NCBI GenBank assembly: GCA_963971405.1
Contig: OZ020491.1
Span: 2,424,910-2,488,909 of the forward strand
DNA from: Psococerastis gibbosa
Taxonomy: Eukaryota; Arthropoda; Insecta; Psocodea; Psocidae
DNA length: 64,000 bases
Reading direction: 5' to 3'
Translations under genes and position numbers: made by a program
Shown: positions 1 to 64,000 of the stretch, piece by piece
Numbering within the stretch: the stretch's first letter is position 1
How the letters are laid out: each line of letters opens with the position of its first letter
The notes under the pieces: generated by a model
What the model was told of the DNA's origin: nothing
Databases searched by the model: none
The model's input: the letters and a program-made list of their open reading frames with translations, nothing else

Positions 1-544
1 CTTATGTAAAAACTAGAATTTGGCACATTTTCGCTTGGAGAAGAATTCGATACACTCGTGAAATGACAGTCTTCACTGAGCTTTCTTAGGTCTATGTACC
101 AAGTTGGGGGCTTCTTGCCCCTATGTTGAGGCACTATGCCTATTGTACCCCCACTAGTATAACTTCCACTTCGTTCCTCTAGATCTTTTTCTTTGACTTT
201 AAGCGCTTGTAGGAATTCGATATTTTTCTTAGCTCAGACAGGTGAACTAAGTACTATATTTGTTTCGCTATAGTCCAGGTGTATCCTACCATAACAAAGC
301 CGTTCAACAACCGAGCTTTCTGACAGGTTTAGGCAATCTCTAACATGTACCTTGTCACAGAAACCAGTGGACATAGCAGAATTAGATGGCCTCTCCTATA
401 TTGAGCACTAGACATAACCCGAACTGGGCAGCAGCCATGTTGGTATACTGAGGGAATGGGAAAAAACCTGGGAAAATGGCAGTTCACTGTAGCAGATTTT
501 TGTAGTTGTTTCCAGTTTTTTTTTTAAATTGTGTAGTTTCGGTT
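1..544. other. Kdm4 intron, no recognised element
   Basis: This stretch lies upstream of the first JmjC exon seen here and should be part of an intron of the same gene, because the KDM4 JmjN domain and the start of JmjC are not found in it. I see no coding similarity and no clear repeat. Confidence 0.5.
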
Positions 545-1767
<1,223 letters not shown>

Positions 1768-1921
1768 GTATTCGATCCCGCCCGAGCACGGACGACGTCT
1801 GGAGCGGCTAGCCACTGGATTCTTCCCGCCGAACGCTCGCTCGTGCCCAGCGTTTCTGCGACACAAAACCACTCTGATCTCCCCGCCTGTTCTTCGCCAG
1901 TACTCGATTCCGTATAACAAG
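1768..1921 (+). CDS. Kdm4: KDM4 JmjC exon 2 in window (zinc ligands)
   Basis: The first base completes the tryptophan codon split by the previous intron, giving [21 protein letters not shown] and continuing to [15 protein letters not shown]. This matches the KDM4 JmjC segment [24 protein letters not shown] supplies the cysteine and histidine equivalent to C234 and H240, two of the four ligands of the structural zinc that shapes the active site. The acceptor is TTGTTACAG and the donor GTGCGT; the exon ends on a whole codon (AAG). Confidence 0.95.
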
Positions 1922-2044
1922 GTGCGTCACCACTGTTTTTTGGAGGCCAACGGAGAGCATGGCGTTAGTGATGTACCCAAGCCAAACCAAACCAAGCTTT
2001 AGCTTGGGTATAGGTCCATCATTACCTGGCGTCTGCATTGTGTC

Positions 2045-2330
2045 TTCTTCTTCAGTTGTTATCTGTCGATTAGTTTGCAGCAACTCTTTCCATCTTCTCC
2101 TACATTCATCTCGGTCCTGGATCCAAGTAGGTTCCGCATCTCATATCGTGCCTGAGGTCTTTTGCGTACGCCTTCCTTAGTCTGCACCTGACATTGGTGC
2201 CCGTGATGATGTCTTTTATTATGGGATTAAGGTGTCCTTCATGTCTGAATTGGCGCCCCATCCACATGGCTCTTCTCCCGGATTTGGTGGTTTTTCCTTG
2301 ATTTAAACTTTGGAACACCTCTTCGTTTGA
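2045..2330 (-). mobile_element. RTE-like LINE, 3' coding fragment
   Basis: Minus-strand translation gives a run around SGRRAMWMGRQFRHEGHLNP and KAYAKDLRHDMRCGTYLD, the C-terminal pattern (R..W.GH..R, later a RR-rich stretch) of RTE-like reverse transcriptase ORFs. Related pieces lie at 19186, 28865, 45280 and 63455. It sits inside a Kdm4 intron in antisense orientation, is short, and has no intact reverse transcriptase. Confidence 0.6.
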
Positions 2331-2803
2331 TATGTGATATCTCTATGATATTTTTAGTATTCTAAAACATCACATTTCAACGGCTTCCAACTCTTGGTTG
2401 TTGGCGCTCCCATCGCTCAGTCAGACCTGATGGCGCCATTCACCATCATAGCCGTAAATAAACAAAAATCACTTAAAACAAGGCAATCACGTAGTCTCAT
2501 GCTGCGTGTATAGCCATGAGATATAAATTAATCATAGTAAACTTTTTGAAATTTTTTTAACCGGGACCCCTACGTATGTACAATAGTTCAATCAAGTCAC
2601 AGTTCAAAAAGATGTGTTGACAGTTCCTTTCAGTTTTGAACTGTAACTCCAAGTGATGGGTGCATTGAGTTGATGAACGAACTGAACTGATGAAAAGAAC
2701 CGAATGAACGGATTCAATGCATTTTGGCGAACTACACGGCACTAGACTGGTGTTAATTAGTGATGATGATGATTTTGATTGGTGATGAATGGTTTATTTT
2801 CAG

Positions 2804-2952
2804 ATTACACAGGAAGCCGGAGAAATAATGATTACTTTCCCGTATGGGTACCATGCTGGTTTCAATCACGGCTTTAACTGCGCGGAAAGTACCAATTTTG
2901 CGGCCCCGCGATGGGTCGAATACGGGAAACGCGCGTCCCAGTGTTACTGCAG
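2804..2952 (+). CDS. Kdm4: KDM4 JmjC exon 3 in window (third iron ligand)
   Basis: The translation begins [19 protein letters not shown] and continues [18 protein letters not shown] to QCYC, the KDM4 signature. The histidine of GYHAG is the third iron ligand (H276 in human KDM4A). The paired cysteines of CYC are the remaining zinc ligands (C306/C308). The acceptor is TTTATTTTCAG and the donor GTAAAT at 2953. Two bases (AG) are left over and are completed by T of the next exon. No residue expected for catalysis is missing. Confidence 0.95.
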
Positions 2953-3720
2953 GTAAATATAGTACCTAGAATTTTATATAGGAGATATTATGAGACATTC
3001 ACTTCCCCCAAAAAATATTTTTTCGAATTTTTGGGGCCATCCGCCATGTCTTCAGTCGTTGAAAAAACGTAGCAGGTGGCCCTAAGGGTTCAAAAGGTAT
3101 TTTTTGGCTCGCATCTCACCTCAATCGTACGAACTTTCATGTAGAAATCCAAAATGTCGGCAGCCATTTAGGCATGACGTCAGAGTTCAATTTCTTTGGT
3201 CTTTCTGTTGGGCTGACCCCATTGTTTGGCATTTTGTGTGCGGATAATAATCTCCATGACCTCAGAAGTGTAGTGATGTGGGACACCATGTGAACTAAGT
3301 TAGTAAATTGCACGTTGTAAACGAGGAAGACTAACGAATCGGAGAATCGGAAAATATTGTCCTAGGGTATTTTTATTTATTTTTAAATCTGCAGAACTTC
3401 ATTTTGGAGGTTTTATTACCCGAAAAACGATTAAAAAATGTATTTCTCAAAAACGCTTCCGATGATTAATTTTAAATGTACATTTATTGTAGTACTTACT
3501 AACGAAAACAAACTACACTAAGTCGCATCCCCCTAGATAATGTATTACAGGGCGTAAAAACATAAAAAGGGTTCAACTTTCATGAAAAATGACTACCTTT
3601 CGATCGACCAAAACAGCTCTTGGCAGATTATGGGGTATGGGAGTCTTCATCAGAAGTTAATAGGGCTGTCCTGCTGCGCTGATTAATAGAATGTGGGAAT
3701 AACAGGACTTTTTATTTCAG
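2953..3720 (+). other. Kdm4 intron
   Basis: This is an intron of 768 bp with GTAAAT and TTTATTTCAG borders. No repeat or coding similarity is recognised. Confidence 0.8.
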
Positions 3721-3885
3721 TAACGATATGGTGAAGATAAGTATGGACACTTTCGTGAAGCGGTTCCAGCCAGAACGTTACGAGCTCTGGCTGGCCGGCC
3801 GCGATGTAGGCTACCATCCAGAAGATCCCACCCGCTCCTACGCCGCTCCGCTGCCCACCGAAAGGGATATCCTATGTAATAAGAA
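3721..3885 (+). CDS. Kdm4: KDM4 exon 4 in window, end of catalytic core
   Basis: After the codon completed across the intron (S), the product reads [40 protein letters not shown] and ends near DILCNK. The first part equals the conserved KDM4 segment [20 protein letters not shown] that follows the zinc site and closes the catalytic fold. The donor GTAAGT lies at 3886. Two bases (AA) remain and are completed by C of the next exon. Confidence 0.93.
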
Positions 3886-4191
3886 GTAAGTCCACTTATT
3901 TAGCCTGGAACAGTAGCGCAACACACTGCCCAAGCTATGTCCTATGTCTCAGGGTGCCCCGGACTTAAACGTATACGTTATTGGCTAGTCTTCGTTGTTC
4001 GGTGTTAATTCATTGAGATGTGTTTTTAAATACTTTCGAAATTCGTTCTATTGTTGAATAGTTTTTACGTATGTTGGGAGTCTGTTATAGTGCGTTAGTC
4101 CTACTTGCGTACTTTGTATATATGTCAGTCTCATAAGGGATACTGTGGCTGTGATTCCATATATGTATCTAGTAACGTAATAGTGCTGAAC

Positions 4192-4569
4192 TTAAGGGCA
4201 AACCGGAGTCGCCGATATTCCATTTTCTGTTCAAACTTCAATTTCTCATGGAATATGGAACGCAGAACAATGAAAAAATAGTGAATGGAAAGTTGAATTT
4301 TTTCTCCTAATTTTGATGCATAGTGTGTGGCCTTAACCCACCCCAATTCGCCACAGTTGATGAACTCCTGATTGACCGTTATTTTTTGCGTATCAAGTTC
4401 ACTAACTATAGCCGATCGGTATTGATGATTGCAACATACTATGTATCAAAATTAGGAGAAAAAATTCTTCTTTCCATTCAGCATTTTTTCATTGTTCTGC
4501 GTTCCATATTTAATGAGAAATTAAAGTTTGCACAGAAATGGAATATTGGCGACTCCGGTTTGCCCTTAA
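4192..4569. mobile_element. Palindromic MITE with TTAA ends (piggyBac-like?)
   Basis: The two ends are inverted copies: TTAAGGGCAAACCGGAGTCG at the left and its complement ending GGTTTGCCCTTAA at the right. The arms extend about 130 bp inward, through a diverged ATTCCAT.TTCTG block and an AATTAGGAGAAAAAAT block. TTAA at both edges suggests a piggyBac-type target site. It is non-coding and lies in the Kdm4 intron 3886-5044. Confidence 0.6.
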
Positions 4570-5044
4570 GGTATTCTGTGTTTGTTTCTAAATGTATGCG
4601 ATGTTGCCTCTATGATATATATAACTGTTTTATTGTGGGTATTTTAGGTAATTCATTGAGTTCTTGGCTTGGGAAAGTATTCACTTTTTTATGTATGAGT
4701 TTTAGTATTTTTCTTTGAGTAATATTTACTCTTTTAAACACATTTTGGTAAGCTCCGTTCAGGTCTCACTCGTCCCCGGAGCGTAGCCACTCAACAGCCG
4801 TTTTTCAATCATCAACACCTATCAGCTAGTGCTTCCATATTCTGAGATGTTTTTTTTTGGTAGACTCATGGGTGTGGTCATTATCCAGCAGCAGGATATA
4901 CAATTTTCGGATTGTTTAGTTTGACATGATTCCACAAGCTATGCCGATGGCCCCTTAAACACCTCCTCTATACTTTGAAAGACCTCGAAAAAGCAAGCTT
5001 TGGCGGAACAGCTACTTTAATCGTAAATATTTTTCTTGATTCAG
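4570..5044 (+). other. Kdm4 intron, 3' part
   Basis: Nothing is recognised between the MITE and the acceptor TTGATTCAG at 5044. Confidence 0.7.
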
Positions 5045-5256
5045 CAATAAGGACCTGCCTCAAACGTTCATTGATGCCCCAAAGAAGGGCAAACGACATC
5101 CCATCCACAAGAAAAAGATGATGGCCAGTGTGGTTGTGGAAGAGTTACCAGAAGACGTCCTTCAGGCGATGGACGATATGGAGGAGTTGGACGAGGCCCC
5201 GGACGAGCAGGAGCTCCAAGTTCTTGAAGATATATGGCTCAAGGCTGGAGACATGG
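5045..5256 (+). CDS. Kdm4: KDM4 exon 5 in window, acidic linker
   Basis: The exon follows the catalytic core and encodes NKDLPQTFIDAPKKGKRHPI, a lysine-rich stretch (HKKKMMAS), then an acidic segment (LPEDVLQAMDDMEELDEAPD) ending EDIWLKAGDM. I recognise no folded domain here. The acceptor is TTGATTCAG. The donor GTGAGT at 5257 leaves a single G (phase 1). This phase matters because both downstream exons (8874 and 12660) begin with the two bases needed to complete a codon, so either can be joined in frame. Confidence 0.9.
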
Positions 5257-5970
5257 GTGAGTGTTCTTATGAAATTACCTTGTACGGAGTTGGGTCTTTG
5301 TTGTATCAGCAGGGTCTTTTCGTGTTTTTTAGATGTTGGGGAAATTGTATTTCTTTCTTTATGGTCTCAAAATTTACAATCGTCACCTTTCAGTCAGATG
5401 GGCGTACCATCAAAGGCAACATTTCGGCGTGGTTGCGTTTTTAAAGCTGCTTTTGCTCATAACTACGACAGTCAGATACGCCTAATCCAAAATTTCAGCC
5501 TTATTTTTCAAGATTAATTGTTTTCGGTGTATGCAAGGGTAGAGCTCATGACAAGGTCACGAGCTCTAAATCTGATCATAACTCAATTTCGCCAAAAAAA
5601 TGTTGGTTACGCCCTCCTGACTGTAAGGTGACGAATTATGTATGCATTGTGCTGTGGTAATATTTCGGGTAAAATTGACTTTTACATGTGCCAAACTGTA
5701 TGTTAAAAAGCCCATACGTACCTATCTTCTGACACTTCCTATATTTGCCTGTATATTAGCCGACTGTACCGGAAGTGTTACGCAAAATTATTGGAGACAC
5801 AATGGGTTCTGTTCTGTTTTAAGTCTCTTCTTGAGTGTAAGAGAGGCCCAAACAGCCTTAACTCCGCAATGTATTTATTTATTTATAAGTGGACGTGGGC
5901 CTCGTTCCCATTCTTGGTTAATTTGTTTTCTTGTCACAATGTAAGCATGTCTGAGGTTGCCCATTGGCAC
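5257..5970 (+). other. Kdm4 intron with SINE tail scrap
   Basis: This is the first part of the long intron (or introns) 3' of exon 5. At about 5829-5890 there is a short + strand copy of the shared SINE 3' tail (TTGAGTGTAAGAGAGGCCC, then CCTTAACTCCGC and a TTTA run). The rest shows nothing recognisable. Confidence 0.55.
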
Positions 5971-6757
5971 TTTAAAAAAGAAACGGCCCGAGTTTACTTG
6001 AACATGCTTTCCAATTTATAGAGTAGTAGATAGACATAATGGATCATTTCATTGTAAATAATTTCCTCACTCAATTGCATATTCTGGAACGATCAGACCA
6101 ATATATTGTAACAGTATAGACTGTATAGTAACAATGACAGGGCATGCAATGTATTCTCCATAATTTCTTAAAAAAAGAATTTTTTCCCCAGTACCAAATA
6201 TTTTTTTTGGGAAAACAACCTGTTTGGTTTTGTTACTCTATTGAACATCTAAAACATGTGAAGGTAGAAATCATCCATAGAAAGGTTTCCAGAAAAATTA
6301 ATTTTTAGTCATTTTTCATGAAAATTTAGTTATTTTGATTTTTTTACCCCCAGAAGCAAACTGTCAAGGGGCACACGACCCACCGCATTTTGTTGACATT
6401 AATAACGACTACAATATATGTGAATTTAAAAGAAATCGTTGAGCCGTTTTTGAGAAATATTTTTTTAGGCTTTTTTTTTGGAGGTTTTTTGAAAATAAAA
6501 CCCCCCAAAATTGCATTAGCCCCAAATAAAAAAAATGGTTCCGAGGTATGATTTTTGTGAACCTACGTGCCAAATTTCATCAAAATCGTCTGAGTAGTTT
6601 GCCCGGAAATTGACGCACAGACAGACAGATAGACATTAAGTAAAAACCACTTTTTTTGGTTCCTGGTACCTTAAAACGTGTAAATCCGTTGAAATCTCGG
6701 AATCGAAAATTTGGATCATCACAAAACTTTCCTTTTACTACGTTTAAATTGGAAAGC
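5971..6757. mobile_element. Unclassified repeat T, copy 1 (diverged)
   Basis: The copy starts near AAACGGCCCGAGTTTACTTG, has GCTTTCCAATTTA near the left end and its inverse TAAATTGGAAAGC at the right end. Shared internal landmarks are a CAGGGCATGCAATG block, CCCCCAGAAGCAA, AAAGAAATCGTTG, GCCGTTTTTGAGAAAT, GTTTGCCCGGAAAT and a CAGACAGACAGA run. Longer, closer copies are at 46903, 49726 and 54792, with a fragment at 56360. No transposase ORF is visible, so this is probably a non-autonomous DNA element. Confidence 0.65.
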
Positions 6758-6962
6758 AAAAGAAGTCACTTTAACTTGTCGTTGGTGTGGGTTGACATCG
6801 AGGTGGGAAACAGTTTGCCAACGACCAGAAATTTATTCGGACACAATACCACTAATGTCCAAAAACCGATGGGCAAGGCCACCATACGTCCATAAAAAGC
6901 CCAACAATAATATTGTATTAATAACATAATATGAGAACGTAGACCCTAAATATTGGCTACCC

Positions 6963-7497
6963 CTGCAGCCCGATCATGGCGATTTGGTATTATTATAATA
7001 CCGGGGTTAATATAATACCATGTCACGTGATGGTATTAATTCAATTGTTTAAAATCAATGAACAGTAAATTTCAGAATTTTTTAATGTTAGTAATCGTCC
7101 CTGGAGTGCTAAGCGTGTCTATGTAAGCAAATGAATGATCGGCTATATTTTTGGTGATTTTCTAAATTTTTACTGCCTTAGATTTAGACAAATTATTTAT
7201 AATTCTTATATATTTATAATGTATATATGTATATTTTATTTTTATTTATATTTCAAAACTTGTTCATTTTAATTAATGCTAATTTCTAGGGCGATATGTT
7301 TATATTTTGCAATTTAAATTTATATTTGCTACGGCAGCGTCGCGTCAGTTCCATTCTCCAGTATTGCTAACATCACAATTTAAAAAATTCTGAAATTTAG
7401 TGTTCATTTATTTTATACAATTGAATTAATACCATTGCGTTGCGTGACACGGTAGCACATTAACCCCGGTATTAAAATCGCCATGATCGGGCTGCTG
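6963..7497. mobile_element. Foldback MITE, family with CCCGATCATGGCG ends
   Basis: The left end (CAGCCCGATCATGGCGATT) is the inverse of the right end (ATCGCCATGATCGGGCTG). Inner arms also pair: TACCGGGGTTAAT against TTAACCCCGGTA, and AATTCAATTGT against ACAATTGAATT. Smaller relatives are at 17052, 33582 and 33744, and larger ones at 58455 and 59446. No coding content. Confidence 0.65.
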
Positions 7498-8168
7498 GAA
7501 ACAAGTAACAATTTTTCCGCTTATATCAAGTCTTGAGCCTCGACCCCCCTTTTCATAGTCTAGCGTTTTACCAATGTTTACTCCATGTTAACTCTCTCTT
7601 CGTGTTTTTTTTCTGCAGCACTGAAACTATTGTGTGTAGCTTTATTTAGTTTTCTGTCATTACCCTCGTATTTAAAGTAAACTTAACTTCTTTTGCGCCT
7701 CGCGTGGTAGTACAGCTCAAAATTGGGAGTTGATCCTGGTTCGCCTGGTTAGTAGATGTTTCCATATTACCACTAGTCTTATCAATCAGGGCTCATGGTT
7801 GTTTCCCGCATTTAGATGGAGTAGTCGTTTCACAAAGCTTGCCGGCTTAACTAAATGGACCGATGGGAATTAATAGTGTTGATAGTTTTGTAGTGGTAAA
7901 CTAAATTGACAGTTGTTAATGTGACCTATGCCGGCTATGCCAGCTAATTACTTAAAAATAATAATTATAATAATAATACAGCAGTCGTAGCCGTTTTGTG
8001 GTGATTTTACGACCAAAATTTGAAAAATGTAAGTAAACCAAGTGCACCACTAGAATCTGTGTCTGTATCTGATTCTACTATCGATAAATTTGTTTACCGT
8101 TTTCGCCTCATTTATCGCTTCAGGCGTTGGCTTAAGTAAGTTATTTACAGAATCTTAAGATTAATGGA

Positions 8169-8268
8169 CCTCTCGTGTTTTTTTTTTGGTGAAGGGGCGG
8201 GGGGCTTGGCAAATTAGGGGCGGCTTGTAGTGGGCAATAATTGGGCTTATCAACACTGCTACTAAACG
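8169..8268 (+). repeat. Direct duplication, proximal copy
   Basis: This roughly 100-bp segment (CCTCTCGTG, then GGGGCGG, GGCTTGGCAAATTAGGGGCG, TAGTGGGCAATA to TAAACG) recurs at 8743-8855, directly before the exon at 8874. The two copies flank a SINE piece and a Penelope-like arm. Confidence 0.75.
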
Positions 8269-8362
8269 ATATAACGCCCTCTGTTGCAATCAACAAGAAC
8301 TAGGCAAAGCCTACATTAAATATATTTTTAAAAAATCCCCCAGAATAATGGCCAGGAAATAT

Positions 8363-8437
8363 TGCAAGCGTGGGACTTGAACGAACAGCCTTTCGGGAGA
8401 AAGTCTTGAGTTCGTACCACTACGCTACATGTTCTGA
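8363..8437 (-). repeat. tRNA-derived SINE, family B fragment
   Basis: On the minus strand this reads as a tRNA-like head with A-box-like GTAGTGGTACGAACTC, CCGAAAGGCTGTTCGTTC and a B-box-like TTCAAGTCCCAC. Related heads are at 44208-44335 and 57500-57735. It is degraded and is not a tRNA gene. Confidence 0.55.
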
Positions 8438-8513
8438 CTTCATGTGTTTTTGTTGATACAGTAGCATCCGGCTGTGAAAGGGTTCTTTGAAATGTTTGTA
8501 AAGCTAATTATAT

Positions 8514-8600
8514 CCACTGAAGTTGTCTGTAGCAGATGTTGGTGAAACGTTTGGAAGTACTCTTTCACATTGACCACGGTTCTTCAGCCCGGATTCTACT
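8514..8600 (+). mobile_element. Penelope-like terminal arm (single)
   Basis: The segment CCACTGAAG, GCAGATGTTGGTGAAACG, TTTGGAAG, GACCACGG, CAGCCCGGATTCTACT is homologous to each arm of the palindrome at 32748-33038. The pattern (CTGA, stem, GAAAC) recalls the hammerhead-containing ends of Penelope-like elements. This single arm is diverged. Confidence 0.5.
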
Positions 8601-8742
8601 GTATGAACTCAATGACATCTGAAATTATTTGCAAATATGGTGCTTTGTTTTGATTCACATAATAAATAACAATGCGTAATTTGTGCAATAATAGTGTATG
8701 AGCATTAGTCATGATTGCCCTTTATCTGCTCACTAGATGTTG

Positions 8743-8855
8743 CCTCTCGTGTGTTTTTTGGTGAGGGGGCGGGGCTTGGCAAATTAGGGGCGGCTTTGGG
8801 CGACAGGCGGCATGTAGTGGGCAATACTTCGGCTTACCACCACTGAGATTAAACG
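8743..8855 (+). repeat. Direct duplication, distal copy next to exon
   Basis: Second copy of the 8169-8268 segment, ending only 18 bp before the exon at 8874. It contains a short extra stretch (TTGGGCGACAGGCGG) absent from the first copy. Confidence 0.75.
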
Positions 8856-8873
8856 CCTGCCTTCTCGTTGTAG

Positions 8874-11323
8874 AGCTCACCGAGGCTTCCATCTACGACG
8901 ACGGCTACAACCGCCGGAAGCGCCGAAATAAGAAGAAAAACAAAGAAAAAAAGGAGAAACGCAAGTCGAAGGAGAGTGATGAAGACTACAACCCCTATAA
9001 TGATGATGACTATAACTCGTACCTTCACGATGACATGCCTCCTGTTCCCAGCGTTAGAAAACAGGAGAAAGAGAGTCAAAATTTGGGGTTGTGTGATATG
9101 AAGAGGAATAGGAAGAAAATGGAAATTCCGGAGGATTTTGTTAAGACAGTTGAAGCTGTTGTTGTACCCCCGAAAAAGAAGAAGCCGATGTTCCCACCCG
9201 GGTTTGTGCCGTACGATATTCGTAGCGTGATGGATCGAATGATTAAAACTTTGGAACGAAATGAAGCCAAGGAATTGGCGAAGCAAGCGAGGATGGATGA
9301 AAGGTTGAGGTTGAAGTTGGAGCGGGATGAGAGGATTAAGGAGGAGAAGAGGCTTAAATTTGAGGCGAGGAACGAGCAGAAACGGGTCAAGGATGAGTTG
9401 AAAACGCACAAATTTGAGACCAAGAAGGTTAGGCCAGTTGATGTGGATAGGATGTCTGCAGGGACAGTTGTGAATCCCCGCTTGCCGAAGCCTAGGTCCA
9501 AGCCGCCCCTGCCCAATATGCGTAAAGCCCAAAAACTAATGAGATCGTTGCCGAATCCTTTTATAAATAAGGTTGTGAAGCAGGAAACTTCTGATCCTAT
9601 GGATGACTTGTTGAATATGTTGCTTAATGAGCAGCCCGCGAACGGCGGTGGGTTCTCGCAGTTGGACACGTTGACTGACTCGCTAAATACGTCGTCGTCT
9701 GCGACATCTGTTGGTTGGGATAGTTACGTGCAGACAAGTTTGCCGTTTAAAAAGACGAAGCCGCAAAGTTTGCGAGAGGCTCGTGGGCCGCCAAAAGTGA
9801 AGCCTGCTGCTGCGCTGGGCAAAGCGCCAGTTGGTGTTGTTGATAAGACTGGTTTAAGTAATGGGCAGTGGGATTTCCAGCCGGATCTAGTAGGACAAGA
9901 TGGTTTGGCAGCAGCTAGAAGTGAAGATACAAGTGGATTGGCTAATCAGTGGGGTGTAAAATCAGGAACTGAGCAAGCTGTTAACCAAGGATATAACCAG
10001 AACCAGTGGAATATGAAAGTCATGGTGGAGAATGTGGAAAATGGTTTGTCGGTGGCAGCTGGTAGAGGACATAGACCGATGCAAGTGCTCAGTCAGGCCA
10101 TAACACCTAAACCGGAACAAACCAGTTTGACTAATACGAGGAATAGTCAGGCTACAACGGTTAACCAACGTGTTGTACAACCTAAAAAAGGATTGCTGCC
10201 GACGGCTATAGCTGTACCGAGTCCCCCTTGGCCGAAACCAGAATGGCAAAATAGTCCACAATCGGCTTTGACTGCTGTCCATACTAAAACAGAACAAGTA
10301 ACAAAAACGGTGAATAATCCGGCAACATCTTGGACTTTAAAGCCGAAAGTTGAACTGCAAAATGGTTCAGGTACAAATGGGGGTAGCCCTATTAGCCCGC
10401 GATGGACTTTACAACCGAAAAACAATCAGCTACTGGCTTCGTCACGGAATAGTACGCCTTCTTCCGGAAATCAGTGGAATTTCCAGACAAAAAAGAGTCA
10501 GGTGCCAGCTTTATCAAAGGCCCAGCTGGTGAAGCCAATGGTTGGAAATAATCCATCGGGTAGATACTTAAGTCCTAATACGGATGTAGTGGTGAGTCGG
10601 GTACCAGCGCAGCCTCGGGCGAATAACAGAACATCTGCTCATGCGCAACCGCCGGTAGAAGTAGAAAATGCTTCTCAGCAGTCTCTTCTGAAGAATAACC
10701 TCCAGTTACTGGCAAATTACTCTTACTTGAACGTTACCAATGGTAAACAAGTGGGTACAAATGGACATACTGCGAGTCAAATTGACCATGGATATGATCA
10801 GTGTCGGGGGCAGTTTAGTCCTCGAATTCAGGCTGGTGTTATCAGAGCTACTGAGCCCAGACAGAGAATGTCCGTACCTGTATCTACTCAAACGGCAAAT
10901 ACTCAAAGATCTGCTGTACCTTCGGGAACAAACCAGCGTGAGTTACTCCAAAACGCTGCCATCTTGCAAAGACTGACTACTCCCGTATCAAACCCGTCTC
11001 GTCCAGCCTCGCTAAAGTATCGGCAAAGTTGTGGATCTACTCCACCTGCTCAGATCTCTTCTCATAACTACCTCACCTCGACTGACTATGACGTTACCCA
11101 ACAACGTTCTCCTTCCGATGGTCGGCTGTCGCAGACGCTTCCTGTTGGCCCGCCTGAGCTTGTCAGCTGTCGGCAACGGGTGGATTACTCAAATCAAGCA
11201 GTATTAGGGAGTTGTGACAAGCCAGCCAGGCTACCTCCTGCTTCCACTATTCTACCGTCTAGAACAACGCACAGCAGTAGTTTCGAAGATTCATTTAAGA
11301 GCTTTTTGACGTCTTGGGCGTAA
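8874..11323 (+). CDS. Kdm4: KDM4 alternative last exon 1 (long disordered tail)
   Basis: Joined to exon 5, G+AG gives E and the frame runs ELTEASIYDDGYNRRKRR onward with no stop to TAA at 11321-11323, about 815 residues. It opens with a very basic stretch (KKKNKEKKEKRKSK), then an acidic Asp/Asn/Tyr stretch. A long charged, probably helical region follows (around 9226-9430, RMIKTLERNEAKELAKQARM and on). The rest is Q/N/S/P-rich sequence without recognisable domains, PHD or Tudor. Six tryptophan-centred motifs recur (QWDFQPD, NQWGVKS, NQWNMKV, SWTLKPK, RWTLQPK, QWNFQTK). The acceptor is TCGTTGTAG. The stop overlaps a donor-like GTAAGT at 11320, but using that donor would not fit the phase of the 12660 exon. 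An AATAAA follows the stop by 43 bp. Confidence 0.85.
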
Positions 11324-11861
11324 GTATATATGTTGTGTATTTATTTTTTTTTCGAGGTGGAGTCTAAATAAAATAGATAATAATATTTTTTCCACTTACC
11401 AATCAGATGAATGACGTCATTTTGGGTTTCTTTACGAAAGTTGTGCATTAAAGGATGCCAATAATTGAAGAGTAGACTACTAGCACCTTAAGTTAAGTAT
11501 TGGCATTACCCGTGGCAATGCAGCTGGTACTAATTCGCCTCATGGTCTAAGTTAATGGGTGTCCAATCACCGTAGACCATTAATTAACATTAACATTTGG
11601 TTTCTGAGTGCGCTCGACGTAGTAGTCTCATGTTATTTGTGTCCTATCACCGCCATTTTATTAAGTTGGCTATATAAGACTATAGATCTTCACAATGTCA
11701 GTGCTATCGAGTTATCTAGTTAGGAGTGTTATCATCCAAGTTAACACACAATAGTCAATAGTGAGTGGACCTCAGGGTGAGTTATTATCGAATGAATCGA
11801 AAATATTAAATAAAGTGAACAACGTGCTAACTTAGTCAGGATGTTTGTGGCACTGTCTTAA
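11324..11861 (+). other. 3' UTR of long isoform and intronic sequence
   Basis: The first part is the likely 3' UTR of the isoform ending at 11323, with AATAAA at 11367-11372. The rest, up to the MITE at 11862, has no recognised element. Confidence 0.5.
11367..11372 (+). promoter_or_regulatory. Candidate polyadenylation signal (AATAAA)
   Basis: AATAAA lies 43 bp after the stop of the 8874-11323 exon, a normal distance for a short 3' UTR. It supports that exon being a terminal exon. Confidence 0.55.
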
Positions 11862-11980
11862 GGCGGGGTTTCCACATACGTCAATGGTAAATGTGGTATT
11901 GACGTTTTAGCAGACATTTTTAATGTCTGCTACCACGTCAAAACCATATTTACCATTGACCATTGACGTATGTGGAAATC
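11862..11980. mobile_element. Small palindromic MITE of the TAGCAGACATT family
   Basis: A near-perfect hairpin: left arm CCACATACGTCAATGG, then GGTATTGACGTTTTAGCAG; right arm GTCTGCTACCACGTC, then CCATTGACGTATGTGG. The centre TAGCAGACATTTTTAATGTC is the shared core of the family (36387, 44394, 63895 and the outer arms of the 380-bp elements). Confidence 0.75.
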
Positions 11981-12184
11981 TTTCTTCTCTCCTTTCTATA
12001 ACTCTAGTACAGTAGCAATGGGACATTTGCTCAAACCATGAATATTTTTTGTTTCTTTTGCCACCTGCCGACCAGTCGTATTTTGCCCAATCAGAGTACA
12101 CCTTGCTTCCACGACAGGATTTGTTGTTGTTTGGAAGTGTCCAAGCCGTGCTCTGATTGGTGGCAGGTGGCACCAAAAACGCAA

Positions 12185-12625
12185 AATCCTAACATTTCGT
12201 CACGTGGTCTATTCACTGAAGATCCCAACCATTGCAGTTTCCTTCCCTCTATGTTCTCCATCAATGGGTCTTCCATCTCTTCTCGTCGCTTCATTTCAAA
12301 CTCTATTCCTTCTTGTTCTCTAGCGGGCTGTCCTGATGTACTTCTTGTCAACCATGGTTTGCTATTGGTCTGTTTTAGGTGATGTCTTATCGTTACTGGT
12401 ATGCAGCCATGATATCTCTTAAAGACTTCCATATTCTTTTCAATTTTGGCCGTGGTGTCGGAGCGAAGTCTGGTGTATTGATCATTGTCTATGAGGCTGA
12501 ATATTTTTCCTCATGCTCGGCCTTGTCCATTGCTATGATCGTATTACCCTTATCAGCTGGGAGTATCCTAACTGATGTGTCCTTCGTTAAGTTGCTGATG
12601 GCATTTTTCAATCATGGTTGCAATG
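12185..12625 (-). mobile_element. Penelope-like reverse transcriptase fragment
   Basis: Minus-strand translation includes ADKGNTIIAMDKAEHEEK followed by DNDQYTRLRSDTTAKIEK, the N-terminal signature of Penelope-like reverse transcriptases (ADKGNT.V.MD......). A second part (RREEMEDPLMENIEGRKLQW) resembles another LINE tail, so the region may be composite. It is frame-shifted and short, and its end lies about 35 bp before the acceptor of the 12660 exon. Confidence 0.55.
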
Positions 12626-12659
12626 GCCCGTAATCAATTTGTATTCATTTATTTTGCAG

Positions 12660-13813
12660 GCCCGAAGCCTGAAGAAGTGTACGCCATCCCAGTGGACCTG
12701 CATCCGTCGCCTATTAAGCCCTACAATATTCTACAGGCATCAAAGCTCAAGCGCAAGCCTGAAGAAGTGTACGCCATCCCAGTGGACCTGCATCCGTCGC
12801 CTATTGAGCCCTGCAACATTCTACAGGCATCAAAGCTCAAACGCAAGCCTGAAGAAGTGTACGCCATCCCAGTGGACCTTCATCCGTCGGCTATTGAGCC
12901 CTGCAACATTCTACAGGCATCAAAGGTCAAACGCAAGCCTGAAGAAGTGTACGCCATCCCAGTGGACCTGCATCCATCGCCTATTGAGCCCTGCAACATT
13001 CTACAGACATCACAGCTCAACCGCAACAACACATACGTCGTGATAGCGCGGCGTCTCAAACTTGCCATGCGCATATTGCACACCCTCGAGACCAAGCGAG
13101 CCGCCCGTGACATCATTGCGGAATTAGCGCGTCTGCATACGGAACCCGACGGCGGGCAATTTGAAAACTTCGAAGACCTGCTCTGCAAGACTGATCTGAT
13201 ACCGGTGTCGCTCAAACAGAAGCGGCGCAAGCCGGAACACGAGACACTACTCGACAAACTGAGCCATTTGGAAGGTAACAGAGAAGGTAAGAGGCAGTGC
13301 AGCGCCTTGTTTAAGAGCTTAAACGAGGATAAGCTGTTCGGCAAGTCTTATACACCGTCAAAAGTGAAAAGAGTGAGGAAGACGAAATCAGATTTAAAAC
13401 TGTGTAATGTTGTGTTGGATAGGTATCCCGAGCCCTTGACTGATGCTGAGGCTGTTGAGAATTTTGCTGAGAATACGAGTAGTTTGCAAGGCATTGGGGA
13501 TGATAGTAATAATACTGAGGGATCTCATATGGGTTTGTTAGACGTGGATTTCGAAGACATGTTAAGTGGAAACGTAACTCCTGTGCAAGAGTTGATGCCT
13601 GATTGGCGTGATGTACGGTTGACGCCACCGAAAAGCATGCCGTATATTGCTCTGAAGGGGGAGAAACAGGCTGTGGGGGTGCCAGAGGGGGGAGGGCGCA
13701 AGAGAAAGTCGGAGCAGGAGAAATTGGTAGATAGTTTGTCGGAGTTGGAGAAAATACACGTGGAAAGTGCTTTAAAGAGAAGTTCTAAGGTACGGTTTAC
13801 TAATTTGCTGTAA
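12660..13813 (+). CDS. Kdm4: KDM4 alternative last exon 2 (repeat-bearing tail)
   Basis: The exon follows a strong acceptor (TTTATTTTGCAG) and begins with GC, which completes the single G left by exon 5 (GGC, Gly). The joined frame reads DM-G-PKPEEVYAIPV. It ends at TAA 13811-13813, about 384 residues. Four 30-residue repeats open it, followed by a basic, probably helical region (VVIARRLKLAMRILHTLETK), lysine/arginine-rich patches (KQKRRK, KVKRVRKTK, GGRKRKSE) that could be nuclear localisation signals, and acidic stretches. I recognise no domain. It does not fit the phase of the 11320 donor, so it is better read as an alternative last exon than as the continuation of the previous one. It could also belong to a separate gene. 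Confidence 0.75.
12665..13024 (+). repeat. Four tandem 90-bp coding repeats
   Basis: Units start at 12665, 12755, 12845 and 12935, each exactly 90 bp and nearly identical at the DNA level. Each encodes 30 residues beginning KPEEVYAIPVDLHPS and ending near CNILQASKLKR. The last unit diverges at its end (TSQLNR). Near-identity at synonymous sites points to recent expansion or homogenisation. Confidence 0.95.
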
Positions 13814-14488
13814 TTTTAGTAACTAGATGTAAATATGTTGAACGTCTTCAGATGAATTATTCTACACTAAATTTTTATTGGGTGGACTCTTGGAACGTAC
13901 AGTGGTGGCCGGATTCTTGTGGTGGATTTTATTTCGTTTAGTTGTATTCATGATTAATGTATAGGCTATGGCTTAAGAGTTGTGGCTTCGTTCTGTGACT
14001 ATTTGTTTTGATGTGAAAACTATCTTAGGAGTTGAGCGAAGGCAGTGATTTCCAATCAATTTTGTAACGTGTATTTTCGAATAAATAAATTAATTCTTCA
14101 TTCCACCGCCAAACCAATATCGTCTTATAAAAAGTCAAGCTTCAGAGCGGTCTAGTAATCGACTGATTTACGACCAATCTATGAAATCTTTATAGTGCAT
14201 TATCGTTGTTTAGCTAGAGTAACAGTTTAGCCGCGAACATGCAAATTTACTTAGAGTACTTATACTTTTTATTTTCATAAGACCATTTTCATATATTTGC
14301 GGCTTCTGTGGCATTTATTTATTAATTAAAAAATACCATACGCTTACAAAATATTTGGAAACCTCATCCTTTATTCGGATACATTTCATTACATCACTCC
14401 ATTCTGTTCTCCAAAAATTTGGAAAGATTCCCCTTAATCGTATAGCAGAAGCGTCCCGCCTTTTTTAAATATTTGTTTTGCTCTATAC
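13814..14488 (+). other. 3' UTR and flanking intergenic DNA
   Basis: The first 270-300 bp are the likely 3' UTR of the isoform ending at 13813. Nothing is recognised after the polyadenylation signals. Confidence 0.5.
14080..14089 (+). promoter_or_regulatory. Overlapping polyadenylation signals
   Basis: Two overlapping AATAAA hexamers lie about 270 bp after the stop of the 12660-13813 exon. This is the likely distal end of the gene. Confidence 0.6.
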
Positions 14489-14771
14489 CAGGGGTTCCCA
14501 AACTGTGGCCCACAGACATATATCAGGTGGTCCACGGACCAAAGTAAGAAATAAGAAAATAAATTAGCTGAGATATTGGAAATTTGAAGTAAAATACAGT
14601 AGGTCTTGGCACTGAACTATAAAATCCAACCGATACCAGCCCTAAACGTTTAATAAAATATTGTAGGTACAAATCGTCCTAGAATTTGACGATTTTCCTG
14701 TCGCAGCTATGGTGGTCCACGGAAAATCATAAGATAATCTAGTGGTCCACATAAAAGTTTGGGCACCCCTG
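14489..14771. mobile_element. hAT-type MITE (CAGGGGTTCCCAAACTG)
   Basis: The left end CAGGGGTTCCCAAACTGTGG and the right end AGTTTGGGCACCCCTG are inverted. The 8-bp flanks CTCTATAC and CTCTAGAC differ at one base, which fits a hAT target-site duplication. GTGGTCCAC motifs recur inside. Relatives lie at 47931-48235 and 63208-63437. Confidence 0.8.
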
Positions 14772-17051
14772 CTCTAGACATTGGGTACGGTTACAGAATC
14801 GTGTTTTGTGTTCTTTATGATTTGGGCAGGTAACAGTGTAATAACCTGCGCTCTGTAATTCCCATCTATTTTTTTCCAAGCCGGCATTTTTTGGTGACAT
14901 ACTTTCTACGTGATCAAAATCTCTCTCAATTGCAGCCTTGAAATATTTGGCTCCTTGTACTTCTGAAATCAATGTAAAGTTGTTAAAAGAGTGCAAAATG
15001 CGGGGGGAATGCAAATTAATAAGTTAAGGGAAGACAATATGGTTACATAGTTTTATAATTGAAGGAATTAAAATGTACAGGTTTTAATTTTGGCAGATAT
15101 TAACAATTAATAATCATTTGTCTAAATCTAAGTGTGAAAAAATTTAAAAAAAAAATCGTCAAAAATATAGCTGAGGATCGATTTATTAATTAAAATTTCC
15201 CGCACATATTGCACTCTTCTGGTTAAAACCTTTGAAATCCCGTTATTAATAATCTGAAGCAGCTGCTGCTGATATAAAAGAAAGAACCTTTTTAGGAAAT
15301 TTGAACTTATTTCAGAACGACAATGTAAATAATGGCGGGAACTATTTAAATTCCTGTTACAATTTTTACGCCTGTAATTTTACTTTTAATCAATTCCAAC
15401 CGGCTTCCCAATTTCTAATGCTAGCTAATACCAGCTTTCACTGTAAATTTGCACTTTCTTACCTAAAATAATGCTTATCTAAAAAAAAAACAAAAAAAAA
15501 ACGAGAAAGCGCATTAGGCTGATTTTAAAAAATAGCGTGCGAAAAATCAATTAATTACATACAAAACCCCGCCCGCCTTTCAATTGATTCCAACCATTTC
15601 TGCAATTACTTCACTGAGGTAACCTTTATAAGCAGTTTCAGTTCATTTGTACCGACAGGTTTCCCTTTTTACATTTTTTTGTTTTGGTTGAGATTTTATT
15701 ACCTTTGTCTCAAGTTACAGGCCTAATATCTAAATGCTAATGCTGCGATGACATAGGCTCTTTACATTTCTTTTTTATCAGCAACAAAGTATGGAGTTGT
15801 AGGCATCTTTCACTGCTAAACCTTCAACTATTTCTGTCATGTAATAGCTGTTACTTGCTTAAAGTTTGCTATGAACAGCAGTTTCTGTTCGCCTGTAATG
15901 ATTAAGTGGAGTTGCTTTTTTTTCAATTTTTATAATCATCTGATGTTACAATTCATTGCTAATGCTGTTCAAGGAGTTTTTTTTTTTACAAATTGCTGAT
16001 TTTTAGCAGCATAAAAATATTGGGTTTCAAAGTATCCCTCAATGCCAGCCTTAAAACTATATTTTATTTTATAACATTAGTTTTTAATGGCCTAGCGCAA
16101 TTTCTGTATTATCACCCCATATTTTATAATATATTATTATAATTCCTTTCTTTTAGTCTGCCATATTTACTGGCGTCTATATACATGCAATACATACTAG
16201 TGGTTTTCGCGAGTGTTGTTTCGCGTCTAGTATTATCACAATAAGGTTGATAGTTATATATGCAACCTGCAATTATAAAGTATTTCTATCAATTCAAATA
16301 ACATGATTCAAAATTGAGTGAATAGTTAGTTTGTTACATGTGAATAAAATTATCGGCATTACTCTTAAAGTAAGATGACCAAGCCTCAAATTTTTAGTCT
16401 ACTCCAGAATATTTTTCCTTATTTTGCAATTTTTTAAAAATATCTGAATCAAATAATCCAAGATATAAATCTTGTTCTTTGATCTTTTCAATGCTCCTCT
16501 TTATAAGTGAAATCTAAGTGGAAACATTGCATGTCGCCAATTACAGCAAGGTCCGCCATTTCGGGAAATGCTATATGCAAGTTGTCCATTTAAATTTTAC
16601 CGTTAATTCGAAACAACAATTACTAGTACTATAGTATAGTCATATATTTTTGAAAGTAAAAGTAAAAGGTACTTTCGATAGTTGGCAGTAACCAAGCTTA
16701 TCTGCGGGTAACTGGTAACATTTACAGTCCCCGCAATTTAAAGGGGCATTTCACTCTAAATTGGACACAATGGGGTTTTCAATCCAAAGGATCTTCCTGT
16801 TTTGCCTTGTTCACCATGATAATTCCCTGTGTTGATAGCAGCGGGCCTACTATCGCAATTATTTTTAATAATTTAAAATGGGCTTAATCCGTCCCTGTCG
16901 TTAGCATTGCTGGGCAAGCATGGCCGTGCCCAGGGGGGGTGTTCCATGGGGTCCGGACCCCCCCCCCCCCCCGAAATAAATTTTTGTAAGTAAACCTGAA
17001 TGGTTTGATGAATTCATCCATCAATTCATTAATTCGATCCATCTGCAAGCC
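14772..17051. other. Intergenic DNA, nothing recognised
   Basis: AT-rich sequence without long ORFs. A G run followed by a C run near 16930-16975 (after CATGGCCGTGCCCAGG) may be half of a poly-G/poly-C MITE of the kind found after 31 kb, but I see no matching end. Confidence 0.4.
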
Positions 17052-17190
17052 TACTACGGCGATTATTTTTTACCTGAGCCTGGGATTAAAAATGTAAACG
17101 AGGTAATTTTATAATGGAAGTGGCTATTCAAAATTTCTCTGTTCACATTTTTAACCCTGGGAATAAGGTAATACTAATCGCCATAGTAGA
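17052..17190. mobile_element. Small foldback MITE, CGGCGATTATT family
   Basis: Left CTACTACGGCGATTATT pairs with right AATCGCCATAGTAG. Inner arms GGGATTAAAAATGTAAAC and CACATTTTTAACCCTGG also pair. It is the same family as 33582-33742 and 33744-33903. Confidence 0.7.
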
Positions 17191-19185
17191 CCCGTAGAAA
17201 GCACTGTATTAATTTGTTTGAGATTTGTGTGCAAAATTACAAAGTTTCTGCTTTCGCAATAATTGAATGCAAAAAGGGCATCAGTATGGAAAAAGTACTA
17301 TAACGATTAGTCCCTCCTACTTGGCGGGAACCAGCCTAAGTTGTAACCTCCTTTATTCGTATTATCCTGTTACTAAAAATGCGTATTTTATGTCTTTTTG
17401 TATCCACTCCGACCGCATCAGATTGATTGAATGTTTACGTTTAGCTTATAAGTTTCAGTTTAGTATTAATGTAACCCAGCAGACCTAGCACGAATGGTAT
17501 TTCCCCTCTACCCTTAGTGGTAAATTACAACCCAAACTGTATTTTGAAGCGTATGGAAGCTAAAAAGTATTTAACTGCGGTCAAAAATTTTTGAGATCGC
17601 ATATACTGATTGGCCTAAAAATAATAGGGTTTCAGGAATAAATAAATAAAGATATAGTCGTGAAAATATCGCTTAAGTGGTCAGTCGCTGGTTCAATTGT
17701 ATGGAAAGATTGTTTTAAAAAATTATTTACTTTAGAAACGGTTTTAAATGTATTTGGTAGTTTGTTTAAAATTTTACAGCCATATTGATGGGAGCCTTCG
17801 AATAAATAGTTGGTCTTCAACTATTTACAGCAAGATTTTTGTTTGTTTGTTATATTTGTGCTTTACTAGGTTGAATAAGATTTCGTCTTTATCAACTACC
17901 TAAGCAACTGCGAACTAACTCATAGCCGTCTCTGTATGTGTTTCGAATTTTTATATGTAGGCCATGGTGCAGTTTTCTCTGAATCCTAAAAAAATGCAGT
18001 TAAATACTTTGGCTTCAATGCGCTTCATTTGTACTTACCAAGGGTTGAAACTTGTTCCCGTACTTGGTTAAGTCGAAAAATGCAATTCCAATAATATCCG
18101 AAAGCAAATGGGGTCGTGAGCAGGGCCAGGGATTCAATCAAGTAGGCCTAAGATCATGAAAATCCCACCAGCTTTCAAAAACAAATTAAAACTAACCCCT
18201 TTCTACAAGTAATCCTAAACTCTGTGGTAAATAAACCTGCTAGTTGTGTTAGTTCTGCTGACATAAGTATGAAATAATGTTGTCTGAGTCACCCTTACAT
18301 TGCGAAAGTTGTGTTAAAAAAGAAATGTATAGGCAGTTTCATTTCTTCTGATCGGCTACTTTCGGAATCAGTCGTGTATTATGGCAAGTGGTGACCAAAT
18401 AATTGGATTGCGCATACTGTAGATATTGGTTTTTAGCACATCAAACTTTATGGCCACTTGATTCAGCTTCCTTTTAAAATAATTATAGCCTGCATATGTA
18501 AAATTATTTCTGGACCAATTAAACCTTTATTTTTTTAACTAGAGACATGGACCATGTTTTTCGTACATCTTTGACACCATTAATTGCTTACAACTACGCC
18601 ACAGTTCAGTCTTTTACTACAAGATGTTGCCTCATGAAATGTAAACATGACTTTCATTCGAAACATCAGTACATTTCAGCCAAAAACGTCTCTAAGGGTA
18701 GTGGGCGCGGTCCACAGAGCCCACATGTAGACCCACTGTTCACTGTTCTTGAACTATCCTATACGTATGTTTTAAGGTTCCTAAAATAATAATTTTAAAT
18801 AATAATTTTTGTTTTGCCATAATAATAATTTGACTGGAAAGCCTAGATTAATAATTTGTGAAATTGTAGTAGCAATTTTTATTTCCGAAATCTCTGTAGG
18901 CCTATCTATAATATAAATAATAATTATACATTACATTAACTTATGTTTATAAATAGTTGTTATAGGTAGGCTAAGTTGACTGCTGTTTCTCTGAAATGTT
19001 TAATTATAAAAATTCATCTCAATTCACTTTTGTTTTCCTTTTATAGAAAGTTCCGAGATATTTTCAAAAGGGAGATTTGAATTTGGAGGTGTGAAGTATT
19101 TTCCATGTGCATGGAATTATATTAGATCCAATAGTATAAGCATGCTGTTTCGCACTTTATTTACACTAGGCAGTGTTACTTTGGG
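17191..19185. other. Intergenic DNA, nothing recognised
   Basis: No convincing ORF, repeat boundary or RNA gene seen. Confidence 0.4.
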
Positions 19186-19330
19186 TGTACGCAGAACTCA
19201 GAAGACCTCAAGAAAGATATAAGATGCGGAACCTACTTGGAACTAAAGAGAACGGCCCAAGACAGGTAGGAGTGGAGAAGGAGGTGGAAAGATTAGCTGC
19301 AAACCAATCGTTAGATTGACACGACGGAAG
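19186..19330 (+). mobile_element. RTE-like LINE 3' scrap
   Basis: AGAAAGATATAAGATGCGG, GGAACCTACTTGGAACTAAAG and TTAGCTGCAAACCAATCG closely parallel the end of the 45280-45610 LINE fragment and the inverse of 2045-2330. Only the last part of the ORF and the 3' UTR remain. Confidence 0.55.
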
Positions 19331-19508
19331 TATAAACTTAAAAGTTAGTTAGGGTAACATTGGAAATAGCTAGTGGCCTTTTACCATTACTCATTTACAG
19401 TAGATTTCACACATTACACAGACGGTATTCTTGGAGTCTTCCCAGAAGGGGAAAAATTTTGGGGCGGGAAATTGTCTGGTAATTCTCAATAATTGACATT
19501 TGGGCTAT

Positions 19509-19630
19509 GAGGCTATTCCACTTCTTGTCAATTTTTCTTCGATAATTGATGAGATTTTTTCTTTACTCATCTCATGTCAATTAGGCTATTGATGCACAAA
19601 TGACGGAATATTGACAAGTGGAATAGCCGC
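19509..19630. mobile_element. Short palindromic MITE with ATTCCAC ends
   Basis: GGCTATTCCACTTCTTGTCA at the left pairs with TTGACAAGTGGAATAGCCGC at the right, with a second internal pairing GATGAGATTTT/CATCTCATG. The ATTCCAC end resembles the 380-bp elements next door, but the inner core differs. Confidence 0.6.
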
Positions 19631-19782
19631 CCTCGAATTACTATATTGTTGAGAATCTGTCCTGGGTGCAGTATGACGTACACGTTATACACCATGCTAT
19701 ATAGCATTATGGCCATGTGCGACCAGGTCAATCAATGATTCCACAGTTGTGGTCAAGCTTAAGCGGGTGGTTCTCAACTTTA

Positions 19783-20164
19783 GGCGCCCATTCCACCGAC
19801 CGGCTAGGGCTATTTACAAAAACGGTGACGTGGTAGCAGACATTCAAGACTTAGGTGGCATTTCCACCGACCTCGCATTGCAGAATGCAAATGACATTGT
19901 CGGAAATTAGAATTTTTCTTTTTATAGAAATCTATTAAAATGTTTGTAATTAACATATCCCATGACGCCATTTTTTAAATTTATTTTGTTTGTGATTTTA
20001 CTTTGTGATCATTGATCAATTTTAACTATGACATAGAGGAAAATCAACATTTCCGTCAATTCTGCAATGCGAGGTCGGTGGAAACCCCGCCTAAGTCTTG
20101 AATGTCTGCTACCACGTCACTGTTTTTGTAAATATAGCCCCAGCCGGTCGGTGGAATGGGCGCC
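19783..20164. mobile_element. Composite palindromic MITE, copy 1 (PIF/Harbinger-like?)
   Basis: Outer arms GGCGCCCATTCCACCGACCG and its inverse include GTGACGTGGTAGCAGACATT. Between them a second inverted repeat starts (TTA)GGTGGC.TTTCCACCGAC, then CTCGCATTGCAGAATGC, with an AT-rich core (ATTGATCAATTTTAACTATG). Edges are TTA/TAA, as used by PIF/Harbinger elements. Other copies are at 34839, 48662, 50647 and 60248. Confidence 0.8.
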
Positions 20165-21075
20165 TAAGCCAAATACAGTCAAATTCAAGCTAAAAAGAAC
20201 GCCACCCAACTCAGGCATGTCATCAATTCTCGTTGTTGTGACTCGGGGTCAAGTCCGCAGCGGTAAATATTTATATTCTATGGTACGCAGTCCTCAGAAC
20301 TTGGGCTGCACCTGTGATTCTGTTGCCATTTTTCATTTTCCAATATCCATAGTAAATAAACATTTTGAAATTTTTTCCGCAAGCATCGCTATAGCCCTCC
20401 TTATAGGTAAGTTACAGTGGTAATTATTTACATTAGCTGCCACAAGCAGTTTTTGGATTTTTTTTTTTTTTTTGAAATTTGGTATTTGGGCTCAGTTTTT
20501 AACGAGGAACACGAATCCGGTTGCGCAATTTCGATAAAAGCAGTAGTTTTTCCAAAAATCCAACAACAACATTTCCATTGCTTACCGCTGAATATTGTAT
20601 GTAAAGAATATGACATGGCATTAATTACTTACTAATCAGTTTTATCGCATGGTATATTAACATGACAGCCACAAATCCTCACATTTTTTAACATTTTAAC
20701 TCAATAAAAATAAAAATAAATATTCACGAATTAGCCTACTTGTTTGTTTGTTTGTTGCATTTAGTTTATAGTAAAGTTTGCGGATTTACGACAAGTTTTA
20801 AAAATGTTCCGTAGTTTCCCGCCTGCTTTTTTTAAAAAAAAAGTAAGTAATGTAACTGCTTTATAACATTAAAATGTTAAATCCTAGTATAGGATACTTT
20901 TAAGTAGTAAATAATAATAAATAATAATTTTTGCATGGGCAGGTATTGCAAATTGCTCATAAATTTTTTTATGGAAGGAACATTGTCAGAGACATGCAAA
21001 TAATTGCTTAAAATATGAATTCCCCTGCAAATGGGATTTTTTCCTTCCATAAGCATTTTTGATACACTTTTGATA

Positions 21076-21462
21076 TGTGGGGACCACTTAGTCCCACATG
21101 TGTAATAACCAGTCTGCTTCCAGCTTCACCTTTTTCCCGTTAGATGGCGCTGTTCACATTCAGATAATTCAATATTCCTCAATCTTCCTTTTACGTATTT
21201 ATTTCTCTTATTCAATAATATCTTTAATCTACCCTCTGTGTCTCATCAGCTCCTTTAGCTGTGGACACAGAGTTGGTTTTTCTATATGGAAGCAGGCTGG
21301 ATCAAATTCAATATTAATTGTAAGCATGTATCGTTCTCGTCTCACAGCTCATATTGTAACCACTGTGTGTTAAATTACTCTAACTTGAGTCGAAGCACTG
21401 CAATACAAACCAATTCAAGTCTACACTGCCTATTCAATTGCATCGTCCTTCGAAAAGCTACA
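21076..21462 (+). repeat. Left LTR of the CsRn1-type element
   Basis: 387 bp, the same as 26044-26430 as far as I can read. Begins TGTGGGGACC and ends AAGCTACA. Confidence 0.92.
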
Positions 21463-21499
21463 TTGGTGACCCTCGACAACGGAACAAGCAGCCTTCCAG

Positions 21500-21866
21500 A
21501 CTCCAGTTCCAGCCAGTTCCAGTTCCAGCCAATTCCAGTTCCAGCCAATTCCAGTTCCAGCCAATTCCAGCCAGTTCCAGCCAGTTCCAGTTCCAGCCAG
21601 CTCCAGTTCCAGCCAGCTCCAGTTCCAGCCAGTTCCAGTTCCAGCCAGTTCCAGTTCCAGCCAGTTCCAGTTCCAGCCAATTCCAGCCAGTTCCAGTTCC
21701 AGCCAGCTCCAGTTCCAGCCAGTTCCAGCCAGTTCCAGTTCCAGCCAGTTCCAGCTTCCAGCCAGTTCCAGTTCCAGCCAGTTCCAGCTTCCAGCCAGTT
21801 CCAGTTCCAGCCAGTTCCAGTTCCAGCTTCCAGCCAGTTCCAGCCCGTTCCAGTTCCAGTTCCAGC
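21500..21866 (+). repeat. CAGTTCCAG minisatellite in the retroelement leader
   Basis: An array of CCAGTTCCAGTTCCAG-type units of variable phase between the primer-binding site and the conserved Gag region. It is open in several frames, which creates long artefactual ORFs on both strands. A second array of ACAGCTACAACCGCT-like units follows at about 21965-22065. Confidence 0.9.
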
Positions 21867-22090
21867 CTCCAGAACGTCTCATCCGGCCATAGGCGGTGGA
21901 AACTACCCCGGAGCAGCTACATTCACCGCAGCAGCACAGCCACAACCTGCAAGATGCCGCAGACCACAGCCACAACCGCTACAGCTACGACCGCTACAGC
22001 TACAACCGCTACAGCTACGACCGCTACAGCTACAACCGCTACAGCTACAACTGCTACAGCCACAACACCGACACCCACGGCTACAACCAA

Positions 22091-22859
22091 GATGACAGGC
22101 CCTGCTAGTACGATGGCAGTCTCGGTCAAGCTTCCACCCTTCTGGACACAGTCGGCCAACCTGTCACCGGCACTGTGGTTCACTCAAGCGGAGGCTCAGT
22201 TCGCACTTGCTGGGGTCACAATGGAAACGACGAAATATTACCACGTCCTTTCAGCGCTCGACCAAAGTACCCTCAGCGAGATCTCAGATTTGTTAGCTGC
22301 CCCAGTACCAGTAAACCCATACACTGAGCTAAAAACGCAGTTAATCCAACGAATGAGTCTTCCAGCAAGCAGTCGCATTCAGCTACTAATGTCGGAAGAC
22401 ATAGGGGACAAAACTCCCAGCTCTTTTCTCCGGAGACTGCGGGCCCTCGCAGAGAAAGCCATATCAGACTCGGTTTTACGCACCATTTGGACGTCTCGCC
22501 TCCCGCACGCTATACAATTGGCAATCATCGGTCATGATCACCTGTCACTAGGTGACGTCGCGAACCTCGCCGACAAGATGGCCACCATCAATTCAGCAAC
22601 ACGTGACCGGATTCTTGAGTGCACAATGGCCCCTGTGGACCTATTGAAGACGTTAACAGAGAACGTCGCGGCTCTACAGGCACAGTTCGCCGACAGATAC
22701 GGACAACGTGCCACACAGCCACGGTTCCAGCGCCAGTTCCGTTCACCAGCGCCTAAACAAGACCCAACTTGGTGTTTTTACCACCAAACCTATGGGAGGA
22801 AGGCCAGAAAGTGCCAGCAGCCATGCAGATTTCCGAAAAACGACGATCGCAGCCAGTAA
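22091..22859 (+). CDS. Gag-like ORF of the CsRn1-type element
   Basis: The conserved Gag body begins around [18 protein letters not shown] and includes [14 protein letters not shown], typical of invertebrate Ty3/gypsy Gag. It ends with a zinc knuckle starting [10 protein letters not shown]. The open frame extends upstream through the repeat leader, so the start codon is uncertain. It overlaps the Pol frame by about 90 bp, consistent with the frameshift expression known in this family. Confidence 0.85.
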
Positions 22860-25800
22860 AGGCAGGGCCTGCCTGCGCCACTACACACCTGCTTAAAACC
22901 TCACATCGCCTTCTTATCACGGACCCTTGCACCAAGATACGTTATCTCATTGACACAGGGTCCGACATCTGCGTTTTTCCACGTGCCCGTCTCAACCTAC
23001 CGCTCCGTCGTACTCAACTCGAGCTGACTGCCGCCAATGGCACAATCATCAATACGTACGGAACAACAGCTCAACAACTGGACCTGGGATTACGACGCAG
23101 TTTCCGTTGGAATTTCATCATTGCCGATGTCACGCAACCCATCATCGGTGCAGACTTTCTCGCAGCCTCTAATTTGCTGGTGGATCTCCAGAACTCAAAG
23201 CTGATCGACGGGACAACGCATCGCAAGGCGAACCTGTGTCAAAGCCCCTCCAAGCAACCTAGCGTTTCTACCTTAACAATACCGCACAGTACCCCGGCCA
23301 GTCTAAAAGTAATAATTGAGGAGTTTAGCGACCTCACGCGGCCGAGACAACCCACAGACCAGGTCAAACACTCCACGGTCCACTACATTAGAACGACAGA
23401 CGGACCTCCCGTCTCCGCTCGCCCACGCCGGTTGGCCCCGGACAAGTTTATTATCGCCAAAAAGGAGTTCAACGACATGATCCAGACCGGCGTATGTCGT
23501 CCGTCCGACAGCCCATGGGCCTCACCATTACACCTAGTACCTAAAAGCGACCATTCATGGCGCCCATGCGGGGACTACAGACGGCTCAATGCTCGAACAA
23601 TTCCTGACGCGTACCCAGTCCGCCACATCGCAGATTTCAGTGCAGAATTGCGAGGAAAAACCGTATTCAGCAAAATAGACCTGGTCAAAGCATTCACCCA
23701 GATACCAGTTTCCAATGGTGACATTCCAAAGACAGCAATAAATACTCCGTTCGGCCTTTTCGAATTCCCATTCATGACATTCGGTCTTCGCAATGCTGCT
23801 CAAACCTTCCAACGCTTCATGGATAACATCCTACGCGACCTCCCGTGGGCATATTCATACATCGACGACGTACTGGTTGCATCGAGTGATAAGCAGGAGC
23901 ACGAATCACACCTACGTCAACTCTTCCAACGATTCCGAGAATATGGCCTAGTCATTAATCCTAGCAAGTGTACCCTCGGCGTTGGGTCAATCAGCTTTCT
24001 TGGTTACCTCGTGTCAGCAGAAGGCACACAAGCCCTACCAGACAGGGTAAAGGCACTCACTGAATACCCTCTTCCAAAGACATTCAAAGATCTACGCCGT
24101 TTCCTTGGCATGATTAACTACTACCGCCGGTTCCTACCAAATGCAGCCAACGAACAAGCACCACTCAACACGTTGTTATCTGGAGACAAGGTAAAAGGGA
24201 ACGCTACGATACCATGGACAACAAAGCTTACCGAAGCTTTCAGCTCATGCAAACACAGTCTGGCACGCATCACCCTACTCGCGCATCCAGATCATACGGC
24301 TCCGATTGCACTAGTCACAGATGCATCAGACACCAGTATCGGAGCTACAGTCCAACAACGGATCAACGATCATTGGCAGCCATTGGCATTCTTCTCGCAG
24401 AAACTTAAAGAAAACCAACGAACATGGTCCGCCTACGATCGCGAATTGCTTGCGGTACACGACGCCATTCGTCATTTCCGTTACCTGCTAGAAGCGCGCG
24501 CTTTTGTCGTGTATACCGATCACAAACCGTTGACGCACGCTTTTCAGAATCCAAAAACAAGTTGCTCACCTCGCCAAATGCGGCAAATGGAATTCGTCTC
24601 TCAATTCACCACGGACATCCAATACATCGCTGGGCAGGACAACTTGGCCGCTGATGCATTCTCAAGAATCGAAGCAATCTCTACTCCCGTATCTCCTGAG
24701 CAACTTTCTTCTGCTCAGAAAGACGACAGAGAACTCAAAGAGCTTCGGTCCAGTAGAAAGACGTCCCTCATCCTCGTTGATGTTCCCATTCCGGGCTCTG
24801 ATTCAGTCCTTACGTGCGATTCTAGTCAAGACATACAACGCCCATTTGTGCCCAAACCATTACGTCGACAACTTTTCGAGCACCTACACAGCCTACATCA
24901 CCCAGGAATAGCAGCGTCTGCTAACCTGGTTGCCCAACGCTACATATGGCCTTCTATCCGTAAGGATTGCCGCGCTTGGGCTCGTCTGTGTGTCAACTGT
25001 CAATTGTCCAAGATACATCGACACACCCTCACTGCGATTGGAACCTTTACTCAGCCTGACCGACGGTTTCAGCACATACACCTCGACATTGTAGGCCCAT
25101 TACCACCGTCGGAAGGCTACACGTATTTGTTAACACTCGTTGACCGTTTCACGCGATGGCCGGAAGCCGTTCCTATGGTGAACATCACCGCCGAAAACGT
25201 CGCCAGAACCCTCATTTCCTGCTGGATCAGCCGGTTTGGGTGCCCGGAGACAATTACTACAGATCGCGGCCGACAGTTTGAGAGCCATTTGTTTGCTGAC
25301 CTGGCCCGATTATGCGGATTTCACCATGCACGGACTACCAGTTACCACCCTGCATCCAACGGCATGGTAGAGCGTATGCACCGCTCACTCAAAGCCTCCA
25401 TTATGTGTCATGCCAATGACAAATGGACGGAAGCCCTTCCGCTAGTTTTACTGGGCATGCGCGCCACTCTTAAGAAAGATCTTCAAGCTTCTCCAGCAGA
25501 TCTGGTCTATGGTGAACCATTAAGACTACCAGGACAGATGCTGACAACTCCTCCTTCAAATCAGAGTCCGGCGGACACTCTCATCTCACTTCGAAGGAAA
25601 TTCGACTCACTACGCCCCACTCGCGTCAAGAGACACGGGGCTCATCAAACATTCATCCCACAAGACCTTGCCAAGGCCACGCACGTTTTCGTGAGACAAG
25701 ACCACGTCCGTGCTTCCCTCGAACGTCCTTATGCGGGACCATTCCCTGTGTTAAGTCGCACCGACAAAACAGTTACGATTTCAAGCCGCGGTCGTGCGGT

Positions 25801-26032
25801 TACTGTGTCAATGGACAGGGTCAAGCCGGCCTACATTAATGCCAGTACAGACGAACCGTCTCACCAGTCTACGATCAACCCCCCGCATCAGCATCCTGCT
25901 CAAGATAAACCTCAGGAGAAGGTCTCCTCACCACTTCCTGCCACTGACGTCGTGCCGACACCACCGACTCGCACCACTCGCTCAGGTCGTCACGTCCACG
26001 TTCCACGACATTTCTCCGACTTCCAGTCTTAG
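22769..26032 (+). CDS. Pol polyprotein of the CsRn1-type element
   Basis: Domains in order: aspartic protease ([14 protein letters not shown], near 22950); reverse transcriptase with [15 protein letters not shown] and [11 protein letters not shown] (near 23790-23890); RNase H ([12 protein letters not shown] and YTDHKPL); integrase zinc-binding region (H..H..C..C around HLHSLHHPG and CVNCQLSK); and the integrase core ([29 protein letters not shown]). The product acts in reverse transcription and integration of the element. It is in a different frame from Gag and overlaps it. Confidence 0.93.
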
Positions 26033-26043
26033 GAGGGGGGTAA

Positions 26044-26430
26044 TGTGGGGACCACTTAGTCCCACATGTGTAATAACCAGTCTGCTTCCAGCTTCACCTT
26101 TTTCCCGTTAGATGGCGCTGTTCACATTCAGATAATTCAATATTCCTCAATCTTCCTTTTACGTATTTATTTCTCTTATTCAATAATATCTTTAATCTAC
26201 CCTCTGTGTCTCATCAGCTCCTTTAGCTGTGGACACAGAGTTGGTTTTTCTATATGGAAGCAGGCTGGATCAAATTCAATATTAATTGTAAGCATGTATC
26301 GTTCTCGTCTCACAGCTCATATTGTAACCACTGTGTGTTAAATTACTCTAACTTGAGTCGAAGCACTGCAATACAAACCAATTCAAGTCTACACTGCCTA
26401 TTCAATTGCATCGTCCTTCGAAAAGCTACA
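26044..26430 (+). repeat. Right LTR of the CsRn1-type element
   Basis: 387 bp, matching the left LTR. It follows the polypurine tract AGGAGGGGGG and is followed by GATA, the repeat of the left flank. Confidence 0.92.
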
Positions 26431-27039
26431 GATACAACGGGGTAGGCCTATCTCAAACAGAATTTTACCGCCACTATACTTAGTTAACTTTGGTTAAATT
26501 CTATTTGAGCTAAGTCTACCCCGTTGTAACAAGAGTATTTAGGTACTACTTAAAAGTATCCTATACTATTTAACATTTTAATATGATATAATATATAAAT
26601 AATTTTAACAGGCGGGAAACTACGGACCATTTTTAAAACTTGTCGTAAATCCGCAAACTTCACTATAAAGCAACAAACAAACAAACAAGTAATTCGTGAA
26701 TATTTTATTTTATTTTTATTGAGTTAAAATGTTAAAAAATGTGAGGATTTGTGGTTGTTATGTTAATATACCATGCGATAAAACTGATTAGTAAGTAATT
26801 AATGCCATGTCATATTCTTTACATACAATATTCAGCGGTAAGCAATGGAAATGTTGTTGTTGGATTTTTGGAAAAACTACTGCTTTTATCGAAATTGCGC
26901 AACCGGATTCGTGTTCCTCGTTAAAAACTGAGCCAAAATACCAAATTTCAAAAAAAGAATACCAAAAACTGCTTGTGGCAGCTAATGTAAATAATTACCC
27001 CTACTGTATATAGCCTAGGTATAATAACCCAATTAATAA

Positions 27040-28350
27040 TGTTAAAAACTATAAATAATTATTCAAGATTCACAATTTTTCTTTATTAAAACGTTAGCGA
27101 TAATTTCAAAACATTCAGGTTGACTTCAATTGTTTTCTTTTTTCGAACGTATACAAAACCCAGTAGCGCCACGACATCCTCCCACCAAAGAAGGTATCTT
27201 CTTTCCGCTTTAACGTAGTCGGCCAGCAGGCAAAACACGCGTCCTCGGCTGGTCACTGGGGTACGGGGGTCAGGCATAACTTCTTCCTTCTGAGTAGATT
27301 CATCCTCCGGTTGTGGTATGTTTTCTGTCTTCTTCTCATCCTCATCATCATCATCGTCATGAAAATCATCATCCTCCTCATCAAGATCATCATCAAGGTC
27401 ATCATCGTCGTCATCAAAATCAATATCATCAAGGTCATCATCGTCGTCATCAAGATCAATATGATCGTCATTGAGATCAATATCATCGTCATTGAGATCA
27501 ATATCATCATCCTTATCAAGGTCATCGTCATTGAGATCAATATCATCGTCATCGAGATCAATATCATCGTCATCGCGATCATCATCATGATCAATACCAT
27601 CATCATTATCCTCATCAAGATAAATACCATCATCATCTGTCTGCCGCCCTTGTCCAGAGCACATAATGGTCCCATGTCTTCCAGAACATCCCCTGCAAGA
27701 CACTTGGGCCACACAATCGTTGGCTTTGTGATTAAGTTCTGTGCAAAATAAAGAGGCCCGCTTTTTCATCAAAATCAATTTCTCATCGAATTTTATTAGT
27801 TCTATTTTCGGCAATTTTAGATTGCATTTCCCTTCGCTTAATTGCGCACTAAGATTAACCTTACACAATCCAGTAAGGTTAACTTCCATTGAGCAACAAC
27901 TCATTATCTTCTCTTGGCAATCATTGGCACTTTCATTCTCGCGCTACATATATCGTCTGCCGTCACTAACTCATCAGAAACAAGCAAATTCACAATATTC
28001 TCATCTAATTTAACTAGTTCTTTGCCTCTCATCGCAATTGTGTAGGTTTTTATTCGAAACTCTTCCCATTTCTCATCGTCATAGGCTAAATCTGCGTCCC
28101 GAATGGCTTTGGTTATCAGCATTCGTAAGGCCCCTCTTTTTTTTCTCAAACAATTAAGATTATGACTTGCCGTTCCGTCCATGGATGTCCTTTGTCACGG
28201 TCGCCACTTGTTAAAAACTATAAATAATTATTCAAGGTTCACAATTTTTCTTTGTTAAAACGAAACGTTAGCGATAATTTCAAAACATTCAGGTTGACTT
28301 CAATTGTTTTCTTTTTTCGAACGTATACAAAACCCAGTAGCGCCACGACA
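27040..28350 (-). mobile_element. Short BEL/Pao-type LTR element, non-autonomous
   Basis: Terminal direct repeats of about 140 bp (27040-27176 and 28208-28350; TG...CA) are flanked by the 5-bp duplication AATAA. Reading on the minus strand, the LTR is followed by TGGCGACCGTGAC, the usual BEL/Pao primer-binding type. The inside encodes a Gag-like part with LPKIELIKFD and a C..H..C..C..C knuckle region, then a long Asp-rich repeat. No pol is seen. The terminal repeats are nearly identical, so it is young; it is a broken, gag-only derivative. Confidence 0.75.
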
Positions 28351-28864
28351 AATAACTTTCTCCAGGCCTTCGTGTCTTTCGTAACAGCTAGCGAGTTGAG
28401 TTCTGTAGCGTTGTAGCCTGTATCATATCTGATTTCTTTTCACAGCCAAGCCTAATTTCCGAGCTTTTGACCATTTGAAATTGAGGAAAAGAAACTAATT
28501 TTCAGTGGCCCTCAAGGAATTGACATCATTAAAAGTTGAAAGTTTTGGGGAAGCTCTCTCTCGAATTCACTGGGCGAAAAAAGCATTCTCGGATCTCGCG
28601 CTGCCCCCCCCCCCCCCAATTCACGTCTTCATTGCGACGAAAAAAAAACAATGGGACTTTTTCAACTTTTTTTTGGAAATTTTTATTGACTTTCTTAGAT
28701 TCTTTCCCTCTATAGTCTATCCTATAGTAAAGGTGTAGGAGTTAAGCGGATGCATGTACACGCAGTACTTCAAGCTTCTTATAAATAGACCGTTCTTTCA
28801 TCTTTGCCCTGACTGTAGGTCTGCTTAAGCATAAAAAAATACGGTAAAGCATTTCTTCTGAGTC
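28351..28864. other. Intergenic DNA, nothing recognised
   Basis: Contains an isolated poly-C run near 28604-28618 but no matching terminal repeats that I can see. Confidence 0.4.
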
Positions 28865-29210
28865 ACAATTTCAACGATTGGTTGGCAGCAACTCTCTGCA
28901 TATGATCCTCCAGCTCACTCGGTCCTCGCCTTCCTCTTCAGCTCTTGGTACGTTTGAGCTCCCGCGTTGATCCACGAATTCCTTCTTCGGCCGCCCTCTT
29001 CTATTGCTGGTTCCTGCGCCCTCAATGATGGTGGGTACCAGATGTTCATGTCTTAATAAATGTCCTGTACCGTACTCATTTCGTTCTTCTATTTCTTTAT
29101 ATATTAATCAGCAGCTGTCTCTCTTCTTCAATAGCCTCTAGCACTCTCTCCCTCCAGCTTGATCCAAAGCTCCTTCTGTAATACCACATTGCAAACAAGT
29201 CAAGTCTCTT
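28865..29210 (-). mobile_element. RTE-like LINE 3' coding fragment
   Basis: Minus-strand reading gives RVKRLDLFAMWYYRRSFGSS, then a broken stretch, then EEGGRRRNSWINAGAQTYQE, the RTE-type C-terminal layout (RR.L.I.W....N..VL, then GRRR). Several breaks. Confidence 0.6.
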
Positions 29211-30064
29211 CACTCTCCAGCAGTTTCTTATGTGTTATACACAGTAAATACTATATATATATTATAATATAGTTCGGGTTTCGCCACTTCCGTATAATAA
29301 AACACTCCATACGCGGTTTTAAGGAACTGCTTCCTGCTGATGCTTCATCTTATGTTGACTCCAAGATCTTAGATTTTTTTCTGATCTGATGAGGATTTCT
29401 GATAAGCGCGAACAGTGGTTTTAATTTATTTACAACGTCAGGCCAAGCGTGAAGTCATCTCATCTGACCATTGCATCAATGCATCGGGGGAGGGGGGGGG
29501 GTCGAACCTCCAGAACCCCCCTCCTCCCCTCAGCATCTAATATGCCTGCATGTCGCGCATTTTGTTGGTCCGAACGTTGAACATGAAAGTTGAACAAGTG
29601 CGTCCAGCAGAGATGTAAATGAGGTATATAGGTGTTTAAACCTACCGGAGACCTCACCCGAAAAACGATACCTATACCTGAAGGAGAAAATTTTGAGAAC
29701 ATATTGTGGAGAATGGAAATAAGTAGGAGAGAGAGGAATGTAAAGTGAGCGGGACCAGCAGTGCGGGCTGTAGCAAACACATGGCTGCCGTGCTGTGGCC
29801 ACTAGACTGGAAAACTGAATTTTATACCCCCCCCCCCCCCCCTCACATAGTCCCCTCTTCACCCTATCTTCGATAATCGGGAAAAGTTTGATGGAACGAT
29901 GTGGCTAGCGTTACTAATTGTTTTTTAATCAACTTCCTTGGCTGTGTTCTCTTCCGCGCATAGTCAAAACTACATTCTTTTGCTTTTTTTCACAGCATTT
30001 ACTTTTATTCTGGGTGACTTTTTTGTGTGGATCTCATTATCAAAAGAATCGTTCGCTTTCACAG
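29211..30064. other. Intergenic DNA with homopolymer runs
   Basis: G runs near 29485-29501, and C runs near 29515-29528 and 29827-29842. A possible poly-G/poly-C MITE but without recognisable ends. No gene. Confidence 0.35.
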
Positions 30065-30320
30065 GACAAGCATTATCAATATGTCGGCTAGTGAAGCCTG
30101 TACATGATAAGTAGTACGCAATTTTGTTAGGAAAATAGCCTGCACAAGCTATAAGTACACAGTTTTGACCGGGTCCAGTCATCCTTTCTGCTATGCTGCA
30201 ATGTGTAAGACTTGGATAATTTTAACGTTGGTACTTATCTCTGATAGTTGGCTTATGGTTAACGGGTGCCCCGTAAGGGATATTTAGGCTCCCGCCGTTC
30301 CAGTTAATATATTTCTATAT
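30065..30320 (+). repeat. Dispersed repeat R, copy 1
   Basis: About 250 bp shared with 34240-34510: AGCCTGCACAAGCT, TTTGACCGGGTCCAG, CTGCTATGCTGCA, GATAGTTGGCTTATGGTTAA, GGCTCCCGCCG. Both copies are near a 205-bp TATAGTCCACGC MITE. Class unknown. Confidence 0.65.
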
Positions 30321-30505
30321 GTGTTCTAGGGGTTAAAAATGGAAACAAATGCTGGGAGCCAAGGCGTCAAATGGCTCAGCAGCCAAGGACGGGCGTTGTC
30401 TGAGGTAAGAAGCAAGAAAAAATTACTTCTTACACTATTGCATAGCTAGATTTCTGCAGGAAAAGGCGCAATTGAATGTATCTAATGCCGTTCATTCCCA
30501 CACAG

Positions 30506-30710
30506 TATAGTCCACGCACAATGAGAAAAGTATGGGCATGGAATGTTTTGATCCTGTGGAACACTGTAAAAATATTCTTTGCACAATTTTCGTTATGCTT
30601 TGCAGCCAATGCAACAAGGTAATACAAAATAGTGCAAGGAATATTTTTACAGTGTTGGACAGGATCAAAACATTCCATGTCCATACTTTTCTCATTTTGC
30701 GTGGACTATA
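30506..30710. mobile_element. 205-bp palindromic MITE, TATAGTCCACGC family, copy 1
   Basis: The arms (TATAGTCCACGC, GAGAAAAGTATGG, CATGGAATGTTTTGATCC) are inverted at the right end (GCGTGGACTATA). TA at the edges suggests a Tc1/mariner-type target. Copies at 34008 and 37184. Confidence 0.8.
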
Positions 30711-31545
30711 CCAGAAAACCGGGCATAAATCTCGGCTGGTGCACATAACTTTTAGGTTATAAAATGAAACAAACTAGCCTATATTAAATTATCCAGAAGC
30801 GTGGTAGAGCTCACGCACACCGAATATCAAGGTTTTATATTAATTTTATTGTTAATACGATAGGTAACACGATCAAAACCTACAGCATATACTGAATATT
30901 AGCTCAATCTAGCTTTTTTTCTATTGACAGAACTTGGAGTGAGATACTAAAAGTTCTAAATATCTTATATGCTGGGCTAAGCATGCGACATCGTGTACCT
31001 ATTTGAACAAAAGTTGTTTCCAAAATTGCTCAAAGAAGTTACTGGTTTTCGGAATAAAAGAGAAGGCAGCTAATCCAGTTAAGACCCCTCCTTTTGTGCT
31101 CTTTCAATTTCCCCGGCCTATCAACTTACTCAATTTGTCAATCTTTAGCAAGATAAATTAAACAGGCCTGAACAAAGTGAAAAGAAGTTGTAAAATCGTC
31201 TTAAAACTGAGCCTCAAAATTTTTTTTATTGAAACAGAGTCTTATTATTTCGCTTGCTTGACTTTGCACTTGGCCCTATAGCATCCGTCTGACAATATAT
31301 AATATTCATACTGATTCTGACAATATGCGGGCTACTTTCGTATTGTAGAATTCCAAAAGGGTAAGTACCTATACGTCAAATCCAAATATTTGGCTGGGCA
31401 CAAGCATTTTTGTATAGGCGTAGGCTACGAAGATATCCATTGAAGCATTGAAGTATTGTCCTACGATTTGGGGTATTTAAAGAAAAATACACCATTAACC
31501 TGCCAGTTAGTTATCCTAACCCAAAGCTCCTACAGTTATCATAGT
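30711..31545. other. Intergenic DNA, nothing recognised
   Basis: AT-rich, no clear element. Confidence 0.4.
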
Positions 31546-31856
31546 CAGGGGCGTAAAGTTGGGGGGGGGGGGGTCCAACAGTCCGACTTGCCCCACCCAG
31601 CTCCTTTTGGGGCAAAGCCCCCCCCACCCCCCAGCCTCGAGCATTGTAAGACGTGCTGGTCCCCTTTGCAGCAATATGAAAATAGGCATTCCTTTTTTAG
31701 CTGTGAAAAATCGACAGCTATACTTTACTACTATTAAAATGCGTAAAACCCTACTATTGTGCTCTTATATTTTCAATTTTTCCTTATCCTGCCTGATGAC
31801 GTCATAAGGTCTACTTAGTTTTGCCCCCGCCATCATTCTAAAACTTTACGCCTCTG
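31546..31856. mobile_element. hAT-type MITE, CAGGGGCGTAAAGTT ends, copy 1
   Basis: Left CAGGGGCGTAAAGTT and right AACTTTACGCCTCTG are inverted. The 8-bp flanks ATCATAGT and ATTATAGT differ at one base. A G run follows the left terminus and C runs lie further in. The second copy is at 51582-51893. Confidence 0.82.
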
Positions 31857-32179
31857 ATTATAGTTATACATAATTATATAATATAATTCATACAGTATAT
31901 ATAATACAATATAATACATTGTAATACATAATATATTGTTACGTACCTTTATATCATTATATATTTACAATTGTAGAGAACTAGGCTATGGAACGGAAAG
32001 ACGAAAGACGACATTCGAGGTCTGGTATAACTTAATTAAAGGAAAAATTTTCCGCAAGGTCTGGGTCCACCCGACCCTAATTTGTGCCTTGCCTTCAATG
32101 GTAGGGGAAAATGCGGCAGCCGGACAGGGCTACCCCATATCCCAAATATATGCATTGTCAAGAGGGAAGATACCAGATA

Positions 32180-32740
32180 CCTAGAGTCCTAGACTCTCTC
32201 CTCTCATAGAGTTGTCGTTTCACGGCGTTTCCACACATTCTGATCTGTGCGTCCTCGGTTGAGAGCAGTGGCGGCGCTACGGGGTGCCCGGGGGGCGGGG
32301 GCTGCCCCCCCCCGAAAGTTTCTCCCCCCCCCCCCTATTCGAGATATTTTAGATGATGTTATATTGCAGAATTTTTGTAACTCAAAAACGTCAGTATTAA
32401 CACTGGTAAAAGTTATTTACTTTCATTATACCTACTTCCAATGAAAAGTGTTTTGTTTTTTCATTGCCCCCCCCCCCGTCTTAAAATTTATAGCGCCGCC
32501 ACTGGTTGAGAGCCCCAAATTTCTCATATATCTTTGGTGATCTATCTTCTCAGTGTAACTTTCGGCCTCCCTGTTTGTGTTCTTTCTTGTATGTCCCGGT
32601 TCATTACTCTTTTGAATATGTAGTTTTTGTCATTACGTAGTTACCTGTTTAGCCTCTCTTTTTCCTCTGTGACACTGTCTAGGTACTTGAACTTGCCTAC
32701 TTTGCTTACAATTGTTTTTTCAAAAGCTTTGAAGGTGGCC
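32180..32740 (-). mobile_element. LINE reverse-transcriptase fragment split by a MITE
   Basis: Minus-strand reading of the right part gives VGKFKYLDSVTEEKERLNR and RNDKNYIFKRVMNRDIQE, like RTE-type reverse transcriptase (FKYLGS....G....I..R). The left part (32180-32257) continues the same sequence, interrupted by the MITE 32266-32504. The Penelope-like insertion at 32748 also lies within this LINE tract. Decayed. Confidence 0.55.
32266..32504. mobile_element. hAT-type MITE, CAGTGGCGGCGCTA ends
   Basis: Left CAGTGGCGGCGCTA and right TAGCGCCGCCACTG are perfect inverse copies. The 8-bp target duplication GTTGAGAG (32258-32265 and 32505-32512) is perfect. G and C runs flank the inner part. Confidence 0.92.
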
Positions 32741-32747
32741 ATAATTC

Positions 32748-33038
32748 TATATAACAGCTAAGGCTTTCAGGGCCGGAGTCGAATGAAGAACCAGTAGAAT
32801 CCGGGCTGATGGTCCGTGGTCGAAATGAAAGCGAACTTACAAACGTTTCGTCAACATCTGCGGTCGACATCTTCAGTGGAACTGCGTAGACTTCTAAGAT
32901 TGTATCTCGGAGGCTCAGCAGCGACTGTGAATCTTAGAAGTCTACGCAGTTCCACTGAATATGTCGACCGCAGATGTTGACGAAACGTTTGGAAGTTCGC
33001 TTTCATTTCGACCACGGCCCATCAGCCCGGATTCTACT
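32748..33038. mobile_element. Penelope-like palindromic terminal fragment
   Basis: Two arms of about 110 bp face each other around a loop near 32905-32930. They share CAGTAGAATCCGGGCTGATG, GAACTTCCAAACGTTTCGTC and CACTGAAGATGTCGACCGC. An 11-bp duplication GGCCATAATTC lies at 32737-32747 and 33039-33049. The arm sequence CTGAAGA, six-base stem, GAAAC resembles a hammerhead ribozyme core as known from Penelope-like elements. The family call is inferred. Confidence 0.6.
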
Positions 33039-33581
33039 GGCCATAATTCCCCTGAACTCTTTCCATGTAACTTATACGTAACTCCCCCTTGCAGTGGGTC
33101 GTTACGCAACCAATAATGAACTTACTATGATTTACTGTTTTTTACTCCCATATGAGTGCTGAAATTGAGCTCGATGAGATATTGATCGTAAAGTGATTGC
33201 TGACGTCCCCTTAAGTCATTGACTCTGTGAAAAACTGCCCAAAGTTTGCCACCACCCTCCCCTGCAAAGTTTCACTCTTTACAAATCCACCACTAACTTT
33301 ATCGAAACCCAAATCTTTTCGTCGCCTTCAACATGCATTAATCAGAGACCCGGCAACAGTTTCGTGGATGTATATCTAGACTAAGTTATTTATGTTACGT
33401 TTTATAAACGGAGACCCATATTATATTGTACACTATATAATAGTAGAGCTTTACAAATACTTTGGAAACAAAGGACGGCTCAGTTATTGAGGTAGGCCTA
33501 TATAGGCGCTAGGTGAGCAAGTCATATTGTACAATTCATACCAAAATTCCTTTATGTTCTAACTTAAAGCCGATCAGGCTG

Positions 33582-33742
33582 CTGATCGAGGCGATTATAA
33601 TACCGGGGTTAAATAAATACCCGAGGATTATAACTGTAAACAAACAAATTTTGAATAGAACTTTCCATTATAAAATTATCTTGTTTAAATTTTTAATACC
33701 AGGGGATTAAATAAATACCGGTATTATAATCGCCTCGATCAG
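33582..33742. mobile_element. Small foldback MITE, tandem pair member 1
   Basis: CTGATCGAGGCGATTATAAT and its inverse at the right end; inner ACCGGGGTTAAATAAATACC pairs with the matching block near 33700. Confidence 0.75.
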
Positions 33743-33743
33743 G

Positions 33744-33903
33744 CTGATCATGGAGATTAAAATACCGGGGTTTAAATAATCCCTCGTATTAAAAATGTAA
33801 ACTAGATAATTTTATAATTGAAAGTGCTATTCAAAATTTGTTTGTTTACATTTTTAATACCAGGGTATTATTTAAACCCCGGTATTATAATCGCCATGAT
33901 CAG
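33744..33903. mobile_element. Small foldback MITE, tandem pair member 2
   Basis: CTGATCATGGAGATT at the left pairs with ATCGCCATGATCAG at the right. It abuts the previous element, with one base between them. Confidence 0.75.
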
Positions 33904-34007
33904 TCTGCTGGTGTAGGGAAATTTATTTCACGCAAGCACAGAGATAGCTTCGCGGGCCGGCGGTTTCTCTTTTACGGACATGATTTCACTTTTACTCAGC
34001 TTTTATG

Positions 34008-34218
34008 TATAGTCCACGCAAAATGAGAAAAGTATGGACATGGAATGTTATAATCCTGTGCAACACTGTAAAAATATTCATTGCACAATTTTTGTTATGC
34101 CTTGCATCCAATGCAGCAAGGTAACACAAAATGGGGCAAAGAATATTTTTACAGTGTTGCACAGGATCAAAACATTCCATGTCCATACTTTTCTCATTCT
34201 CTTCATTCTCTGGATTAT
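34008..34218. mobile_element. TATAGTCCACGC MITE, copy 2
   Basis: Same arms as 30506-30710. The right terminus is diverged (TCTCTGGATTATA). Confidence 0.75.
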
Positions 34219-34239
34219 ACATTTCTACCATCCCGTGAC

Positions 34240-34510
34240 TGGAGACCGTTATCAATATGGCTGCTAGTGTAGCCTGACTAGAGAAGTACGCAATTTGGCG
34301 TGGAAAACCAGTGATAAGTTTAGCCTGCACAAGCTAAGTACAGAGTTTTTGACCGGGTCCAGGTATCCGTTCTGCTATGCTGCAGTGTGTAAGACTTGGA
34401 TATTTTTTGCGTTGGTACTTATTTCTGATAGTTGGCTTATGGTTAACGGCTGCCTCGTAAGGCATATTATGGCTCCCGCCGCTCCATTTAATGTATTTCA
34501 ATATAATTTC
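34240..34510 (+). repeat. Dispersed repeat R, copy 2
   Basis: Direct repeat of 30065-30320, in the same orientation, directly after a TATAGTCCACGC MITE. Confidence 0.65.
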
Positions 34511-34639
34511 TACACACTTCAAAATTTTTCACACTTTTATACAGAAATGTGATACATATAGTGCATATATAATGTAATAATGTAATACAATATAATGTGA
34601 TAATTTAAATATATACAGTATATAATGTCCTGAAGAACT

Positions 34640-34830
34640 TTTTATAGTGGCCCGTTGGTTCCTTGTCCAATGCCAACGACCACATGGATTTCAAACATTA
34701 TTTATATTGTGTCCGGATGGATTTTGTGCCATTGACAAACTCGTATGCGCCCTCGATATTAACCTACACCAGCTGCAAGCGATAATGGACAAGCTGAGAC
34801 AAGCTACCATTGACGCAATAAAACATGACT
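34640..34830 (-). repeat. SINE family A body fragment
   Basis: CCTTGTCCAATGCCAACGAC, TTTTGTGCCATTGACAAAC and AGCTGAGACAAGCTACCATT recur at 42760-42880 and 56280-56715. Orientation is judged from the full copy at 42655-42990. The head is missing. Confidence 0.55.
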
Positions 34831-34838
34831 TTACTTAA

Positions 34839-35987
34839 GGCGCCCATTCCATTGACCGGCTAGGGCTATTTCCAAAAACAGTGACGTGGTAGCAGACATT
34901 CAAGACTTAGGTTGCGTTTCCACCGATCTCGCATTGCAGAATGCAAATGACATTGTCGGAAATTAGAATTTTTCTTTTTATAGAAATCTATTAAAATGTT
35001 TGTAATTAACATATCCCATGACGCCATTTTTTAATTTTAGTTTGTTTGTTTGTGATTTTACTGTATGATCATTGATCAATTTTAACTATGGCATAGAGGA
35101 AAATAAACATTTCCGTCAATTCTGCAATGCGAGGTCGGTGGAGACGCCACCTAGATTAGATTAGATTAGATTAGTAATGGGGCGATGCTGCTACTTGAGC
35201 TTGGCTCACTTTGACCTTAAAGATCTATTGTGAATCCCCGTACTTTTAGTCCTGGTCAGTCAGCAGGTCCCGTAAAAACCTGCACAACTGCCCAGGGGCC
35301 AACTGGCAAGCCTCCCTTGGTGATAGAAACCAAGAGGACGTTGCTAGCAGTCGTCTGTTCTTTACTGCCGGACACGAGCAGATGATATGCTCAGCAGTCT
35401 CAGCCTTTTCTTTGCAGAATCGGCAGGTGTCATTCAAGACTTTACCCATGTTCTTTAAATGGTAGTTCACGTGGCAGTGTCCTGTGAGTGCACTTGTAAG
35501 TACCTTAAGTTCAGGCTTGCTGAGGTTCAGTGCTTTGGCGGTATAGCTCTTAGAGTGAGTGAGGAATATTTTGGATTGTCTGTGGCCTGTGACAGACTTC
35601 CAGTATGCTTCCTTTCTCTTTTCTTCCCATAGGCCAATCTCTAGGGTTTGGCGGTTTCTCGGGAAGGCGCAGAAGGGTTCAGGCCCAATGAAGGGTAGCG
35701 CGCTCCCTTCTCTCGCCAAGGCGTCGGCATTTTCATTGCCTTCGATCCCGGCGTGTCCTGGAACCCACATGAGGGTGACTTTATTCGTCACCCCCAATGC
35801 GTTGAGTGCAAGCATACATTCCCACACTGCTTGGACTCGTAGCTATTCGAGTCCAGCGCAAGTAGGGAAGCCATGCTGTCGGAGATAATGAATATCTTGC
35901 TGTGGCGGTAAGCCACCTAAGTCTTGAATGTCTGCTACCACGTCACCGTTTTGGAAATAGCCCTAGCCGGTCAATGGAATGGGCACC
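34839..35987. mobile_element. Composite palindromic MITE, copy 2, split by a LINE
   Basis: The left arm and core (34839-35151) and the right arm (35912-35987) match the 19783 element. TAA lies at both edges. The right arm was interrupted by the LINE 35152-35911. Confidence 0.85.
35152..35911 (-). mobile_element. 5'-truncated LINE with RNase H and (TAATC)n tail
   Basis: The minus-strand ORF carries the end of an RNase H domain (ISDSMASL, then VTLMWVPGHAGIEGNENADA) and the downstream Cys/His motif (CRFCKEKAETAEHIICSCP), as in I/R1-group non-LTR elements. The N-terminal part reads in another frame, so one frameshift is present. The 3' tail on the minus strand is (TAATC)n, seen on + as TAGAT repeats at 35152-35174. 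The flanks GCCACC (35146-35151, 35912-35917) are the target duplication. Confidence 0.85.
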
Positions 35988-36386
35988 TAACAGATGCGAG
36001 CCAAAGGTAAGCATTGGTGTGTAAAGGTGTGAACTACTAAGTTGAGCTACCGAAAAACGAATTCCGGAATATTTAACCATAATTTTTAAAACATGTCAGA
36101 TCATTTCAAATCATTCAAATCAAACCCCCTGAGCCTAAAACCACCCTCGTACGTGCCAAATGAAATCTCCCTAAAAAATTTGGGATTTCTTAAATGTAAG
36201 CTGCTTAGCCGTTTTTCGTATTTGGCGTATGCTTTTATGTATGTATACGCACTGAGGCCACGGGGTCTTTTTCACCCTCTGCTGTGTATATGCATAACTT
36301 CTTGCTCCTCAAAACCTGCAAAAAGTTTAAGTTCACCGGAGAGTTTCATCAAATCTGTCAACGCTATCAAAAGTACCTACACCTAA
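35988..36386. other. Intergenic DNA, nothing recognised
   Basis: AT-rich spacer without a clear element. Confidence 0.4.
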
Positions 36387-36517
36387 GGCGCAAATTACAC
36401 CGACCTCGCATTTGATATTGATCCAGATATTGACGTGGTAGCAGACATTAAAGACATGCTAAAAATGTCTGCTACCACGTCAATATCTGGATCACTATCA
36501 AATGTGTAATTTGCGCC
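36387..36517. mobile_element. Small palindromic MITE of the TAGCAGACATT family
   Basis: GGCGCAAATTACACCGACCT at the left, GGTCACTATCAAATG-like inverse and GTAATTTGCGCC at the right. The centre GACGTGGTAGCAGACATTAA pairs with TGTCTGCTACCACGTC. Edges TAA/TTA. Its terminal ACACCGACCTCGCATT resembles the inner repeat of the 380-bp composites. Confidence 0.82.
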
Positions 36518-36999
36518 TTAATATGTGGTTGAGAGCCCTGGAACGTCGGTAACCTGCCGTCTATTTGGTTGCGGGGACTGAAGTGTAGCTTAACCCAATT
36601 GAAAAACTATATTCTATCGTGTATGCATCAAAAACTCAAAAGTAAACCTTCTTCATGTTATGCAAAAACCTTTCCTTTATGATCATGCAGTCGATATACG
36701 GTTTATTGAAAAGAGCGCATTTGAAGACAAAGGCATGGGTTTATTGTCAACTCTTAGTCAATGTTTACTTGGGGGGTTTATTATGACGGAAAAGACTTTA
36801 TATAAAGCGCCGAAATTCAATATGGCGACATCCAATTTTGACTCCTCGAAACTTTTCAAATTTTATTGCAAGTTGTTTTTGGTTGATTTCTTCCGCTACG
36901 TCGACACGTGGCTTAAAACGAGAGAATCATCGGAAATAATAGAATTTGAAGGTAAACGTATAATGTCATAATATGAAAAAAAAACACTATTTGTTCAGT
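36518..36999. other. Intergenic DNA with one weak ORF
   Basis: A 103-codon + strand ORF (36660-36971) has no recognisable similarity, no clear promoter or splice context, and is not called a gene. Confidence 0.35.
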
Positions 37000-37140
37000 T
37001 ATTAAGCCAACCTAGCGGAGTTAGGGCGGTTTCAAAGCCTCAACAAGGAATTTGGGGCCGGCTGCTTTACATGCCCCCTGAAGCATGGCCAGAAAATATA
37101 GAAAGTGTGGGATTATGTACTCAGTACTGCACTTGTACTC
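37000..37140 (-). repeat. SINE family B, diverged copy
   Basis: On + it begins TTAAGCCAACCTAGCGGAGT (inverse of the shared 3' tail), continues through GCATGGCCAGAAAATATAG and ends in a degraded tRNA-like head (AAGTGTGGGATTATG). Confidence 0.55.
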
Positions 37141-37183
37141 GTTTCAAACTCATAACAAATTATAGCCTACTTCTACTTTTTAG

Positions 37184-37388
37184 TATAGTCCACGCAAAAT
37201 GAGAAAAGTATGGACATGGAATGTTTTGATCGTGTGGAACACTGTAAAAATATTCTTCGCACAATTTTTGTTATGCTTTGTATCCAATGCAACAAGGTAA
37301 CACAAAATGGTGCAAGGAATATTTTTACTGTGTTCCACAGGATCAAAACATTCCATGTCCATACTTTTCTCATTTTGCGTGGACTATA
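37184..37388. mobile_element. TATAGTCCACGC MITE, copy 3
   Basis: 205 bp. Both ends match copy 1 (TATAGTCCACGC, GCGTGGACTATA). TA at the edges. Confidence 0.82.
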
Positions 37389-37613
37389 TCTGCTTATCCC
37401 GAGTAATGAGCAAAAGCTTGAGAAACGTAGGTGAAATTATGAATATAGAGCCCGACATTTTACCTATGAAGAAAAGCTTTGCTCTTGCTCAAAATAGAAA
37501 TACAAGCGTATACTGTGGTATAGTATAGAGTATTGTGCTGAGTGTTTAGAGTGTAGAGAGGAAGGGATATATAGAGGTACCTTGCACGGTACCTACGCGA
37601 GGATTAGCAGTAG

Positions 37614-38124
37614 CAAGGCCGGTACTAAATGGGGGGTCCAGGGGGTACCGACCCCTCCCGAAATATTTGCAGTGTACACTAGATAGAATGAAGTTTTAAA
37701 TATATTGAGGTTGCCTCACCTCTTATGACGTCAGATGGACCCCTCCAGAAATATTTGCAGTGTACACTAGATAGAATGAAGTTTTAAATATATTGAGGTT
37801 GCCTCACCTCCTATGACGCCAGATGGACCCCTCCAGAAATATTTGCAGTGTACACTAGATAGAATGAAGTTTTAAATATATTGAGGTTGCCTCACCTCCT
37901 ATGACGCCAGATGGACCCCTCCAGAAACATTTGCAGTGTACACTAGATAGAATGAAGTTTTAAATATATTGAGGTTGCCTCACCTCTTATGACGTCAGAT
38001 GGACCCCTCCAGAAATATTTGCAGTGTACACTAGATAGAATGAAGTTTTAAATATATTGAGGTTGCCTCACCTCCTATGACGTCATATGGACCCCTCCCG
38101 AAAAAAATTCTGGCTACGGCCTTG
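37614..38124. mobile_element. hAT-type MITE, CAAGGCCG family, with internal satellite
   Basis: Left CAAGGCCGGTA and right CTGGCTACGGCCTTG are inverse ends. The 8-bp duplication AGCAGTAG (37606-37613, 38125-38132) is perfect. Most of the inside is a five-unit tandem array. Confidence 0.9.
37650..38089 (+). repeat. Five tandem 88-bp units inside the MITE
   Basis: Unit starts are at 37650, 37738, 37826, 37914 and 38002, exactly 88 bp apart. Each begins GACCCCTCC and includes TTTGCAGTGTACACTAGATA and TTGCCTCACCTC. A partial unit follows at 38090. Confidence 0.95.
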
Positions 38125-38132
38125 AGCAGTAG

Positions 38133-39205
38133 AACACAAAAGTACGGGATTTAAAGATATTCGGATTATTAATTAATAGGACCTTACTTCAATACTGTGA
38201 AGTAGAAACTTTTAAACTATTCTTATTTATGACTTTGGGTGAATAGTACAACATTTGGAAGTATACACACTGAAAGTAACCACGGCCCAACCGCCTCTAT
38301 GAGGTTCTGTAGGGACAGTTTTGGTCACTAGGTTCGCTGACGACAAACCGATATCCATATTATTCAAAATGGCCGCCGTTTGCATGTGAAAACTAAGCTC
38401 TTAGCATCTAATTAATTCTTTTAATATTTTTTATAATGTTTTTACTATGCCTGGACCTTATTTCGCTGCATATAATTTAATATATATATATATTCTCCAT
38501 GATTTATAGAAAAATATCACTTTAAAATAATACGTAAATAAAAATCATTTTAAAATTATATTGAGGCTTATGGAAAAATCAACGCTCTGATATATCATTG
38601 CAACTGGTGCTGCCATCTACAAAATGACGTCACAAATGATACTCATTCGACTGTATGATGATACAGTAGGTACCTATTCTATAACTCCGGCCTTTTTTAC
38701 CTAATTATATGGTTGATAGTAAAATAAGATTGATTTCAGTGATGGCCAGGTATATTCTTGACAAAGGATGACTATTACTGGTATCTAAGCAGACTTCACG
38801 TATTTATATATCCCACGATCAGCAATAAAACTAACTTGTAAAATGCGGGCGCAGAGTTTTAAAAAGCGATTCCCTCTGCAGAGACACAAACTCTTCAGAA
38901 CCAATAATGAGACACAGACTGAGGGAAGAGGGGGATATCTCTACACAAAGCCCGGCTACAACCCCTCCCCCCCCCCCAACCGCCCCCTATATAAAACTTT
39001 CCACGCGCAAGAAAACGTCGAAAAAAAAGAACATCACAATGTTGATGCAAAACTTTTTAAGGAAACCTCCCGAGATAGGAACAAATATTTTAAAAGATTA
39101 TCCAAAGTTTTTGCAGAATATAGAAGAAGATCCTTTATTATAAAATTTCTTGGAGCGCTCATAGCAAGGGTTGATTGAAACTACTATATTTTGGTTAGAA
39201 TGGAA
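38133..39205. other. Intergenic DNA, nothing recognised
   Basis: Includes a C run near 38967-38978 but no clear element or gene. Confidence 0.4.
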
Positions 39206-39554
39206 TACAGGGTGTCCCATGAATGGTAGATTATCTAGTAAGGGGAGATAGCTGGAATCATAATATGGAGAAATAAGTGAACGGTCTACCACCTATACAG
39301 AGTGTGACATGGATTTTTGTGAAATCGATTTAATACTTTTATATAGCCAAGCCCTTAGTGAGTCCACCCAACCTGGGCTGGTCATTAAAAAAAAATACAA
39401 ACGATTTCACAATAAGCCACACCACACCCTGTTACTGGCATGTCGTTCACTTTAGACCAGCGCGGGTAGATGAATTTGTTCATATCAACTCTATTTGATT
39501 CTAGCTACCGCCCCTTATATACCGGATTATCTAGCGCTTGCAGCACACCCTGTA
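39206..39554. mobile_element. Possible MITE with TACAGGGTGT ends
   Basis: Left TACAGGGTGTCCC pairs with right GCACACCCTGTA, with TA at the edges. There are further ACACCCTGT copies inside. The inner arms are weak, so the boundaries are uncertain. Confidence 0.45.
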
Positions 39555-39968
39555 TAAGCGATTTTGAGTTTTCATAGCTTAAGGTTAAATAGCTGAGAAG
39601 AATATTGGATTGAAATATTTCGGCAGTCGCACGTCAGCAACATACGACCGTTTTATCTTATTTCTGTCTTATGCTGAGGTTTAAAGGGAACTTTAGGAAT
39701 GATGGTGTGCAAGGTTACCAAATTAAAATGGATCCTCTCCAAGGACGGATACAGGGGGGGGGGCAGAGGGGGTAGCTGCCCCCCAAAATTTGGTAAATCT
39801 ATTGTAAATTAATTTATTACGCTCTGATTTAATCGATCCTATATATGTTTTTCTTACAATACAATACAATATATATTTCCTTTAAATTATACAATACATG
39901 TAAAGTATAAGATAAAATCGTCAGAGTATCGTAAAAATCAGGTAGTTCTGTCATTGTCATTGTGCTAG

Positions 39969-41046
39969 CAGTGCCGGATTAACCCCTGGGGGGCCGGGGG
40001 CACAAGATGTGGGGGGGCCGTGGGTGCAAACCAGAGGCGGACGAAGCGGTCCCAGACAGAGGCGGTTCCTGACCTCATAAAAGGGGGAAGCACTTGTCAG
40101 TAGCGTAACGATAGGTTTGCGAAGGTGTATAATTTGGTGCCGGAGACAGAGGGGTGAAATATTGGGGTTTTCCACATTTTGAGAGCAAGAAAGCTTATAT
40201 GTTACTGAGAATAAATATAATTATGGACAAGGGGGCCCGGGGGTCCCCCGGGAGAAATTTTTTGAAAAATAGGGCTGAAATGGTGAAGTTTTGCGCATTA
40301 TGAGTGCTGTAACAATTAGATTTTAGAGGCAAAGAATATAACTGCTGTCCAAAGGGGAGGGGGGGGGGGCGCAATTGCCCGCAGTGCCGGTCGCTGCGTC
40401 CGCCTCTGGTCCCAGACCTCATAAAAGGGGGAGGCACTTGTCAGTAGGTTTTCGAAGAGGGCGGTGTATAATTTGGCGCCCCTCCACCCATTTCGACTAA
40501 ATGGGGAAAGCCGTTCTCATGGACGTATGCAGCTTTTAAATTAATGACCTTAGTTCGGTTCGGAGGATATGAAGGTGGATCCGGGGGTCTCCCACGGGTG
40601 AAATTTTTTGAAAAATAGGCTGAAATATTGAGGTTTTACACATTTTGAAAGCAATAAATTTAAGGTTTATATATGAATTACAGGGAATTAATATAATTGT
40701 GAACTAGTGGGGCTCGGAGGTCTCCTTCTGGTAAAAGTTTTTGAAAAATTGATCTGAAATATTGGGATTCTACACATTTTGAGAGGAATAACATTTATAA
40801 ATTACGGGGAATTAATATATGTAATTGGGAACAGGGGGCCGGGGGTCTCCCCCTGGAGAATTTTTTTGATAAATAGGGCTGAAATAGTGGGGTTTCACTT
40901 TCAATTTTTACTTTTAATTTCTATTTTTTTTAAAAATTTTATTATAAAAATATCTCATTCTGGGGGGGGGGGGGGGGCGGAATTTTAGGCATTTCTGGGG
41001 GGGCGGGGGCCTGTGCCCCAAGTGCCCATGGGTTAATCCGGCACTG
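39969..41046. mobile_element. hAT-type element, CAGTGCCGGATTAACCC ends, nested
   Basis: Left CAGTGCCGGATTAACCC and right GGGTTAATCCGGCACTG are perfect inverse ends. The 8-bp duplication TGTGCTAG (39961-39968, 41047-41054) is perfect. Repeated GAAATTTTTTGAAAAATAG modules lie inside. No transposase. Confidence 0.93.
40057..40408. mobile_element. hAT-type element, CAGAGGCGG ends, innermost
   Basis: The 8-bp duplication GTCCCAGA (40049-40056 and 40409-40416) is perfect and the ends are CAGAGGCGG / CCGCCTCTG. A second left-end-like CAGAGGCGGACG at 40032 matches the right end more fully, so the locus may be a self-insertion or a rearrangement. Confidence 0.7.
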
Positions 41047-41139
41047 TGTGCTAGTGTCTTATTTCTTATTTTGACCCATAACTACCCCCCCCCCCCAAAA
41101 AAAAAAATAGGCTGGATCCGTCCCTTATTCTCTCATGTG

Positions 41140-41375
41140 TGTTGAAGAGGGAACAGCCATTCGTATGTTAGCAGATAGAACTATAGAAGGGTTAATATAC
41201 CAAGATGCAAGAGAACCCGCATCAGGTAACTATAGGGCAACTAGAGCAGCCCTAAACAAGGTGCCCCAAGGGAGAAGGCGAGTCGGACGGCCAAGGATGC
41301 GATAGCAGGACGTTGTCGAGGTGGATCTGGCGTACCTTGACGTCGATGACTGGCGATGTGGTGATAGAAGGGTTA
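41140..41375 (+). mobile_element. LINE 3' coding scrap
   Basis: A broken frame reads GRRRVGRPRMR, then DVVEVDLAYLDVDDWRCGDR, typical of the end of CR1/RTE-like reverse-transcriptase ORFs (GR.RW...V..DL...G..DW). One in-frame stop is visible. Confidence 0.55.
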
Positions 41376-42654
41376 TATCTTGTACATACATCTGCAGAAG
41401 TGCCAGCAGTCAAAGTAAAGTTCTCAACCAGTAAGGATGCAGACGAGAAGAGAACCGGTCCAAGAGCAAAATCCGAATCACTGGAGGCACCTACAGCATA
41501 ATATTTCTCAATATGAACTTACGCCATTTAACAAAGAATTATTCTGGAAGGCGAGGAGAGCAGCTAATAACTTGAACTTCTGTTTAGTATGAGTTCATTG
41601 GGCCTATTGTGGGCGATTATTTTTAATCTTAATCTGGGATTAAAATGTAAACAAGATAATTTTATTATGAGATAGATTATAGATAGATAGAAAATCTGTG
41701 TCCTATTTATAAATAAATAAATAAATCGGTGAAAATAAAATTACAAAGCTACAAGCCGACGCGGGGGAGGGTGGCACAATTAACCTACCAGTATTAAAAA
41801 TTTTTAATTTTAATTTTTACTTAATTCTTCTGTGCTTAGTTTATTTAAGTAGTTTATTTATTTATTTATTTATCATATTGACTTAGACTATATGTATTAC
41901 ATTTAAGGGGCAATGTCCTTGCCCTGTTGTAATATAACTAATAATAATAATAAACAATAATAAACATTAACAATTTGTGAAATGCATACCTACCTGAACA
42001 TGTAAAAAAATAAGCATAGCGTAGTTCGTTTTCTGTCCTATGAGTGATTTCCCGTTTGTAGGCCGAAAACGGGTATACTACCCTACTTTTTACTGCCCCC
42101 CCCCCCCTCCTGCCTATATACTTGTATAAGTAGCGCTTACAACGATAGTTTGTATAGAATAAGGTAAGATGAATGGCTCTGTAGTATTGTCCGGCATTCC
42201 AAGTAAAACGAGAAAATTCAATACAAAATGTATCCCTTCATTCTCTGTTAAAAGAAAAAGAGAGCAATAAATACAGGGAATTGCTAAGTAAGCATTAATC
42301 TTATTGTGGGCTTAAAAATTCAAAGGCCGGCCGGCCTTAATACTAAATTATTGACCGGGGAAGGGGAGGGGTTAGCGATATATTGCTGACTGCTGAGCAA
42401 ATGAAAAATCAGAGGGTGCTCATTCGTAGTGATTTAATTCTTTACGTAGACTAATGAATGTGATTAACTGGGTCCCGAAGATCACGAGATCACTTATATA
42501 AAAATTATATTGTAGAAGAGACAATCCTGCGCAGTTTTTTTCCAATGTATACAATACTAAATAGGTATTTCCATATTTCTTACTAATTTTATAAATAGGT
42601 ACCGTACCTATAAATCAATAAAGGATTTTTTAAATGACTTTTATGGACCCCTTA
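41376..42654. other. Intergenic DNA with a foldback scrap
   Basis: About 41612-41690 carries one arm of the CGGCGATTATT foldback family (GGGCGATTATTTTTAATC, GGGATTAAAATGTAAAC). A C run lies near 42095-42107. No gene recognised. Confidence 0.45.
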
Positions 42655-42990
42655 AATAAATAAATAAATAAATAAGGACTTTTTTGTTGTTCTATTAGGT
42701 ACTGAGCCAACCTAGCGGAGTTAGGGCTACAAAGCCCTCTCTTACACTCAACTAGGAAGGCCCGGGACCCCTTGTCCAATGCCAACGACCCCATGGATTT
42801 TGGACATTTTTTGTATTGTTTCCGTATGCATTTTTGGCCATTGGCAGACTGGTATACTATCTCGATGTTACCGAAATTAGATGATATGCAAAAAACTGGA
42901 CTTGGCGGGATTCGAACCCACGATCTACACCTAACCGGGGCGTCGTCTTAACCGCTGGACTACAAGCCCCGACAAGTCCAGTAAATGCCA
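42655..42990 (-). repeat. tRNA-derived SINE, family A, fullest copy
   Basis: On the minus strand: a tRNA-like head with GGGGCTTGTAGTCCAGCGG and B box GGTTCGAATCCCGCCAAGTC, a T run, TCTAATTTCGGTAACATCG, the GGCATTGGACAAGGGGTCCC body, then the shared tail TTGAGTGTAAGAGAGGGC and CTCCGCTAGGTTGGCT, ending in a (TTTA) run. It looks complete. Further head-side sequence to 43195 suggests a dimer with a second partial copy. Confidence 0.75.
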
Positions 42991-43569
42991 AATCCTCTAC
43001 TTATGCTCTTATTGACATGATTCGTGTTGCTAGACAGGTTAGCACAACACCACAACTATCTAACCGAACAGGTCTGTGAGCTGACTTAATTGCATAAAGG
43101 CAATGCTTTATTCATTACATTGCAGTATTATATGGTATATACACTGACATTAAATTAACTTTGGTTGAAGAGGTAACCTCCTCGTTATAAATAATAAGAG
43201 TACATTCTGTTATTTTTAATTATTATTGTTTAATTAGGTAGTTTTATCATTATGATGTATAGGCCTAATTATTTTGTAATGTACAATAACATGTATGATG
43301 ATTATTTATAGAATTTGGCGCCACCCCTCGTTACGCTACTGCATGGAATTACCAAAAAACTAATTTAATATTAGTATGAGTGCCTGACTATGTAAATTAA
43401 AAAATAGTTTAAAATTTTTTTTTTGAAAATGGCATAACCGCAATTTTGCAGGAATAATAGAGAGAAACGCATGAATAGAAAACATTCTGTATTTTTTTTA
43501 AGTTTTTGTTGTTTGCCCAACTAAGCCCTATTTTACTTGACTGTGGTCTGTGGCATGCTTACCATAGAG
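42991..43569. other. SINE-related sequence, then unrecognised DNA
   Basis: 42991-43195 matches the non-tRNA part of the 545-840 SINE copy in inverse orientation (CACAACTATCTAACCG; TTAACTTTGGTTGAAGAGG). Nothing is recognised from there to 43569. Confidence 0.5.
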
Positions 43570-44124
43570 CAGGGGTTCTCAAAGTGTGGGTCGCGACCCC
43601 AAAGCCGGTCGCGAAAAATTTCCAAGTGGGTCGCGGTGTGGTCTCGTCGGCCAGTTATACACTAGATAGAATTGAATTGAATGACAAGTTTTTTTTCCAA
43701 TTTAAGTCATATATTTTTTAAAGATTGGCGGGAACGGGATTGGCGGCCGAAACCAATAAAATAAACGCGGAAACCCACCATTTTCTGCTTACAATTGCAA
43801 AACATTTCCTCCGGGGGAGAAACCCGGGCCCCCCCTTTTTAGAGCCGTAAAAAGAATGCGTGGAAACCCGTTTCCTTTGGTCTATCCATTGAAAAGTTTG
43901 CCTCGGGGGAGGGGGGGGGGGTAGTAAGAGGTATCATATTTATCTGGATCCACCTCCTGATTTGCCCCCCCTCCCTTGTTCCTATTCCTGCGTACGCCCA
44001 TGGACTGTAAGGCTTTTTTTTAGGAAGGAAATTGAAGTAAAAATTGCAATGTAGAAATTAGTGGGTCGCGATGGAATTTTATATCATTTAGGGGTCAGCG
44101 ATGAAAAAAGTTTGAGAACCTCAG
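43570..44124. mobile_element. hAT-type MITE, CAGGGGTTCTCAAA ends
   Basis: Left CAGGGGTTCTCAAAGTGTGG and right TTTGAGAACCTCAG are inverse, with GTGGGTCGCG repeated near both ends. The 8-bp duplication CCATAGAG (43562-43569, 44125-44132) is perfect. A long G run lies inside near 43908-43921. Confidence 0.9.
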
Positions 44125-44207
44125 CCATAGAGAATGTAAAGGAGGAAGGGATATTGTACATACTTTGCGTGTCCATGAATATACGCATTTAATAAATAAA
44201 TAAATAT

Positions 44208-44335
44208 TGACGTTTTGTTCTATTACTAAGCCAACCTAGCGAAGCCTGGCCAAGTGCCAAGTGTGGGACTCGAACCAACAACCTTTCGGGTGAAAGTCGG
44301 AGTCTATACCACTCCTCTACCTATACAGGTCCTGA
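44208..44335 (-). repeat. SINE family B, head and tail with short body
   Basis: On the minus strand: tRNA-like head GGTAGAGGAGTGGTATAGAC, CCCGAAAGGTTGTTGGTTCG, AGTCCCAC, then CTTGGCCAGGCTTCGCTAGG and TTGGCTTAGTAATAGAAC. The body between head and tail is deleted. Confidence 0.65.
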
Positions 44336-44393
44336 CCATTTAAGTGGGTTGTCCAAAATCAAGCGGCTTGGACGGCTTTGTCGTTTGCTTCAT

Positions 44394-44524
44394 GGCGCTT
44401 ATTCAACCACGTCAATAAATGTGGTATTGACGTTTTAGCAGATATTAAAGACAGTCTAAAAATGTCTGCTACCACGTCAATATCACATTTACTATTGACT
44501 ATTGACGTAGGTGGAATAAGCGCC
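44394..44524. mobile_element. Small palindromic MITE of the TAGCAGACATT family
   Basis: GGCGCTTATTCAACCACGTC to GAATAAGCGCC, with GTTTTAGCAGATATTAAAGA paired to ATGTCTGCTACCACGTC in the centre. Confidence 0.82.
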
Positions 44525-44529
44525 AATGC

Positions 44530-44800
44530 AGATCGTCAATTGTGCCGGGACCAGATGCCAGTAGAGGACAGACCAGCAAGTGGGGCGGTATCCTGAACAG
44601 CCCCACAGTCGCATTGGGCATCCTCAGCTATGATGAGATATGACGCCAGCATCGGATGGATCCTACCTTGTTGAAGGCTCGAAGCTTTGTTTTTATAAGC
44701 AGGGTACGGAGAAAATTGAAAGAGATGGTAGTAGGCAGATGAGAAATTTGGTATAGGGCAATTGGGAACATCTTCGGGCCACTTTCTGCCCGTCATCACA
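44530..44800 (-). mobile_element. LINE 3' coding fragment
   Basis: The minus-strand ORF ends YLIIAEDAQCDCGAVQDTAP, the Cys motif seen near the C-terminus of many non-LTR reverse-transcriptase ORFs (C.CG...T..H). A second fragment of the same type is split at 45655-46140. Confidence 0.5.
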
Positions 44801-45279
44801 AGTATGTCAGTTTCTGCTTCTTAATGGTAATTGCTCGTATTCCTTCCTACAGTCAGTTAACGTATTCTGTTGTCAGTTGAGGTAGTATCCGTTAGATTCC
44901 ACTTACCCACGCATTACAAACGATGGTGGGGCGCGCCCTTAAAATCCAAGCAATTTATATTCTATTCAAGGGTCATTGAAGTCTTATTATAAAAAAACTT
45001 TAGCTTAGCAAGGCAGGGACTGCAAGAAGCGGAGTTCGTGACCAAATCAGTTAGCGCTGGCGGCTATGAAAAATATGAAACTTGGCCCGTTCACTCCATC
45101 ACTCAGCGTTTTTATTAAGTGAAATCTCCACCCCACCTGCCAGCCCAAGCCTTTTACAACTTCTCATTTTCCCCGCTTTCGCCTTCTTTATGAAAATAAA
45201 TGGTGCAGTCAATTCTACTGGCTATAGCTAGCTAGACAAAAAAAAAACTGGAAGCCTTTGAGTTGTGGTGCTAGAGAAA

Positions 45280-45610
45280 ATTTTTGAAAATTCCATGGAG
45301 TGACCACATAGCCAACGAAGAAGTGCTCCATAGAATATACGAAAAAAGAGCTATTTCAACAGGAAGAGGCAAATGGATCCGACATATTCTGAGATACGAA
45401 GGGCTCCTCAAGAACATCATTGAGGTTATGGTTGAACTCAAGAGGACGACAGAGGAAGGCGTACCTAGAGGATGTCATGAAGGAGATAGGGTGCGACACC
45501 TATAAAGGACTGAAAAGGACCGCACAAAACTTACAAGAGTGGAGAAGAAGACTACCACATTAGCTGCAAACCAATCCATAGATTGCAACTCATGAAGATA
45601 GCTAGCGCTG
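45280..45610 (+). mobile_element. RTE-like LINE 3' coding fragment
   Basis: KIPWSDHIANEEVLHRIYEK, then GRGKWIRHILRYEGLLKNI: the RTE-type C-terminal layout (I.W.D...NEEVL.R......G..R....L.HILR...LL). It ends with GCTGCAAACCAATCCATAG, shared with 19186-19330. Confidence 0.7.
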
Positions 45611-45654
45611 AGCTATAGGCTACTGGCTACTAAGTGGCGGATAGCGAAAAGACC

Positions 45655-46140
45655 ACCAGGGAAGGGAGGAAAGAGATTAGAAGATTTGATGCCAGGATCG
45701 GATAGATCTTACCTTGTTGAAGGCTCAAGGCCGTAGCCAGAATTTTTTTCGGGGGGGGGGGGGTTAGAAATTTCATTGGGTATTTTTAATTTTTTAATTA
45801 AAAAAAAAAAAAGATAAATCGCATACAAACAATTTAATGAATGTTTCCGATTGACCTTTTCAGTCGCCTCTGTAGGTTATTACCCGTGATGAGTACGACA
45901 CGTCTCCGATTGCATGGCGTGTAAAGACTCGCACAAGTGCAAGCACTTTACCACCTGGCCATCGAAGTCGATTACATATTACATAGTGGTTTATATTTTT
46001 CCTCTCAAAATCCGATTCTATCTAGTATGAAGCCTTTTCATTTTCGGGGGGGGGGGGTTGAACCCCCATTAACCCCCCCTTGGCTACGGCCATGTTAAGG
46101 CTAGCAGCTTGTGTTTGTGAGCAGGATACGGTATTGACTT
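45655..46140 (-). mobile_element. LINE 3' fragment split by a MITE
   Basis: 45655-45725 plus 46095-46140 continue each other and match 44640-44710 (GATGCCAGGATCGGATAGAT; GAGCAGGATACGG). The gap is the MITE 45726-46094. Confidence 0.6.
45726..46094. mobile_element. hAT-type MITE, CAAGGCCGTAGCCAG ends
   Basis: Left CAAGGCCGTAGCCAG and right TTGGCTACGGCCATG. The 8-bp flanks TGAAGGCT and TTAAGGCT differ at one base. G run near the left end and C runs near the right end. Confidence 0.85.
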
Positions 46141-46902
46141 TTTTTGCTCTGATATTATTAACCAAACCCAGTGGAGTTAATGCATTCGATATATTCGACA
46201 CTCTAAATACTTGACTTCCTTTTCCGAAGTCCGAAGTAAGCTACGGTATCTACGTTTTTACTCGTTTAATGATGAATGATAGAAGGGGCATTCTAAGAAA
46301 AAGATTCGAGTGGTAGTCCGTATCGCTATTCTATACATGCCGGGCGCCCCCGAGCAATTCTGTGTCCCCGCGCCACTGGGTTTGCGGGGGTGTTATTTAC
46401 GCCACTGCTTGCACCCCCCCCCCCCACCTGATGACGGCTCTGATTGCATAACAGCCGTAGACCTGGCAAGCGTGTTGCAGCCGCTTATATTAAAGTTATA
46501 GAGATAAACTTTGAATCAATGCCCAATTTCTTTCCCCCATGCAAATCACAAAAGTTCAAAAGTCTTTCCTCCAAGTTTTGCGTGAGTTACGAAATTATTT
46601 CCACACAATATACTAACGACGGCTTTTGAATTAAATATTAAAGCCATGATTGATGATTGTTTCAAAGATTTTACGTCTGAGACAATAAAAGTAACATTTA
46701 GCTGTAAACTTGTCATGACAGGCTGCCATTGTCGTTGTAAGAGTTATACACAATTGCGTGACTCCCCCCCCCCCCCCCCCGACCACCCCCCACTTGTGTC
46801 TTTCCTTTCTTTCTGTATTTTCCTATATACCCCCAGGGCCGTGCGGTGGATTTTATACCCAGACTACCCGGATAACAGTGCCGCTTTCCGTATAAGGCAA
46901 AT
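46141..46902. other. Intergenic DNA with homopolymer runs
   Basis: C runs near 46415-46425 and 46765-46780. No element ends resolved and no gene. Confidence 0.35.
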
Positions 46903-47751
46903 CAAAAGAACCGGTCCGAGTTTACTCGAACATGCTTTCCAATTTATCAAAATTAGTAGAGAGAGAAAATGAGTAATTTCATGGTAAATAATTTTCCTAT
47001 GGCTAAATTTCCGATGTCTCGGGGGGGGGGGGGGGGGGGTTGTCCACCTGACCTCACTGGAGATGAGGTAAATTCTAGATAGGTCAGACCAACACATTAC
47101 CACACAGCAATACTGGCAGGGCACGCAATGCATTTAATCGTGAATTTTCTATCATTTTTTCAAAAAAAACATTTTTTTTCTTACAGAACCAAATACTTTT
47201 CTGGGAAAGCAACCTGTCTGGTTTCGTTACTCAATTTAACACCTAAAACATACCTGAAGGTAGAAATCATCGATAGAAAGGTTTCGCAGAAAAATTATTT
47301 TTTAGTCATTTTTCATTAAAATTTTGTTATTTTTTTTTTTTACCCCCAGAAGCAACCTATCAAGGGGCAAGCGACCCCCCGCATTTCGTTAACATTAATA
47401 ACGACTACAATATATGTGAATTTAAAAGAAATCGTTGGAGCCGTTTTTGAGAAATAATTTTTTTAGACGTTTTTTGGAGTTTTTTGAGAATAAAACCCCC
47501 CAAATTAAGTTAGCCCAAAATAAAAAAAATGGTCCCGAGGTATGATTTTTGTGAACCTACATGCCGAATTTAATCAAAATCGACCGAGTAGTTTGCCCGG
47601 AAATCGACGCACAGACAGACAGACAGACATTTCGTAAAAACCACTTTTTTTGGTTCCTGGGACCTTAAAACATGTAAATCCGTTGAAATCCCGGAATCGA
47701 AAATTTCGACCGTCACAAAGCTTTCCTTATACTAGTTATAAATTGGAAAGC
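46903..47751. mobile_element. Unclassified repeat T, copy 2
   Basis: About 850 bp: AGAACCGGTCCGAGTTTACT, GCTTTCCAATTTATC, a long G run at 47021-47038, TTGTCCACCTGACCTCACTG, CCCCCAGAAGCAACC, a CAGACAGACAGACA run, and the end ATAAATTGGAAAGC. Confidence 0.75.
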
Positions 47752-47930
47752 AATGAAATCAAATATAATATTTGTTTTTAAATAAACATAGGCTAGTATA
47801 AAACATAGTATTTTGTTGTTATGTAACAGTCCATTTGGGAGCCTAAACCAAATCTCTCTCTCTTCTTCTACTTCACAGTAGTCTGAAGTCGTCTGGGAAT
47901 TGCCTAGGAATGCCCTCAGTCAGGTGTTCC

Positions 47931-48235
47931 AAAACTTTTTTTTTCCGTAGACCACTAGATTATATGATTTTCCGTGGACCACCATGACTATATGATAGGA
48001 AAATCTTTAAATTCTAGGACGCTGATCAAGTAGTTTGTACCTACAATTTACTATTTTGGATTAACTGTTTAGGACTGGTAACGGTCGGATTTTGTAGCTC
48101 AGTGCCAAGATTCACTGTTATTTATTTCAAATTTCCAATAACTCAGCTGTTTTATTTTCTATATTGGCCCGTGGACCACTTGATGTATGTCTGTGGACCA
48201 CCGGTGGTTCATGGACCACAGATTGGGAACCCCTG
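47931..48235. mobile_element. hAT-type MITE, GTGGACCAC family
   Basis: Left CAGGTGTTCCAAAACTT and right GATTGGGAACCCCTG are inverse. GTGGACCACC motifs lie near both ends. It is related to 14489-14771 in inverse orientation. The flanking 8-mers match at only 5 of 8, so it is older. Confidence 0.65.
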
Positions 48236-48454
48236 CTCGAAGTGACTAAGTCACCGTAACAAATCTTTTATCACTTTAGGGAGCCTACCCATCCGTAGTC
48301 TAAAAGACGTGTAACTACTGTAACTAGGGCTCTGATTGGTTAATAGTGACGCCCAATTGATGATAGCAGGCTATAGATACACTGGTGCACTGTGCACACG
48401 TGTTTTACCTTAGCGCCTAGCTATCCAGAGTCGATCATTATTATGCAATTGAGC

Positions 48455-48640
48455 TGCACTTCTCGGGGCTTGTGGTTCAGTTGATGCCCCGGTTAGGTGA
48501 AGTACGTGGGTACGAATCCTGCCAAGTGCATTTTTTTCATATCCGTTAATTTTCAACCAAAGTTAATTTAATGTCAGTGCTATAGCATGCATACACCATA
48601 TAATACTGCAATGTAGGTACTGTTTTTCGCAATGGCTGTT
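48455..48640 (+). repeat. tRNA-derived SINE, family A, head-first copy
   Basis: Head TCTCGGGGCTTGTGGTTCAG, GCCCCGGTTAGG, B box GGGTACGAATCCTGCCAAGT, T run, TCAACCAAAGTTAATTTAAT and GTCAGTGCTATAG. Confidence 0.65.
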
Positions 48641-48661
48641 ATTCAATTTGCACCTTAGTTA

Positions 48662-49021
48662 GGCGCCCATTCCATTGACCGGCTAGGGCTATTTCCAACA
48701 ACGGTGACGTGGTAGCAGACATTCAAGACTTTGGTAGCGTTTCCACCGACCTCGCATTGCAGATTGCAAATGACATTGATGGAAATGTTTTTTTTTTTTA
48801 TAGAAATCTATTAAAATGTTTGTAATTAACATATCCCCTGAAGCCATTTTTTAATTTTAGTTTGCTTGTTTGTGATTTTACTGTATGATTATTGATCAAT
48901 TTTAACTATGGCATAGAGGAAAATAAACATTTCCGTCAATTCTGCAATGCTAGGTCTTGAATGTCTGCTACCACGTCACCGTTGTTGGAAATAGCCCTAG
49001 CCGGTCAATGGAATGGGCACC
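48662..49021. mobile_element. Composite palindromic MITE, copy 3
   Basis: Same arms and core as 19783-20164. The edges TTA/TTA fit a 3-bp target. One inner arm is reduced (CAATGCTAGGTCTTGAATG). Confidence 0.85.
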
Positions 49022-49725
49022 TTATGGCAGTCTCCTTCTTGCCAAATACTCTCTCAACGGGTGGTTCCTGTTGGTTTCAATTGATGGGTTCAATGAGCAA
49101 CTAGAGTGCTTACCACAGTTACTGCTGTGAGCACTTATAGTGACTGATTAGTTACTACAATTTGGGAACAGAATGAAGAAGAAGACGTAAAGTCATTTTA
49201 TCCGGTGGAAGGAAGGAAAAAAATTAATTGAAATCGAAGGAGGCTAATAATAAAAAAAATCTCATTTTACATAGTAAGCTTTACGCGGCATGAATAATGC
49301 AAAATGTGTGGAGAAAGAACCATGATGTTATGAATAGGTTATAGAGAGTAGAGTACGTATAGGCTATAAAACCGGGTTACCAGCTAATCTCGTAAACAAC
49401 CCGAGAACATTAAAAACCGTCGAGAGAGAGGTATCGCAGTTTTCTCAGCCGTATTTTGCGCGGGAAAAAATTTGAATTTTAAAGGCGGGGGATAGAGAAT
49501 GGGTTAAAATTATAATTTTATCTTACTTTTATGATGCTTTTAGTCCCATGACCGAGCATCAAGGGTTCCTTCCTGTTATTATTATTATTATTATTATTAA
49601 GTAACATACGATACACGATGCTGATGATAACGGTATAATGGAGGGGATTTGTGAATAATTTCATAGTGAGAAAGGTTAGTGCTGATAATTACATTATTAG
49701 TTATAGGATGAGTCAGCTTTAAAAA
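49022..49725. other. Intergenic DNA, nothing recognised
   Basis: Contains a short (ATT)n run near 49578-49600. No gene or element boundary seen. Confidence 0.4.
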
Positions 49726-50580
49726 TTTAAAGAACCGGTCCGAGTTTACTCGAACATGCTTTCCAATTTATCAAAATTTGTAGATAGAGAAAATGAGTAA
49801 TTTCATGGTAAATAATTTTCCTGTGGTTAAATTTCCGATATCTCGGGGGGAGGGGGGGGGGGTTGTCCACCTGACGTCACTGGAGGTGAGGTAAATTCTA
49901 GATAGGTCAGACCAACACATTACCACACAGCAATAATGGCAGGGCACGCAATGCATTTGAGCGTGAATTTTCTATCATTTAAAAAAAAAAAACATTTTTT
50001 TTTACAAAACCAAATACTTTTTTGGGAAAGCAACCTGTCCGGTTTCGTTACTCAATTTAACACCTAAAACATGCCTGAAGGTAGAAATAATCGATAGAAA
50101 GGTTTCGCAGAAAAATTATTTTTTAGTCATTTTTCATTAAAATTTATTTATTTATATTTTTTTACCCCCAGAAGAAATCTATCAAGGGGCAAGCGACCCC
50201 ACGCATTTCGTTAGTATTAATAACGACTAAAATATATGTGAATTTAAAAGAAATCGTTGGAGCCGTTTTTGAGAAATTATTTTTTTAGGCGTTTTTTTTG
50301 GAGTTTTTTGAGAATAACCCCCCCCCCCAAATTAAGTTAGCCCCAAATAAAAAAAAATTGATCCGAGGTATGATTTTTTGTGAACCTACACGCCGAATTT
50401 CATCAAGATCGACCGAGTAGTTTGCCCGGAAACCGACGCACAGACAGACAGACAGACATTTCGTAAAAACCACTTTTTTGAGTTCCTGGGACCTCAAAAC
50501 GTGTAAATCCGTTGAAATCTCGGAATCGAAAATTTCGACCGTCACATAGCTTTCCTTATACTACGTATAAATCGGAAAGC
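49726..50580. mobile_element. Unclassified repeat T, copy 3
   Basis: Same layout as copy 2, including the G run after GATATCTCGGGGGG and the CAGACAGACAGACA run. Ends ATAAATCGGAAAGC. Confidence 0.75.
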
Positions 50581-50646
50581 AAAAAGCTAGGTTAATAGTG
50601 TGATTGTCAGATCCATAGAGGGGGGTGGGGTGCAATCTAGTCCATA

Positions 50647-51042
50647 GGCGCTTATTCCACCGACCGGCTAGGGCTAAATACAAATACGGTGACGTGGTAA
50701 CTGACATTCAAGACTTAGGCGGGGTTTCCATCGACCTCGCACTGCAGAATGCAAATGACATTGACGGAAATGTTTGTTTTACTCTATGCCATAGTTAAAA
50801 TTGATCAATGATCATAGAGTAAAATCACAAACAAACAAACTAAAATTAAAAAATGGCGTCATGGGATATGTTAATTACAAACATTTTAATAGATTTCTAT
50901 AAAAAGAAAAACAAACATTTCCGTCAATTTCATTTGCATTCTGCAATGCGAGGTCGATGGAAACCCCAGCCTAAGTCTTGAATGTCAGTTACCACGTCAC
51001 CGTATTTGTATTTAGCCCTAGCAGGTCGGTGGAATATCCGCC
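50647..51042. mobile_element. Composite palindromic MITE, copy 4, opposite orientation
   Basis: The outer arms are GGCGCTTATTCCACCGACCG and the inverse. The inner AT-rich core reads in the opposite direction from copies 1-3 and 5. The edges ATA/ATA fit a 3-bp target. Confidence 0.85.
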
Positions 51043-51296
51043 ATAGAAACACTTCAGAGTTTCAGCAGCTGGTCTCTTCCTTTGCGAACCTATGTCCTAT
51101 GGGGTAGAACATTATATATATTATATATTGATCCAATACAATACATTATATTATTTATATTGATACAATAAAATCATGTACCGCAAGGTTTCAGTCAGCC
51201 CGTGTGCGGTTTCGCCTTTGGGTATACAGTACGCAATACAATACAGTAGTTAAATAATTAATTATTGGTTAGTAGTATTAATCAAATCAGGTTAGC

Positions 51297-51367
51297 ACAG
51301 TCAGATACAGGGGGGGGGGGGTGGTAACTGTACCACCTCCCCCCAAAGTGGGCTAGATCCGTCCCTG
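51297..51367. mobile_element. Deleted MITE remnant, GACGGATCCAG family
   Basis: CAGTCAGATACAGG, a G run, a C run and AGATCCGTCCCTGG resemble the two ends of the 39740-41126 element joined with almost no interior. Confidence 0.5.
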
Positions 51368-51581
51368 GGATACAGTCGGTTTCTAATTCCGTTTGCGTCT
51401 ATTTCTTATTCATGTCTTCCTTTCTCGAATTCTCCTGGCTGCAGAGTACCTCTAATTGTTGCTATACCTATAGGTATAATAGGAGAATAGGGAGTTCTTG
51501 GACCCCTTCACTCGCCCCTGGGGACGCCCACCTGGTATCGGAAAACCAGTACCTATGAATAGAATAGAATGAAGTACCCGA

Positions 51582-51893
51582 CAGGGGCGTAAAGTTGGGG
51601 GGCACGGTCTATCTTGCTCCCCAGCTCCTTGGGGGGGGGGGGGGGCAAAGCCTCGAGCATACTAAGACGTGGTTCATTGAGACCCCCGGGCCCCTTTGTA
51701 GCAATATGAATATGAGCATTCCTTTGTTAGCTTTGTAAAATCTACAGCTATACTTTACTACTATTAAAATGCGTAAAACCCCACGTTTTTGCTCTTATAT
51801 TTTCAATTTTTCCTTATCCTGCCTGATGACGTCATAAGGTCTACTTAGTTTTGCCCGTCTGGCCCGCCATCATTCTAAAACTTTACGCCTCTT
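51582..51893. mobile_element. hAT-type MITE, CAGGGGCGTAAAGTT ends, copy 2
   Basis: Same ends and interior as 31546-31856 (CTGATGACGTCATAAGGTCT shared). The 8-bp flanks GTACCCGA and CTACCCGA differ at one base. It is inserted at the very edge of the hairpin 51894-52017. Confidence 0.85.
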
Positions 51894-52017
51894 CTACCCG
51901 ACCACGATAAGACGGCACTTGGAACACTTATAAAAATCGATTAAACTCTGTGTTCCGCTTATGCAAGTTTTCGAATAGACAAAGTGTTCCAAGTGCCATC
52001 CTATCGTGGTCAGGTAG
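51894..52017. mobile_element. Short foldback MITE, CTACC.GACCACGATA ends
   Basis: CTACCCGACCACGATAAGAC, GGCACTTGGAACACTT and their inverse AAGTGTTCCAAGTGCC, ATCGTGGTCAGGTAG form a hairpin of about 35 bp with a loop of about 50 bp. Confidence 0.7.
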
Positions 52018-52384
52018 TATCCGTATTGATTCATAACAATGAAAACAATAGGCGATCAATAGACAAGCTTAAACACAAAACAATACTTAAAAAACACTAA
52101 AAACCAATAGCCTAAGACAATATAAGTACCACGTGAAGCAATAAAAAGTTGTATGTAGTGGTTTGAGTACTATCTGCACTGAGAATCATGACAACAACAT
52201 CGGCTGTCTAGTTCCACGTCATGTTTGCACACAAACATTTGTCTATAAGGTGCCTCTTTGGTTTTCTCTGAAAACAGCCATTTCTTCCACCGCTCTAATG
52301 TTCCTTAGCAGCCCTTATAAGTTCAGTATCTAGCACCCTCATACCTGCTGGTTCAATGGTTAGGGATTACAAGGTCACCACTGC

Positions 52385-52575
52385 CAAGGGTGGATTTTAG
52401 GGGGGGGGGGGGGGTCAGAGGGTCCGGACCCCCCCCCCCAAATAGATTAACTTACACTAGATAACAATGGATTTACAGTGGGAATTAAAAATAAACATGT
52501 TTTTTAATGTAATAATCCACTGAACCAGCCCGCTGACCCCCCCCCCCCTAAATTGGAGGCAAAATCCGCCCTTGG
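52385..52575. mobile_element. hAT-like MITE, CAAGGGTGGATTTTA ends
   Basis: Left CAAGGGTGGATTTTA and right CAAAATCCGCCCTTG are inverse. G run after the left end and C runs before the right end. No matching 8-mer flank; directly after it begins another end (GACGGATCCAGG). Confidence 0.65.
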
Positions 52576-53316
52576 GACGGATCCAGGGGAGGGCAGGGGG
52601 GATCCGTTTCTGCCCCTGCTCCTAGTATCATAGGCAGCCTAGGCAAGGCTGCAGAGCCGTATTATTGCAGATGAAAAAGGTGAAGTATATACATACTATA
52701 TACTATTATATTAAAAAAACTAGGGGAACTTTTTTACGGAAATGATGGCCATTTTCTCCGGTACAATGATTTCGGGAGTGCATGGTGTGGGGGGGGGGGG
52801 AGAGAGGGGCATATGGACCACATTTTCCGCCTCACAGCCCACCCCTCTCTTGCAGAGTCTTTTCCTTTGGCTTTATTACTATTGGATATGAGTCGCTAAG
52901 AAACTTCATTGAGCTACGTACGTACAGTTAGTGTTATAATTTTAGTAAAAGACCATATGTAGGTATTAATAATTATATTTAAGGTGTATTAAAAGTAAAA
53001 AGAATTAGTAATGCCATTTGCACTTAAACAACATAATAAGATAATGTCATCTGCTGTAGCTTTCCTTTTCCCGCGTCATATTAAACAATTCAAATATATA
53101 TACCACAGTAAGGACGTGTGTTGTTGGAAGTTGCGTATAACCAGGCACAGTTGAGATCTGGCCCCTCTGCAAGAGTGGGGTTATGCAACTAGGGTGGTAA
53201 ATGTTGTGGAGTTATACTACTTAGGTATACTGCTAGGAACACACTAACTACCATCTTCATCGTCATCACCTTTTCAATAATCAGCTCCGATTGGCCGGGT
53301 GTTACATAAGTGAGCC
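52576..53316. other. MITE end, then unrecognised DNA
   Basis: 52576-52605 (GGACGGATCCAGG) is one end of the 39740-type MITE. A G run lies near 52790-52800. Nothing else recognised. Confidence 0.4.
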
Positions 53317-53505
53317 CAAGGCCGTAGCCAGGATTTTTTTTTGCGGGGGGGGGGGGTAGAAATTTCATTGGGTATTACATAGTGGTTTTTATTTTTCCTC
53401 TCAAAATCCGATTCTATCTAGTATGAAGCCATTTCATTTCGGGGGAGGGGGGGGGGTGATTTGAACCCCCATGAACCCCCCTTGCCCCCTTGGCTTCGGC
53501 CTCCT
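53317..53505. mobile_element. hAT-type MITE, CAAGGCCGTAGCCAG family
   Basis: Left CAAGGCCGTAGCCAGG; right CTTGGCTTCGGCC. The interior is close to 45726-46094 and 54401-54578 (ATTTCATTGGGTATTACATA). The target duplication is not clear. A short SINE A scrap (CCGAAATTAGAGGATTTAG) follows. Confidence 0.7.
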
Positions 53506-53545
53506 GCAACCGAAATTAGAGGATTTAGAAAAATCTGGACTTAAA

Positions 53546-54149
53546 GGAAGAAGAAAGAAGAAGAATGAATGAATGAATGAATGTTATAATGTTAAAAATT
53601 GTTGAGACAATTATGCATTCGTCAAGTACAATACAAAATAAAAAATACATATCATTTTAAAGCACACAGTATACCTAAACTACCTATCCTGCTAAAAGTA
53701 GACCTTCATTTCATGACATACCTAAAGATCTATTAAAGGTCAGAGAGAGAGAGGTATAAGCTTTCCTTATGAGGATTTCCTTAGCCATCGATCTAAATGC
53801 GTTTAATGGCAATGCTCTGGTTTCCTGGTCAAATGAGTTGTAAATCTTATATGCCCAGTAATTCGTTGAAAAAAAAGAAGAGGAAGAAGAAGAAAAAATA
53901 TTGGATCGAATAAATATTAGAGTGTCTAATCAGGGCCATTAAGTGAACAGAAAATGCAATGAAAATTTTGTTTAGTTAAATTACGTTCTTGTCTAATTTC
54001 TAATATCCCGACTTTTCCCACTGGTAATTTTTCAACCGCCATTCTTTCTGCATTAATTTTCCTCAACAGTTTGGCGTACTTTGCCCTTTCATCTGTCATT
54101 AAAATCACTGACAATTCAGCAGTAATATTTTATCACATTGAACGGTAAA
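53546..54149. other. Intergenic DNA, nothing recognised
   Basis: Short AAGAAG and AATG runs; no supported gene. Confidence 0.4.
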
Positions 54150-54625
54150 ACCGAAACTTGGGAAATGGAAGACAGCGCTCAGGGATATAAGACGGGACGA
54201 AGTGGCTTTGACTCGGCTACGTATAGGCCACACACGGTACACCCACGGTCACCTGATGGCAGGGGAACCACCTAAACCTTGCGACTGCGGTGCGGATATG
54301 TCTGTTAGGCACCTTCTGATGGAATGCAGACTCCTCTCCCCATATCGTCGATGGTCCCACCAGACGACCACGACATCCTGGGAGACTGTGTTGATGTTCT
54401 CAAGGCCGTAGCCAAGTTTGTTTTTCGGGGGGGGGGGGGGGGGGTTAGAAATTTCATTGGGTATTACATAGTGGTTTTTATTTTTCCTCTCAAAATCTAT
54501 CTAGTATGAAGCCATTTCATTTCGGGGGGGGGGGGGGGGGGGTTGAACCTTCATGAACCCCCCTTGGCTACGATCTTGGGTGTTCTTGTACACTTCAGGA
54601 ATTATAGCCAAATCTAACTCAGTAG
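54150..54625 (+). mobile_element. LINE C-terminal fragment split by a MITE
   Basis: EVALTRLRIGHTRYTHGHLM, then GEPPKPCDCGADMSVRHLLM and ECRLLSPYRRW: the conserved Cys/His region after RNase H in I/Jockey-related LINEs. The frame continues after 54578 once the MITE 54401-54578 is discounted. Confidence 0.75.
54401..54578. mobile_element. hAT-type MITE, CAAGGCCGTAGCC family, in a LINE
   Basis: Left CAAGGCCGTAGCC and right GGCTACGATCTTG. The 8-bp flanks GATGTTCT and GGTGTTCT differ at one base. G runs dominate the interior. Confidence 0.85.
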
Positions 54626-54791
54626 AATTCACACATACATGCATATATACATTGAACTATTATTGGCGGTCCCTGGACAACCTCGTTGTCCTGTCTGCTC
54701 CTGAATGTAGTTCACAATCACACCGTAACGGCAATAATAAACTCGGTGGGCGTATAAGCAAACCCTGGCTTGCAGTCGGCTTTAAAACAAC

Positions 54792-55640
54792 TTTAAAGAA
54801 CCGGTCCGAGTTCACTCGAACATGCTTTCCAATTTATCAAAATTATTAGATAGAGGAAATTAGTAATTTTATGGCAAATATTTTTCCTATGGTTAAATTT
54901 CCGATATCTCGGGGGGGGGGGGCGGTTGTCCACCTGACGTCACTGGAAGTGAGGTAAATTCTCGATAGGTCAAACAAACACATTAATTACCACACAGCAA
55001 TAATGGCAGGGCATGCAATGCATTTGAGCGCGAATTTTCTGTAATTTTTTTCAAAAAATAATTTTTTGGGCAAAACCAAATATTTTTTTGGGAAAGCAAC
55101 CTATCCGGTTTCGTTACTCAATTTAACACCTAAAACATGCTTGAAGGTAGAAATCATCGATAGAAAGGTTTCGCATTTTTTAGTCATTTTTTCATTAAAT
55201 TTTAGTTATTTTTATTTTTTTACCCCCAGAAGCAAACTATCAAGGGGCAAGCGACCCCCCGCATTTTGTCAACATTAATAACGACTACAATCTACGAGAA
55301 TTTAAAAGAAATCGTTGGAGCCGTTTTTGAGAAATAATTTTTTTAGACGTTTTTTTGGAGTTTTTTGAAAATAAAAACCCCCCAAATTGAGTTAGCCCAG
55401 AAAAAAAAAATGGTCCCGAGGTATGATTTTTGTGAACCTACATGCCAAATTTCACTCAAATCCACTGAGTAGTTTGCCCGGAAATCGACGAACAGACAGA
55501 CAGACCGACAGACAGACATTTTGTAAAAACCACTTTTTTGGGTTCCTGGGACCTCAAAACGTGTAAATCCGTTGAAATCTCGGAATCGAAAATTTCGACC
55601 ATCACAAAGCTTTCCTTATACTACGTATAAATTGGAAAGC
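54792..55640. mobile_element. Unclassified repeat T, copy 4
   Basis: Begins AAGAACCGGTCCGAGTTCAC and ends GTATAAATTGGAAAGC. Same internal landmarks as copies 2 and 3. Confidence 0.75.
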
Positions 55641-56279
55641 AAAAAACATTGTAATCGCTGCTGCCTTGACATGTTAATAACAAATGAAATAAGCAGCGCA
55701 AATTATATTCATAAAATCATGTACCCATTTAACAATGCAAAAGACTAAAATATGGATTTTTCGTGGGACTGTATACTCTGTAGTCCGTATAGTTAATAAC
55801 GGCGTCCTCGGTTTCCTTTTGTTACTGCAGATAACTCGGTCCTTTGTTCCCGAAGATTAACACAACTTTTTTTGGGGCCCCACAGGAGAGATGTGAAATA
55901 CCCTGCAATTTGTAAACCGGACATCACAGGTGAACTTGCAGCTGGGATCCATTTTGGGGCCCTGAAAAAAATGTAATCGCCTGTAATCTTTCCTACAAAC
56001 CCTCGTGCTCTACCCCTTCTCCTTTCACCCTCATTTCCGGCGTGAACTTGTAAAAGAAGACGTATATAATACTACAATGCCCGCAGGAAATAAATTGGTC
56101 TCTATTTGGGGGCAGTGAATTGACCAGGGGAGACTTTTTGAGTTTTTGCTGCGGAAGAAAGGCTCGGCTGTAATGGAGTAAAAGGCTGAGGTTAGGCCTA
56201 TCATTTTTCTCATCTGAAAAAATATGCTTATGCAACCGTGTCACAACCAATATATTATAATAATGACCTGAAGGACATT
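55641..56279. other. Intergenic DNA, nothing recognised
   Basis: No repeat boundary or gene supported. Confidence 0.4.
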
Positions 56280-56715
56280 TTTATGACCCTAGGCCTACTT
56301 ATACAGACCCATTGGTCCATTTTTCAATGCCAACGACCCCAAGGATATTAGACATTATTGCTTTCCAATTTATACGTAGTATAAGGAAAGCTTTGTGATG
56401 GTCGAAATTATCGATTCCGAGATTTCAACGGACTTGCACGTTTTGAGGTACCAGGAACCCAAAAAAGTGGTTTTTACGAAATGTCTGTCTGTCTGTCTGT
56501 CTGTGCGTCGATTTCCGGGCAAACTACTCGGTCGATTTTGATGAAATTCGGCATGTAGGTTCACAAAAATCATACCTCGGAACAATTTTTTATATTGTTT
56601 CCGTATGCAATTTTGGCCATTGGCAAACTGATATAAGTCCTTCATGTCAACCTACGCCGACTACAAGCGTTGATGGACTAGCTGAGACAAGCTTACCATT
56701 GAGGCAATGTAACAG
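56280..56715 (-). repeat. SINE family A body split by repeat T
   Basis: CATTGGTCCATTTTTCAATG, GCCAACGACCCC, then the T fragment 56360-56591, then ATATTGTTTCCGTATGCAAT and TTGGCCATTGGCAAACTG. This is the same order as 42765-42870. Confidence 0.6.
56360..56591 (-). mobile_element. Unclassified repeat T, copy 5 (inverse, partial)
   Basis: Begins GCTTTCCAATTTATACGTAG, then AAGGAAAGCTTTGTGATGG, a GTCTGTCTGTCTG run and ACAAAAATCATACCTCGG. Only the right-end quarter of the element is present, inserted in a SINE. Confidence 0.75.
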
Positions 56716-56733
56716 GCGAAAGCATGACTTAAC

Positions 56734-57473
56734 CAGTGTTACCAACCCTACTGTTTTAACAGTAGATTTGCTGTTTTCACATTGATGACCATGTTTTCTG
56801 TTTCATTCCTATTTTCTACTGTTTTTCGCGTTCACTAGATGGCAGTATCTTCTTTATATTTTGATGCACGCCTGTGGCGTCTATTTTGAAAATTTTTCTT
56901 TCGACCAAAACAAAACTCCCGATATTATCGACTTTTGGAAACATGTACAAGAATTAAGAAATGGAGACGAATCTCAAACATTCCCTACATTGTGTGAATT
57001 GGTAAAGAAGCTTTTGTGCCTACCACATAGCAGCGCCGCCGTGGAAAGGTTATTTTCTGCTATAAATATTATGAAAACCAAATTACGCAATAGAATATCG
57101 ACTACAACTATTAAAGGAGTATTACACACTAAATCCGAAATAACTGATTGCTATTCATTCGAAGCCACAGAAAAGCACATGAAGAAATTCAACAAAAATA
57201 TGTATGATTTTAAAAATAAAAATGATTGTGAAAATATTGAAGATGAGGCAATTGAAAATGAAACTGAAAAATAATTTTACTTTGATTTTTGTTTTATGTT
57301 GCTGTGATTATAAATATATTAATTGATGTGAGTTCTAGTAACTAAGAAAGTTGTTTATTATTTAATTATATGAGCAAAATTATGAAATCTGCCTTTTTTT
57401 CTTTAACTACCGCTTTCTACTGTTTTTTTTAGGCGAGTTGTGGTTTTTTAGTTTTTTGAGGTTGGCAACACTG
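56734..57473 (+). mobile_element. hAT transposon, internally deleted, keeps transposase C-terminus
   Basis: The ends CAGTGTTACCAACC and GGTTGGCAACACTG are inverse copies. The 8-bp duplication GACTTAAC (56726-56733, 57474-57481) is perfect. The ORF 56861-57274 lies within. Confidence 0.93.
56861..57274 (+). pseudogene. hAT transposase C-terminal (dimerisation) region
   Basis: 137 codons. PTLCELVKKLLCLPHSSAAV, ERLFSAINIMKTKLRNRI is the hAT C-terminal dimerisation signature (P....LA...L..P.SSA..ERLFS.......R.RL). The catalytic part upstream is absent, so it cannot act as a transposase on its own. The frame is open up to the stop, followed by a Lys/Asn/Glu-rich end. In cells it could at most interact with full-length relatives; that is speculative. 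Confidence 0.85.
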
Positions 57474-57499
57474 GACTTAACTAAGTACAGATACGAGTT

Positions 57500-57735
57500 C
57501 AGAACCAAGATATTGGTACATGGTATCACACGACATGAGTATCGATTAACGGTACGGACTTTCACCCTAAAGGTTGTTAGTTCGAGTTCCACACTAACTA
57601 CATTTTCTGGCCATGCTTTGGAGGGCAGGCGGTCCCGGGCCTTCCTAGTTGAGTGTAAGAAAGGGCTTTATAGCCCTAACTCCGCTAGGTTGGCTTAGTA
57701 ATAGAACAAAAAGTCCTTATTTATTTATTTTTAAG
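57500..57735 (+). repeat. tRNA-derived SINE, family B, fullest copy
   Basis: Head CGATTAACGGTACGGACTTT, AAAGGTTGTTAGTTCGAGTT with B box GTTCGAGTTCC, a short body (TTTTCTGGCCATGCTTTGG), then the shared tail (GGTCCCGGGCCTTCCTAGTT, GAGTGTAAGAAAGGGC, CTAACTCCGCTAGGTTGGCT) and a (TTAT) run. It follows the hAT element directly. Confidence 0.75.
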
Positions 57736-58454
57736 AAGATATGTGTCTATGCAATAACTGACAGTTGAAAGGAAATAACCCTTATAAGTGTAAAAATCAT
57801 ATACAATATTATCTCATGAAATAGCAAGCGTATAGAGCTGTCAAAAAAATTATGAAAAACAGATTAACTTTTTCTTGGGAATTTTCATTCAAAGGCTACC
57901 CCTTTCTAACACTGATTGGCCTCAATAATTGAATTTGATTTGCAAAAAAAACCTATTGAGTAGTAATAGTCTCGAGGAAAGAGTTCAAAAACTGCGGAAA
58001 ATTGGTGCAAATAAAGGCCACTTGTCATTATATTGAAATGTAGATGAGCATTTCTGCTAATTTAACGACTCTACGATCGATATAATTCCTGTAAGAATCG
58101 GATTGGGGGGGGGGGGAACTCTGATTTGCTCCTACCCTTATGCTCGAATGTTTCATCTCTCCTATACAGAACTCCAGACTACGGTACGTTATTTATCCCT
58201 TGTACGACCATGTCCATAACACCCCTAGCAAAATTTATCTATCCATGTTTTTTCGATCTTTATGGGTCGGAGTTGAAATAAGCACTTGCCTCTCTTTAAT
58301 GAAATAAATTGAACGGTGTAGTTAATTTACTTGCTGCTGTAGCGAGACAGTTTGCCTTTTTTATTAACGAGTATAGCCGCTATAGTGGTCTGTCATTTGA
58401 CCTGCGTCTTTAGGTAAATTTCAACTTTGTTTTCCAGACAAAATAATTAATGGC
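57736..58454. other. Intergenic DNA, nothing recognised
   Basis: A G run near 58107-58117; no gene. Confidence 0.4.
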
Positions 58455-58640
58455 CCTGCAGCGATTTGGGATTAACGTAACACCGCGGGGTTTATTTAAT
58501 TGTTTTAAACCAATGAGTGCTAAATACTCGGGAAATTCAATTGGAAAATTTAATCCTCGACTAAACATTATTTATTTGGGGAGTTTGCAATTTTTTCTCC
58601 CCTAGATGTAGAAACATTAATTTAAATTCTCATTATATTT
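58455..58640. mobile_element. Large foldback family, one arm
   Basis: TTTGGGATTAACGTAACACC, AATTGTTTTAAACCAATGAG, TTTTTTCTCCCCTAGATG parallel the left half of 59446-60135. Confidence 0.55.
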
Positions 58641-59445
58641 CATATATATATATTTCAAAAAACGTTTATGCTGTTTATATGTACCTGAGCCTTAAAGGCT
58701 GGATTTCTTGAATACCAAATTCAAAGTCTAAAACAGAGCCTTCATTAACTGATGAGTAACCTGATATATTTGAAACCACCCTCTCCAGTCCCCAGAGAAT
58801 GTTATAGTCTACTAAATGATATTTTGGCCCCGACTTTTTCATCATATGTTTTATTTCATTTTTTTTCTTCAAAATTTCTCACAATAAATATGAGGTATAC
58901 GGTTGGTCTGGAAATCCCTTTATAATTCATCTTCCACTGATAATTGAAAATCAACAAATATAGTCTGTCTTGCAAAGAAACGTACCCTACCCACAATTTT
59001 CAGAAGAGAAAAAATAAATTAAAATTTATAAACCCGATCTTTGATTGCGTGAACCTTTTCAAATAATACCCTGTGAACTGTGATCCAGTAAGACCCCATA
59101 GGGTCACGTGATACTGAACGAGAGAGTCACGTGATGCATTATCAGGGCTGCCACTCTGTGGGCAACACGAACGCCGGGCCCCTGGTCACCTGTAACACTG
59201 CCCCCTCCCCCACCTCCCCCTCCCTTCTGTCACATAATGTGTCAGTCCCCCGTCATGAGCAGTCACCTGTAATTAAGACGCCATTGTTCACTTCAGCAGT
59301 GTAATAAAGCTACTATATAATAGTATAGTATAGGAAACAAAGTCCTAAAACGCCGGAATTGGTAATTAAATGGGTAATTTCATATAACAGAATTTATGGC
59401 TTTATAACGAAAGCAATAGATAATAGAATATTGCCGTTTTACCAG
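58641..59445. other. Intergenic DNA, nothing recognised
   Basis: No supported gene. C-rich stretch near 59200-59225. Confidence 0.4.
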
Positions 59446-60135
59446 CAGCCCTTTTACGGCGATTAGGGATTAACGAGGTTTTATTCAATTGTTTTAAACA
59501 AATGAGTGCAAAATGCGCGGGAAATTCAAATTGATGAATTAATCCTCGGCTATATTTTTGGTGAGGTTTTAATTTTTTCTCCCTTGGATTGTAGCACATT
59601 AGTAGTAGTAGCAGCAGTGTTCGTCGGGTTAATAACGACTTAGGCCTCATTTGGGCCCATAGAGCGACCCCGACTTGACTGTCCTATGCCAGCCCATAGG
59701 ACAGTGGACCTCCTGATTATAGTGGATTCCGAACCACTTGGGAAACACAGTGAAGTCACACGATTAGTTCGGAGGTGACCAGGACAAGTCCTACCATGTT
59801 TCCCTACCGGCACTGTGCACACGACAAAGTTATCTGCAGCTTTGAACCTGCTCTGGTCCGCTGGATTCAACATGGTATGGCGGCCGGTTTGTAGCACATT
59901 AATTAAAATTCTTATTATATTTCATAATTCTACCTGTAAATTTTAATGTTTATTAGTATTTCCTTCAATTATAAAATAATGCAACCATTCATCTCGTATT
60001 CCGATAATTTATTAATTTGAATTCCCGCGCATATTTGTACATCGTCACGTGATACCTTACTAATGCGGTATTAAAAAATAATCCGAAGTATGATATAAAC
60101 CCCCGGTGTTATGTTAATCCCTAATAGAGCTGCTA
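59446..60135. mobile_element. Large foldback element split by a LINE/SINE insert
   Basis: Left AGCAGCCCTTTTACGG, GATTAGGGATTAACGAGG pairs with right GTTAATCCCTAATAGAG, CTGCT. The interior resembles 6963-7497 and 58455-58640 (ATTCAATTGTTTTAAACAAA). The insert is 59602-59888. Confidence 0.6.
59602..59888 (-). mobile_element. Short retroposed insert, probably a LINE 3' end
   Basis: Flanked by a 13-bp duplication TTGTAGCACATTA. The minus-strand reading ends RRSTVLWAGIGQSSRGRSMG-PNEA stop, then a short 3' stretch and a (GCTGCTACTAC) tail on the minus strand. The strand and tail fit a 5'-truncated non-LTR element; a SINE is possible. Confidence 0.65.
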
Positions 60136-60247
60136 AGCCTATTATTTGTTTTGACATTTAGGGCCTTTACGAACACCGAAACTTATCCAACCAATAAGTA
60201 TAAGGGGAGGTTACGTCAAGAGCTTATAGTGAAATAAGCTCCCCTTA

Positions 60248-60613
60248 GGCGCCAATTCCACCGACCGGCTAGGGCTATTTACAAAAACGGTGACGTGGTA
60301 GCAGAAATTCAAGACTTAGGTGGCGTTGCAGAATGCAAATGACATTGACGGAAATTAGAATTTTTCTTTTTATAGAAATCTATTAAAATGTTTGTACTTA
60401 ACATATCCCATGACGCCATTTTTTAATTTTAGTTTTTTTTTTGTGATTTTACTGTATGATCATTGATCAATTTTAACTATGGCAAAGAGGAAAATAAACA
60501 TTTCCGTCAATTCTGCAATGCGAGGTCGGTGGAAACCCCACCTAAGTCTTGAATGTCTGCTACCACGTCACTGTTTTTGTAAATAGCCCTAGCCGGTCGG
60601 TGGAATGGGCGCC
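60248..60613. mobile_element. Composite palindromic MITE, copy 5
   Basis: Outer arms GGCGCCAATTCCACCGACCG and the inverse. Perfect TTA at both edges. The left inner arm is partly deleted (GGTGGCGTTGCAGAATGC). Confidence 0.85.
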
Positions 60614-61347
60614 TTAAACATAGCGACTGGATAAGGTCCGTTGGTCGGAAACAGCCTTAATGTCTGGTGCCGTGAAACGAGAAAAGATTAAATTTGTCAA
60701 GAATATGAAGCAGCCATTTCATTCAGCCATTGCTTGTGGATACACAGTGTTTCTTATATCGGTAATCAACTGGCATCAGCTAACTGCAGTCCCACCAATC
60801 GGAAATCAGTGTGCTCTTACGTTATCCTGCGAAATAACATATATTTGACGTTGTGCAAAAAGGATAGAAGGGTCACGGCTACAGACAATCCTATATATAG
60901 CCTATACTTGTCACTTCAACTATTAAAGAATGTACAGAAGATTGAAAAGAACACAGTATATGTAAATAAAAACAATTTTCTTTCTTTCTTTCGTATGATT
61001 TTGTACCCAGCGGGAGGAGAGACTGCTGGCTGAGTCACGGTAGCACCGGAAGTCGACAACTTGCAGTTTCCGTCGCACGTTATTTCTCCTACATACGTGA
61101 TTTTGTCGCGGACTTGCAAACCCAAAACTTTTATTCTACGTCATATCCTTTTTCTCAAGCACCCATATTTCTTCAACATACCTTTATTGAGCCATTAGAT
61201 TTTATTTAGAAAAATAAAAATTATTTTCCTGGAAGGAATGCTATTTTCATCGACAAACTCCGAGGGAAACCTATCTACTGTAAGTGAACATACAATACAG
61301 AAGGAATGAGTACAAGCCTCGGCCAAATTGCATTTTTTAAGTGTGAC
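60614..61347. other. Intergenic DNA, nothing recognised
   Basis: Short ORFs on both strands without recognisable similarity. Confidence 0.4.
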
Positions 61348-61430
61348 CACGGCCGTAGTCAGAAATTTTTTTCGGGGAGGGGGGGTCCATCTAACGTCAC
61401 CCACCCCCCCCCCTTTTGGCTACGGCCATG
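61348..61430. mobile_element. Minimal hAT-type MITE, 83 bp
   Basis: Left CACGGCCGTAGTCAG and right TTGGCTACGGCCATG. The 8-bp flanks AGTGTGAC and AGTGTAAC differ at one base. Almost nothing but termini, a G run and a C run. Confidence 0.8.
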
Positions 61431-61712
61431 AGTGTAACTACTACTTCTTCTGCTCTTTTTTAAGAACTTGTCTCGTGACCCTTGAGCTGAGCAATAAAAG
61501 ATAGTAGGAGGTCATTACACTAGACTTATATCAGCAACTTGTCGGATACGGAGAAAACATTGGCGTAATTAAGTGGCCTGGGGGGGGGGGCTTAGCCACT
61601 CCCAGGTACTTTTCAAGTCTCCCCAAGGATTTTTGAGGAAATAAAACAAATTGATTGAAGAAAAACATAATAGATAAAAGAATAACATTAGATCTTGCAA
61701 ATACACGTTTAT

Positions 61713-61748
<36 letters not shown>

Positions 61749-63207
61749 GAATACGGAAGTTTCTTTTCCCCAGAAAATAACAAATTAAAAAAAAAATCAT
61801 TTTACCGCGAAAATTTGACTATTTTAATGTACTAGTAGTATGTTGGCAATTTCGGAGTTTTGGACTTTTCTTTTGTCAATGTTTATGTTTGAATCTACAA
61901 TTTTTCATGGATATTAGTATCTTAAGGCTGAATGTTCAAAATGTTTTGTAAACAAGAAATTTTGCTGATTTTTTGACGAAAATAATTTATTGCTCATTCC
62001 ACAGATACAAAGATAACAAAGTGAACAGATAAAAAACTCATAAAAATCCATGTTATCGCAGGAAGTTTATATTTTCTGAACTGAAGTATTATTACCTTAA
62101 AAAAAATTGGATGAAGAGCCTTAAACCCATTTTGTAGCACAGATGTAAATCTGTAAGGAAAATAGACAGCTTTCACAGAAAACTCGTATTTTTTAAGATT
62201 TTTTCATCTGTTCCCTTTTATATTTTTGTGGCTGAGGAACGAGCAATTAATTAATTTCGTCCAAAAAGTACGATAATTTCTTGTTTACAAAACAAAAAAA
62301 CACTCAGCCTTAAAGTTTATGGGGTTCTTTACCTCCCCCCTCAGATTTTGACAACTAGGCGCACGGATCACGTGGGTCCTAATAAGACGCCCAGGTATTT
62401 TGCGAATTTAGCAAATGTAATCACAGTCAAAAGCAGCTACAGTATAGCCTGTGCTTCATACTCCAGGTAGCCGGAGCCACTCGGAAAATTTTCCAGGGGG
62501 CGCCCCTGCTCCGCCGATCTCAAACTAATTGTGTTAGTTAAGGCTAACAAAGTTGGTAGTGAAAACTGTCTGGTTCATAACCCCAACTAAAGCCGCAGCA
62601 ATATAATATAGGCTACAATACAATTATAACTGCCGTTCTCATTGATATTACATCAGTAAGGCAAAACTTTGAACAACAGGACCGGGGAGGTGGGTGAAAG
62701 GTGTATTTCTAACTTTATCTAGCCGTGCTGTATCAGATATCTATTGAAAGTAAACTTTGTACTTTCGCTTTGGGTTGTGGAATGGAGGAGAATAGTCTAG
62801 TTGGTAGAGGAATAGAGTATGAAGTGGAGGGTCAAGGTTCGGGACTCTAAAAAAGGGATTTTTTTCTGCCGCCCATTGGCCCACCAAACCCTAATAATAG
62901 GTGAAAGTGGTAATAATAAAGTATAGTAGAAAAGGTAGCATGTAGTTAACAGTAATAATACATTATGTTTTATGCATGAGAAGTATAGTAAATATTAAAA
63001 AAGAAAAGGTACGAGTGAACCCGTACATAATTTCCTATTTATGAATTAGTCTACGTACCAAAATAGATAATATAATAATAAAATACAATAAATAATAATA
63101 ATATATGCAGTACCATGGTAAACCATTGTCCTAGGGTTAAATTTCAGTTGCTTCGAATTTCCCTATCCCAAAGCACTGAATCGATCGATGGGACGCTTGC
63201 ATAGTAT
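61431..63207. other. Intergenic DNA, nothing recognised
   Basis: A (TTA)n run near 61718-61747 and a G run near 61580-61591. No gene supported. Confidence 0.4.
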
Positions 63208-63437
63208 AGACCCAAACTTTTTTGTCCGTGGACCACCATCGTCATCAAATTCTACGACCAAGATACAGTAGTTTGTGCGTACAGTTAGACTACGTTCTAA
63301 TATTTGATTGCATGTGTTCAGTGCCAAGACTTGTATTTTACTTCAAATTTCCTATAACTCAGCTATTATATTTTCTTCTTTCTTACTTTGGTGTGGACCA
63401 CCAGATATATGCCTGTGGACCACAGTTTGGGAACCAC
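63208..63437. mobile_element. hAT-type MITE, GTGGACCAC family, diverged
   Basis: AGACCCAAACTTTTTTG, GTGGACCACC at the left and GTGGACCACAGTTTGGGAAC, CACTG at the right. Related to 14489-14771 and 47931-48235. The left terminus is eroded. Confidence 0.6.
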
Positions 63438-63454
63438 TGGTATATGTCAAGAAA

Positions 63455-63830
63455 ATAGAAGCATTCGAAATAATGTGTTATCGCCGCATTTTGAGAATAC
63501 CTTGGCAAGACCATGTAACTAATGAGGAAGTCCTAACCCAAATAAATGAAAAAAGGACCCTTATTGCATCCATATCCGCTGGGAGGGCACGCTGGCTCGG
63601 ACACCTGCTTCGGCATGATAACAGTCAGCTGCGTTGTTGAGGGGACCATGGAAGGCGTAAATCGACGGGGATGGCCACGAGACGAATATCTCCAACAAGT
63701 TAAACATGATTTGGGGATAACGTCCTATGTGGAGCTGAAGAGGGCATGTCAAATTGTCAAAATCGCGGAGATTGGAGACATCGCTGCAATATGTTGCTGC
63801 CAACCAGCCATCATCCGGCTGTAACTTAAA
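63455..63830 (+). mobile_element. RTE-like LINE 3' coding fragment
   Basis: FEIMCYRRILRIPWQDHVTN, EEVLTQINEKRTL, GRARWLGHLLRHD, then, after a frameshift, RRGWPRDEYLQQVKHDLGIT and SYVELKRACQI. This is the best-preserved RTE-type C-terminus in the window. Confidence 0.75.
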
Positions 63831-63894
63831 GAGAGGTATAGACAGTTCATACCAAATACACTACAAGACAGTAATAATAACTGGGTAGGCCTAA

Positions 63895-64000
63895 GGCGCC
63901 CATTCCACATACGTACAACTTCAATGAAAATTATGAAATTGAAGGTGGTAGCAGACATTAAAGACATACTAAAAATTCTGCTACCACCTTCAATTTCATA
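63895..64000. mobile_element. Small palindromic MITE, cut by the window end
   Basis: GGCGCCCATTCCACATACGT, then GAAATTGAAGGTGGTAGCAG, with its inverse CTGCTACCACCTTCAATTTC at the window end. The right end is outside. Confidence 0.75.

Follow-up and report, generated by a model that had tools for sequence, protein, structure and literature searches.

Two KDM4 (JmjN-JmjC) histone demethylase genes were recognised in the Psococerastis gibbosa genome, and the window, a 64,000-nucleotide stretch of it, holds, as judged from its sequence, the 3' part of one of them. In the window gene a hub exon is probably followed by two alternative last exons (tails A and B), and the second gene, on contig C15, is probably a lola-like hub gene whose array of last exons is akin to tail A. 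We consider it likely that a lola-like plan has been set on a demethylase and that the window paralog has been reduced to one relict tail and an unrelated one. Behind a single hub donor there are two phase-compatible last exons in the window and 15 on C15; the variable tails carry zinc fingers in all 15 cases on C15 and in neither case in the window gene.

The coding exons of the core which lie in the window were read base by base and located as follows (a slash marks a splice boundary), and coding exons 1-3 were found upstream of the window in the same genome.

879..1063, + strand: KDM4 core coding exon 4 of eight (JmjC)
1768..1921, + strand: KDM4 core coding exon 5 (JmjC)
2804..2952, + strand: KDM4 core coding exon 6 (end of JmjC)
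3721..3885, + strand: KDM4 core coding exon 7
5045..5256, + strand: KDM4 hub exon, coding exon 8, with donor G/GTGAGT leaving one base

An earlier note on this DNA had given the end of the hub exon (5256) and its leftover G correctly but had counted it as exon 5, while among all coding exons it is actually the eighth. With the upstream sequence of the same genome included, the window core is an intact JmjN-JmjC unit of 434 residues. A single other KDM4 core was found in the genome, on contig C15, which represents another chromosome. This core is also intact (429 residues), is 76-77% identical to the window core, and is encoded by eight exons with the same layout and phases; its hub exon ends at C15:29561650, and the donor there, G/GTGAGT, is identical to that of the window gene. 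Both cores matched JmjN and JmjC in Pfam above the curated cut-offs, and both contained HTED and an 11-residue motif; the HxE...H residues we take to be Fe ligands. The catalytic core is like that of human KDM4A-D, and the nearest solved structures were human KDM4C/A, which scored 303 bits across a JmjC portion of 161 residues, compared with 128 bits for KDM5A, indicating that the core is closer to KDM4. Methylated H3K9 and H3K36 are the presumed KDM4 substrates by family, and the proteins of both genes are presumed on the same grounds to be H3K9/H3K36 demethylases. Human KDM4A-C have PHD and Tudor domains at their C-terminal ends, whereas no Pfam domain was found in tail A or tail B of the window gene, nor were any C2H2 fingers found in tail A by Pfam.

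The two tails and their associated signals are listed below.

8874..11323, + strand: tail A last exon, 815 residues past the junction codon, stop TAA at 11321-11323
11367..11372, + strand: AATAAA behind tail A
12660..13813, + strand: tail B last exon, 383 residues past the junction codon, CAG acceptor
12665..13026, + strand: tandem repeat within tail B, four copies of 90 bases, with a 30-residue unit
14080..14085, + strand: AATAAA behind tail B

The earlier note had claimed that either exon can complete the codon interrupted at 5256 and continue in an open frame, and this was borne out: the AG at 8874 gives Glu (G+AG) and the GC at 12660 gives Gly (G+GC), with 1104 codons open in the window through tail A (865 + 2447 = 3312 bases) and 672 through tail B (865 + 1151 = 2016 bases). 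Tail A also has its own stop with an AATAAA 43 bases later, as had been described. Including the upstream exons, the predicted products are 1250 residues with tail A and 818 with tail B. The open frames span 852 (A) and 404 (B) codons, compared with a maximum of 184 and a median of 124 for the longest open frame in each of 100 Markov shuffles of 5257-14100. The in-frame codon score was 0.103 for tail A and 0.158 for tail B, against control maxima of 0.005 and 0.044 (best of six frames in 400 presumed non-coding window segments per tail length). Tail B and the front of tail A are coding in character, and tail B is supported as a coding, phase-compatible exon. The rear half of tail A scored -0.002, so that its codon preference is not clear, and the end of this tail is formed by a long low-complexity stretch. 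In tail B the 90-base repeats closely resemble one another, and the fold predicted for this tail from single sequence had a mean pLDDT of 37.2, too low to be informative.

Downstream of the C15 core, on the same strand and over 66 kb, we found 15 open exons, all in the same phase. Every one has a common linker and, by motif search, 4-10 C2H2 fingers (15/15), for a total of 101 fingers and 95 contact sets, and each of the seven tails run against Pfam (7 of the 15) matched zf-C2H2. The first 10,000 bases of C15 (C15:1-10000) contain CCTAA 1771 times, which fits an arthropod TTAGG telomere. When a linker profile of the C15 tails was applied to the window, tail A scored 46.8 bits, against at most 7.8 among 1000 shuffles, and tail B -1.9. 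The front of tail A is related to the C15 zinc-finger tails, although tail A is itself finger-less; this kinship lay outside the reach of the earlier note.

The acceptors of the C15 tails share an intron element of 37 bases with 78.5% identity; in the flanking sequence identity falls to 31.5% on the upstream side and to 40.8% where the exon starts. The element consists of a TACTAAA branch-point-like sequence, a pyrimidine run and TAG/A, with which all 15 end. Its pattern was found in the array only (five exact matches, four with at most three mismatches, none in controls). TAG/A is also present at the tail A acceptor, whereas CAG is used in all core introns of the two genes (14/14) and at tail B. 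Two stretches lie before tail A.

8834..8873, + strand: tail A acceptor region, ending TGTAG/A, which ranked top of 3548 AG-ending window 40-mers against the 15 C15 elements
8169..8268, + strand: copy of about 100 bases (74%) of 8743-8855, the sequence before the tail A acceptor, containing CACTGCTACTAAACG

The upstream copy is possibly the trace of a second, lost tail. By both protein and acceptor, sequence comparison identifies tail A as a finger-less relative of the C15 tails. Its assignment as a KDM4 tail is strongly supported, because the C15 core precedes 15 exons that share the linker module, phase and unusual acceptor of this tail. Pairing of the Dscam docking/selector type as the basis of tail choice was unsupported, since no complementary docking sequence was found: the reverse complement of a 19-base form was absent from 190 kb of C15 and from the window at up to four mismatches, and the strongest duplex that the hub intron of C15 offered (-23.5) fell inside the range spanned by 40 shuffles, with -29.0 as their best value and -20.3 as their median.

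Kinship of the tails could also arise if the C15 finger exons were separate genes or pseudogenes, or were joined to several first exons, so that they did not serve specifically the KDM4 core, with tail A captured by one KDM4 gene only. Related modules do occur on the opposite strand of C15, at 29214760 and 29220767; the start was read for the latter only and has a CAG/TT acceptor, and no KDM4 core or JmjN domain was found near these modules. Such exons can thus belong to other genes too, as these modules show by their strand, their different acceptor and the fact that no KDM4 core was found with them. Trans-splicing in the style of mod(mdg4) would offer a route, mod(mdg4) and lola being given as the two best documented trans-splicing insect genes (PMC4667647), and 6 of the 15 C15 tails have an in-frame ATG in their first 60 codons. 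Against this, such an ATG is absent from the other nine, all 15 frames are open past the acceptor with pN < pS in 105/105 pairs of tails, and the exon family lies behind two separate KDM4 cores in the same phase and on the same strand. We regard separate exons as improbable and favour the array as tails of the C15 KDM4 gene.

Within the window, tail A is not necessarily a last exon, because one donor inside it is in phase with tail B and a second could workably be joined to 12660.

10938..10943, + strand: candidate donor inside exon A, AGC/GTGAGT, in phase with 12660
11320..11325, + strand: donor GTAAGT overlapping the tail A stop, out of phase with 12660, adding three residues

The claim that 11320 leaves two bases and puts the 12660 exon out of frame was correct; joining 11319 to 12660 would add three new residues to tail A, followed by a stop. 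It is not the sole good late donor as had been stated, since by a simple consensus score, under which 12 sites reached 27 or more, 10592 (30.0) and 9428 (29.5) outscore it (28.5). Both of these leave 0 bases; 10938 (28.0) leaves one base, which fits the phase of 12660. Exon A could then be internal and optional: skipping would yield the B protein, inclusion via 11320 would lengthen tail A by three residues and leave exon B as a 3' untranslated region, and inclusion via 10938 would join a shortened A to B in frame. Although 11320 fits the donor consensus and 10938 is in phase, we think such a cassette unlikely. Both donors score below the weakest of the eight core donors (29.5-32.5), an AATAAA lies 43 bases past the tail A stop, and the related C15 exons are separate alternatives, each with its own stop, with AATAAA behind 10 of the 15 (missing in 5/15 when searched for over 1200 bases or as far as the following exon). 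One core with two alternative last exons is still the simplest model, but the exclusivity which the earlier note had proposed is open to challenge by 10938, which could link most of A to B in frame, and by an 11319-12660 junction, whose product would hardly differ from the long protein. We infer that the hub-to-tail junctions are made in RNA and that choice between tails is exclusive. As to the attribution of both tails to KDM4, that of tail A is strongly supported, while tail B is tied to the core by position, strand and phase only. That tail B is instead a 3' exon from some other, perhaps unknown, transcript seems still less probable. No relative was found in the genome, 190 kb around the C15 gene, Pfam or PDB, which would favour this reading, but tail B is on the correct strand, phase-compatible, behind a CAG acceptor, has the coding score given above and the AATAAA at 14080, and no other same-strand frame of at least 200 codons lies between 13813 and 21259.

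Under the preferred scheme, the window hub exon would be spliced either to tail A, without fingers, or to the unrelated tail B behind its ordinary acceptor. The C15 hub donor would pick one of the 15 last exons via the common 37-base element, and each tail would add the conserved linker and a C2H2 finger set of its own to a single demethylase core. These tails would probably aim the enzyme at different genome sites, which would make the C15 gene a re-targetable chromatin eraser with at least 15 C2H2 DNA-binding arrays.

The closest known systems are insect hub genes. Drosophila lola has at least 20 isoforms (PMC1947980), over 180 are reported from one hub exon in Nasonia and 58 in Apis (PMC5000498), and mod(mdg4) has at least 31 (PMC4667647). 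As described in these sources, both genes resemble C15 in having a common 5' part and hub exon followed by many 3' coding exons, mostly zinc-finger. What their isoforms have in common is a BTB domain, and their splicing has been shown, whereas here the common part is a demethylase core and splicing is predicted from sequence. No BTB domain was found by Pfam in either core, both of which carry JmjN and JmjC only, and the two KDM4 genes are accordingly not members of lola. C2H2 fingers are described as rare in histone demethylases (PMC7105484), and those of REF6 are reported to bind CTCTGYTY, targeting the enzyme (PMC7105484, PMC5758875). REF6 and ELF6 of plants and Gis1 of yeast share with C15 a JmjN-JmjC core and C-terminal C2H2 fingers, but have one fixed finger set, where C15 has 15 alternative ones and the window gene lacks fingers. 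In a limited search of open-licence literature we met no KDM4 gene whose last exons are alternative and encode zinc fingers.

To our knowledge, it is still largely unsettled how animal histone demethylases of broad action locate their sites. If the proposed scheme is true, the lola plan would here be used on an enzyme rather than on a BTB adaptor, and, with many finger sets available to one eraser core, targeting could be tested separately for each tail. The C15 gene would also be a clean natural case for how one among many last exons is chosen, because the hub donor, the phase and the acceptor element are common to all of its tails.

The sequence check upheld the five core exons of the KDM4 gene in the window, its donor at 5257 and both downstream exons, as well as in-window reading frames of 1104 and 672 codons after splicing to tail A and tail B respectively, with no stop inside. 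The exons concerned are the following.

Window 5045-5256, hub exon, the last core exon, whose donor leaves one base
Window 8874-11323, tail A, candidate alternative last exon
Window 12660-13813, tail B, candidate alternative last exon

The upstream 10 kb of the window contig (C19 of assembly G000) added three coding exons, giving a complete core of 434 residues and predicted products of 1250 and 818 residues, one per tail. Both tails were much longer than open frames in shuffled sequence and their in-frame codon preference exceeded controls, except that the latter half of tail A, scored alone, showed no such excess. The earlier note had favoured two mutually exclusive tails as the simplest model and credited exon A with a single good late donor, 11320. 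The latter did not hold, as other sites compete on a simple consensus score. From a candidate donor at 10938, which leaves one base, A would join B in frame, and an 11319-12660 junction would alter only the end of tail A, from ...SWA-stop to ...SWAPEA-stop; exclusivity is therefore not forced by phase alone. Long inverted repeats seen by eye in introns (4193-4571 and 11865-11990) look like small mobile elements. The hub intron also carries a dispersed repeat (5974-6761), with several copies approximately 79-87% identical in 190 kb of contig C15. Long overlapping frames of 491 and 1091 codons at 21384-26029 look like a retroelement, and a frame at C15:29541863-29542699 ends in the same last residues.

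Searching the genome for JmjN matched six places, and strong matches to the JmjC part were confined to the window gene and C15. Weaker JmjC matches (35-50% identical) at two places on contig C3 were taken to be other JmjC genes. The C15 core is intact, with 429 residues in eight exons of the same phases as the window gene, and is 76-77% identical to the window core. Pfam identified JmjN and JmjC in both, and human KDM4C and KDM4A were the nearest solved structures. Separately, 43 COX1-like matches were spread over many contigs, the best on C68 (mitochondrial); the many short ones on large contigs are probably nuclear inserts of mitochondrial DNA.

When the genome was searched with tail A, the one match besides itself was weak (E 5.7e-4) and fell some 60 kb past the end of the C15 core. 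In 190 kb of C15 an array of open exons was identified, listed here with its neighbours.

C15:29566426 to 29632203, same strand as the core, 15 zinc-finger exons
C15:29602625-29603017 and 29603582-29603989, two shorter frames with fingers, lying between tails 9 and 10, which may be decayed tail copies
C15:29689902-29690819 and 29697347-29698207, same strand, two more frames with 8-9 C2H2 fingers
C15:29214760-29214984 and 29220767-29220991, minus strand, relatives of the linker module and fingers, about 330 kb before the core

All 15 array exons are open behind an acceptor that keeps the phase of the window tails, and their junction residue is Glu or Asp. Each has a variable charged stretch, then a linker module centred on IPxDFVEA and KTLxxYEDCxxCxGT..HLLxH, whose two Cys and two His are invariant throughout, and then 4-10 strict C2H2 fingers; zf-C2H2 was matched in all seven of the 15 tails submitted to Pfam. 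The 101 strict fingers show 95 distinct residue sets at the four usual contact positions, and these rank among the most variable finger positions.

The last 37 intron bases of the 15 tails had 78.5% mean pairwise identity, compared with 31.5% for the preceding 37 bases and 40.8% for the first 37 exon bases. Recent copying does not account for this, since synonymous divergence between tails was large, with pS of 0.59-0.83 across the ten of 105 pairs shown, and pN was below pS in 105/105 pairs. This element reads about CTACTAAAGC..GCTATCTCCTTCTCTTATAG/A (slash, splice site) and ends TAG/A in every array acceptor, while CAG ends 14/14 core introns of both KDM4 genes. In the 409-Mb genome an exact pattern had 5 occurrences and a 32-base form, allowing up to 3 mismatches, had 4; every one lay within the array, and controls had no matches. 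These strict patterns miss most of the 15 copies, and diverged copies may lie elsewhere. The frames at 29689902 and 29697347 share a different start, RVDNV..E, behind a near-identical acceptor, TTGTATTTTGCAG, and may form another set of alternative finger exons.

On sequence grounds tail A is a member of the array family. Against a profile built from the 15 linkers it scored 46.8 bits (best of 1000 shuffles, 7.8; tail B, -1.9). Its acceptor, ending TGTAG/A, scored 12.1 against the array elements, more than any other of the window's 3548 AG-ending 40-mers; the tail B acceptor scored 0.5, none of the 14 core acceptors exceeded 4.6, and array members among themselves gave 23.1-26.8. The linker match stops before the finger region, and the remainder is a long Ser/Asn/Gln-rich stretch with no Pfam match. 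Some 100 bases of the sequence preceding tail A, including CACTGCTACTAAACG, are duplicated at 8169-8268, a copy that may be the remnant of a second tail since lost. Tail B consists of a CAG acceptor, four 30-residue repeats and a charged stretch, with no relatives found in the genome, the 190 kb of C15, Pfam or PDB.

Searching the genome with one array linker and finger start (150 of 667 candidates scored) gave at least 26 places, including the array tails, tail A, the two minus-strand places and eight with weaker matches, mainly to the finger end (E 3e-5 to 9e-4). The one minus-strand start read (500 bases at 29220960) has an ordinary acceptor, CAG/TT. We infer that the array derived from a neighbouring zinc-finger gene, the minus-strand relatives being a possible source.

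The best reading of both loci is a hub donor that would be spliced to one of several last exons, as in lola, with a demethylase core as the common part. The C15 tails may instead be separate genes or be joined by trans-splicing, given that no AATAAA follows five of the 15 within the searched stretch and that an in-frame ATG lies among the first 60 codons of six. Docking-sequence pairing for tail choice was tested and found no support. A TAG acceptor following a branch-point-like TACTAAA would suggest regulated use; in the window gene the default may be tail B, which has a CAG acceptor, and tail A the regulated choice.

The insect genes lola and mod(mdg4) have the same hub plan, with alternative last exons on BTB cores (PMC1947980, PMC5000498, PMC4667647), whereas the common part here is a demethylase core. 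In REF6 and Gis1 a KDM4-family core carries a single, fixed set of C2H2 fingers (PMC7105484, PMC5758875), in contrast to the 15 predicted alternative sets of the C15 gene. A KDM4 core combined with alternative zinc-finger last exons did not turn up in the open-licence literature searched.
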